This document shows positions 1 to 43,159 of a stretch of 43,159 nt of DNA, one piece after another. The translations under genes and the position numbers were made by a program. The stretch is taken from the NCBI GenBank assembly GCA_903925075.1, contig CAIYDQ010000020.1:1-43159 (forward strand). Direction: 5' to 3'. Position 1 is the stretch's first letter, and the number at the start of each line of letters is the position of its first letter. The notes beneath the pieces are model-generated. The model saw only the letters and a list, made by a program, of their open reading frames with translations. It was not told the origin of the DNA and ran no database searches. The DNA is from an uncultured Geobacter sp. GTDB lineage: Bacteria > Desulfobacterota > Desulfuromonadia > Geobacterales > Geobacteraceae.

Positions 1-441
1 AAATCGCTTCATAATTCACCTGCCGAGTGAGATTTTTATGAGAGGCAAAGTAGCATATTTAGCGTATAAAATCAACATGTTACATGCTGAATAAGAAATT
101 TTGTGAATCTGGTGTCACGGATTCAGGTTATTGCGATAGAGCTACGGGCCGGAGTCACGACAAGCTCGGGACGACGTGCGCCGTGCGCCGGTTTTCCGGC
201 GCGCGCGGCAGGGATTAAAATACGGTTTGGCGCAAAGAATCCGGTGCAGGCCGATCGAAGGAGGCCTTGCCGGCCGCGGGCGTCTAAGGTATTCACCCCA
301 TATGATTAACTGGACCGCCGCTATAAACTGGGGCCGTCAAAAACGTCCTGCGGCGCAGGTTGTCCGCCGATGCCCGGAGCCGCCGCGGAGGAAGCCGCAC
401 AACCACGCGGCCCGCCTTAAGTACCCCGAGGGAGAGCAGAG
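1..441. other. non-coding structured leader upstream of response regulator
   Basis: No credible gene is seen; short open frames here lack ribosome binding sites and family resemblance. The first 100 bases are AT-rich and may hold a promoter. Two strong potential RNA hairpins follow: GCGCCGG/CCGGCGC around a TTTT loop near 185-202 (extendable to about 181-208), and CCGG-GCA-GCC paired with GGC-TGC-CGG near 241-273. A segment near 140-156 (GAGCTACGGGCC) recalls part of the GEMM cyclic-dinucleotide riboswitch core, but the hallmark GACGCAAAGC is absent, so no riboswitch is called. The long GC-rich leader before a tiny response regulator gene suggests post-transcriptional control; that is inference. 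Confidence 0.45.
67..93 (+). promoter_or_regulatory. weak sigma-28-like promoter candidate
   Basis: TAAAATCA, an 11-base spacer, then GCTGAATA. It matches 5 of 8 bases in each half of the enterobacterial FliA consensus TAAAGTTT-N11-GCCGATAA. The spacing is exact but the halves are weak. It is listed mainly because two better sigma-28-like sites occur elsewhere in the window. It would give a leader of about 340 nt before the gene at 442. Confidence 0.25.
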
Positions 442-837
442 ATGAGAATTCTGGTAGTGGAGGACGATTTCGTCAGCCGGAAAGTGCTCCGCAAGATGCT
501 GGCCCATTTCGGCGAAGCCGATTTCGCCGTTACCGGTTTGGAGGCCTTGGCGGCATACAAGGCGGCAATCGCGGAAAACAACCCCTACCGGCTCATCTGC
601 CTCGACATCATGATGCCCGGCATGGACGGGCAACAGACGCTGAAATGCATCCGCAAACACGAAGCCGAAACCGGAGTGAAGCAGGCGGACGAGGTGAAGG
701 TGATCATGACCACGGCCCTCGATTCGCCGGCCGAGGTCGTGGAGGCCTTTTACCGTGGCGGCTGCACCGGGTACCTGGTGAAGCCGATCGACAAGCACAA
801 ACTGAACGCGGTGATGAGAGAGGTCTTTTTCTCCTGA
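442..837 (+). CDS. single-domain response regulator (CheY-like receiver)
   Basis: A 131-residue protein made of one receiver domain with no output domain. The acidic pair is E7/D8/D9, the phospho-acceptor is D55 in LDIMMPGMDG, the switch threonine is T90/T91 and the conserved lysine is K114 in LVKPID. The ATG follows GGGAGAG at good spacing. It sits 62 bp before a hybrid kinase gene and is likely a diffusible phosphoryl acceptor for one of the neighbouring kinases, or a shuttle between them. It is clearly paralogous to the receiver protein at 7066-7464 (same LDIMMPGM core, same D55, similar tail). A CheY-type motor-binding role cannot be excluded, but the sequence is less like flagellar CheY than the protein at 29425. 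Confidence 0.9.
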   Translation: MRILVVEDDFVSRKVLRKMLAHFGEADFAVTGLEALAAYKAAIAENNPYRLICLDIMMPGMDGQQTLKCIRKHEAETGVKQADEVKVIMTTALDSPAEVVEAFYRGGCTGYLVKPIDKHKLNAVMREVFFS

Positions 838-899
838 CCGCGGTTCTCCGGGGCGCCATCTACCGCGCCCCGAGTCGCCGTTACCCACAGGTGAACGCC

Positions 900-6991
<6,092 letters not shown>

Positions 6992-7023
6992 TGGGGGGGG
7001 CGAGGACCGAGGGGGGGCGACCG

Positions 7024-7053
7024 GCGGAGATCCGGCAGGTGTCGCATCTCCGC
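7024..7053. terminator. hairpin between convergent genes
   Basis: A perfect inverted repeat GCGGAGAT (7024-7031) / ATCTCCGC (7046-7053) with a 14-nt loop lies in the 74-bp gap between two convergent genes. It has no long T tract, so a bidirectional terminator is inferred from position and stem. Confidence 0.45.
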
Positions 7054-7065
7054 TCCAGTCGGAGG

Positions 7066-7464
7066 CTATTTCTTCTTCATCAGGCCGAGTTTGGAGATCA
7101 CGTTGAACAGCCCGTCCTTGGAAACCGGCTTCACCAGATAGGCCGCCGACTGCGCCTCGCAGAAGGACTCCATGGCGTCGTTGGCCGAATTGAGCGCGGT
7201 CAGCATGATGATGTTCACCTTCTTGGCGTTCGGTTGATCCTTCTCCAGCGCCCGAATCGCTTTGGCCGTGTCGTGGCCGCTCATCCCCGGCATCATGATG
7301 TCCAGTATCACCAGGTCGTAGGGGTCGTCGTTCTGGTGGGCCTGGGCGAACTTGCTGAGCGCCGCCCCTCCCTCGGAGGCCTGGTCGCAATTGGCGACGT
7401 CTCGCAAAAGGGTGGCTACGAACTCACGGCAGAAAACTTCGTCGTCTACTATCAAACACTTCAT
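7066..7464 (-). CDS. single-domain response regulator (receiver only)
   Basis: A 132-residue receiver protein. The acidic pair is D7/D8, the phospho-acceptor is D55 in LDIMMPGMSG, the switch threonine is in IMLTALNS and the lysine is in YLVKPVSK. The frame stays open further upstream, but the ATG at 7464 is preceded by AAAGGAG at ideal spacing and begins exactly at the first receiver strand (MKCLIVDDE). It is a paralogue of the receiver at 442-837. It lies 89 bp downstream of the HDOD/hybrid-kinase genes on the same strand with its own possible promoter, so it may be expressed both with and apart from them. Its probable role is phosphotransfer partner of the Hpt-containing kinase next door. 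Confidence 0.88.
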   Translation of the reverse strand: MKCLIVDDEVFCREFVATLLRDVANCDQASEGGAALSKFAQAHQNDDPYDLVILDIMMPGMSGHDTAKAIRALEKDQPNAKKVNIIMLTALNSANDAMESFCEAQSAAYLVKPVSKDGLFNVISKLGLMKKK

Positions 7465-7491
7465 CGTTGGCTCCTTTGCTTGTTGCTCATC

Positions 7492-7518
7492 TCTATAGCA
7501 CCTGAAATCCGCTGTCAA
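7492..7518 (-). promoter_or_regulatory. sigma-70-like promoter candidate for the response regulator
   Basis: On the minus strand, TTGACA (7518-7513) and TATAGA (7497-7492) are separated by 15 bp. Both hexamers are good but the spacing is short. It lies 28 bp before the ATG at 7464. Confidence 0.35.
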
Positions 7519-7553
7519 TGATTTTTCGATTAGCGTCAATCAGGATGACTTTT

Positions 7554-9827
7554 TTAGGCGGGCGTGCCAGGTCCGGCGGCAACGGACTTGAAGTCGGCGA
7601 AGGCCTGCTGCAAATCGTCATAGAGCGCGGGGAGTTCGGCCAGCTCTCCGGCCTTGGCCAGCGATTCCATCCGGGCCGCGATGCTGCGCACCTGGAGGGC
7701 GCCCATGTTGGCGGCGGTGCCGGCTATGGTGTGGGCGCGAAAATGCATGGCCTCGGCGTCGTTTTGCCGCACCGCCTCGCCGAGTATGGAAAGATATTCG
7801 GTGACCCCGGTGTTGAACTTTTCGACGAAGATATCAATCAGCGACTCCTCCCCGCCCAGGCGCTCCAGCAGTTCCTCCCGATCGAAGATTTCCGAGGCCT
7901 CGGCCGCCTGCCGTGCGGCTGTCGCTGACCGTGCGGCGGCTGTCACCTGCCCCGCGGCTGTCGTTTGCCCCGCGGCTGCCGGCGCTGGCCCTGCGGCTGC
8001 TGCCGCCTGCCGTGGGGCTGCGGACGGCCCGCCCGGTTCTGCGCCGGCGGCCGGCGGCTCCCCGCCGACGATCTTTCTGATTACCGAGAAGATGTCCTTT
8101 TCCCTCACCGGCTTGGAGATGTAGCCGTCCATGCCGGCCTGCCGGCAGAGCGCCTCGTCCTCCTTCATGGCGTTGGCCGTCATGGCGCAGATGTGCACCC
8201 GCCCGCCCAGAGACTCCTCCCGGCTGCGGATGACCCGGGTCGCTTCCAGCCCGTCCATGACCGGCATCTGCATGTCCATGAAGATCAGGTCGTACTCCCC
8301 CTGCGACCATTTCTCCACGGCGTCCTTGCCGTTGTCGGCGCAAATCACCAGGTGGTCTCCGGTCTTGGCGATCAGCTTGAGCGAGATCAACTGGTTGATC
8401 GGCACGTCGTCGACCACCAGGATGCGCAGCTTGCTGACGGTCCGGAAGTCCGTCCCCGCCTCCTCCTCGGGCGGGAGTTCGCCCGGTTGAGGAACCCCCA
8501 GCACCACCGTGAAGAAGAAGACGCTCCCCTCTCCCGGGTGGCTGCGCACGCCGATCTTCCCTCCCATCAGCTCCACCAGGCTTTTGCTGATGGACAGGCC
8601 GAGGCCGGTGCCGCCGTAGAGACGGGTGGTCGAGCTGTCGGCCTGGGAGAATTTCTCGAAGATCGCCTCCTGCACGTGCGGGGCGATGCCGATGCCGGTG
8701 TCGGCGACCGAGAAGCTGAAGGTCGCCTTGCTGGCGTCGGAGCTCTCCACCCGGCAATCGACGGTGATCGATCCCTTCTCGGTGAATTTGAGGGCGTTGC
8801 CGACCAGGTTGCCCAGCACCTGCCCGATCCTGACCGGATCGCCCATCGCCCGCTCGCCGCGCGCGGCGCCCGGCTCCAGCTGCACCCGCACCCCCTTCTC
8901 CCGCCCCCGCAGCTCGAACGGCTGCAGGCAGCGGTCCAGGAAAGCGTCCAGGTCGAAGACGATGGACTCCAGGGTGATCTTGCCCGCCTCGATCTTGGAG
9001 ATGTCCAGGATCTCGTTGATGATGGTGAGCAGGTTCTCGGCCGACGCCGAGAGCGACTTCATGTAGTTTTTCTGCTCCTCGTTCAGGGGGGTGTCCATCA
9101 TCAACCGCCCCAGGCCGATGATGCCGTTCATCGGCGTGCGGATTTCGTGGCTCATGTTGGCCAGGAACACGCTCTTGGCCGCGGTGGCCGCCTCCGCCTG
9201 CAACAGGGCGTCGTTCAGCTCGGTGGTGCGCTGCAGCACCTTGGCTTCCAGGGTCTGCATGTGCTCCTGCACCATCTCGTAGAGCTCGGAGTTCTCCACC
9301 GCGTAGGCGGTGTTGATCAGGATGGAGCTGAGCGCGTTCAGGGTGGAGACCCCGGCGCTTACGTGGCTCCCCGCAAGGGTCGCCGCGAACATCCCCCTGA
9401 TGCGGGAATTGGTGGCCAGCACGTGCAGCACCAGCGTGTCGCAACCGTCGATGGTCGGCACCACCACCGGATGATTCTGGTTCAGCGCCCAGGCGAAGGT
9501 GCCGTCCAGGATCCTCGCGTCCACCTCGGCGGAGATGGCGCCGGAGGAGCCGGCCGGGTCGCAGACGGTCAACTCGAAGGAGGCGTCCTCGCCGATGCAG
9601 AACATGGACAAGGTGCCGAAAGGAACGAGCCGCCTCAGCTGGCCGAAGACGGCCTTGATCACGAAGGAGGAGTCCTTGACCCGGTAGATGTCGGACTGGA
9701 AATCGCTGCAGGCGGTGAGGACGTCGAGCGTCCTCAGGTAGTTGAGATTGGACTCCTCAAGGAAGGCGACCCGCTCCTGAAGCCTTTGGATCTGGCTGGC
9801 CGGGGACTCATCTGGCACCGTCTTCAC
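7554..9827 (-). CDS. soluble hybrid histidine kinase with receiver and Hpt domains
   Basis: A 757-residue protein without membrane segments. It has an N-terminal coiled coil (about 10-30), a GAF-like sensory region (about 35-185), a coiled-coil linker, HisKA with H227 in [12 protein letters not shown], HATPase (N box [20 protein letters not shown]), a receiver with D518 in [11 protein letters not shown], an Ala/Gln/Thr-rich low-complexity linker (about 590-645) and a C-terminal Hpt domain with H699 in [12 protein letters not shown]. It carries a complete His-Asp-His relay whose final acceptor may be the receiver at 7066-7464. The GTG at 9827 has GGGA directly against it. A GTG at 9818 (three codons in) has GGGAG at 8 nt and may be the true start. 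It overlaps the HDOD gene, so the two are coupled. Confidence 0.9.
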
Positions 9828-10683
9828 TCCCGAACAGGACGGAGACGGTCTGGGCGAAGGCCGCGTCCATCTGAGCCGCCAGGGTCGGCAGGAAGAAACA
9901 GGAGAGCTGCAGCCGTTCCCAGACCGAATCGTCCAGCTCGGGAACGAAGATCTCGCCGGAGTTGCCGAACTGCATGGCGTGGGCCATGATGTCGGCGAAA
10001 TGCAGGATCGAGGACTCGCGCGGGTATTGGCTCGCCTTGCGGCAGTCGTGATGGCAGCCCACCGGCTCGCCGACGCTCGGGGGGATCTTCCAGCGGCGCA
10101 ACAGCTCCCCGCCGACCTCGGCGTGGTCGAAGGAGAATTTTTCCCTCTCGGCCCGGTAGAGCAGGCCGCCGGTGGCCCGGGACTCCTCCAAAAGCTCCAG
10201 GCAGAGGTCCGGCACCCGGACGTACATGACCAGCCTGCCGATGTCGTGCAGGATGCCGGCCACGAAGAAACGCTCGACGTTGGCCTCGCGCTGGCTGGTC
10301 GCCAGGAGCCGCGCGGCCAGGCCGACGGCGACGCTGTGCTTCCAGAAGCGCTCCATGTTGACCAGATCCTCGGGTATCCCCTTGAAGACGTCCATCACCG
10401 AGATCGCCAACGCCAGGTCGCGTACCTGGAAAACGCCGATGATGGTCACCGCCTGGGTGATGCTGTCTATCTTGGAGAAGTAGCCGAACAACGGGCTGTT
10501 GGCCAGTTTCAGGATGCGCGCCGTAAGCCCCATGTCTTCGGAGATGATCTTGGCGATGTCGCCGATGGAGCTGCGCGGGTGGTCGATCGCCTCGGAGAGC
10601 TGCGAGTAGAACATGGGGAGCGAGTGGATGGTGGAGACGTCCTGCACCATGTGCTCGACGGAAAGTTGCGGACTACGACGCAC
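9808..10683 (-). CDS. HDOD domain signalling protein
   Basis: A 291-residue protein with the HDOD fold (output domain related to HD phosphohydrolases), running from about residue 14 ([14 protein letters not shown]) to about 215. H116, H146-D147 (GILHDIGRL) and H187 (FDHAEVGG) are retained, though HDOD proteins are generally regarded as non-catalytic or of unknown activity. The GTG at 10683 is chosen because AGGAGGG lies 6-7 nt upstream; the ATG at 10650 has no Shine-Dalgarno. It overlaps the upstream small gene by 11 nt and the downstream kinase by about 20 nt, making a three-gene coupled unit. HDOD proteins are frequent in Geobacter and often sit beside kinases. Its role here is regulatory but unspecified. 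Confidence 0.87.
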
Positions 10684-11008
10684 GGGCGGCCCTCCTCTCG
10701 ATGCAGATGCGCATCAGTTCCTTGATGGCCGGGTGCTCCGTGTCGTTGTGCACGAACAAGAGCTCCACCTCTTCCCGGGCCGCGGCCAGCGCCGCCGGGT
10801 CCAGCTCCGCGTTGGGCTCCGTCTCCGGATCTTCCGCGACGTTGTCGCCGACTATTTCCGCCTCCAGGACCCCCCACATGCGGAAGATGGAGAAATGTTT
10901 CTCGGTGAGTTCCGCGCCTGCGGGCAAAAGCAGCCTGCCGCTGCGGTCGCAGATGTTCCGGCTCAAAACCATGCCGGGTGCCAGGTTGTCGATGTGGACC
11001 AGTGCCAC
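10673..11008 (-). CDS. small regulatory-domain protein (HD-GYP-associated N-terminal-like)
   Basis: A 111-residue protein starting at a GTG at 11008, chosen because GGAGG is exactly 6 nt upstream; the longer frame to 11068 has no such signal. Residues 1-55 (HIDNLAPGMVLSRNICD, GRLLLPAGAELTEKH) resemble the short domain that precedes HD-GYP/HDOD domains in many proteins (pattern L-PGM-L--D-----G-LLLP-G--L). The rest is an acidic linker and a helical, basic C-terminus. It is the first gene of the minus-strand unit and overlaps the HDOD gene, so the two may form one functional HDOD module split into two polypeptides. No enzymatic motif is seen. Confidence 0.75.
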   Translation of the reverse strand: MALVHIDNLAPGMVLSRNICDRSGRLLLPAGAELTEKHFSIFRMWGVLEAEIVGDNVAEDPETEPNAELDPAALAAAREEVELLFVHNDTEHPAIKELMRICIERRAARAS

Positions 11009-11074
11009 GTGAAGCCTCCTTTGCCTTGCTGCGCTGCCGCCCGTCCCCCGCGTCGCGGGACAAGCCATGTTAGT

Positions 11075-11101
11075 GTATCGGCGGAATCGGCGCCATCTTT
11101 A
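11075..11101 (-). promoter_or_regulatory. sigma-28 (FliA)-type promoter for the HDOD/kinase unit
   Basis: On the minus strand, TAAAGATG (11101-11094), an 11-base spacer and GCCGATAC (11082-11075). This matches TAAAGTTT-N11-GCCGATAA at 13 of 16 positions with exact spacing. It lies 66 bp before the GTG at 11008. If functional, it places the HDOD protein and hybrid kinase in the late flagellar/chemotaxis regulon. Confidence 0.7.
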
Positions 11102-11175
11102 GGGATTATTACGGCGGCCTCGTCAACTTTGCCGAACTTGCCCAAAAAAATCGCCCTGTTAAGACGAGGCACATG

Positions 11176-11202
11176 TTGCGTGCGTCATTGTTTTATGATA
11201 AT
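11176..11202 (+). promoter_or_regulatory. weak sigma-70-like promoter candidate for cheW-hydrogenase operon
   Basis: TTGCGT, 15 bp, GATAAT. It is the best match seen in front of the operon but is poor in spacing and in the -35 box. No sigma-54 or convincing sigma-28 site was found on this strand. Confidence 0.25.
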
Positions 11203-11410
11203 TTAACCCGACTCATTACCGGGGAGCCACTAAAATCGTCATCCTGCCGCCGTTGCCGCCCTGTATGCGACATTGTCTCCGGCGCCGCCGGGATCGAAAA
11301 CTCCATTTTCCGCCGACAAACTCGATGTACCCACTCTAACCAGCCAGCGCCGCCGCAGCCGTCGCCTTACGCTTGCCGATCTATCCGCCGCAACCAGGGA
11401 GGAATTTCCT

Positions 11411-11839
11411 TTGGCCGCTTTTTCATCCAACGAGGACATCCAGCTCGTCACCTTTTTTCTGGAGGGCGAGGAATACGGCGTGGACGTGATGCGGGTGCGG
11501 GAGATCACCGGCATGACGGAGATCACCAAGACCGCCAACTCCCCTCACTACGTGAAGGGAGTCATCAACCTGCGAGGCGTCATCGTCCCCATCGTCTCCC
11601 TGAGAAGCCGCCTGGGGATGCCGGAGGCGCTCGACGACAGCGCGAGTTGCATCGCGGTGACCGATTTCAACGGCGAATTGACCGGCTTCGTCATCGACGA
11701 GATCTCGGACGTCATCCGCCTCAGGCAGGGGGAGCTGCAGCCGGCGCCGGACGCCGCCGGTCAACCTTGGATCGAGGGCATTTTCTTCCAGGCCGACCAC
11801 AAGATGGTGGTGCTGCTCAACCTGGAACCTTTCTGCTGA
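11411..11839 (+). CDS. cheW: CheW-like chemotaxis coupling protein
   Basis: A 142-residue CheW-domain protein: QLVTFFLEGEEYGVDVMRVREI, then YVKGVINLRGVIVPIVSLRSRLGM and the C-terminal GIFFQADHKMVVLLNLE. CheW couples chemoreceptors to CheA at the inner face of the membrane or in cytoplasmic arrays. The TTG start at 11411 is chosen because AGGGAGG lies 8 nt upstream and the length then fits the family; the frame is open to 11273 but that part is unlike CheW. It is first in an operon with a [NiFe] hydrogenase, and a chemoreceptor is last. That arrangement suggests a dedicated coupling protein for that receptor. No CheA is encoded in the window. Confidence 0.9.
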   Translation: MAAFSSNEDIQLVTFFLEGEEYGVDVMRVREITGMTEITKTANSPHYVKGVINLRGVIVPIVSLRSRLGMPEALDDSASCIAVTDFNGELTGFVIDEISDVIRLRQGELQPAPDAAGQPWIEGIFFQADHKMVVLLNLEPFC

Positions 11840-11853
11840 AACAGGAGTAGCCA

Positions 11854-12348
11854 ATGGAGACGCGCAGTCAGAGAGTCGCATTACAGGACGCCATGGTTTT
11901 TCTGGGGGCGATCGCCTCGGGTACCGAACAGGCCATCGGCGAATCGGCCAACAGGATCAGCTATCTCGCCGGCGTGAACCTGGGCAAAAGGCTGTCGGAG
12001 GGGGTGCCGACCACCGGCGACATCGAAAAGGCCCTGGACGCCACCCGGGAGGTGCTGCTGCGGAACGATTACCTCTGGCTTTTCGAGGCGTTCAAGACCC
12101 ACGACCAGCAGGCGACCTTTCAGGAGAGCGAGGAGGGGACCCAGGTGATGCTGGTCTTTCGGGACTGCATGATCCGGCAGTCGCTGTTTCGTTTCGGACA
12201 CGCTCAAAAGGGATCGCTCTGCAACATGATGTACGGCTTCTTCGCCGGCGCGCTGCAGAACATCATGGGACGGGAATCGTCGCTGGAGATCGTGCACGCC
12301 GGGGAAAACGCCTGTTACAAAAAACTGGTGGTCAGGAGGGCTTCATGA
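11854..12348 (+). CDS. V4R-like small cysteine protein, hydrogenase operon (paralogue 1)
   Basis: A 164-residue soluble protein I cannot name with certainty. Its C-terminal half (C105, then SLCNMMYGFFAGAL with C123, then HAGENACYKKLVV with C154) resembles the V4R/4-vinyl-reductase-like ligand-binding fold, whose members end in a similar GE-x-C strand. The same pattern recurs in the protein at 14957-15412 with nearly the same cysteine spacing (18 and 31 residues here, 18 and 30 there). It lies 14 bp after cheW and overlaps the hydrogenase small-subunit gene by 4 nt (ATGA). The three shared cysteines could bind metal or respond to redox. A role as sensor or adaptor between hydrogenase and chemoreceptor is inference. 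Confidence 0.7.
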   Translation: METRSQRVALQDAMVFLGAIASGTEQAIGESANRISYLAGVNLGKRLSEGVPTTGDIEKALDATREVLLRNDYLWLFEAFKTHDQQATFQESEEGTQVMLVFRDCMIRQSLFRFGHAQKGSLCNMMYGFFAGALQNIMGRESSLEIVHAGENACYKKLVVRRAS

Positions 12349-13292
12349 GCGAGGTCACCATCAATACCGAGTGGCTGAGCGATTGCTCGGGCTGCCACAT
12401 CGCCATCGTCGATCTGCACGAAAAGATCATGAACGTGCTGCAGGCGGTGAAGATCCAGCGCTGTCCGGTGCTGACCGACATCAAGGACTACCCCAAGGCG
12501 ACCGTAGGCCTTGTCTCCGGCGCCATCCGCAACGAGCACGACCGCCACGCCGCCATCGAGATGCGCAAGGCCTGCGACATCGTGGTCGCCTGGGGATCGT
12601 GCGCCGTCTTCGGCGGCCCGGCCGGAGCCGGCAACATCCACACCCCGGAGGAGATCGTCAGGGCCGTCTACCTGGAGAACAAGACCACCGTTTCCGCCGC
12701 CGCTCCCTCAAGCGAGGTGTCGCCGCTGGAGTCGGTGGTGAGCCCCATCGACCAGGTGATCGAGGTCGACCTGTACCTCCCCGGTTGCCCGCCCCACCCC
12801 GCCTTCATCTTCGAAGCGCTGTCGGCGCTGGTGGAGGGGCGCCAGCCCGAGGTGAACCGGCGCTCGGTCTGCGCCAAGTGCAAGCGGCAGATGGTCAAGA
12901 CCGAGGTGACCGCCATCAAGTCCAACTCCGAAGGGATTCCCGACGCCGAGCAGTGCTTTCTGAGCCAGGGGTACACCTGCATGGGTTCGGTCACCATCGA
13001 CCGCTGCCTGGCGCCCTGCCCCGGCAACGGCGTCCCCTGCACCGGCTGCGCCGGGGCGACCATGCAGATCCTGACCGAGCCCAACCGCGACATCAGGACC
13101 GAGATCGCCGAGCGCATGTCCCGACTGACCCGCATCGACCGCGAGGCCATCGTGCTCTCGCTGGAGCGGGGCGCCAAGTCGCACTATTCCTACACCATGG
13201 CCAGCTCCATGATCGGCAAGAAACCCACCTTCCACATCAAGAAATGGATCGAGGACGAAAACGAGGATTACGAAGCAGGGGGACTCGCATGA
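12345..13292 (+). CDS. [NiFe] hydrogenase small subunit (Mvh/Frh G type)
   Basis: A 315-residue iron-sulfur subunit. C14 and C17 (CSGCH), C86 (WGSCAVFGGP) and C148 (LPGCPP) bind the proximal [4Fe-4S] cluster. C176/C179 (CAKC), C204, C212, C221, C225, C232 and C235 supply ligands for two further clusters, as in the F420-non-reducing (MvhG) or F420-reducing (FrhG) hydrogenase small subunits. There is no twin-arginine signal, so it is cytoplasmic. It transfers electrons from the NiFe site to a partner, here perhaps the ferredoxin at 14706. No MvhD, HdrA or FrhB gene is nearby. It overlaps the neighbouring genes on both sides (ATGA). Confidence 0.88.
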   Translation: MSEVTINTEWLSDCSGCHIAIVDLHEKIMNVLQAVKIQRCPVLTDIKDYPKATVGLVSGAIRNEHDRHAAIEMRKACDIVVAWGSCAVFGGPAGAGNIHTPEEIVRAVYLENKTTVSAAAPSSEVSPLESVVSPIDQVIEVDLYLPGCPPHPAFIFEALSALVEGRQPEVNRRSVCAKCKRQMVKTEVTAIKSNSEGIPDAEQCFLSQGYTCMGSVTIDRCLAPCPGNGVPCTGCAGATMQILTEPNRDIRTEIAERMSRLTRIDREAIVLSLERGAKSHYSYTMASSMIGKKPTFHIKKWIEDENEDYEAGGLA

Positions 13293-14701
13293 AAAGGACC
13301 ATCCGGATCGATCCGGTCACAAGGATTGAGGGGCACGCCAAGATCTTCATCAACCTGGAGGAGGACGGCAGCCTGCGAAACGCGGGGCTGGTGGTGAACG
13401 AGCTGCGCGGTTTCGAGAAGATCCTGATCGGCATGGAAGCCGACCGCATGCCGCACATCACCTCCCGCATCTGCGGCGTCTGCCCGACCGCCCATCACCT
13501 GGCGGCCTCCAACGCCCTCGACTACGCGGCCGGGGTCAAGGCGCCCCCCGCCGCCATGCTGCTCAGGGAGCTGATGTACATGGGGCACATCATCCATTCG
13601 CACAGCCTCTCCATCTTCGTCCTGCAGGGCCCGGACCTGGTGCTCGGCCTGGACGCCGACCCGGCGGTGAGAAACGTGGTCGGCATCGTGCAGGCCAACC
13701 CGGAGCTTGCCAGGATCGCCCTGAGGCTGCGCACCATCGGCCAGAAGCTGAACGAGATGGTGGGGGGGCGCGGCACCCACCCGGTGACCTCGGTGGCCGG
13801 CGGCATCACCTTCGTCCTGGACCGGGAAAAGCAAAGGATCATGCAGGAATGGGTGAGCGAGGCGCGCGCCCTGCTCCCCGTCATCACCCCGGCGGTGAAG
13901 GGGCTGCTGCTCAAGGCGCTGGAGCTGCACCCCTCGATGGCCAGCGACTGGGCCACCCCTTCCTGGAGCCTGGGCACGGTGCTGAACGACCGGGTTTCCC
14001 TGATCGAGGGGAGGCTTAGGGCGGTGGACGAGACCGGCGCCGTCCGGCTGGAGTTCCCGGTGGAGGATTACGACCGCTACCTGGTGGAAACGGTGGTGGA
14101 CTGGTCCTACATGAAGAAGGTGCACCTGCATCTGGACGGGGAGCACGAGTACCGGGTGGGTCCCATGGCCAGGATGAACGCCATGCGGCGCTTCGGCACC
14201 GAGCTGGCCGACGCCGAATACGAGGAATTCTCCAAGCTCGGCGGCTATCCCTGCCACCTGACCGTCTTCCAGACCTACGCCAAGCTGGTGGAGACCATCT
14301 GGGCGATCGAGCGCAGCGACCAGATCCTCAACGACCCGGCGATCTGGGGCGAGACCCGGGTGCCGGTGACCTTCAAGGGGGGGCGCGGGGTGGGCCACTC
14401 CGAGGCGCCGCGCGGCACGCTGATCCACGATTACCAGATCGACGAGCAGGGGATCGTGCGCGCCGCCAACCTGATCGTGGCCACCCAGCAGAACTACGCC
14501 ATCATCAACCGTTCGGTGGAGCAGGCGGCGCTCTCGCACGTGATCGGCAAGCCCGACGACCAGGCCCTTTTGAACGCGGTCGAGTTCAGCATCCGCTGCT
14601 ACGACCCGTGCCTCTCCTGCGCCACCCACGCCTTGGGGCGGATGCCGATGGAGATCGAGATCACCCGAAGCGACCGGACCGTCAGAACCATTCGGAGGTA
14701 G
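13289..14701 (+). CDS. [NiFe] hydrogenase large (catalytic) subunit
   Basis: A 470-residue catalytic subunit. The N-terminal RIEGH and RICGVCPTAHH motifs (C62, C65) and the C-terminal DPCLSCATH motif (C441, C444, H447) hold the NiFe(CN)2CO centre. A 23-residue tail after H447 is the peptide removed by a maturation protease, and such a protease gene lies downstream at 15385. Known H2-sensing regulatory hydrogenases (HoxC/HupV) lack this tail, so this looks like a catalytically matured enzyme. The sequence is closest in feel to cytoplasmic group 3 (MvhA/VhuA) enzymes. The start overlaps the small-subunit stop (ATGA), and 4 bp separate the stop from the ferredoxin gene. Confidence 0.92.
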   Translation: MKRTIRIDPVTRIEGHAKIFINLEEDGSLRNAGLVVNELRGFEKILIGMEADRMPHITSRICGVCPTAHHLAASNALDYAAGVKAPPAAMLLRELMYMGHIIHSHSLSIFVLQGPDLVLGLDADPAVRNVVGIVQANPELARIALRLRTIGQKLNEMVGGRGTHPVTSVAGGITFVLDREKQRIMQEWVSEARALLPVITPAVKGLLLKALELHPSMASDWATPSWSLGTVLNDRVSLIEGRLRAVDETGAVRLEFPVEDYDRYLVETVVDWSYMKKVHLHLDGEHEYRVGPMARMNAMRRFGTELADAEYEEFSKLGGYPCHLTVFQTYAKLVETIWAIERSDQILNDPAIWGETRVPVTFKGGRGVGHSEAPRGTLIHDYQIDEQGIVRAANLIVATQQNYAIINRSVEQAALSHVIGKPDDQALLNAVEFSIRCYDPCLSCATHALGRMPMEIEITRSDRTVRTIRR

Positions 14702-14705
14702 AGCC

Positions 14706-14960
14706 ATGTCCCTTGAGATAGCCGTCCACGAGCCGTCCTGCCGGGGTTGCGAGCTGTGCATCGACGTCTGCCCCACCAAGGTGTTCGAGCTGGACGCAGA
14801 GCAGCGCCTGTGCGTGGTGAAGCACGCCGAGGATTGCATCGCCTGCCTTTCCTGCGCCTACATCTGCCCTTCCACAGCCATCAGCCACAGCGGCTACCAC
14901 GCGGTGAAAAACTTCTATCGGGACGCCGAATTCTGCGAAAAGATGGGGAAATTCCTATGA
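14706..14960 (+). CDS. 2[4Fe-4S] ferredoxin, hydrogenase-associated
   Basis: An 84-residue protein with two classical clusters: C12, C15, C18, C22 (CRGCELCIDVCP) and C44, C47, C50, C54 (CIACLSCAYICP). About 25 residues follow the second cluster. It is the likely electron acceptor or donor of the hydrogenase. The ATG is 4 bp after the large-subunit stop and follows GGAGGTAG. It overlaps the next gene by 4 nt. Confidence 0.9.
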   Translation: MSLEIAVHEPSCRGCELCIDVCPTKVFELDAEQRLCVVKHAEDCIACLSCAYICPSTAISHSGYHAVKNFYRDAEFCEKMGKFL

Positions 14961-15412
14961 ACAGCACCGATGCCGGTTACGTCCTGGACCTGACTCCGGA
15001 GGATTACCAGAAAGCCACCGTGGAGGTCGCCTTCCTGCTGGATGCCTTCGCCAGCACCATCGACAACATCATGGGGGGGAACACGGCGCCGGTCGGCAGG
15101 ATCGCCGGCCGGGACACGGCCAAGAAGCTCCCGCTGGAACTGGTCGATCCGAGCCTCCAGGAGATCGTCGCGGCGCTGGCCGAGCAGATGCAGGCCGGCT
15201 TCGAGTTCCGGCTGGAAGGGGACCGGCTCTCCTTTGGCAGCTGCATCCTGCGCGACATGTGCGCGCTGCGAAAGATCCCGACCGGCGGCGCGCTCTGCCA
15301 CCTGTTCCATTCCTACTTCGACGGCATCGTCAACGGCCTTTTGTGCCGGCCGGTCAAATCCAGCATCGAATCGGTGGGTGAGGCATGCGCGCTGCGGATC
15401 GCCGTACAATAG
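14957..15412 (+). CDS. V4R-like small cysteine protein, hydrogenase operon (paralogue 2)
   Basis: A 151-residue soluble protein related to the one at 11854-12348. The shared C-terminal pattern is C96, GALCHLFHSYFDGIVNGLL with C114, and SVGEACALRIAV with C144; C102 and C130 are extra. The ATG at 14957 overlaps the ferredoxin stop. The frame stays open upstream to 14747, but that stretch lies inside the ferredoxin gene and is a shadow. The two paralogues sit on either side of the hydrogenase subunits and ferredoxin. A heterodimer, or alternative sensors, are possible. The function is unknown; V4R-type ligand or redox sensing is inferred from weak fold-like resemblance only. Confidence 0.68.
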   Translation: MNSTDAGYVLDLTPEDYQKATVEVAFLLDAFASTIDNIMGGNTAPVGRIAGRDTAKKLPLELVDPSLQEIVAALAEQMQAGFEFRLEGDRLSFGSCILRDMCALRKIPTGGALCHLFHSYFDGIVNGLLCRPVKSSIESVGEACALRIAVQ

Positions 15413-15849
15413 TCGTTTGCATCGGCAACGAGCTGATCGCCGACGATGCGGTCGGCTTCGAGATCTACCGCCGGCTGGCCGGCTGCCGGGCGCGCCTGGA
15501 GTTTTGCGGGGTGGGCGGCATCGACCTGTTGCCGCTGTTGCAGGGCGAGACCGACCTGATCGTGGCCGACGCCGTCGAGCTCGGCGCGCCCCCCGGCCAC
15601 CTGCACGTGCTCCCCTGGGACTGTCTGCCGGCGACCGCCACGGCGATTTCGGCCCACGGCCTGGGGCTGCGCGAGACCATCGAGATCGGCCGCATCCTCT
15701 ATCCGGACGCCATGCCCGAGCGGATCACGCTGGTCGGCGTGGAGGGACGCTGCTTCAACCGCACCAGAGAATTCATGACGCCGGAGGTCGCCGACGCCAT
15801 CGATGCCGCGGTCGGCAGGATCCGGGAACTGTTGGGGGAGCAGGCTTAA
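15385..15849 (+). CDS. hydrogenase maturation endopeptidase (HycI/HybD family)
   Basis: A 154-residue protease with the family motif GNELIADDAVG. The three nickel-recognition residues are E16, D62 (IVADAVELG) and H91 (SAHGLGL), nearly the same positions as E16/D62/H93 of E. coli HybD. It cleaves the large-subunit C-terminal tail after NiFe insertion, most likely that of the 13289-14701 product. The start overlaps the upstream gene by 28 nt, with GGTGAGG just before the ATG. Its presence argues that the hydrogenase is fully matured. Confidence 0.9.
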   Translation: MRAADRRTIVVCIGNELIADDAVGFEIYRRLAGCRARLEFCGVGGIDLLPLLQGETDLIVADAVELGAPPGHLHVLPWDCLPATATAISAHGLGLRETIEIGRILYPDAMPERITLVGVEGRCFNRTREFMTPEVADAIDAAVGRIRELLGEQA

Positions 15850-15879
15850 AGGCGAGAGCAATCGACGGGGGAGAGATAA

Positions 15880-17409
15880 ATGAAAGCGACTGTGTATAGC
15901 GTGGTAAAGCAGCTCTCCGAAGCCATGGTGGCGGGAAGGCTCGACGTCAGGGGCGACGTCGGCGCGCTGAGCGGCAAGGACGCCCAGACCGTGCAGATGG
16001 TGAACGAGATGATCGACGCACTGGTGGCGCCCATGCGGCTGGCGGGCAACGCCATCGACCAGATCGCCCACGGCAAGCTCCCTCCCTTCGTGATCGACGA
16101 CTACCAGGGGGAGTTCAACCAGATCAAGCAGAACATCAACGTCCTTTTGGCGATCCTGTACGGCATGCACGGCGAGACCGAGCACCTGATCGACGCCGTC
16201 AGGCAGGGGAAGCTCAAGACCCGGGGCAACGATTGGGACTACGAAGGGATCTGGCAGGAGCTGATCGGCGGCATGAACACGGCCCTGGACGCGGTGATCG
16301 CCCCGATCGCCGAAGCCGCCAGCGTGCTCGACCGGCTGGCGCGCTTCGACCTGAAGGCCAGAATGAGCGGCAGGTACCGGGGCGAGCACGCGGCCATCCG
16401 CAAGGCGATGAACACCACCGCCGAGTCGCTGCACGACGCCATCTCCCAGGTGTCCGAGACGGTCGAGCTGGTCTCGGAGGTAGGTCAGCAGTTGACCCGC
16501 ATAAGTATGGTGGTCTCCAAGGGCGCGGAGGAGCAGAGCGTGCAGTTGACCGAGACCTCCATGAGCCTGGCCACCATTTCCGAGAGCGCCGCCCACAGCG
16601 CCCAAAGCACCAGCGAGGCCCATGGCAGCGCCAAGCAGGCCACCGACGCCATCCTGATGGTGAAGCAGTCCATGGACCGCATGGTCGACTCCATGTGCGA
16701 CATCAGCGACGCCGCCGACAAGACCACCACCATCGCCCAGGAGATCGACGCCATCGCCAAGGAGACCGGCACCCTGGCCGGCAGCGCCCTGAGCAAGGCC
16801 GCGAGGATGCGCATCTCGGCGGGAGGCTTCGGCGTGGTGGCCCAGGAGATCCGCAAGCTGTCGCGGCAATGCACCGAGACGGCCAAGGCCATGAAGGAAT
16901 TCGAGAAGAAGATGAGCGCGGACCAGCAGGAGGAGTTCGCCACCCTGATCGCCAACCTGAGAAGCATCGCCGGGTTCTCCAACCTTTTGGGGGTCAACGC
17001 CGCCATCGAAGCGGCCCACGTCGAGGGGGCGGGGAACGAATTCAAGGTGATGACCGACGAGATCCAGAACCTTGCCGGCAGATCGGCCGACGCCGCCAAC
17101 AAGACCAGCGAGTTGACCAGGAGTGCTGCCAGCCTTTCCAAGAGCGGCATGCTGCTTTCCCAGGAAATCGACCGGCAGTTGGAGGGGGCCGTGCAGGGCG
17201 CCCATGCCATCAGCGCCTTTGCCGACGACGTTTCCGCCAGCATCCACGAGCAGACGGTGGGGTTGGGAGAAATCAGCAAGACCGCCGCCCAGATCAGCTT
17301 CGTGACCGACAAGAACGCGGAAAGCGCCACCGAATCGCTGGGAGCCGCCAGGGATCTGGAGCAGCAAGTGGAGAAGCTGGCCAAGTTGGTGCACCGCTTC
17401 AGCTTCTAG
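15880..17409 (+). CDS. soluble poly-HAMP methyl-accepting chemotaxis protein
   Basis: A 509-residue chemoreceptor without transmembrane helices or a recognisable ligand-binding domain. Residues 1-190 read as three to four consecutive HAMP-like units (for example AIDQIAHGKLPPFVIDDYQGEF and VLDRLARFDLKARMSGRYRG, quoted loosely as landmarks near 58-79 and 149-168). The signalling domain is unusual: two hairpin-tip-like segments are present, a degenerate one at about 288-330 (GSALSKAARM, GGFGVVAQEIRKL) and a better one at about 355-402 (NLLGVNAAIEAAH, EFKVMTDEIQNLAGRS). There is no C-terminal CheR-binding pentapeptide. GGGGGAGAG precedes the ATG. As last gene of the hydrogenase operon it probably takes its input from a protein partner such as the hydrogenase or a V4R-like protein; that is inference. 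Confidence 0.88.
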   Translation: MKATVYSVVKQLSEAMVAGRLDVRGDVGALSGKDAQTVQMVNEMIDALVAPMRLAGNAIDQIAHGKLPPFVIDDYQGEFNQIKQNINVLLAILYGMHGETEHLIDAVRQGKLKTRGNDWDYEGIWQELIGGMNTALDAVIAPIAEAASVLDRLARFDLKARMSGRYRGEHAAIRKAMNTTAESLHDAISQVSETVELVSEVGQQLTRISMVVSKGAEEQSVQLTETSMSLATISESAAHSAQSTSEAHGSAKQATDAILMVKQSMDRMVDSMCDISDAADKTTTIAQEIDAIAKETGTLAGSALSKAARMRISAGGFGVVAQEIRKLSRQCTETAKAMKEFEKKMSADQQEEFATLIANLRSIAGFSNLLGVNAAIEAAHVEGAGNEFKVMTDEIQNLAGRSADAANKTSELTRSAASLSKSGMLLSQEIDRQLEGAVQGAHAISAFADDVSASIHEQTVGLGEISKTAAQISFVTDKNAESATESLGAARDLEQQVEKLAKLVHRFSF

Positions 17410-17440
17410 GCGCCCCCTTCCCGACCTTCCCCCCTTCCAA

Positions 17441-17500
17441 CCTCCCCCCTCCGGGGGGAGGAGCCGTTGCCCGCCCGACCTCCCCCTGAGCTCCTTTTTT
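17441..17500 (+). terminator. GC-rich hairpins and T6 tract after chemoreceptor gene
   Basis: CTCCCCCC and GGGGGGAG form a tight stem near 17442-17460. An alternative pairing joins the GGGGGAGG segment to CCTCCCCC near 17480-17487. T6 follows at 17495-17500. The geometry is imperfect, but this is the likely end of the cheW-hydrogenase-MCP transcript. Confidence 0.4.
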
Positions 17501-17503
17501 AAT

Positions 17504-17531
17504 TTGACATCCGGCGGCGCCATGATGTACA
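17504..17531 (+). promoter_or_regulatory. sigma-70-like promoter for the DUF815 ATPase gene
   Basis: A perfect -35 TTGACA (17504-17509), a 16-bp spacer and TGTACA (17526-17531; TACAGG at 18 bp is an alternative). It sits right after the upstream T tract and about 85 bp before the start codon, giving a leader that carries the GGTC/GGACC hairpin. Confidence 0.45.
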
Positions 17532-17550
17532 GGTAGAAATTTCGCCATCT

Positions 17551-17588
17551 GACCGGTCGGACCAGTCGGACTGGTCTGGTCGGACCGG
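17551..17588. repeat. GGTC/GGACC-rich inverted and direct repeat in the leader
   Basis: About 38 bp built almost only from TCGGAC, GGACC, CCAG and GGTC. The outer arms CCGGTC/GACCGG and the inner arms GACCAG/CTGGTC (loop TCGGA) pair to make a stable hairpin. TCGGAC also occurs three times as a direct repeat. It lies between the promoter and the start of the DUF815 gene and could act on mRNA stability, as an operator, or as a slippage hot spot. Confidence 0.6.
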
Positions 17589-17614
17589 CACAAACACACA
17601 GGACGGAATTGAAC

Positions 17615-18508
17615 ATGTTGAATCTGAAACCCGAGGTTGTCGCCCAGCTGGAGCGCGTGCTCAGCTCGGTCGAGATGCTGCTCCCCAAGGCCGTAAAGTC
17701 CATCGACTGGAGCAAAACCCACGCCGCCAACTGGCGCCGCCACTCCTTTTCCGGCTACCTTGAGGCGGTGAAGGTGACCGACACCACCACCCTGGAAGAG
17801 CTCCTCGGGGTCGAAAAGCAAAAAGAGGTGATGGTCAGCAACACCCGCCAGTTCCTCAAGGGGATTCCCGCCAACAACGCGCTGCTCTGGGGATCGCGCG
17901 GCACCGGCAAGTCCTCCATCGTCAAGGCGCTTTTGAACAAGTACGCCCCGGAGGGACTGCGGGTGATCCAGGTCGAAAAGGAAGACTTGATCTACCTTTC
18001 CGAGATCTTCAACGCGGTGGAGAACCAGCCCTACCGTTTCATCCTTTTGTGCGACGACCTCACCTTCGAGGTGGGGGAGCTAAGCTACAAGATGCTGAAG
18101 AGCGCCCTGGACGGCTCCGTGTATTCTGCTCCCGAGAATGTGCTGATCTACGTCACCTCCAACCGCCGCCATCTGCTGCCGGAGTACGAGAGCGATCTGA
18201 TCGGCGGCAAGTTCGTGAACGGCGAGTTGCAGCAGAGCGAGGCGATGGAGGAAAAAGTCTCCCTCTCCGACCGCTTCGGCCTTTGGGTCCCCTTCCACGT
18301 CTTCACCCAGGAGCGCTATATCGACGCCGTGCGTCTGTGCGTGGAAAGGGAGGCGCGCAAGCGCGGGACGGCGATTCCCTGGACCAAGGAGTTGGAACTG
18401 GACGCCATTCAATGGTCGCACGACAAGACCAAGCGCTGCGGCCGCACCGCCTTCCAGTTCTCCAAGAATTGGGTAGGGCGCTACCTGCTCGACAGAGAAG
18501 CCGCCTAA
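17615..18508 (+). CDS. DUF815 family AAA-type ATPase
   Basis: A 297-residue protein matching the DUF815 ATPase family. The Walker A motif GSRGTGKSS has K99, the Walker B-like strand is FILLCDDLTF with D147/D148, and a sensor-type asparagine lies in IYVTSNRRHLLP. The family's physiological role is not established. The ATG at 17615 has AGGACGG 8 nt upstream; a TTG at 17609 would be too close to it. It is monocistronic, with its own promoter candidate upstream and a palindromic element plus terminator downstream. No link to the flanking operons is evident. Confidence 0.88.
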   Translation: MLNLKPEVVAQLERVLSSVEMLLPKAVKSIDWSKTHAANWRRHSFSGYLEAVKVTDTTTLEELLGVEKQKEVMVSNTRQFLKGIPANNALLWGSRGTGKSSIVKALLNKYAPEGLRVIQVEKEDLIYLSEIFNAVENQPYRFILLCDDLTFEVGELSYKMLKSALDGSVYSAPENVLIYVTSNRRHLLPEYESDLIGGKFVNGELQQSEAMEEKVSLSDRFGLWVPFHVFTQERYIDAVRLCVEREARKRGTAIPWTKELELDAIQWSHDKTKRCGRTAFQFSKNWVGRYLLDREAA

Positions 18509-18517
18509 GAACCCCGC

Positions 18518-18613
18518 GTAGGATGTGGTGAGGCACGAACCGCATCAGTTTGGTGAGGCACGAACCGCATCGATTTCGGAACGATGCGGTTCACGTTGTT
18601 CACCGCATCCTAT
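18518..18613. repeat. imperfect palindromic intergenic repeat with internal duplication
   Basis: The left arm (GTAGGATG-GGTGA...GAACCGCATC, from 18518) is complementary to the right arm (GATGCGGTTCA...TTCACCGCATCCTA, 18583-18613). A 21-bp block of the left arm is duplicated exactly (18526-18546 and 18551-18571). The form is that of a REP/MITE-like dispersed repeat. Copy number in the genome cannot be judged here. It encodes nothing. Confidence 0.7.
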
Positions 18614-18647
18614 GGGTATGTTTCAGGTGCTGACATTTGCTGATAAT

Positions 18648-18684
18648 AAAGCCGGCCTGCGTGATTAATGCAGCCGGCTTTTTT
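18648..18684 (+). terminator. rho-independent terminator
   Basis: AAGCCGGC-TGC and GCA-GCCGGCTT form an 11-bp stem (with one bulge pair) around GTGATTAAT, followed immediately by a T6 run. It is canonical and lies downstream of the DUF815 gene. Confidence 0.85.
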
Positions 18685-18691
18685 CTTTGCC

Positions 18692-18719
18692 TTGACAGCA
18701 GGCGGATAGAGGGTATTTA
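18692..18719 (+). promoter_or_regulatory. sigma-70 promoter for surface lipoprotein
   Basis: TTGACA (18692-18697), a 16-bp spacer and TATTTA (18714-18719). It is directly after the upstream terminator and 44 bp before the start codon at 18763. Confidence 0.6.
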
Positions 18720-18762
18720 AGGAAGGTTCTTTTCGGCAACCACAAGTTAAAGGAGGCGCAAC

Positions 18763-21006
18763 ATGACCAAGTTGTTCGTCGCACTGTTGCTGGCTTTGCT
18801 TATCGGTGGCTGCTCCGGCTCTGGTTCAACGCCGGTCAATCTGAGCGCCATTAAGGTCACGCCGCCGACGGCCAGCGTCTCCCCGGGAAGCAACGTGTCT
18901 TTTCGGGCCACCGGGGTTTTTTCAGACGGCAATCAGGTCGACCTTACCGGCTTGGTCAGTTGGAGTTCCTCCGACCCGACTGTCGCCACCGTCGACAGCT
19001 CAGGGGTAGCAACCGGCGTCGGCGCCGGCAGCAGCAGGATCACCGCGACCTCCGGCACCCTTTCCGGCTCGGCCACCCTCACCACGGCGGCGGTGCTGTC
19101 CATCGCCGTCACACCTGCCAACCCGGTCGGCATCGTGGGAGGAGCCCAGCAGTTCACGGCGACGGCGACCCTTACCAACGGCGCCGTGCAGGACCTGACG
19201 GGACACGCGCTCTGGAACAGCTCCGATCCAACCGTCGCCACCATCAACCAGGCGGGCCTCGCCACCCCGGTCGGCGCCGGCGCGTCCACCATCACGGCAA
19301 GCGCGGGGGGCGCCAGCGGCCAGACTACTCTTACCGTGGCGACGGTGCTTTCGCTGGCGCTGGCACCCGCGACTCCGAGCGTCGATGCGGGAGCCAGCCA
19401 GCAGTTCACCGCCACCGGCACGCTTTCCAACGGCACCGTCAGAGACGTGACCTCCTTGGCCAATTGGAGCTCCGCCGATGCGAGCATCGTCAGCATCAGT
19501 GCTGCCGGCGTCGCCACCGCCCTCTCCCCGGGCGCCACCACGATCAGCGCCGCCTTGCCCGGCGTCACCACCCGCAGCACCGGCATCCAGGTGCTGGGGC
19601 CTACTTCGATAGCGGTTACGCCGGCCAACGCCAGCGCGGTGGTCGGCTCGACGCAACAGTTCACGGCCAGCGGGACCTTTGCCGACGGCAGCACGCGGGA
19701 CCTGACCGCGCTCGTCACCTGGAGTTCCTCGTCGCCCGGCATCGCCACCATCAGCAATACCGTCGGATCGCGGGGCGTCGCCACCGCCCTCGGCAACGGC
19801 GCCACCATCGTCACCGCCACCCTGGGAGTCGCAGGCTCCGCTTCCTTGACCGTCAAGTCCCTCTCCTCCGTGACCGTCACCCCCGCAGCTCCCGCCATCA
19901 GCAGGGGTGCCAGCCAACAGTTCACCGCCACCGGCAGCTTTTCCGACGGCTCCACCCAGGACCTGACCAACTCGGTCGCCTGGAGTTCCTCCGCGCCGGC
20001 CATCGCCGCCATCGGCAACACGGCCGGCACCAAGGGGCTCTTGACCGCCAATGCCCTGGGGCGGACCACCGTCACGGCAAGTTTCGGCGCCATCAGCGGT
20101 ACGAGTTCGGTGGCCGTCATCGTCACCAACGCGGCCTTTGTCAGCGATTTCGGCAGCAACCTCCTTTCGGTCGTCGATACCGGCAATACCAACCTGGTCA
20201 GCAACGTATCGGTCGGCTCCGCGCCGCAAGGGGTCGCGGTCGATGCCGCCAACAGCCGGGCCTACGTGGCGAACAACGGCAACAACAGCGTGTCTGTGCT
20301 GGATATCGCCGGCAACACCCAGGTCACCACCGTCAGCGTGGGGGCCGGTCCCTGGGGGGTGGCGCTCAACCAGACCGCCAGACGGCTCTACGTCGCCAAC
20401 AGCTTCAGTGCCACGGTCTCGGTGATCGACACCGGCAACAATACCGTCGTCGCCACCATTCCGGTCGGCGCGACTCCCAAGGGAATTGCCGTTAACACCG
20501 CCAGTAACCGGATCTACGTCGCCAACTCAGGCTCCAACTCGGTTTCGGTAATCGACGGCACCAGCAATACGGTGATCGGCAGCGTCAGCGTCCAGCAGGC
20601 GCCGCTTGAGGTAGCGATAAACCCCGCTGCCAACCGGGCCTACGTAACCAACAGCAACAGCGGCACGGTAACGGTCATCGACACTGCCAGCAATTTGCCG
20701 ATAACCACCATCGTCGTGGGATCGGGGCCATGGGGGGTGGCGCTGGGGCCGGGGGCAAGCCGGCTTTATGTCGCCAACAACCAAAGCGGGACCGTTTCGG
20801 TGATCGACACCGCCATCAATACCCTGTTCTTCACCATTCCGGTCGGTTCCGCGCCCAGGGGAGTGGCGGTGAACCCGACCACCAATCGGGTGTTCGTGGC
20901 CAATTTCGGATCCAACACCATCTCCGTCATCGATGCAGTAAGCGAAAGTTTGATCAACACCATCCCGGGATTCATCGGACCCAACGAAGTAGCTGTGGTG
21001 CCTTAG
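18763..21006 (+). CDS. lipoprotein with five Big_2 Ig-like domains and a seven-bladed YVTN propeller
   Basis: A 747-residue exported lipoprotein. The signal peptide ends in the lipobox LIGGC (C17). Five Ig-like Big_2 repeats of about 85 residues follow (about 27-455; recurring motifs QQFTATGTFSDGST, VTWSSS, GVATA.G.G). Seven 42-residue YVTN blades then run from about 456 to the end (recurring YVAN..S.TVSVIDT.. and PVG..P.GVAVNP..NR), enough for one closed propeller. Ig-plus-propeller lipoproteins are usually surface-exposed or periplasmic binding/adhesion proteins; the substrate is unknown. AAAGGAGG lies at ideal spacing before the ATG. It has its own promoter and a terminator-like hairpin downstream, so it appears monocistronic. 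Confidence 0.85.
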   Translation: MTKLFVALLLALLIGGCSGSGSTPVNLSAIKVTPPTASVSPGSNVSFRATGVFSDGNQVDLTGLVSWSSSDPTVATVDSSGVATGVGAGSSRITATSGTLSGSATLTTAAVLSIAVTPANPVGIVGGAQQFTATATLTNGAVQDLTGHALWNSSDPTVATINQAGLATPVGAGASTITASAGGASGQTTLTVATVLSLALAPATPSVDAGASQQFTATGTLSNGTVRDVTSLANWSSADASIVSISAAGVATALSPGATTISAALPGVTTRSTGIQVLGPTSIAVTPANASAVVGSTQQFTASGTFADGSTRDLTALVTWSSSSPGIATISNTVGSRGVATALGNGATIVTATLGVAGSASLTVKSLSSVTVTPAAPAISRGASQQFTATGSFSDGSTQDLTNSVAWSSSAPAIAAIGNTAGTKGLLTANALGRTTVTASFGAISGTSSVAVIVTNAAFVSDFGSNLLSVVDTGNTNLVSNVSVGSAPQGVAVDAANSRAYVANNGNNSVSVLDIAGNTQVTTVSVGAGPWGVALNQTARRLYVANSFSATVSVIDTGNNTVVATIPVGATPKGIAVNTASNRIYVANSGSNSVSVIDGTSNTVIGSVSVQQAPLEVAINPAANRAYVTNSNSGTVTVIDTASNLPITTIVVGSGPWGVALGPGASRLYVANNQSGTVSVIDTAINTLFFTIPVGSAPRGVAVNPTTNRVFVANFGSNTISVIDAVSESLINTIPGFIGPNEVAVVP

Positions 21007-21055
21007 GACGGCGGGCGAAGAGCTAAAGGCGGGAAAGGCTAAAGGCCGAGGACTA

Positions 21056-21079
21056 CCCCCTCCCGCAAGGGGGAGGGGG
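21056..21079 (+). terminator. GC-rich terminator-like hairpin
   Basis: CCCCCTCCC (21056-21064) pairs with GGGAGGGGG (21071-21079) around GCAAGG. There is no T tract. It is likely to end or protect the lipoprotein transcript. Confidence 0.4.
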
Positions 21080-21159
21080 CTCTGGACTTGCAGAAGCTCC
21101 AAACAGATTTCACGCTTTTATCGTCATCCACTAGTCAGGTTCCCCTTCCCCTTCCCCTT

Positions 21160-21270
21160 CGCCTTTCGCCTTTCGCCTTTCGCCTTTCGCCTTTCGCCTT
21201 TCGCCCTTCGCCTTTCGCCTTTCGCCTTTCGCCTTTCGCCTTTTGCCTTTTGCCTTTTGCCTTTTGCCTT
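21160..21270. repeat. 7-bp tandem repeat array (CGCCTTT / TGCCTTT)
   Basis: About 16 uninterrupted heptamers: eleven CGCCTTT units (one with a T-to-C change), then a block where the unit becomes TGCCTTT. The last unit runs directly into the -35 hexamer TTGACA of the efflux promoter. Since 7 is not a multiple of the helical repeat, gain or loss of units would shift upstream DNA on the helix face. Such a simple repeat is prone to slippage. Confidence 0.9.
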
Positions 21271-21297
21271 GACATCCCAGCCACCAACATATATATA
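21269..21297 (+). promoter_or_regulatory. strong sigma-70 promoter for the RND efflux operon
   Basis: TTGACA (21269-21274), a 17-bp spacer and TATATA (21292-21297): perfect -35, ideal spacing and a good -10. It is about 60 bp before the GTG start at 21357. Confidence 0.7.
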
Positions 21298-21313
21298 TGC
21301 ATTCGCATATGTA
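21292..21313. promoter_or_regulatory. palindrome overlapping the -10: candidate repressor operator
   Basis: ATATGC (21295-21300), ATTC, GCATAT (21305-21310) is an inverted repeat, with alternating AT flanks extending it. It overlaps the -10 and start region of the efflux promoter, where TetR/MarR-type repressors of RND operons commonly bind. No regulator gene lies next to it. Confidence 0.45.
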
Positions 21314-21356
21314 TTTACCGAGATAACTCAGTACTACCCGAAAAGGAGATCGCCGG

Positions 21357-22700
21357 GTGAAAAATACGATCGTACCGCTGGTCGCCGCGCTGCTGCTTCT
21401 CTGCGCGGCCCCCGCCTTCGCCGATACCGTAACCTTGCGCGAGGCCATCGGCCGCGCCCTGGACAACAACCAGACCGTGAAGGCGGCAACTTTCGAGAAG
21501 GGGGCCGCTCTGGAGGAATCCGCCGCGGCCCGCAGCCGCTACTTCCCCCGCGTCTACCTGGAAAGCGGCGTCACGCTCGCCAATACGCCCAGCAAGGTGT
21601 TCATGATGAAGCTGGACGAGGCCCGCATCAATCCGGCCAGCGATTTCGCCGCCGACACCCTGAACCACCCCGCCGCTCGGGCCGATTTCCGCAACGCTCT
21701 CTCGCTGGAGCAGCCTCTGCTCGATCTGGGCATCGCCGCCGGCGCCAGGATGGCCGAAAACGACGCCGAGGCGGCCGCGCTCTCTCTGGAAAAGAGCCGG
21801 GAACAGCTGGCTTTTCGCGTCTACCTCGCCTACCTGACGGTCCGCAAGGCCAAGGCTTTCAGCGAGATCGCCGACCAGGCGGTGGCGGACGCCAGGGAGC
21901 ACGCACGCCTGGCAGGGGTGCGGGAAAAGGACGGCGTGGGGCTGAAATCGGACCAACTGCGGGCGGCGACCGCGCTCTCCGAGGCGGAGCAGCGATTGAT
22001 CTCGGCTAACAACGATCTGTTGCTGGCGCGACTGCGCTTGAACCTGGCGGTCGGCGGCCCGGAAGGCGCGGCTTTGGACATCGGCGAGACCCCGGAGCTG
22101 AAGGCGTCTCCCCTGGAGCGGGGCGATTTGATCGCCTTGGCGCAACTGAGCCGACCGGAGCTGAAGGTCGCCCGCAAGGCGCTGGAAAAGGGTGACATCG
22201 CCGTGCGGCAGGCGCAAAACGCCTATTACCCGACCATTTACGCCAGCGCCGGCTACCAGGTGAACGACCGCGACCTGCCGCTTGGCTACGACAACGATTC
22301 CTGGAGCGTCGGCGTCAACCTACGCTGGCAACTGTTCGACGGCAACAGCCGCTCGCATGCCAAGAAGAAGGCGGAACTCTCCCGACAAGCATCAGCGGCG
22401 CTGCTTGAGGAGGACCGCAGGGAAGTCGCGTTGCAGGTGACGGAAAGCCTGCTGCGCCGGCAGGAAGCGGGGTTGAAGCTGACCTCGGCGCGCGCCGCCG
22501 TCAAGGCCGCGCAAGAGGGGCTGCGCCTGGTCGCGCTCCGCTTCCAAAACGGCCTTTCCACCATGGTTGAATTGATGGATGCCGAGTCGGTGCTAAACGG
22601 CGCCAGGGCGAACCTGGTCGAAGTGGAGAGCGGCTTTATCGGCTCGACCGGAGAGATCTATTACCGAGCTGGAGTGTTTTTGAAGGAGGTCTTGCAATGA
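21357..22700 (+). CDS. TolC-family outer-membrane efflux channel
   Basis: A 447-residue protein with a signal peptide (cleavage after APAFA, residue 22) and two outer-membrane-efflux repeats rich in long amphipathic helices (REAIGRALDNNQTVKAA near the N-terminus; ALRFQNGLSTMVELMDAE near the C-terminus, a TolC/CusC-type signature). It forms the trimeric exit duct of an RND pump. The GTG start is preceded by AAAAGGAGAT at 8 nt. It overlaps the adaptor gene by 4 nt (ATGA) and heads the efflux operon. Confidence 0.9.
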   Translation: MKNTIVPLVAALLLLCAAPAFADTVTLREAIGRALDNNQTVKAATFEKGAALEESAAARSRYFPRVYLESGVTLANTPSKVFMMKLDEARINPASDFAADTLNHPAARADFRNALSLEQPLLDLGIAAGARMAENDAEAAALSLEKSREQLAFRVYLAYLTVRKAKAFSEIADQAVADAREHARLAGVREKDGVGLKSDQLRAATALSEAEQRLISANNDLLLARLRLNLAVGGPEGAALDIGETPELKASPLERGDLIALAQLSRPELKVARKALEKGDIAVRQAQNAYYPTIYASAGYQVNDRDLPLGYDNDSWSVGVNLRWQLFDGNSRSHAKKKAELSRQASAALLEEDRREVALQVTESLLRRQEAGLKLTSARAAVKAAQEGLRLVALRFQNGLSTMVELMDAESVLNGARANLVEVESGFIGSTGEIYYRAGVFLKEVLQ

Positions 22701-23791
22701 GAAGTTACCGGGCCGCTGTGGTCGCCCTGTTGATAGCGTCAACCCTTGGCTGCGACCGGAAGGTCGAGCAGGCGACTCCAAGCGCGCCTGCCGTCGTGCA
22801 CGGCGCGACGGTGGCCGCCGTGTCGGCCGAGGCGATCCCCGACCTGCAGGAGGCGGTGGGCACGGTCAAGGCGCGCAGTTTCGCGCTGGTCGCCTCCCGC
22901 ATCGCCGGCAGCGTCAGTGCGGTGTACGCCAAGGAAGGCGAGCGGGTCGCCAAGGGGAAGCTCTTGGCCGGCATCGAGGCCGCCGAAAGCGGAGCCGCTG
23001 CTGCAGGCGCGGTCGCCGGCGTCGAGGAGGCAGGGCGGGCGCTGGCCGAGTCCCGCTCCCGCAAACGGCTGGCGGACGCCACCTTCGAGCGCTACCGCAA
23101 GCTCTTCGGCGAGCAGGCGGTGACCCGGCAGGAGTTCGAGGTGCGCCAAAGCGAACAGGAGGTGGCCGCCGAGGGGGTCGCCCGGGCCGAAGCCCGGCTG
23201 GACCAGGCGCGCCAAAGCGCCAAGGCCGCCGGCGCCGTGGCGGGCTACGGCAAGGTGGCCGCGCCCATCGCCGGGGTGATCGTGGCAAAGCAGGCGGAGA
23301 CGGGGCAGACGGTATTTCCCGGCACCCCGCTCTTCACCATCGAGGGTGACGACGGCTTCCGGCTGGAGGCGCAGGTTCCCGAGGCGCTCCTGGGCAAGGT
23401 GACGCCGGGCGAGCAGGTCGGCATCGCCGTCGAAGGCGCGCCCGCCACCGGCAGGGTTTCCGAGGTCGTCCCCACGGTCGACCCGGCCAGCCGCACCTTC
23501 ACCGTCAAGATCGACCTTCCCGCCAGGGGGCTCAGGTCCGGCGCCTTCGGCAAGGCGCTCATCAAGGTAGGCTCGCGCCAGGGGATAGCGGTCCCGGCCG
23601 CGGCGGTGGTCGAGCGGGGAGCGCTGACCTCGGTCTGGGCGGTCTCGCCGGAGGGGATCGCCAGGCTGCGCCTGGTCAAGCTCGGCCGCGTCCTGGGGAG
23701 CCGGGTGGAGGTCCTTTCCGGACTAACCGCGGGCGAGAAGATCGTCACCGCCGGCGCCGAGCGGGTCAGCGACGGCGTCAAACTCCAATGA
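22697..23791 (+). CDS. RND efflux periplasmic adaptor lipoprotein (membrane fusion protein)
   Basis: A 364-residue adaptor with lipobox STLGC (C19). The layout is typical: a split lipoyl/biotinyl domain ([20 protein letters not shown] and [18 protein letters not shown]), a coiled-coil hairpin between them (about 95-180), a beta-barrel ([20 protein letters not shown]) and a membrane-proximal domain. It bridges the pump at 23788 and the channel at 21357 in the periplasm. It is coupled to both neighbours by ATGA overlaps. The substrate is not evident from sequence. Confidence 0.9.
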
Positions 23792-26700
23792 AGGCGAGCG
23801 AGAACATGGACAATCTCGGCTTCGCGGGGAGGATCGCCCGCGCCTTCATAGATTCCAAACTGACGCCGCTGATCGTCGGCGCCTCGCTGCTCCTCGGGCT
23901 TTTTTCCGTGCTGGCCACCCCCCGCGAGGAGGAACCGCAGATCGTGGTCCCCATGGTGGACATCTACCTCCCCATGCCCGGCTCCTCCCCCAAGGAGGTC
24001 GAGGACCTGCTGGTCGCCCCCTTCGAGAAGAAGATCTGGGAGATCAAGGGGGTCGAGTACCTCTACTCGGCCAGCCGCCCGGGGATGGGGATCGTCACGG
24101 TCCGCTTCCTGGTCGGTGAGAACCAGGAGCAGTCGCTGGTCAAGCTCTACAACAAGGTGATGAGCAACCGCCCCCTGCTCCCTCCCGGCGCCGGCGAGCC
24201 GCTGGTGGTCCCCAAGTCGATCGACGACGTCCCGATCCTGAGCCTGACCCTGTGGTCCGCCCGCTACGACCACCATGCCTTGCGGCGCGTGGCGCAGGAA
24301 CTGGCCGACGACCTGCAAAAAACGGACAACGCGGCGGAGACGCAGATCAAGGGGGGGCTCTCCCGCGAGCTCAAGGTGAGCCTCGACCCGTCCCGGCTCT
24401 CCTCGTTCGGGCTGACGCCGCTCGCCGTGATGGGGGCGCTGGAGCGCGCCAACGTGGCGCAGCGCGCCGGCTCCGTTTCGGCGGCGAACCGCGAATACAC
24501 CCTCGACGCCGGCAGCTTCCTGAGCGACGCCGGCGGCGCCAAGCGGCTGGTGGTGAGCCTGAAGGACGGGCGCCCCGTCTACCTGGGAGACGTGGCGGCG
24601 GTCTCCGAGGGGGTGCAGGAACCAAAGGACTACGTTTTCTTCGGGCTCGGTCCGGCGGCCGCCCACAAGGGGCTCTCAGGCGGCGCGGGCGACTATCCGG
24701 CGGTCACCATTTCGGTCGCCAAGCGCAAGGGGGCGAACGCCACCTGGGTGGCCGAGGACCTCATGAAGCGGGTGGAGTTCCAGAAAGGGAAGATCATCCC
24801 CGCCGAGATGCAGGTGACGGTGACCCGCAACTACGGCGAGACCGCCAAGGAGAAGAACAACGAGCTCTTGTTCCACATGTTCCTGGCCGCGATCTCGGTC
24901 ACCATCCTGATCGCGCTCTTCATGGGTTGGCGCGCCGGCGCGGTGGCGGCCATCGCCATTCCGGTGACGCTGGCGCTGACCATGTTCATCTTCAACCGGA
25001 TCGGCTACACGCTGAACCGCATCACCCTGTTCGCCCTGATCTTTTCCATCGGCATCCTGGTTGACGACGCCATCGTCGTCGTGGAGAACATCCACCGCTA
25101 CTTCACCACCACCAGGCTGAAGCCGCTTGAGGCCGCCATCCGCGCGGTGGACGAGATCGGCAACCCGACCATGCTCGCCACCCTGGCGGTGATCTGCTCG
25201 ATCCTACCCATGGGGTTCGTGGGGGGGCTGATGGGTCCCTACATGCGTCCCATCCCGGTGGGGGCCTCGCTGGCGATGCTCTTCTCGCTGCTGATCGCGC
25301 TGACCGTCACCCCTTACTTCGCCTACCGCTTCATGAAGGGCGAGTCCCACTTCGGCGGCAACGAGCCCCCCGAGGAAAGCCGGATGACCGGCTTCTATCG
25401 GCGCCTGATGGGCGCCCTGCTGCACAAAAAAGCCGTGCGCAACGGCTTTCTCCTCTCGGTGGTGGTGCTGCTGATCCTCTCCTGCTCGCTCGTCTATTTC
25501 AAGGCGGTGACGGTGAAGATGCTCCCCTTCGACAACAAGAGCGAACTGCAGTTGATCCTGGACGCGCCGGAGGGGACCACGCTGGAGGAGAACGCGCGCA
25601 TGGTCGCCGAGCTCGGGGACGTCCTTCGCAAGGTCCCCGAGGTCACCGATTTTCAAAGCTACGTGGGGACCAGTTCGCCTTTCAACTTCAACGGCCTGGT
25701 GCGCCACTACTACCTGAGAAAAGGCGCCAACGTCGCCGAGATCCAGGTGAACCTGGTGGGCAAGGAGCTGCGCCGCGACCAGTCGCACGAGATCGCCAAA
25801 AGGATCCGCCCGCCCCTGAAGGCGATCGCCGACCGCTACCGGGCAAGGCTGAAGGTGGCCGAGATCCCGCCCGGCCCGCCGGTGCTCTCGACCCTGGTCG
25901 CCGAGGTCTACGGGCCGGACCAGGCGAGCCGGGTGGAGATCGCCCGCCGGGTGAAGGAGATCTTCAAATCGACGCCCGGCGTGGTGGACGCCGACTGGTA
26001 CCAGGAGGACGACCAGCCGAGCCTGCGCTTCGAGGTGGACCGCGAGAAGGCGGCGCTCTCGGGGGTGGACGCGGCGCAGGTGGTGCAGACGCTGAAGATG
26101 GCGGTGGGCGGGGCCGACGCCGGGCTGCTGCACGCCCCCAAGGAAAAGGAGCCGGTCTACATCAACCTGCGCCTGCCGCTTAGCTCCCGCAGCGATCTCT
26201 CCGCGCTTTCCTCGATTTACCTCCCCGGGGCCAAGGGGAACGTGCCGCTCTCCGAGCTGGTCCGGGTGGTCCGGGGCGTGGAGGAAAAGTCGCTTTACAG
26301 AAAGAATCTGAAAAGCGTAGTCTACGTAACCGGGGACGTGGCCGGGGTGGTCGAGGCGCCGGTCTACGCGATACTGAAGATGCAAAAGGAGATAGACAAG
26401 ATCCGGCTTCCCGGCGGCTACCACATCGAGCAGCGGGCCGCCAGCCAGCCCTGGAACGAGGAGCGTCCCGGCATCAAGTGGGACGGAGAGTGGCACATCA
26501 CCTACGAGGTCTTCCGCGATCTGGGCGCCGCCTTTGCCGCCGTGATGATCCTGATTTACGTGCTGGTGGTCGCCTGGTTCAAGGATTTCACCACGCCCCT
26601 GGTGATCATGGCTCCCATACCGCTCACCCTGATCGGCATCCTCCCCGGTCACGCGCTGATGGGCGCCTTCTTCACCGCCACCAGCATGATCGGCTTCATC

Positions 26701-27021
26701 GCGCTGGCCGGCATCATCGTCAGAAACTCGATCATCCTGATCGATTTCGCCGAGTTGCGGCGCCGCGAAGGGATGCCGCTCGACCAGGCGATCATCGACG
26801 CGGGCGCGGTCCGTTTCCGGCCGATGCTGTTGACCGCGGCGGCCGTGGTGGTCGGCAGTTTCGTGATCCTGTTCGACCCGATCTTCCAGGGACTGGCGTT
26901 GGCCATGATGTGCGGCGAGATCGCCTCCACCACCCTTTCCAGGATCACCATTCCCATTCTTTATTTCCTGGTGGAGTCGTGGAAACTGAAGAGGCATCCT
27001 GAAAAAACAATCGAGAGTTGA
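23788..27021 (+). CDS. RND-family efflux pump (AcrB/HAE-like inner-membrane transporter)
   Basis: A 1077-residue RND transporter: TM1 at about 27-45, a large periplasmic loop, a TM cluster at about 365-520, a second large loop and TM8-12 at about 920-1060. The proton-relay aspartates are D426-D427 in [18 protein letters not shown], a form seen in hydrophobe/drug (HAE) exporters rather than heavy-metal (CusA) ones. Two RND halves are present and full length. The ATG at 23788 overlaps the adaptor stop; an in-frame ATG at 23806 with GAGCGAG upstream is an alternative. The C-terminus is followed after 14 bp by small redox genes on the same transcript. Confidence 0.92.
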
Positions 27022-27035
27022 GGAGAAGGACCGGC

Positions 27036-27464
27036 ATGTTTTTCAAGAAAAAGGTTGTGATGGAGATCGAAGGGGAAGGCGCTGCGCAGCAGGTCGCCGC
27101 GCAGGCCGAAAAATTTTACCGTTCCGGCAAGATGCATTGCGCCGAGGCGGTGCTTGCCGCGCTGAAGAACCAGTTCGCTCCGGAATTGTCCGACGACCTG
27201 GTGCGCCTGGCCTCGGGATTTGGCGGCGGCTCCGGGGCCGGCTGCATCTGCGGCGCGGTCTCCGGGGGGACCATGGCCTTGGGGCTGGTCGTGCAGGGCG
27301 ACAAGAAGGCGGTTGCCGCCATGACGCGCGAGCTGCACGCATGGTTCAAGGAGCAGTACGGCGCCACCTGCTGCAAGATACTGACGGCGCACGGCAAAAA
27401 GGGTTGCGCCGATTTCACCGCCACCGTGGCCGGCAAGGTGGCGGAGCTGCTGCTGGATAGATGA
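27036..27464 (+). CDS. C_GCAxxG_C_C family protein
   Basis: A 142-residue protein with the family cysteine pattern: C35 (MHCAEAVL), C70/C72 in GAGCICGAVSGG, C112-C113 (TCCKIL) and C124 (KGCADF). The family is thought to be redox- or metal-related, but its function is not established. The ATG at 27036 has GGAGAAGG 5 nt upstream; the frame opens 18 nt earlier at a TTG without a ribosome site. It follows the pump gene by 14 bp, indicating co-transcription with the efflux genes. Confidence 0.85.
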   Translation: MFFKKKVVMEIEGEGAAQQVAAQAEKFYRSGKMHCAEAVLAALKNQFAPELSDDLVRLASGFGGGSGAGCICGAVSGGTMALGLVVQGDKKAVAAMTRELHAWFKEQYGATCCKILTAHGKKGCADFTATVAGKVAELLLDR

Positions 27465-27488
27465 CTTAAAGCAAAAGGAGACGCACGC

Positions 27489-27701
27489 ATGTACATCGAC
27501 AGGATTTTAAGACTCATGGCCGGCGGTTTCACGCTGTTGTCGCTGGCGCTCGCCCACTATCACGACCCCCGCTGGCTCTGGTTCACCGCCTTCGTCGGCC
27601 TCAACCTGTTCCAGTCGGGTTTCACCAACTGGTGCCCGGCGATGACCATCCTGGACAAGCTGGGGGTACCCAAGCTGCCGCCGCAAAACTGCAGCAAATG
27701 A
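27489..27701 (+). CDS. DUF2892 (YgaP-type transmembrane) protein
   Basis: A 70-residue inner-membrane protein with two helices (about 7-24 and 29-46) and the family's conserved turn GFTNWCP (C49-P50), plus C68 near the end. In E. coli YgaP this domain is fused to a rhodanese domain. Here the rhodanese is a separate exported protein two genes on. AAAAGGAG precedes the ATG. It overlaps the MBL-fold gene by 4 nt. Confidence 0.85.
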   Translation: MYIDRILRLMAGGFTLLSLALAHYHDPRWLWFTAFVGLNLFQSGFTNWCPAMTILDKLGVPKLPPQNCSK

Positions 27702-28537
27702 GCGGCCGGATCAAGATACTGTGCGAAAACAGCGCCGGGCCTTTTACCGGCACCCTCGGGGAGCACGGCTTTTCGGCGCTGATCGAACAGAACGGCGAGG
27801 CCATCCTCTTCGATACCGGGGGAGGGCAGACGCTGCTCGGCAACGCCCAGCGCATGAACATCGATTTGAGGAGCGTGCAGCAGGTGGTGTTGTCGCACGG
27901 GCACTACGACCACGCCGGCGGGCTCTGGCCGCTTTTGCACAACTGCGGTCCCAAGCGGGTGCTGGCGCACCCGGCGGTCTTCGCCCAGCGCTACTCCACC
28001 CGGGAAGGGGTGCGCCGCTCGGTCGGCATACCCTACGCCGAGCAATTCCTCGCCGGGCTGGGGGCGAGCTTTTCCTACAGCGACGCCTTCCGCGAGCTGC
28101 TCCCCGGCGTCTTCCTGACCGGCGAGGTGCCGCGGCTGACCCCTTTCGAGCAGGGAGACGCCGGGCTTTTCTGCGACCTTTCCGGCTGCCACGCGGACCG
28201 GGTGCCCGACGACCAGTCCTTGGCGATCGCCACGGAGAAGGGGCTGCTGCTCCTGCTTGGCTGCTGCCACGCCGGCGTCGTCAACACCTTCGAACACGTC
28301 CGGCAAAAGACCGGCATCGACCAGCTGTACGCCGTGATCGGCGGATTCCATCTCGCCTTCTCCTCACCCGCGCAGACCGAGGCGACGGTCAAGGCGCTGC
28401 GCGGCTTCGGCCTGAAAAAAATCTGCGCCGGCCACTGCACGGGCTTCGACGCCTCGGCCCGGCTGGCCAGGGAGTTTCCGGGCGGTTTCCGGCCGGCTCA
28501 CGTCGGCTACACGCTGGAATACGAACTTGCCGGATGA
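27698..28537 (+). CDS. MBL-fold metallo-hydrolase (COG1237-like)
   Basis: A 279-residue cytoplasmic metallo-beta-lactamase-fold protein. The metal motif is SHGHYDHAGG (H67, H69, D71, H72), with later ligands in GCCHAG and GGFHL. The pattern LSHGHYDHAGGL and the overall length fit the group annotated as dihydropterin/beta-ribofuranosyl-aminobenzene phosphate synthase-like (COG1237). Many members have unknown substrates. The ATG at 27698 overlaps the DUF2892 stop (ATGA); the frame upstream lies within that gene. The context of sulfur/redox genes suggests a thiol- or sulfide-linked substrate, but this is speculation. Confidence 0.85.
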   Translation: MSGRIKILCENSAGPFTGTLGEHGFSALIEQNGEAILFDTGGGQTLLGNAQRMNIDLRSVQQVVLSHGHYDHAGGLWPLLHNCGPKRVLAHPAVFAQRYSTREGVRRSVGIPYAEQFLAGLGASFSYSDAFRELLPGVFLTGEVPRLTPFEQGDAGLFCDLSGCHADRVPDDQSLAIATEKGLLLLLGCCHAGVVNTFEHVRQKTGIDQLYAVIGGFHLAFSSPAQTEATVKALRGFGLKKICAGHCTGFDASARLAREFPGGFRPAHVGYTLEYELAG

Positions 28538-28624
28538 ACCTGTAGACTATGAAAACACGAACCTGTAGAATACGGATCTGCAGCAGATGGAACTGTTGAA
28601 AATACGAACGTGCAAGGTGACATC
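28538..28624. repeat. short degenerate direct repeats between MBL and rhodanese genes
   Basis: GAACCTGTAGA occurs twice (about 28537 and 28559), with decayed copies (GATCTGCAG, GAACTGTTGA, GAACGTGCA) at irregular steps. It looks like a small decayed tandem repeat and has no coding potential. Confidence 0.45.
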
Positions 28625-29014
28625 ATGAAAATCATTACCGCTATTTTGGCGCTGCTCGTCCTGACCGCCTCCCTTTGTCTGGCCGCCGAAGTGGTCAACC
28701 TCACCTCCCCCCAGGCCAAGGAACTGTTGGCCAAGAACGCCCGCGTCGTGCTCCTGGACGTGCGCACCCCGGAGGAGTTCCGACAGGCCCATCTGCGCGG
28801 CGCCCTGCTGATACCGGTCGGGGAACTGGAGCAACGGCTGCGGGAGGTGCCCACCGGCAAGCCGCTGCTCGTCTATTGCTCGGTCGGCGCCCGCTCCCGA
28901 GCCGCCGCCGGCTTCCTGGCCGGCAAGGGGTTCCAGCAGGTCTACCAGATGTCGGACGGTTTGATGGGGTGGTACAAAAACGGCTTTCCCATGGAGATAG
29001 CCGGGCGTCCCTGA
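28625..29014 (+). CDS. exported rhodanese-like sulfurtransferase
   Basis: A 129-residue single-domain rhodanese with an N-terminal signal peptide (hydrophobic 3-20, cleavage near LCLAA). The active-site loop is CSVGARSR with catalytic C85, and the family motifs LLDVRTPEEF and HLRGALLIP are present. It transfers sulfane sulfur, here in the periplasm. AGGTGA precedes the ATG at 28625; a GTG at 28610 in frame lacks a site. It lies 87 bp after the MBL gene, so it is probably the last gene of the efflux/redox operon, followed by a strong hairpin. Confidence 0.88.
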   Translation: MKIITAILALLVLTASLCLAAEVVNLTSPQAKELLAKNARVVLLDVRTPEEFRQAHLRGALLIPVGELEQRLREVPTGKPLLVYCSVGARSRAAAGFLAGKGFQQVYQMSDGLMGWYKNGFPMEIAGRP

Positions 29015-29020
29015 TCCGCC

Positions 29021-29052
29021 GGCGGCTCCACAGGGAAGCCTTTGGAGCCGCC
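29021..29052 (+). terminator. strong hairpin after rhodanese gene
   Basis: A perfect 10-bp inverted repeat GGCGGCTCCA (29021-29030) / TGGAGCCGCC (29043-29052) with a 12-nt loop, starting 7 nt after the stop. There is no T tract. Confidence 0.55.
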
Positions 29053-29121
29053 CCCTCCTCCAGATCCTCCCGACGCCGCGCAAGCGCCCTCATTTTTCCT
29101 CCAGCCCTTCACCAAAAGCGG

Positions 29122-29149
29122 TTACTTTTTTGAGGCGATCAGATATAAT
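29122..29149 (+). promoter_or_regulatory. sigma-70-like promoter candidate
   Basis: TTACTT, 16 bp, TATAAT. The -10 is perfect and the -35 is weak. It would give a leader of about 270 nt for the cheY gene, or an untranslated RNA. Confidence 0.35.
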
Positions 29150-29291
29150 CTGCCCTGGCATCGGTCCCGCAAGCGGTGCAACCTGCTCGGCCCCACTCGG
29201 GCTGGCACTTTGGCTCAATCTGTGCTTGCCATTTCCGAACGCTCGGGGCAGGGCGAGCCGTGCCCCTACCTGCGGAAAGCGCATTTAAGAT

Positions 29292-29318
29292 TAAAGTTTC
29301 CAAGGCTGCAACCGAATA
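29292..29318 (+). promoter_or_regulatory. sigma-28 (FliA)-type promoter for cheY-cheX
   Basis: TAAAGTTT (perfect -35 half), an 11-base spacer and ACCGAATA (5 of 8 against GCCGATAA). Position and spacing fit a FliA promoter about 107 bp before the ATG at 29425. Confidence 0.6.
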
Positions 29319-29424
29319 GGCTCCAATGGCGCTTCTTGCGCGCTTTATAGGAAGGCAGGACCGATCATACAATCGCCTGGAGGATGCGGGCTTATCAAAA
29401 CAAAAACCAAGGAGGAGAAACAGC

Positions 29425-29787
29425 ATGGGCAACATTTTGATCGTGGACGATTCATCGACGATGAGGAAGATCATCTCCCGCAGCCTGCGTCAGGCCGGGC
29501 TCCAGGTGGACGAGATCTACGAGGCGGGCGACGGCATCGAAGGGCTGAGCGTCATGGAAGGCAAGACCATACATCTGATCCTCTCCGACATCAACATGCC
29601 CAACATGGACGGCATGGAATTCATCAAATGTGTCCGCGCCAAGGGGGTCACCACCCCGATCGTCATGATCACCACCGAGGGTGGCGAGGATATCTTGAAA
29701 GAGGCGCTCAACAGCGGCGCCAGCGACAGCATCAAAAAGCCCTTTACTCCGGACCAGTTGAACGAGAAGCTCGGAGGGCTACTATGA
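29425..29787 (+). CDS. CheY-like chemotaxis response regulator
   Basis: A 120-residue receiver domain: D8-D9, phospho-acceptor D55 in LSDINMPNMDG, switch threonine in MITTEG and lysine in KKPFTPDQL. The INMPNMDGMEF and MITTE signatures are those of flagellar-type CheY rather than of generic receivers. AGGAGGAG lies 8 nt before the ATG; the frame upstream to 29326 is untranslated leader. It overlaps the cheX gene (ATGA), so signal and phosphatase are made together. It is likely to act on the flagellar motor encoded downstream. Confidence 0.9.
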   Translation: MGNILIVDDSSTMRKIISRSLRQAGLQVDEIYEAGDGIEGLSVMEGKTIHLILSDINMPNMDGMEFIKCVRAKGVTTPIVMITTEGGEDILKEALNSGASDSIKKPFTPDQLNEKLGGLL

Positions 29788-30293
29788 TGTCACTTAACCA
29801 GCAGATCTCCGAAGTCACTCATTTGAACGAGGAGGACCTGGCTCGGTACGTGATTAACGCAACAAAAGAGGTGTTCAGCACCATGGTGATGCTGACCCTG
29901 GAGGACAGCTACCCCCTGAAGGAGCCGGTCACCTCCTTCCACTGCTCGGTCACCGGCATGGTCGGGATGGCCGGCACCTACACGGGGATACTTTCCATCC
30001 ACTGCCCGCGCGATTTCGCCATGCGCATCACCTCCAACATGCTCGGCATGGACGTGGAGGAGGTGGGGGACGACGTCAACGACGCGCTCGGGGAGATCGC
30101 CAACATGCTGGGCGGTTATGTGAAACAGATACTTTCCAAGGGGGGGTTGGACATCAACCTCTCCATCCCCACGGTGATCGCGGGCGAGGATTACACGGTG
30201 AATTCCATGTCCGACAGCGACTGCGTGATCATCCCGTTCACCAACGAGAGCGAGCGCTTTCTGGTCGGACTGAAGCTGCGCAAGGAAAATTAG
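29784..30293 (+). CDS. cheX: CheX-like CheY phosphatase
   Basis: A 169-residue CheX-type protein with the catalytic E104-x-x-N107 pair in DALGEIANMLGGYVKQIL, the signature of the CheC/CheX/FliY dephosphorylation site. It hydrolyses CheY-P, resetting the motor signal. It starts at 29784 (or the adjacent ATG at 29787) after GGAGGG, overlapping cheY by 4 nt. It has one signature helix, as in CheX. Confidence 0.88.
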   Translation: MMSLNQQISEVTHLNEEDLARYVINATKEVFSTMVMLTLEDSYPLKEPVTSFHCSVTGMVGMAGTYTGILSIHCPRDFAMRITSNMLGMDVEEVGDDVNDALGEIANMLGGYVKQILSKGGLDINLSIPTVIAGEDYTVNSMSDSDCVIIPFTNESERFLVGLKLRKEN

Positions 30294-30370
30294 GCGGATC
30301 CAGGTAATGGCAAGACAGGTAACGGTTAGACAGGTCAGGCAGGCAATGGTTAGGCGGATCGGGTAATGGC
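30291..30370 (+). repeat. 60-bp-offset direct repeat carrying a small leader ORF
   Basis: TAGGCGGATC(CA/G)GGTAATGGC occurs at 30291-30311 and 30351-30370. Copy 1 contains the cheX stop, and copy 2 contains the start of the next gene. An ATG in copy 1 (30307) opens a 19-codon frame that ends at TAATG, overlapping the real ATG at 30366. It could couple translation, though its own ribosome site is poor. Confidence 0.55.
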
Positions 30371-31397
30371 TGCGTTTGAAACACTACAATCGATGCTGGA
30401 CGCCGCCATGACGCAGGCCGGCGAGGAGAGCAGCATGCTCCTCGGTCAGAGCCTGTCCGTGGCCGCCTCCGACCTGTTGAACACGGACCGCAAGAGCTAT
30501 TTGGGCGGAGAGGACGGCGCCATCTACGTGGTCGGCGTGGAATCGCGCGAGGCGTACCCCGGGCGCTTCTACCTGCTGTTCGCGCTCTCCGACGCCATCG
30601 TCATGAGCAGCATCCTGCTCGGCATCCCCGCGCCCCGCATCCAGGAAAAGCGCCGGCTCAGCATCCAGGAGCCCGACGACGTCGACGCCTTCGGCGAGAT
30701 CGCCAACCAGATCATCGGCTCCTTCAACTCCGTCTTTCAGCCCAAGCTCCCCGACAAGGTGCACCTGAAGCTGCTTTCGCCCCAGAAGTACATCCCCGAG
30801 GTGGACAGCCTCACCGACGACCTGCCGTTCCCCGACGGCTCCTACCTGATGTACCGCGCCCCCCTGGAGATCGCCGGGCACGAGATGAACCGGCTGGACA
30901 TCATGATCCCGCACCCGCTGGCCAACCTCTTCGACCCGCAGCCGGAGCCGTCCGCCGACGCGGTCGCCGCCGAAGCCCCGGTCGCCGCCGCCCCGCAGGC
31001 GGAGGCCGCCCCGGCCGCCGCGGCGTACCAGCAGCCCCGCTCCATCCTGGTGCTCGGGGACGAAGCCGGGCGACGGGAGATCGTGGCGGGCCTGGCGCCC
31101 ACCGGCTGCAACATGATCGACGGCCCGCTGGGCGCCGACCTCCCCCGGCTCTTCTCCCAGGGCGACGTCAGGGTGGCGGTGATCGCGCTCAAGAGCTCGG
31201 CCGACCGCGACCTGGCCATCTGCGGCAGGGTGGCGCAGATGGTGGACAAAAGGGGGGGGCTGCTGCTGTGCGCGCCGCAATGGACCCGCACGGCCGTGCT
31301 CAAGGCGCTCAAGGCCGGCGCCAGGGACATCATCATGCAACCCTTCGACCCCCAGGAGCTGAACAGCAAAGTCGGCAAGATCCTGAACCCTTTCTAG
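30366..31397 (+). CDS. CheC-like domain fused to degenerate receiver domain
   Basis: A 343-residue two-domain protein. Residues 1-195 resemble CheC/CheX phosphatases, with E111-x-x-N114 in DAFGEIANQIIGSFNSVF. An Ala/Pro-rich linker follows (about 198-228). The C-terminal 115 residues (SILVLGDEAGRREI ... AVIALKSS ... LKALKAGARDIIMQPFDPQEL) have a receiver-like fold in which the phospho-acceptor Asp is replaced by a non-acidic residue (VAVIAL) and the lysine position reads MQPF. It is thus a pseudoreceiver. It may bind and tune CheY-P or the phosphatase rather than be phosphorylated. Only GGATCGGG precedes the ATG. A 60-bp repeat precedes the gene and a strong hairpin follows. Confidence 0.8.
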   Translation: MAAFETLQSMLDAAMTQAGEESSMLLGQSLSVAASDLLNTDRKSYLGGEDGAIYVVGVESREAYPGRFYLLFALSDAIVMSSILLGIPAPRIQEKRRLSIQEPDDVDAFGEIANQIIGSFNSVFQPKLPDKVHLKLLSPQKYIPEVDSLTDDLPFPDGSYLMYRAPLEIAGHEMNRLDIMIPHPLANLFDPQPEPSADAVAAEAPVAAAPQAEAAPAAAAYQQPRSILVLGDEAGRREIVAGLAPTGCNMIDGPLGADLPRLFSQGDVRVAVIALKSSADRDLAICGRVAQMVDKRGGLLLCAPQWTRTAVLKALKAGARDIIMQPFDPQELNSKVGKILNPF

Positions 31398-31402
31398 CCC
31401 GC

Positions 31403-31437
31403 GTCAAAAAAACATCGCGACGTGCAGTTTTTTTGAC
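31403..31437. terminator. bidirectional rho-independent terminator
   Basis: GTCAAAAAAAC (31403-31413) and GTTTTTTTGAC (31427-31437) form a perfect 11-bp inverted repeat around a 13-nt loop, giving a T7 run. It ends the cheY-cheX-cheC-like unit. Confidence 0.7.
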
Positions 31438-31590
31438 TGCGGCGCCTCCCGTCGCGCCGAGCGCCCCTCTCGGGCCGGACCCGGCTTCGGGCAATGGACC
31501 GGAAAGCGCTGCAAAAGGCGGCAAAACCGGGCGCGGCGCCTCCCCCCCGGCGCCTTTTCGCTCCGGCACGCCTTTTGCCTTTCCCCCCCT

Positions 31591-33684
31591 ATGACTTCTA
31601 CCCCGCGCACAGCCAGTCCCATCCTCCGCTGCCTCTTTCTGGCATTGTTCGTCCTGTTGCTCCCTTGCCTCGCGCAGGCGCAGCAGGAAAACCGCCTGCG
31701 CCGCATCCAGATTCTCCCCCACGCCGGCTTCACCAGGATCAACCTCTTCTTCCAGGACCCTCCCGACTATGCGCTGCGCCTTTTTCCCGGCCGGGCGCAG
31801 GTGAGCGTCCGGGGGGCCGACTCCCCTTCTTTCCGCAAGTACCGCGACTACCGCGACCCGCAGCTGGCCGGGGTGTTCTGCGCGACGCGCGGCGGCAGGC
31901 TGAAAATCGACATCGCGCTGAAAACCGGCAACCTCGGCGCCCAGCCCCTCGCCACCGCCAATCCCAACGTGCTCTCCCTGGACATCGGCCCCGCGGTCAA
32001 GCGCGTGCAGCAGCCGGACATCGTTCCCGGCCGCGAGCCGATCCTGAACGGCATCGAGAAGTTCGTGCGCGAATACGGGGTCCCCGCGCGCGCCGGGCTC
32101 CCCTTCGCCCCCTCGGACGCGGAGAAGCTCAAGGCGCTGCTCCCCCCGGAGGAGGTCAAGCAGTTCCAACTGGGAGAGGTGCTCCTGTACAAGGAGAAAG
32201 GAAGCGAGGCGCTGCAGATCTTCTCCGGCTTTCTCTCCAAGCCCCCGGAGCTCAGGGCGCTCGCCTGGTACCGGATCGGCCGTGCGCTCGCCCTGATGGA
32301 GCGCAACGACGAGGCGTTGAAGGCCTTCCAGCAGGGCGAGGCCCTGGCGCCGGGCTACCTGGACCGGGCCCCCGAGGTGCTGCAGTCCTACGCCGAGGTG
32401 CGCGCCAAGAGCGGCGACTTCACCGGCGGCCGCGCCCTGTTGGTGCGGCTCATCAACCAACTCTCCGGCACCGAATACGCGGCGCCGCTTTTGAACCGCC
32501 TGGCCGACATGACCGAGCGGCACGGCGAGGAGGCGCTGGCCCTGGCCATCTACCGCTCCGTGGTGGTGCAGGCGCCGGGGACTCCGGCCGCGGGGAGGGC
32601 GGCCATGAAAATCGCCGACCGCGAGATGTTCTCGCTGTCGCGGGTCCGCTACCGCGCCCTCTTGCGCAGGTACCAGGCCATCTACGACACCCCGGGGGAC
32701 TTCGCGCTGCGCGACGAGGCGCTCTTCAAGGTGGCGCTGCTGCACGCGCTCTACGGGCCGGCCCGAGACGCGCTGGAGGGGACGGCGACCTACGACAAGC
32801 TCTACCCGCGCGGCATCTTTTCCACCATCGTCAAGAAGATGCGCGAGGAGTTGCTGCTGCCGGTCTACCTCGAGTTGAACGGCGCTCACGACGACGCCGG
32901 GCTCTTAAAGCTCGCCCTGGAGAACAAGGAATCGCTCTCCAGGTGCCTGAGCGACCCGGACTTCGCCCTCAGGCTCGCCCACGCCTTTCGGGTCCAGGGG
33001 CAGCTAAGCGGCGAGCTGCCGCTGTTCGGCTACCTGGTCGACCGCAGCTGGGCCGCCGGCTCCGCGCCCTTCATGCTGGCGCGCATGGTCGAGGACGGTC
33101 TCGCCCTGGGCAATCTGCCGCTGGCCGACTCCTCCGCCCGCGCCTTCCTGAGCCGCTTTCCCGCCGACCCCCGCGCCCAGCGGGTGCGCGAACAGCTGGG
33201 CAGGATCGCCTTCGAGGGAGGCAACATGAAGGAGGTGGCCCTCCAGCTCGGCTTTCTCAACGGCAAGGGGAAGAAATCGGAACTGCCGGAGAGCGATTAC
33301 TACCTGGGCAAGGCGCTTGCCGGCAGCGGCGACCACCGGGGAGCCGAGTCGAGCCTGGCCAGGTTCACGGCGGCGGCGCCGACCGGTTCGCCGCTGCTGG
33401 TGGACGGCTATTTCGCCGTGGCGGGCGCCAGGGCGGCGCTCAAGGAGTACCAGGGGGCGCTGGCCGCCTACCGGCAAGGGGAAAAGCTGGCCACCGGCGA
33501 GACGGCCGACCAGTTTCTCTACAAGATCGGCGAGCTCTACCTGCAGATGAAGATGGTGCCGCAGGCGACCGAGGCCTGGGAAAAGGTGGCGGCGCGCGGC
33601 GCGGGCGGCGCCTGGGGAAAACTGGCCGCCGAGGCGCTCAGCGACCTGAAATGGCGCCTGAAGATCTCCAGGGAGCTCCCCTGA
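31591..33684 (+). CDS. exported TPR-repeat protein upstream of flagellar operon
   Basis: A 697-residue protein with a signal peptide (hydrophobic 12-28, cleavage near CLAQAQ). An N-terminal beta-rich domain (about 35-140: RIQILPHAGFTRINLFFQDPP) recalls AMIN-type domains. Tetratricopeptide repeats fill much of about 190-690 (for example ALAWYRIGRALALMERNDEALKAFQQGEAL). It is presumably periplasmic and scaffolding. It lies about 100 bp before flgB, but the flgB promoter lies between them. No Shine-Dalgarno is visible before the ATG (only C/T-rich sequence), and no upstream alternative start exists in frame before a stop. I do not recognise a named flagellar protein. Confidence 0.78.
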   Translation: MTSTPRTASPILRCLFLALFVLLLPCLAQAQQENRLRRIQILPHAGFTRINLFFQDPPDYALRLFPGRAQVSVRGADSPSFRKYRDYRDPQLAGVFCATRGGRLKIDIALKTGNLGAQPLATANPNVLSLDIGPAVKRVQQPDIVPGREPILNGIEKFVREYGVPARAGLPFAPSDAEKLKALLPPEEVKQFQLGEVLLYKEKGSEALQIFSGFLSKPPELRALAWYRIGRALALMERNDEALKAFQQGEALAPGYLDRAPEVLQSYAEVRAKSGDFTGGRALLVRLINQLSGTEYAAPLLNRLADMTERHGEEALALAIYRSVVVQAPGTPAAGRAAMKIADREMFSLSRVRYRALLRRYQAIYDTPGDFALRDEALFKVALLHALYGPARDALEGTATYDKLYPRGIFSTIVKKMREELLLPVYLELNGAHDDAGLLKLALENKESLSRCLSDPDFALRLAHAFRVQGQLSGELPLFGYLVDRSWAAGSAPFMLARMVEDGLALGNLPLADSSARAFLSRFPADPRAQRVREQLGRIAFEGGNMKEVALQLGFLNGKGKKSELPESDYYLGKALAGSGDHRGAESSLARFTAAAPTGSPLLVDGYFAVAGARAALKEYQGALAAYRQGEKLATGETADQFLYKIGELYLQMKMVPQATEAWEKVAARGAGGAWGKLAAEALSDLKWRLKISRELP

Positions 33685-33742
33685 CCGGTCAAAATTATGA
33701 CACGGGGGACGCGCGACGGCCCCGGGCGCGCCCCCAGCGTCA

Positions 33743-33758
33743 TGGTACGACTTTTGCT
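33743..33758 (+). promoter_or_regulatory. sigma-54 promoter of the flagellar operon
   Basis: TGGTACGACTTTTGCT matches the RpoN consensus TGGYACGNNNNTTGCW at every defined base, with GG (33744-33745) and GC (33756-33757) exactly 10 nt apart. Transcription should begin near 33769, 18 nt before the flgB start. No enhancer site was identified. Confidence 0.85.
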
Positions 33759-33786
33759 GCTACACGCGTGCGATAAGGAGGGAGCC

Positions 33787-34215
33787 ATGCCCGTACAAGG
33801 AATTTTCGGAAACACCATCGAGTTGCTCGGCAAAAGCCTCGATCTCAGGACCAAGCGCCAGGAGTTGATCTCCTCGAACCTCGCCAACGTCGAGACCCCC
33901 GGCTACACCCCGAGCGACCTCTCGTTTCAGGCGGAGCTCAAGGGAGCGCTCAACAAACGGAGCGCGACCTCGGAGGCTCCGGTCAACCCGCGCTTCATAC
34001 CGCTCAAAGGGGCGGCGTCCGCCGGCAGCCTGGAGCGGGTGACGGGGGAGTTGATCCAGACCCCGGGAAGGAACATAGGCCCCGACGGCAACTCCGTGGA
34101 GATGGAGAGCGAGATGGGGCGCCTGGCCGAGAACCAGATCATGTACAACGCCTCGGTGCAACTGCTCACCAAGAAATTCGAAATGATGAAACAAGCGATA
34201 AGGGGCACACTCTAA
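33787..34215 (+). CDS. flgB: flagellar basal-body rod protein FlgB
   Basis: A 142-residue proximal rod protein. It has the N-terminal rod signature (LISSNLANVETPGYTPSDLSF) and the C-terminal heptad helix (NQIMYNASVQLLTKKFEMMKQAI) typical of FlgB. It is exported by the flagellar type III system and builds the rod with FlgC/F/G. AAGGAGG precedes the ATG at 33787; the frame upstream lies over the promoter. It is first in the flagellar operon and its last base is the A of the flgC start. Confidence 0.95.
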   Translation: MPVQGIFGNTIELLGKSLDLRTKRQELISSNLANVETPGYTPSDLSFQAELKGALNKRSATSEAPVNPRFIPLKGAASAGSLERVTGELIQTPGRNIGPDGNSVEMESEMGRLAENQIMYNASVQLLTKKFEMMKQAIRGTL

Positions 34216-34643
34216 TGGACTTTTTCACCTCGATGGACATCAGCGCCTCGGCGCTCGCGGCAGAGCGGACCAGGATGAACCTCATCTCCAGCAACCTCGC
34301 CAACGTCAATTCGACCAGGACCGCGGAAGGCGGCCCTTACCGGCGCAAGGACGCGGTGTTCGCGGCGACCCCGGTCGAGCGCAGCTTCGGCGCCGCGCTC
34401 AACAAGGCCGACGCCAGGCGGGTCGAGGTCACCCAGATCGTCGAGGACCAGAAGCCGCCCCGCCTGCAGTTCGAGCCCAACCATCCCGACGCCAACGCCG
34501 CCGGCTACGTGGCCTACCCCAACGTGAACGTGGTCGAGGAGATGGCCGACATGATCTCCGCCAGCCGCAGCTACGAAGCCAACGTGACCGCGACCCAAGC
34601 CGCCAAGAGCATGGCCCTGAAGACCCTGGAAATCGGGCGCTAG
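34215..34643 (+). CDS. flgC: flagellar basal-body rod protein FlgC
   Basis: A 142-residue rod protein with an N-terminal SSNLANVNSTRTAEGGPYRRKDAVF motif (read in two parts around residues 26-50) and a C-terminal NVVEEMADMISASRSYEANV helix, both diagnostic of FlgC. TAATG overlaps flgB by one base, giving tight coupling. It forms the rod with FlgB. Confidence 0.95.
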   Translation: MDFFTSMDISASALAAERTRMNLISSNLANVNSTRTAEGGPYRRKDAVFAATPVERSFGAALNKADARRVEVTQIVEDQKPPRLQFEPNHPDANAAGYVAYPNVNVVEEMADMISASRSYEANVTATQAAKSMALKTLEIGR

Positions 34644-34661
34644 CCGAAAAGGAGCTGATTC

Positions 34662-34976
34662 ATGGAAATATCCGCATTGAGCAACGTCGCCGGCCTCTCG
34701 CAGGCCTTCCCCACCCAACCCGCCGCCGGCGCCGGCGCCGCCCCGCAAAACCCGACGGTCGGCTTCGGCAAGCTGATGGAGGACATGATCGGCAAGGTGA
34801 GCGACCTGCAAAACAACGCCGACAAGTCCATCCAGGGGCTGGTGACCGGCGAGGGGAAGGGACTGCACGAGGTGATGCTGGCGGTCGAAAAGGCGAGCGT
34901 CTCCTTTCAGATGATGACCCAGGTCAGGAACAAGGCGGTCGAGGCTTACCAGGAAATCATGCGGATGCCCGTTTAG
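34662..34976 (+). CDS. fliE: flagellar hook-basal body protein FliE
   Basis: A 104-residue FliE: GFGKLMEDMIGKVSDLQNNADKS, then LHEVMLAVEKASVSFQMMTQVRNKAVEAYQEIMRM, the conserved C-terminal helix. It links the MS ring to the rod. It is 18 bp after flgC and preceded by AAAAGGAG. Confidence 0.94.
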   Translation: MEISALSNVAGLSQAFPTQPAAGAGAAPQNPTVGFGKLMEDMIGKVSDLQNNADKSIQGLVTGEGKGLHEVMLAVEKASVSFQMMTQVRNKAVEAYQEIMRMPV

Positions 34977-34988
34977 TGCGGCTTCAGG

Positions 34989-35009
34989 CCGTCGCCCTCC
35001 GGGCGACGG
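34989..35009 (+). promoter_or_regulatory. intra-operon hairpin between fliE and fliF
   Basis: CCGTCGCCC (34989-34997), TCC, GGGCGACGG (35001-35009): a perfect 9-bp stem with no T run after it. It may be an mRNA processing or stability element that sets different levels of fliE and fliF. Confidence 0.5.
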
Positions 35010-35048
35010 TAAAAGAGCGGCTGTTTTTCGAGTTGATGCGGGAGTGCT

Positions 35049-36620
35049 ATGCCGGAAGGCCTTAAAAAACTGTTGGAACCTTTCTTCGCCCTGAGCGCCG
35101 GCAAGCGCCTGGTCGTGGCCGGGGTGGCGCTCGCCTCCCTGCTCGGCTTCGGGGCTCTGATCACCGTCGCCAACAAGACCGATTACCGTCCCCTGTTCGC
35201 CAACCTGAACAACGAGGACGCAGGCGAGATCGTCAAGAAGCTCAAGGAGCAGAAGGTACCCTACCAGATCGCCGCCGACGGCAAGGCGGTGCTGGTGCCG
35301 TCGGACAAGGTGTACGACCTCAGGCTGTCGCTGGCCAGCGAGGGGCTCCCCCAGGGGGGCGGGGTCGGCTTCGAGATCTTCGACCGCAAGAACTTCGGCA
35401 TGACCGAGTTCGTGCAGAAGCTGAACTACCAGCGGGCGCTGCAGGGCGAGCTCTCCCGCACCATCTCCCAGTTGACCGGGGTCGAGTCGGCCCGGGTGCA
35501 CCTGGCGATCCCGGAAAAAAGCCTGTTCAAGGAAGCGGAGAAGCCGGCCACCGCCTCGGTGGTGCTGAAGATGCGCTCCAACCGCAGCCTGAGGGAGGCC
35601 GAGGTGCAGGGGGTGGTGCACCTGGTCGCCTCTTCCATCGAGGGGATGGACCCGGACAACATCACGGTGCTGGACAGCCGCGGCAAGGTGCTGAGCGCCA
35701 CCACCCCAACGGATCCCGCCAGCAAGCTGACCGACGCCAGGCAGGGGACGCAGCGCGCCTTCGAGAAGAACGAGGAGGAGAAGCTGCAAAGCCTGCTGGA
35801 CAAGGTGGTCGGCTCGGGGAGGTCGGTGGCGCGGGTGTCGGCGAGCTTCGATTTCAAGCAGGTGGAAAAGTACGAGGAGCGCTACGACCCGGAGACCGCG
35901 GCGGTCAGGAGCGAGCAGCGCAGCGAGGAAAAGGGGGGGACCAGCGGCACGATCGCCGGCGTCCCCGGCGTGCAGTCGAACATGGCCAAGGCCCCCGGCG
36001 CCGGCGCCCCGCAGGGGACGGGGGGGACGAAGAGCGACGAGACCCTGAACTACGAGGTGAGCCGCTCCACCGCCCGCATCATCGAGCCGGTGGGGAGCCT
36101 GAACAAGGTCTCGGTCGCCATCCTGGTGGACGGCAAGTACGAGCTCTCTCCCGGCGCCAAGCCCGACGCCAAGCCCAAGTACCTGCCGAGGACCCCCGAC
36201 GAGATGCAAAAGCTGGAGGCGCTGGTGAAAAGCGCCGTCGGCTTCAACGCCGAGCGCGGCGACCAGGTGACCGTCGCCAACATCCCCTTCCGGGACACCG
36301 GCGAGGAGGCGAGCGAAAGCGTCAAGTGGTGGGACCTCCCCATCGCGCAGGCGATGCTCAAGAACGGGCTGATCGCGCTCGGGTTCCTGGCGCTGCTCAT
36401 GTTCGTGATCCGCCCCATGCTGAAGATCCTCAAGCCGGTCAGGCTGGAGGAGAGCCTGCTTACCCTCCCCACCGACCAGGAAGCGGTGCAGATGATCGAG
36501 GCGCAAAAGATAGAGCACGAGAAGATGAAGGTCACCCAACTGGAGCTGATCGAGAAGGTCAAACAAGATCCCTACCAAGTCGCCCAGATCCTGCAAAACT
36601 GGCTGGCGCATAAGGAATAG
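35049..36620 (+). CDS. fliF: flagellar MS-ring protein FliF
   Basis: A 523-residue FliF. TM1 is at about 20-42 and TM2 at about 436-460, enclosing the ring-building motifs (LFANLNNEDAGEIVKKL, FEIFDRKNFGMTEFVQKLNYQRALQGEL, VESARVHLAIPEKSLF). The cytoplasmic C-terminus (VAQILQNWLAHKE) is the FliG-binding tail. Length and order fit the family. It forms the inner-membrane MS ring. The GGGAG before the ATG at 35049 is modest. Confidence 0.96.
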   Translation: MPEGLKKLLEPFFALSAGKRLVVAGVALASLLGFGALITVANKTDYRPLFANLNNEDAGEIVKKLKEQKVPYQIAADGKAVLVPSDKVYDLRLSLASEGLPQGGGVGFEIFDRKNFGMTEFVQKLNYQRALQGELSRTISQLTGVESARVHLAIPEKSLFKEAEKPATASVVLKMRSNRSLREAEVQGVVHLVASSIEGMDPDNITVLDSRGKVLSATTPTDPASKLTDARQGTQRAFEKNEEEKLQSLLDKVVGSGRSVARVSASFDFKQVEKYEERYDPETAAVRSEQRSEEKGGTSGTIAGVPGVQSNMAKAPGAGAPQGTGGTKSDETLNYEVSRSTARIIEPVGSLNKVSVAILVDGKYELSPGAKPDAKPKYLPRTPDEMQKLEALVKSAVGFNAERGDQVTVANIPFRDTGEEASESVKWWDLPIAQAMLKNGLIALGFLALLMFVIRPMLKILKPVRLEESLLTLPTDQEAVQMIEAQKIEHEKMKVTQLELIEKVKQDPYQVAQILQNWLAHKE

Positions 36621-36656
36621 GCTTAACGTGAAAAAAAAGCTGCATAGAGGCGCCGC

Positions 36657-37649
36657 ATGACGGGAGCGGAGAAAGCCGCCATCCTTTTGTTGTACCTGGG
36701 CCCCGACGCGACCGCCAAGGTGTTCGGGCACATGGACGACTCGGACATCAAGAAGATCAGCCAGAGCATGGCCAAGCTCGGCCACGTGCCGCGCGAAGAG
36801 ATCTCGGCCGTGGTCAACGAATTCAACGACATCACCAACCCGGAGACCGGCTTCTTCTCCCAGGGCGAGGACTTCGTCAGAAAGATCCTGGAGAAGGCGC
36901 TTGGTCCGGTGCGAGCGGAGACGCTGCTGGCCGAGATCCGCACCTCCGGCATCGGCGACATGCAGGACCTTTTGGAGAGCATGGACGCGCGCACCGTGGC
37001 CAACTTCTTCTCCCAGGAGCACCCGCAGACCATCGCCGTGGTGCTCGCGAAGCTCAGGCCCAAGCAGACCAGCGAGATCGTGGCGCTGCTGCCGCCCGAC
37101 CTGCAGGCGGAGGTGGTGATCAGGATCGCCGAGGTGGACCAGGTCTCGCCCGAGATCCTCTCCGAGATCGACGAGGTGATCCGCCTGGAGCTCACCGCCC
37201 TGGGCGGGGTGCAGAGGTTCAAGGTCGGTGGCGTGGAGAAGGTGGTGGACATGTTCGCGCACCTGGATCGCAGCCGCGAGAAGAAGATCCTCGACAAGCT
37301 CGACACCATGAACCCGCCGCTGGCCGAGGTGATCAGGAAGCACCTGTTCACCTTCGAAGACATCTTCAAGCTGGACGACCGGGCCATCCAGTCGATCATG
37401 CGCGAGGTCAGCAACGACACGCTGACCCTGGCCATGAAGACCTCCGCCGACGAGGTCAAGGACCGGATCTTCCGCAACATCTCCAGCCGCGCGGCCGAGA
37501 TGATCAGGGAGGACCTGGAGGTGATGGGACCGGTGCGCCTGTCCGACGTGGAGAAGGCGCAGTCCGAGATCATCAAGATAGTCCGCAAGATGGAGGAGGA
37601 AGGCAAGGTGGTCATTGCCGGACGCGGTGCGGACGATGTGCTCGTTTAA
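36657..37649 (+). CDS. fliG: flagellar motor switch protein FliG
   Basis: A 330-residue switch protein with all three FliG domains: N-terminal (AILLLYLGPDATAKVFGHMDD), middle with the EHPQT motif (QEHPQTIAVVLAKL) and C-terminal torque helix region (DDRAIQSIMREVSNDTLTLAMK). It binds FliF and the stator and converts the CheY-P signal into direction. It overlaps fliH by 14 nt. Only a weak GAGG precedes the ATG. Confidence 0.96.
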   Translation: MTGAEKAAILLLYLGPDATAKVFGHMDDSDIKKISQSMAKLGHVPREEISAVVNEFNDITNPETGFFSQGEDFVRKILEKALGPVRAETLLAEIRTSGIGDMQDLLESMDARTVANFFSQEHPQTIAVVLAKLRPKQTSEIVALLPPDLQAEVVIRIAEVDQVSPEILSEIDEVIRLELTALGGVQRFKVGGVEKVVDMFAHLDRSREKKILDKLDTMNPPLAEVIRKHLFTFEDIFKLDDRAIQSIMREVSNDTLTLAMKTSADEVKDRIFRNISSRAAEMIREDLEVMGPVRLSDVEKAQSEIIKIVRKMEEEGKVVIAGRGADDVLV

Positions 37650-38346
37650 GATCATCAGAAGCGGCAGCGATCCGCAGCGCCCCTTCGTGCTGGAGTCCCT
37701 GGGGGGCGGTCCGGTTTCCCAGGAGCCCGACGTCTTTCGCGCCGTCGCGCTCGGCCGGCCGGACGAGCGCGAGGAGCCGGAGGAGGAGCTCCCCCCTCCC
37801 CCCCCTCCCCCTCCCACCATGCTGGAAGAGGAGGCGCTCAGGCTGATCGACCAGGCCCGCCTGGACGGCGCAAAAGAGGGAAGAGAGCAGGCGGAGGCGG
37901 AGCTGGCCTCGGCCGGCGAGGCCCTGGCGCAGGCGCTGGAGCTGACCCGGGCGCTGCGCGGCAAGCTGTTGCACGAGGCCGAGGAAGACCTCTTGCAGCT
38001 CTCGGTGCTGATCGCGCGCAAGGTGATGCTGCGCGAGCTTTCCCTGGATCCGGGGGTGCTGGCGGGGCTGGTGCAGGCCGCGGTAAAACTGGCCTCCGAG
38101 TCGGGCGAGGTGCTGGTGAAGTTGAACCCCGAGGACCTCGCCCTGGCCACCGAGTGCGGCGCCTTCCGGCAGCTATTGGCCGAGTCCGGCGTGAAGCTGA
38201 CGGCGGACGCGGCGGTGGCGCGGGCCGGCTGCCTGGCGGAGACGGTGCGGGGCAACATCGACGCCGGACTGGACGCGCAATTGGACGAGATATTCAGGGG
38301 GCTTACCGAGGAGAGGAACGCGCGCCGGGAGCAGCCCGTTGATTAA
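37636..38346 (+). CDS. fliH: flagellar assembly protein FliH
   Basis: A 236-residue FliH, the regulator of the FliI export ATPase. It has a basic N-terminus (CSFKIIRSGSDP), an acidic/proline linker with eight consecutive prolines at about 53-60, a coiled coil rich in A/E/Q (ARLDGAKEGREQAEAEL) and a C-terminal domain similar to V-ATPase subunit E (LQLSVLIARKVMLRELSLDP). The ATG at 37636 is chosen; a TTG at 37615 in frame is an alternative. The polyproline is encoded by a C-rich tract (about 37789-37818) that is prone to slippage. Confidence 0.88.
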   Translation: MCSFKIIRSGSDPQRPFVLESLGGGPVSQEPDVFRAVALGRPDEREEPEEELPPPPPPPPTMLEEEALRLIDQARLDGAKEGREQAEAELASAGEALAQALELTRALRGKLLHEAEEDLLQLSVLIARKVMLRELSLDPGVLAGLVQAAVKLASESGEVLVKLNPEDLALATECGAFRQLLAESGVKLTADAAVARAGCLAETVRGNIDAGLDAQLDEIFRGLTEERNARREQPVD

Positions 38347-39643
38347 CCTTTCCCGTTACCTGTCGGTGGTGGAGGCGGCCAAGCCGGTTCGCTTCCACGG
38401 CAAGGTTACCCAGGTGGTGGGGCTGGTGATCGAGGGGTACTGCCCGGGAGCCGCGGTCGGCAGCCAGTGCGAGGTGCACTCGGAGGGCTCGGCGCCCATA
38501 CCGGCCGAGGTGGTGGGCTTTCGCGACAACAAGACCCTGTTGATGCCTCTGGGGGAGTTGCGCGGGGTGGGGCTTGGCAGCCTGATCTCGGTGCGGCGGG
38601 TGAACGCCGCCCTCGGCGTGGGACCGGGGCTGTTGGGAAGGGTGATCGACGGGCTGGGAGCGCCGATCGACGACAAGGGGCCGATCCGGACCACCGAGGA
38701 GTACCCGCTCTACGCGCTGCCGGTGAACCCGATGAAGAGGCGGCCGATCAGGAGGCCCCTGAACCTCGGCATCCGCGCCATCAACGGCCTGCTCACCTGC
38801 GGCGAGGGGCAGCGGGTCGGCATCATGGCCGGCTCAGGGGTCGGCAAATCGACCCTGCTCGGCATGATCGCCCGCTACACCGAAGCCGACGTCAACGTGA
38901 TCGCGCTGATCGGCGAGCGCGGCCGCGAGCTGCGCGAGTTCATTGAAAAGGATCTGCAGGAGGCGGGGCTCAAGAAGTCGGTGGTGGTGGCCACCTCCGA
39001 TCAGCCGCCGCTGGTGAGGATGCGCGGCGCCTACCTGGCGACCACCATCGCCGAATACTTCCAGGCCCAGGGAAAAAAGGTGCTGCTGATGATGGACTCG
39101 GCCACCCGCTTCGCCATGGCAATGCGCGAGGTGGGGCTGGCCATCGGCGAACCCCCCACCACCAAGGGGTACACCCCCTCCGTCTTCGCCGCGCTCCCGA
39201 GGCTTTTGGAGCGGACCGGCAACTTCCAGGGAGGAAGCATCACCGGCCTGTACACGGTGCTGGTGGAGGGTGACGACTTCAACGAGCCGATCTCCGACGC
39301 CATGCGCAGCATCCTGGACGGACACATCATCCTGACCCGCGAGCTGGCCTCGCGCAACATCTACCCGCCCATCGACCTCTTGAACAGCGCCAGCCGGGTA
39401 ATGAGCGACGTGACCAGCAAAGAGCACCGGCAGCTGGCGGGGGCGTTCAAGGAAAACCTGGCGGCCTACCGCCAAGCCGAGGACATGATCAACATCGGCG
39501 CCTACAAGGCCGGCAGCAACCCGAAGATCGATTTCGCCATCATGAAGATGGAGCAGATGATTTCCTATATGAAGCAAGATGTCGCAGACGGGGTGAGCGT
39601 CGAGGAATCGATCGAGGCGCTGGCCAGCATCTTTGCAGGCTAA
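38339..39643 (+). CDS. fliI: flagellum-specific export ATPase FliI
   Basis: A 434-residue F1-beta-like ATPase with Walker A GSGVGKST (K170), catalytic-glutamate region GERGRELREF, Walker B VLLMMDSATRFAMAMREV, and export-ATPase signatures PPTTKGYTPSVFAALPRLLER and GSITGLYTVLVEGDD. It powers and primes type III export with FliH and FliJ. It starts at a TTG (38339) overlapping fliH by 8 nt, with GGGAG about 8 nt upstream. No ATG near the N-terminus gives a full domain. Confidence 0.95.
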   Translation: MINLSRYLSVVEAAKPVRFHGKVTQVVGLVIEGYCPGAAVGSQCEVHSEGSAPIPAEVVGFRDNKTLLMPLGELRGVGLGSLISVRRVNAALGVGPGLLGRVIDGLGAPIDDKGPIRTTEEYPLYALPVNPMKRRPIRRPLNLGIRAINGLLTCGEGQRVGIMAGSGVGKSTLLGMIARYTEADVNVIALIGERGRELREFIEKDLQEAGLKKSVVVATSDQPPLVRMRGAYLATTIAEYFQAQGKKVLLMMDSATRFAMAMREVGLAIGEPPTTKGYTPSVFAALPRLLERTGNFQGGSITGLYTVLVEGDDFNEPISDAMRSILDGHIILTRELASRNIYPPIDLLNSASRVMSDVTSKEHRQLAGAFKENLAAYRQAEDMINIGAYKAGSNPKIDFAIMKMEQMISYMKQDVADGVSVEESIEALASIFAG

Positions 39644-39679
39644 GGCAGGCATTGACCGTAAAAACGGAGGCGACGCGCC

Positions 39680-40123
39680 ATGGCGGGACACGAATTCAGG
39701 CTGGAACAGGTGCTCAAATTCCGCAAGGAAGTCGAGAAGATGCACCAGTTGGAGCTGGCCGCGGCCAGGCTCAACCACGAAAACGCGCAGGACAAGCTGG
39801 AAAGCGAGCAGGCCGCCATGGCGACCATGGAGCAGGATTTCTCCCGGCGCCAGATGCAAGGGATCGAGGCCAAGGACCTGCAACTCTACGGCAACTTCAG
39901 CATGAGAAAGAGCCGCGAGATTCAGGCGATCAAGGAATCGCTTCCGGTCCTGGAAAAGGCGGTGCAGGAGAAGCGGGAAGCCCTGCTGACGGCGGCCAAG
40001 GATAAGAAGGCGCTGGAAGTGTTCAAGGAGAAGAAAATGCGGGATCTGAAGATGGACCAGCTTACCCGGGAGCGCATATTCCTGGATGAAATCGCCCTGC
40101 AGGGGAGGGGAGCCAAGAAGTGA
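39680..40123 (+). CDS. fliJ: flagellar export protein FliJ
   Basis: A 147-residue, almost entirely coiled-coil protein (FRLEQVLKFRKEVEKMHQLELA at the N-terminus, lysine/glutamate-rich helices to the end), matching FliJ in size, order and pattern. It is the central stalk of the export ATPase and chaperone escort. GGAGG precedes the ATG. It overlaps the next gene by 4 nt (GTGA). Confidence 0.88.
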   Translation: MAGHEFRLEQVLKFRKEVEKMHQLELAAARLNHENAQDKLESEQAAMATMEQDFSRRQMQGIEAKDLQLYGNFSMRKSREIQAIKESLPVLEKAVQEKREALLTAAKDKKALEVFKEKKMRDLKMDQLTRERIFLDEIALQGRGAKK

Positions 40124-40647
40124 GGGTGATACTGCTGTCTTTGGCACTTATTGCCCTGGCGTTCTACTATGTGGCCCCCGATTTTCAGGTGCGCCACGCC
40201 TTTGCCGCGGAACCGCGCCCCGCGGCCGCGCCCGCCAAGCCGGCCAGCGACGACGCGGCGGCACTGGAACTGAAGCGGCAGCAGCTGATCGAGAAGGAAG
40301 CCGCGCTCAAGGCGAAGGAGGACGCGCTGGCCAGGCTGTCCGCCAAGCTGGACGCCAGGACGGCCGAGCTGAACGCGGCCAGGAAAGGGCTCGAAGCCGC
40401 GCTGGTGGCCAAGAAGAAGCAGGAGGAAGAGCGCGGCAAGAAGGTGGATGAAAGCTACAAGAAGATGCTCAAGATCTACAAAGCGCTCAAGCCGGACGAG
40501 GCAGGGGGGCTGATCAACAAACTGGACCCCAAGATGGCGATCGATATGATGAACCAGATGGACCAGAAGACCGCCGTCAAGTTGATCCCGTACATCACTC
40601 AGCCGAGAGTGCTGGAATGGACCCGGCTGAATCTGGCCGGCAAATGA
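40120..40647 (+). CDS. MotE-like protein with MgtE N-terminal-type domain
   Basis: A 175-residue protein with an N-terminal membrane anchor or signal (about 2-18), an Ala/Pro-rich stretch, a long charged coiled coil (about 45-115: KRQQLIEKEAALKAKEDAL) and a C-terminal MgtE-N-like helical domain (YKALKPDEAGGLINKLDPKMAIDMMNQM). Such proteins lie between fliJ and fliK in many flagellar operons and are annotated MotE or FlbB. Their role is probably in stator or hook assembly. The GTG start overlaps fliJ. Which named family it belongs to is not certain. Confidence 0.8.
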   Translation: MRVILLSLALIALAFYYVAPDFQVRHAFAAEPRPAAAPAKPASDDAAALELKRQQLIEKEAALKAKEDALARLSAKLDARTAELNAARKGLEAALVAKKKQEEERGKKVDESYKKMLKIYKALKPDEAGGLINKLDPKMAIDMMNQMDQKTAVKLIPYITQPRVLEWTRLNLAGK

Positions 40648-40671
40648 TTCTCTTGCCGCAACCGCGCAGCT

Positions 40672-40687
40672 GGGCTTAAAAAGTGCA
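40672..40687 (+). promoter_or_regulatory. weak sigma-54-like site before fliK
   Basis: GGGCTTAAAAAGTGCA keeps the GG-N10-GC core (GG 40673-40674, GC 40685-40686) and matches 7 of 12 defined consensus bases. It lies in the 97-bp gap before fliK and could start a separate hook transcript. Confidence 0.3.
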
Positions 40688-40744
40688 GTCTGAGCGTTTA
40701 TGGCAGTCGCCCCAACAGACTTCAAAGAGAGGAGGTGAGAAACG

Positions 40745-43159
40745 ATGAAAACGATTGATACAGCGACTCTGTTTACCGACGTCGCCGCCGTTGCCACGAC
40801 GCAACCCGGCAAAGCCGCACCTCCGACCGGTCAGGGCGGCGAGAACGGCGGCGCCTTCGCCAAGGTGCTGCAGGTTACCAGCAATTCGAGCGCCGCAGCA
40901 ACCGTAGCGAGCGCGGCGCCTGCCGACGAAGCGGCTCCCGCCGCGCAGGCCAGGCCTGCAAGGGCCCTCTTTGCCGGCCAGAAAAGACGAAGTGCGGGTC
41001 ATTTGAAGGCTGCCCAGATCGCTTCGCAGCCGGTTGCCGACGGTGGCTTGCAGGAGACTTCCGTCACCCAACCCGATGTCGCTAAGGGCGCGAACGGCGC
41101 GGCGCTCAAAGACGTGGCTCAACGCGAAACCTCGGCAGCTCCCTTGACAGCTCCAGTTCAGCCGCAGGCATCGACAGCATCCACCATAACGGAGGTATCG
41201 ATCAGCTTCGGCTCGCTGCTTATCACGCCGGACGCAACCGAGACGACCGCAGGAGACACCCGGGTCTCAGCTGCGGCGACTCGAGGCGGCAAACAGAAAA
41301 GCCCACGGCTCTCGTCGCCTGCAACTACGGCGCAAGCGACGATCGAGCAAAGCAGTAATTCGGTTGCTGGCCAAACAAACAAGCTTCAGGAGCAATCGGC
41401 AGCGGTTGGAAAAACCGCCGTAGATGCAGAGCAGAAGCTATCAACCTCTGCTCCGCTGTCCACACAAACTGGACAAGCGGTGTCAAGTGGCGTAATTGCA
41501 GGCGCGGCTGGCAGCGACGAAGTCGCGCAGTCGACGGCCCTGCACGCTCAAAGTGATTTGGCACCGACAATGGTGTCCACGGCAGCGATGAAAGTGGCGG
41601 ATCAGATTGTAGCCACGGATCAGGTTACTGTTGCCGCCAATCCGATCAATGCGGCGGCGGACCGGGCTGCGGGAACTACTGCCGCTGCGCCCGCAGGGGC
41701 GAATACGCTGCGAGAAGACGATGTTGCCGTGCCGCCCGCATTCAACGATTCGGCCGCGCCTGATCGACTTCCGGCACAACCATCGGAAGCCTCTGCGGCT
41801 GACCCAGTTCAGACTAAGCCAAGGCGCGTTTCGGCTAAAGCCGAAAACAAGCCGGCGGAATTGAGGAGCGTGGAACCGGCAGCTGATTCGGCTCAAGCAT
41901 CCTCCATCGCTGCCCTACAGGGAGTAGCTGCGCAGGGTTCAACACCTGCGGCTCAGCCGGCAACCACGGAAAGCCCTGTGACGGCAGTGCTTAATCCTCA
42001 GCAAAAATTTGACACGCCGGCACCGAGGGCGCTGCAAAGCGCAGCGGCAGCCTATGGGGGTGCCGAGCACAAGGCGAACGACATTGCGGTCGAGACGGAT
42101 GCGGTGCAGAATGCGCCGTTGACTATGGTAGCTACAGCAGAAAGCGGGCGAACTGTAGAAACAAACACGGGCATGGTCGCCGGCAGTGATCAGCAACTTT
42201 CCATCGAGACGACGCCTGGTGCAAGGCAAAGTGCAACAGCGGCCTACCGACTCCCGGAACAACAGATACCTGAGACTGTAATTACCGCATTTGCTGAACC
42301 GACAGATACTAAGTTAGTTCAAGTGCCAGCGGAAGTCGAAGCAGTCACACCAGCAGCTACCACGGAAAGCGTTCAAGCCGTGACGGCCAGCGCGACCGCG
42401 GCAGTAGCTCCTAGCACGACCTCTCCAGCTCCGATTGCTCAACCAATTGCGGAGTCAGTTATTCGACCGGTGGGTCAGTCGATAGTTGAGCCAGAGGTTA
42501 CGCAACCGGCAGCTCAGGCGGCAGCTCCACCGACGATTGAACCTGTAGCTGCAACAGCGACTCAGTCGGTAGCCCAAACAGTGGCTCAACCCGTTTTGCC
42601 GGAGACCGCTCAACCTGTCGCGCAATCACAAACTCAACCTGTAACTGAGCCAGTGACTCAACCTGTCATTCAGGCAATAGCGCAACCAATCGCTCAAACG
42701 GTGATCCAGCCGACGGCTCAACCTGTAGCTCAACTGGTAGCTGAGACAGGGACTCAACAGGCGGCAGCTCAACCAGTTGCTCCTGTCATTCAGGCCGCAG
42801 CTCAACCAGTCGCTCAAACTTTGATCCAGCCGACGGCTCAACCTTTAGCTCAACCAGTAGCTGAGACAGTGACTCAACCTGTCATGCAGGCAGCAGTTCA
42901 ACCAGTTGCTCAACCTGTTGCTCAACCTGTGATCCAGCCGACGGCTCAACCTGTAGCTCGACCGGTAGCTGAGGCAGTGTCTCAACCTGTCATTCAGGCA
43001 GCAACTCAACCAGTCGCTCAACCTGTCATTCAGGCAACAGCTCAACCAGTTGCTCAACCTGTGATCCAGCCGGTGGCTCAACCTGTAGCTCAAACTTTGA
43101 TCCAGCCGACGGCTCAACCTGTAGCTCAACCAGTAGCTGAGACAGTGACTCAACCTGTC
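40745..43159 (+). CDS. fliK: flagellar hook-length control protein FliK (partial, right end cut off)
   Basis: Open from the ATG at 40745 (after GAGGAGGTGAG) to the window edge without a stop: 805 codons present. The N-terminus (MKTIDTATLF; later GGAFAKVLQV) and position after fliJ/motE-like fit FliK, the secreted molecular ruler of the hook. The visible part is low-complexity, rich in A, Q, P, T and V. From about 42590 it becomes an AQPV-type tetrapeptide repeat. The C-terminal Flg_hook domain that would confirm identity lies beyond the window. Base and codon use shift from the GC-rich neighbours (many CAA, GCT, GTA, CCT), especially in the repeat. Already far longer than the roughly 400-residue E. 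coli/Salmonella FliK, it implies a long ruler or an expanded linker. Confidence 0.8.
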   Translation, partial: MKTIDTATLFTDVAAVATTQPGKAAPPTGQGGENGGAFAKVLQVTSNSSAAATVASAAPADEAAPAAQARPARALFAGQKRRSAGHLKAAQIASQPVADGGLQETSVTQPDVAKGANGAALKDVAQRETSAAPLTAPVQPQASTASTITEVSISFGSLLITPDATETTAGDTRVSAAATRGGKQKSPRLSSPATTAQATIEQSSNSVAGQTNKLQEQSAAVGKTAVDAEQKLSTSAPLSTQTGQAVSSGVIAGAAGSDEVAQSTALHAQSDLAPTMVSTAAMKVADQIVATDQVTVAANPINAAADRAAGTTAAAPAGANTLREDDVAVPPAFNDSAAPDRLPAQPSEASAADPVQTKPRRVSAKAENKPAELRSVEPAADSAQASSIAALQGVAAQGSTPAAQPATTESPVTAVLNPQQKFDTPAPRALQSAAAAYGGAEHKANDIAVETDAVQNAPLTMVATAESGRTVETNTGMVAGSDQQLSIETTPGARQSATAAYRLPEQQIPETVITAFAEPTDTKLVQVPAEVEAVTPAATTESVQAVTASATAAVAPSTTSPAPIAQPIAESVIRPVGQSIVEPEVTQPAAQAAAPPTIEPVAATATQSVAQTVAQPVLPETAQPVAQSQTQPVTEPVTQPVIQAIAQPIAQTVIQPTAQPVAQLVAETGTQQAAAQPVAPVIQAAAQPVAQTLIQPTAQPLAQPVAETVTQPVMQAAVQPVAQPVAQPVIQPTAQPVARPVAEAVSQPVIQAATQPVAQPVIQATAQPVAQPVIQPVAQPVAQTLIQPTAQPVAQPVAETVTQPV
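42590..43159 (+). repeat. 12-bp (AQPV) tandem repeat domain in fliK with higher-order copies
   Basis: The unit is GCTCAACCTGTA and variants, giving A-Q-P-V. Longer blocks also recur: GATCCAGCCG begins at 42703, 42823, 42931, 43063 and 43099, at steps of 120, 108, 132 and 36 bp, all multiples of 12. The array continues past the window edge. Confidence 0.9.

Follow-up and report, generated by a model that had tools for sequence, protein, structure and literature searches.

In the part of the HydDB paper covered here (PMC5037454), group C2 of the [FeFe] hydrogenases is classed as chemotactic (putative), whereas [NiFe] groups 2b and 2c are listed as kinase- and cyclase-linked and that part names no chemotactic [NiFe] type. 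The relevant passages of two other papers (PMC7894505, PMC8691401) describe in Geobacter sulfurreducens an Mvh cluster, GSU2416-2423, that includes a methyl-accepting chemotaxis protein (MCP) named MvhV. We analyzed a 43,159-nucleotide stretch of DNA from an uncultured Geobacter sp., hereafter the window, in which a [NiFe] hydrogenase operon also carries an MCP gene. A hydrogenase-MCP link in G. sulfurreducens is thus already in print as MvhV. By description in those passages, the two are alike in being cytoplasmic [NiFe] hydrogenase clusters with an MCP. At related loci of the Geobacter family the partners are MvhD or HdrA-like, and the MCP of one genome (G036) has two membrane spans and one ordinary tip; GSU2416-2423 may therefore be a different, second association. 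In the accessible literature, we recognized no paper on the operon or on tandem-tip receptors except the mentions of MvhV.

The operon and its hydrogenase

The eight-gene operon was confirmed where the original prediction had placed it, with all genes on the + strand (coordinates include stop codons; domains were called with Pfam/NCBIfam). It begins with cheW (11411-11839), which encodes a 142-aa adaptor (Pfam CheW, 118 bits) and starts at a TTG codon behind GGGAGGA, within an open frame that extends up to 11273. There follow V4R1 (11854-12348; a V4R-family-like protein of 164 aa), the MvhG/VhuG-like small subunit (12345-13292; Oxidored_q6) and MvhA/VhuA-like large subunit (13289-14701; NiFeSe_Hases) of a [NiFe] hydrogenase, a two-cluster [4Fe-4S] ferredoxin (14706-14960; Fer4 families), V4R2 (14957-15412; a V4R/TRAPP-fold protein of 151 aa with conserved Cys/His), a hydrogenase maturation protease (15385-15849; HycI and TIGR00072, both above cut-off), and the MCP (15880-17409; a soluble stacked-HAMP chemoreceptor of 509 aa with HAMP_2 and MCPsignal). 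From cheW to MCP, the spacings are a 14-bp gap, two 4-bp overlaps, a 4-bp gap, a 4-bp overlap, a 28-bp overlap, and a 30-bp gap, in agreement with the predicted run of same-strand genes separated by at most 30 bp. A promoter and terminator scan returned nothing that exceeded shuffled controls.

Both active-site motifs of the large subunit are intact (RICGVCPTAH and DPCLSCATH), and 23 residues follow the second as a C-terminal extension; the operon also supplies a HycI protease gene. Of the four-cysteine motifs, the second matched all 84 rows of relatives and the first pattern matched 81 (not L071, L172, and L173). The active-site motifs, C-terminal peptide, and protease identify the enzyme as a catalytic-type [NiFe] hydrogenase. 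The nearest solved structures were 7t2r (333 bits) and MvhA (317 bits) for the large subunit and MvhG of 5odc (249 bits) for the small one. Matches to the VhuA (328 bits) and VhuG (247 bits) models were below the respective cut-offs of 800 and 450. Regulatory [NiFe] hydrogenases of group 2b are not known to have a C-terminal extension or a protease, so the window enzyme, which has both, falls outside that group. The hallmark of group 3c is a cluster that includes the partners MvhD and HdrA. Pfam and NCBIfam searches found neither of these, nor FrhB, among the eight genes, as had been claimed; partners of the MvhD/HdrA type do occur at another locus (L144).

Conservation of the hydrogenase-receptor pair

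Linkage was analyzed in 141 genomes of the order, of which 32 carry this hydrogenase (67% identity or more). The receptor was present in 32 of 32 carriers, so the pair does stay together across the order, a behavior that the original prediction had proposed to check, and one further genome had a receptor. That genome (G137) was considered as a case of an unlinked receptor and rejected: its flanks match Trichlorobacter thiogenes (L095/L058) and a 5'-truncated receptor remnant is left, which we read as a deletion that removed the core and the first ~40 receptor codons. Of 31 loci, 30 share the gene order and strand, and the one that differs lies at a contig end. With a model of the double tip described below, 10 of 39 relatives scored 195-231 bits, and these were exactly the hydrogenase carriers; the next best score was 73. 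In another search, seven matches of 75-82 bits were all shown by alignment to be ordinary single-tip MCPs and were rejected as double-tip receptors. By these counts, the linkage is beyond chance, and the gene linkage expected of a hydrogenase-coupled chemosensory system is conserved. The pairing across many bacteria suggests that H2 or redox state may guide steering or signaling by the cells.

Six genes form the core of the unit (V4R1, small subunit, large subunit, ferredoxin, V4R2, and protease). In Desulfobulbales and elsewhere no receptor lies next to this core, which hence has a function of its own; the receptor was gained once on the hydrogenase tree, on one branch (support 89). A tblastn search with the window CheW, which could miss a very different CheW, covered 30 informative loci of the order and showed an adjacent cheW at 17 of them but none at the remaining 13. 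The 18 rows with cheW make up a single clade, which includes the window (support 100), indicating that cheW joined later than the receptor. It was therefore ruled out as a core part of the operon, and the view of cheW as a constant member of the unit did not survive. CheA was encoded in 140 of the 141 genomes, and this near-universal presence does not discriminate for or against a receptor-CheA link.

The label V4R-like calls for caution: neither V4R protein of the window had a Pfam match at E 0.01. V4R1 scored 13.3 bits against a V4R gathering cut-off of 31, with weak V4R matches in 23 of 33 relatives (best E 0.0034); C105, H116, C123, and C154 are invariant in its 33 aligned rows. Among V4R2 relatives, ATC_hydrolase (PF14196) was matched in 31 of 40 (best 2e-7) and V4R in 3 of 40, and the 40 aligned rows share invariant C96, C114, H118, and C144 and a nearly invariant C102. 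An AlphaFold2 model of V4R2 (pLDDT 92) has a V4R/TRAPP fold. The model resembles the sensor domains of MopR/PoxR/DmpR and H-NOX and also TRAPP proteins, and the TRAPP-type matches ranked as high as the sensor domains, which counts against a sensor reading. V4R1, and V4R2 either alone or fused to ferredoxin, accompany related hydrogenases that have no neighboring receptor, which rules out a role for the V4R proteins solely as joiners of enzyme and receptor.

A soluble receptor with two signaling tips

The receptor matched MCPsignal with 88 bits (Pfam cut-off, 34.6). Its highest 19-residue Kyte-Doolittle mean is 1.27, indicating no membrane span, and Pfam/NCBIfam searches found no ligand or cofactor domain; in both respects the original prediction was correct. 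HAMP2-4 is the most conserved region, with Trp119 and Trp125 in 32 of 32 receptors. We give a probability of roughly one half to the reading in which the operon products make up a cytoplasmic receptor complex, built on a working [NiFe] enzyme and responsive to H2 or redox state. Somewhat unlikely in comparison is an ordinary metabolic hydrogenase, working on H2 with ferredoxin, whose receptor is merely co-expressed, itself senses the general redox or energy state, and signals while the enzyme is in use with no physical coupling. The core does stand alone in many genomes, and the energy-taxis receptors Aer and TlpD, in the part of PMC6978683 covered, need no dedicated enzyme. However, the window receptor has no detected domain with which to sense such a state, and both its near-perfect co-occurrence with the hydrogenase and the unusual degree of conservation of its HAMP stack point to a specific partner.

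By sequence, the signaling domain contains two hairpin tips in tandem, a feature that the original prediction missed. Tip 1 (16732-16875; residues 285-332) and tip 2 (16948-17097; residues 357-406) are each conserved and align without gaps to the Tsr tip, with scores of 83 and 104, respectively. The repeat comprises ~72 residues around the tip inside one long hairpin with outer arms of ~122 and ~125 residues, rather than two full-length tandem signaling hairpins as in single-chain MCPs. The tips stem from a duplication whose copies in one relative still share 31 of 58 residues, and they have decayed in complementary fashion. Tip 1 has Lys at the position of a Tsr Glu (29/32), and tip 2 has His at the position of a Tsr Arg (32/32) while keeping Asn at the Asn381 position (32/32) and Glu at the Glu385 position (30/32). 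These changes fall on residues considered necessary for the trimer and kinase contacts, so control of CheA is not assured. The protein is thus not an ordinary MCP, which would have a single hairpin with canonical contact residues.

These substitutions, and a cheW that is not always adjacent, would fit a receptor that lacks the usual control of CheA and serves instead as a scaffold, a CheW decoy, or a localization factor for the hydrogenase complex. We regard this as unlikely, since tip 2 retains the Asn and Glu noted above, both tips are strongly conserved, and the methylation-helix pattern persists (Q219 in 32/32, E218 in 26/32). Hitch-hiking of genes that move together on DNA with no common function, as transfer of the unit between the several phyla in which it is recorded might suggest, is very improbable given that order and strand are kept down to 35-43% receptor identity and that sequence is conserved throughout.

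Proposed mechanism and comparison with known systems

For the reading of a receptor complex built on a working hydrogenase, the original proposal of a hydrogenase-coupled chemosensory system stands in its conserved pair, intact enzyme motifs, and receptor without a ligand domain; it needs revision in that cheW is not core, the V4R proteins are not receptor-only, and the MCP is not ordinary. The Mvh/Vhu-like hydrogenase, matured by its own protease, would trade electrons with the operon ferredoxin. V4R1 and V4R2, with their conserved Cys/His sites and, for V4R2, a sensor fold, may belong to the enzyme complex and alter as its redox or turnover state shifts. A single branch gained the soluble stacked-HAMP receptor, which would use its conserved HAMP stack to read that complex and would signal to CheA through the duplicated two-tipped signaling domain; in the clade of the window, a private CheW would serve the receptor. 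We infer the physical contact, the H2 or redox input, the direction of the signal, the CheA output, and the behavior controlled. More tentatively, and less likely than not, the [NiFe] hydrogenase could have become the sensing head of a forked chemoreceptor of novel architecture. Each chain has two hairpin tips, and in a dimer there would be two four-helix tips, each complete in itself and offering a single usable CheA/CheW face formed from the better-kept halves of tip 1 and tip 2; H2 turnover, passed on by V4R redox proteins, would determine the output.

If true, the receptor complex would give metal-reducing and syntrophic bacteria, whose communities are shaped by H2 exchange, a molecular route to H2 or redox taxis that can be tested, and it would be a [NiFe] counterpart of the [FeFe] hydrogenases classed as putatively chemotactic. 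The tandem tip offers a natural experiment on the division of trimer and kinase contacts within a chemoreceptor tip; the six-gene core, a hydrogenase module accompanied by V4R proteins, could be recognized in hydrogenase classification.

Like [FeFe] group C2, for which the part of PMC5037454 covered proposes an H2 sensor acting via MCPs, the window operon pairs a hydrogenase with a chemoreceptor; unlike it, the enzyme is a catalytic-type [NiFe] hydrogenase of the Mvh/Vhu kind with V4R partners and a protease. The regulatory HoxBC/HupUV enzymes with their kinase (group 2b; PMC6978683 and PMC5037454, in the parts covered) share the idea of a hydrogenase as an H2 sensor for a signaling protein, but they belong to another [NiFe] group, and the window has a C-terminal extension, a protease, and a receptor in place of a kinase. 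Mvh of HdrABC-MvhAGD (group 3c) provides the nearest solved small subunit and the second nearest large subunit; in the window, a ferredoxin and two V4R proteins stand in place of MvhD and HdrA. Residues 99-356 of the receptor match Aer2 415-671 nearly without gaps, as in Aer2-type stacked-HAMP receptors, although the whole-protein score of 176 bits is far under the model cut-off of 1200, no PAS domain was found, and a second tip is present. With the soluble single-chain MCPs of Rhodospirillum centenum and a few others, as described in the part of PMC4692393 covered, the receptor shares two signaling tips per chain; the signaling domains of those proteins are described as resembling two fused Tar domains, whereas the window receptor repeats only the ~72 residues around the tip.

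Operon layout and conservation of the hydrogenase-receptor linkage

The original prediction of an eight-gene operon was borne out. On the forward strand, positions 11411-17409 encode, in the layout described, CheW, the V4R-like protein V4R1, the hydrogenase small and large subunits, a ferredoxin, a second V4R-like protein (V4R2), a protease, and a soluble chemoreceptor (MCP). Four of the seven junctions are overlaps (4, 4, 4, and 28 bp) and three are gaps (14, 4, and 30 bp). Pfam/NCBIfam searches matched CheW, a small subunit nearest to VhuG, a large subunit (NiFeSe_Hases and VhuA), a two-cluster ferredoxin, a HycI protease, and a HAMP_2 plus MCPsignal receptor; V4R1 and V4R2 had no Pfam match. 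None of the operon's genes encodes MvhD, HdrA, or FrhB. Downstream lies a DUF815 AAA-type ATPase gene (17609-18508; 329 bits); searching the operon loci of relatives with it at E 1e-5 gave no counterpart. On the opposite strand, the upstream flank (7554-11068) has three frames: one resembling a hybrid histidine kinase (7554-9827), one that by eye may be HDOD-like (9808-10683), and a short one weakly matching a NosR-type response regulator (10673-11068).

The nearest solved structure to the small subunit was MvhG (5odc; 249 bits), and those nearest to the large subunit were 7t2r (333 bits) and MvhA (317 bits). The large subunit retains both active-site motifs and has 23 residues beyond the second, a C-terminal extension that fits the presence of a protease gene in the operon. 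Regulatory group 2b hydrogenases are not known to have this extension, whereas the operon enzyme has it and is of the catalytic type. The 6.55-Mb draft genome has four other contigs with above-cut-off [NiFe] large-subunit matches. Its contig C323 encodes a hybrid histidine kinase (Tll0287-like, PAS, HisKA, receiver; L078:5083-7557) just upstream of another Mvh-like hydrogenase, with an HdrA-like protein downstream.

The original prediction could be checked by the linkage of hydrogenase and receptor across Geobacterales, and this linkage held. The large subunit was present at ≥67% identity in 32 of 141 genomes of the order, all 32 of which encoded the receptor (counts uncorrected for kinship), as did one more genome, G137. 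In 30 of 31 loci read from other genomes, the receptor and protease genes were adjacent and co-oriented, including two (L040 and L067) in which a contig end cuts the receptor. In the exception, L043, the contig stops inside the ferredoxin gene and the receptor is on a different contig. The G137 locus (C212, L174) looks like a deletion remnant of the operon because its flanks match Trichlorobacter thiogenes, the entire core from V4R1 through the protease has been lost, and the first ~40 receptor codons are missing; a histidine kinase adjoins the truncated receptor. Among 39 relatives, a model of the receptor scored 195-231 bits in exactly the ten genomes with the hydrogenase and ≤73 elsewhere, again uncorrected for kinship. 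The linkage is real, old, and conserved.

A receptor with two tandem tips

The original prediction described a soluble receptor and did not note its duplicated tip, which makes the protein structurally unusual. Residues 99-356 parallel Aer2 415-671 (HAMP stack, first arm, and tip), and residues 347-507 parallel residues 354-514 of a citrate transducer model; these stretches overlap, and the 509-residue protein therefore has two tips. Each aligned gaplessly to the Tsr tip, with scores of 83 (tip 1, residues 285-332) and 104 (tip 2, residues 357-406). In the L113 receptor the two units are identical at 31 of 58 positions without gaps (z 22); their similarity is weaker in the window receptor (z 4.8) and lowest in L053 (z 2.4). 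All 32 aligned receptors span both units, and the one internal site of insertion or deletion among them falls between the units, after residue 346, which is where a loop would be expected. The outer arms have lengths of ~122 and ~125 residues, against ~72 for the insert. From the sequence, we propose a forked geometry for the receptor.

Tip positions are given in Tsr numbering. The Glu385 position is Lys in tip 1 (29/32) and Glu in tip 2 (30/32); the Arg388 position is Arg/Lys in tip 1 (28/32) and His in tip 2 (32/32); and the Asn381 position is Ser in tip 1 (20/32) and Asn in tip 2 (32/32). The two tips have thus decayed in complementary fashion. Mean top-residue frequency was highest in HAMP2-4 (0.73-0.77), followed by the tips (0.70 and 0.72) and arms (0.55 and 0.57). 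Trp119 and Trp125 were present in 32 of 32 receptors.

V4R proteins and proposed order of gain

V4R1 and V4R2 are distant homologs, with 22% identity where V4R1 matches V4R2 in L051. Weak Pfam V4R matches were found for 23 of 33 V4R1 relatives (best E 0.0034) and ATC_hydrolase matches for 31 of 40 V4R2 relatives (best E 2e-7). The predicted V4R2 model (pLDDT 92) aligned with TRAPP proteins (top rank), MopR/PoxR/DmpR sensor domains, MJ1460, and H-NOX. V4R1 (C105, H116, C123, and C154; 33 aligned rows) and V4R2 (C96, C114, H118, and C144; 40 aligned rows) each have invariant Cys and His residues that point to a metal or redox site. A V4R2-like domain is fused to ferredoxin at L070:9247-9966 and L071:7841-8563, loci with no receptor match, which argues that the V4R proteins are members of the hydrogenase complex itself.

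A phylum-level search of 395 genomes found four receptors above 200 bits, all in genomes with V4R1, and two more genomes with V4R1 and the subunits and no receptor match. A V4R1 search of named genomes yielded 65 loci. Among the 52 loci L092-L143, 26 had the receptor (12 being repeats of genomes already covered), 21 had the core without a receptor beside it, and in five the contig ended too early. Receptor-bearing loci were assigned, by record titles only and mostly from MAGs, to Geobacterales, Thermodesulfobacteriota, Ignavibacteriae, Acidobacteria, Latescibacterota, Eisenbacteria, and others. The receptor-less core is typical of Desulfobulbales, such as Desulfopila aestuarii, and MAG JAFGWT has one core of each kind (L143 with the receptor, L119 without). 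In a quick-method tree of both subunits (73 rows), all 44 receptor-bearing rows and the one broken locus together made up one side of a branch with SH-aLRT 89, below the 95 mark, and all 18 cheW rows formed a single clade (support 100). If the root is placed outside, the order of gain would be core, receptor, and then cheW.

Two receptor-less loci encode a Roadblock/LC7 protein directly upstream of V4R1 (L116:614-967 and L118:8598-8951), perhaps another partner of the core; L119 has a frame of similar size there. At L128:5601-8664, an Hsp90-like gene, an unknown gene, and a PCMT-like methyltransferase gene precede a receptor-less core on the same strand, and several Desulfobulbales loci have upstream frames of similar size.

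Proposed signaling and related systems

We hypothesize that the operon performs hydrogenase-coupled chemosensory signaling. The hydrogenase would equilibrate with H2, and its clusters and the ferredoxin would follow that equilibrium. Beyond the ferredoxin, we infer a probable route in which the V4R proteins would sense or relay the state of the hydrogenase or ferredoxin, the HAMP stack would read the relayed state, and the double-tip domain would set CheA. Receptors with such altered tips should mix poorly with normal ones and tend toward a private signaling unit; the alterations might also reflect a loss of CheA control.

Hydrogenases tied to chemosensory signaling are an already known kind of system, of which this operon would be a variant. 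In HydDB, [FeFe] group C2 is entered as putatively chemotactic, and there are [NiFe] types linked to kinase and cyclase (PMC5037454). The G. sulfurreducens Mvh cluster GSU2416-2423 contains an MCP named MvhV (PMC7894505, PMC8691401); by term search, the main text of a Geobacter chemotaxis survey does not use the word hydrogenase (PMC2577667). Soluble MCPs of the single-chain type occur in R. centenum and in a small number of other microbes (PMC4692393), and some receptors, for example Aer and TlpD, are tied to metabolic enzymes (PMC6978683). Genome G036 has a second, different hydrogenase-MCP association, in which the gene for a 398-aa MCP (L146:11272-12468) shares 4 bp with the small-subunit gene of an Mvh-like hydrogenase that has an HdrA-like partner. 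That MCP appears to span the membrane twice and has a single, ordinary tip.
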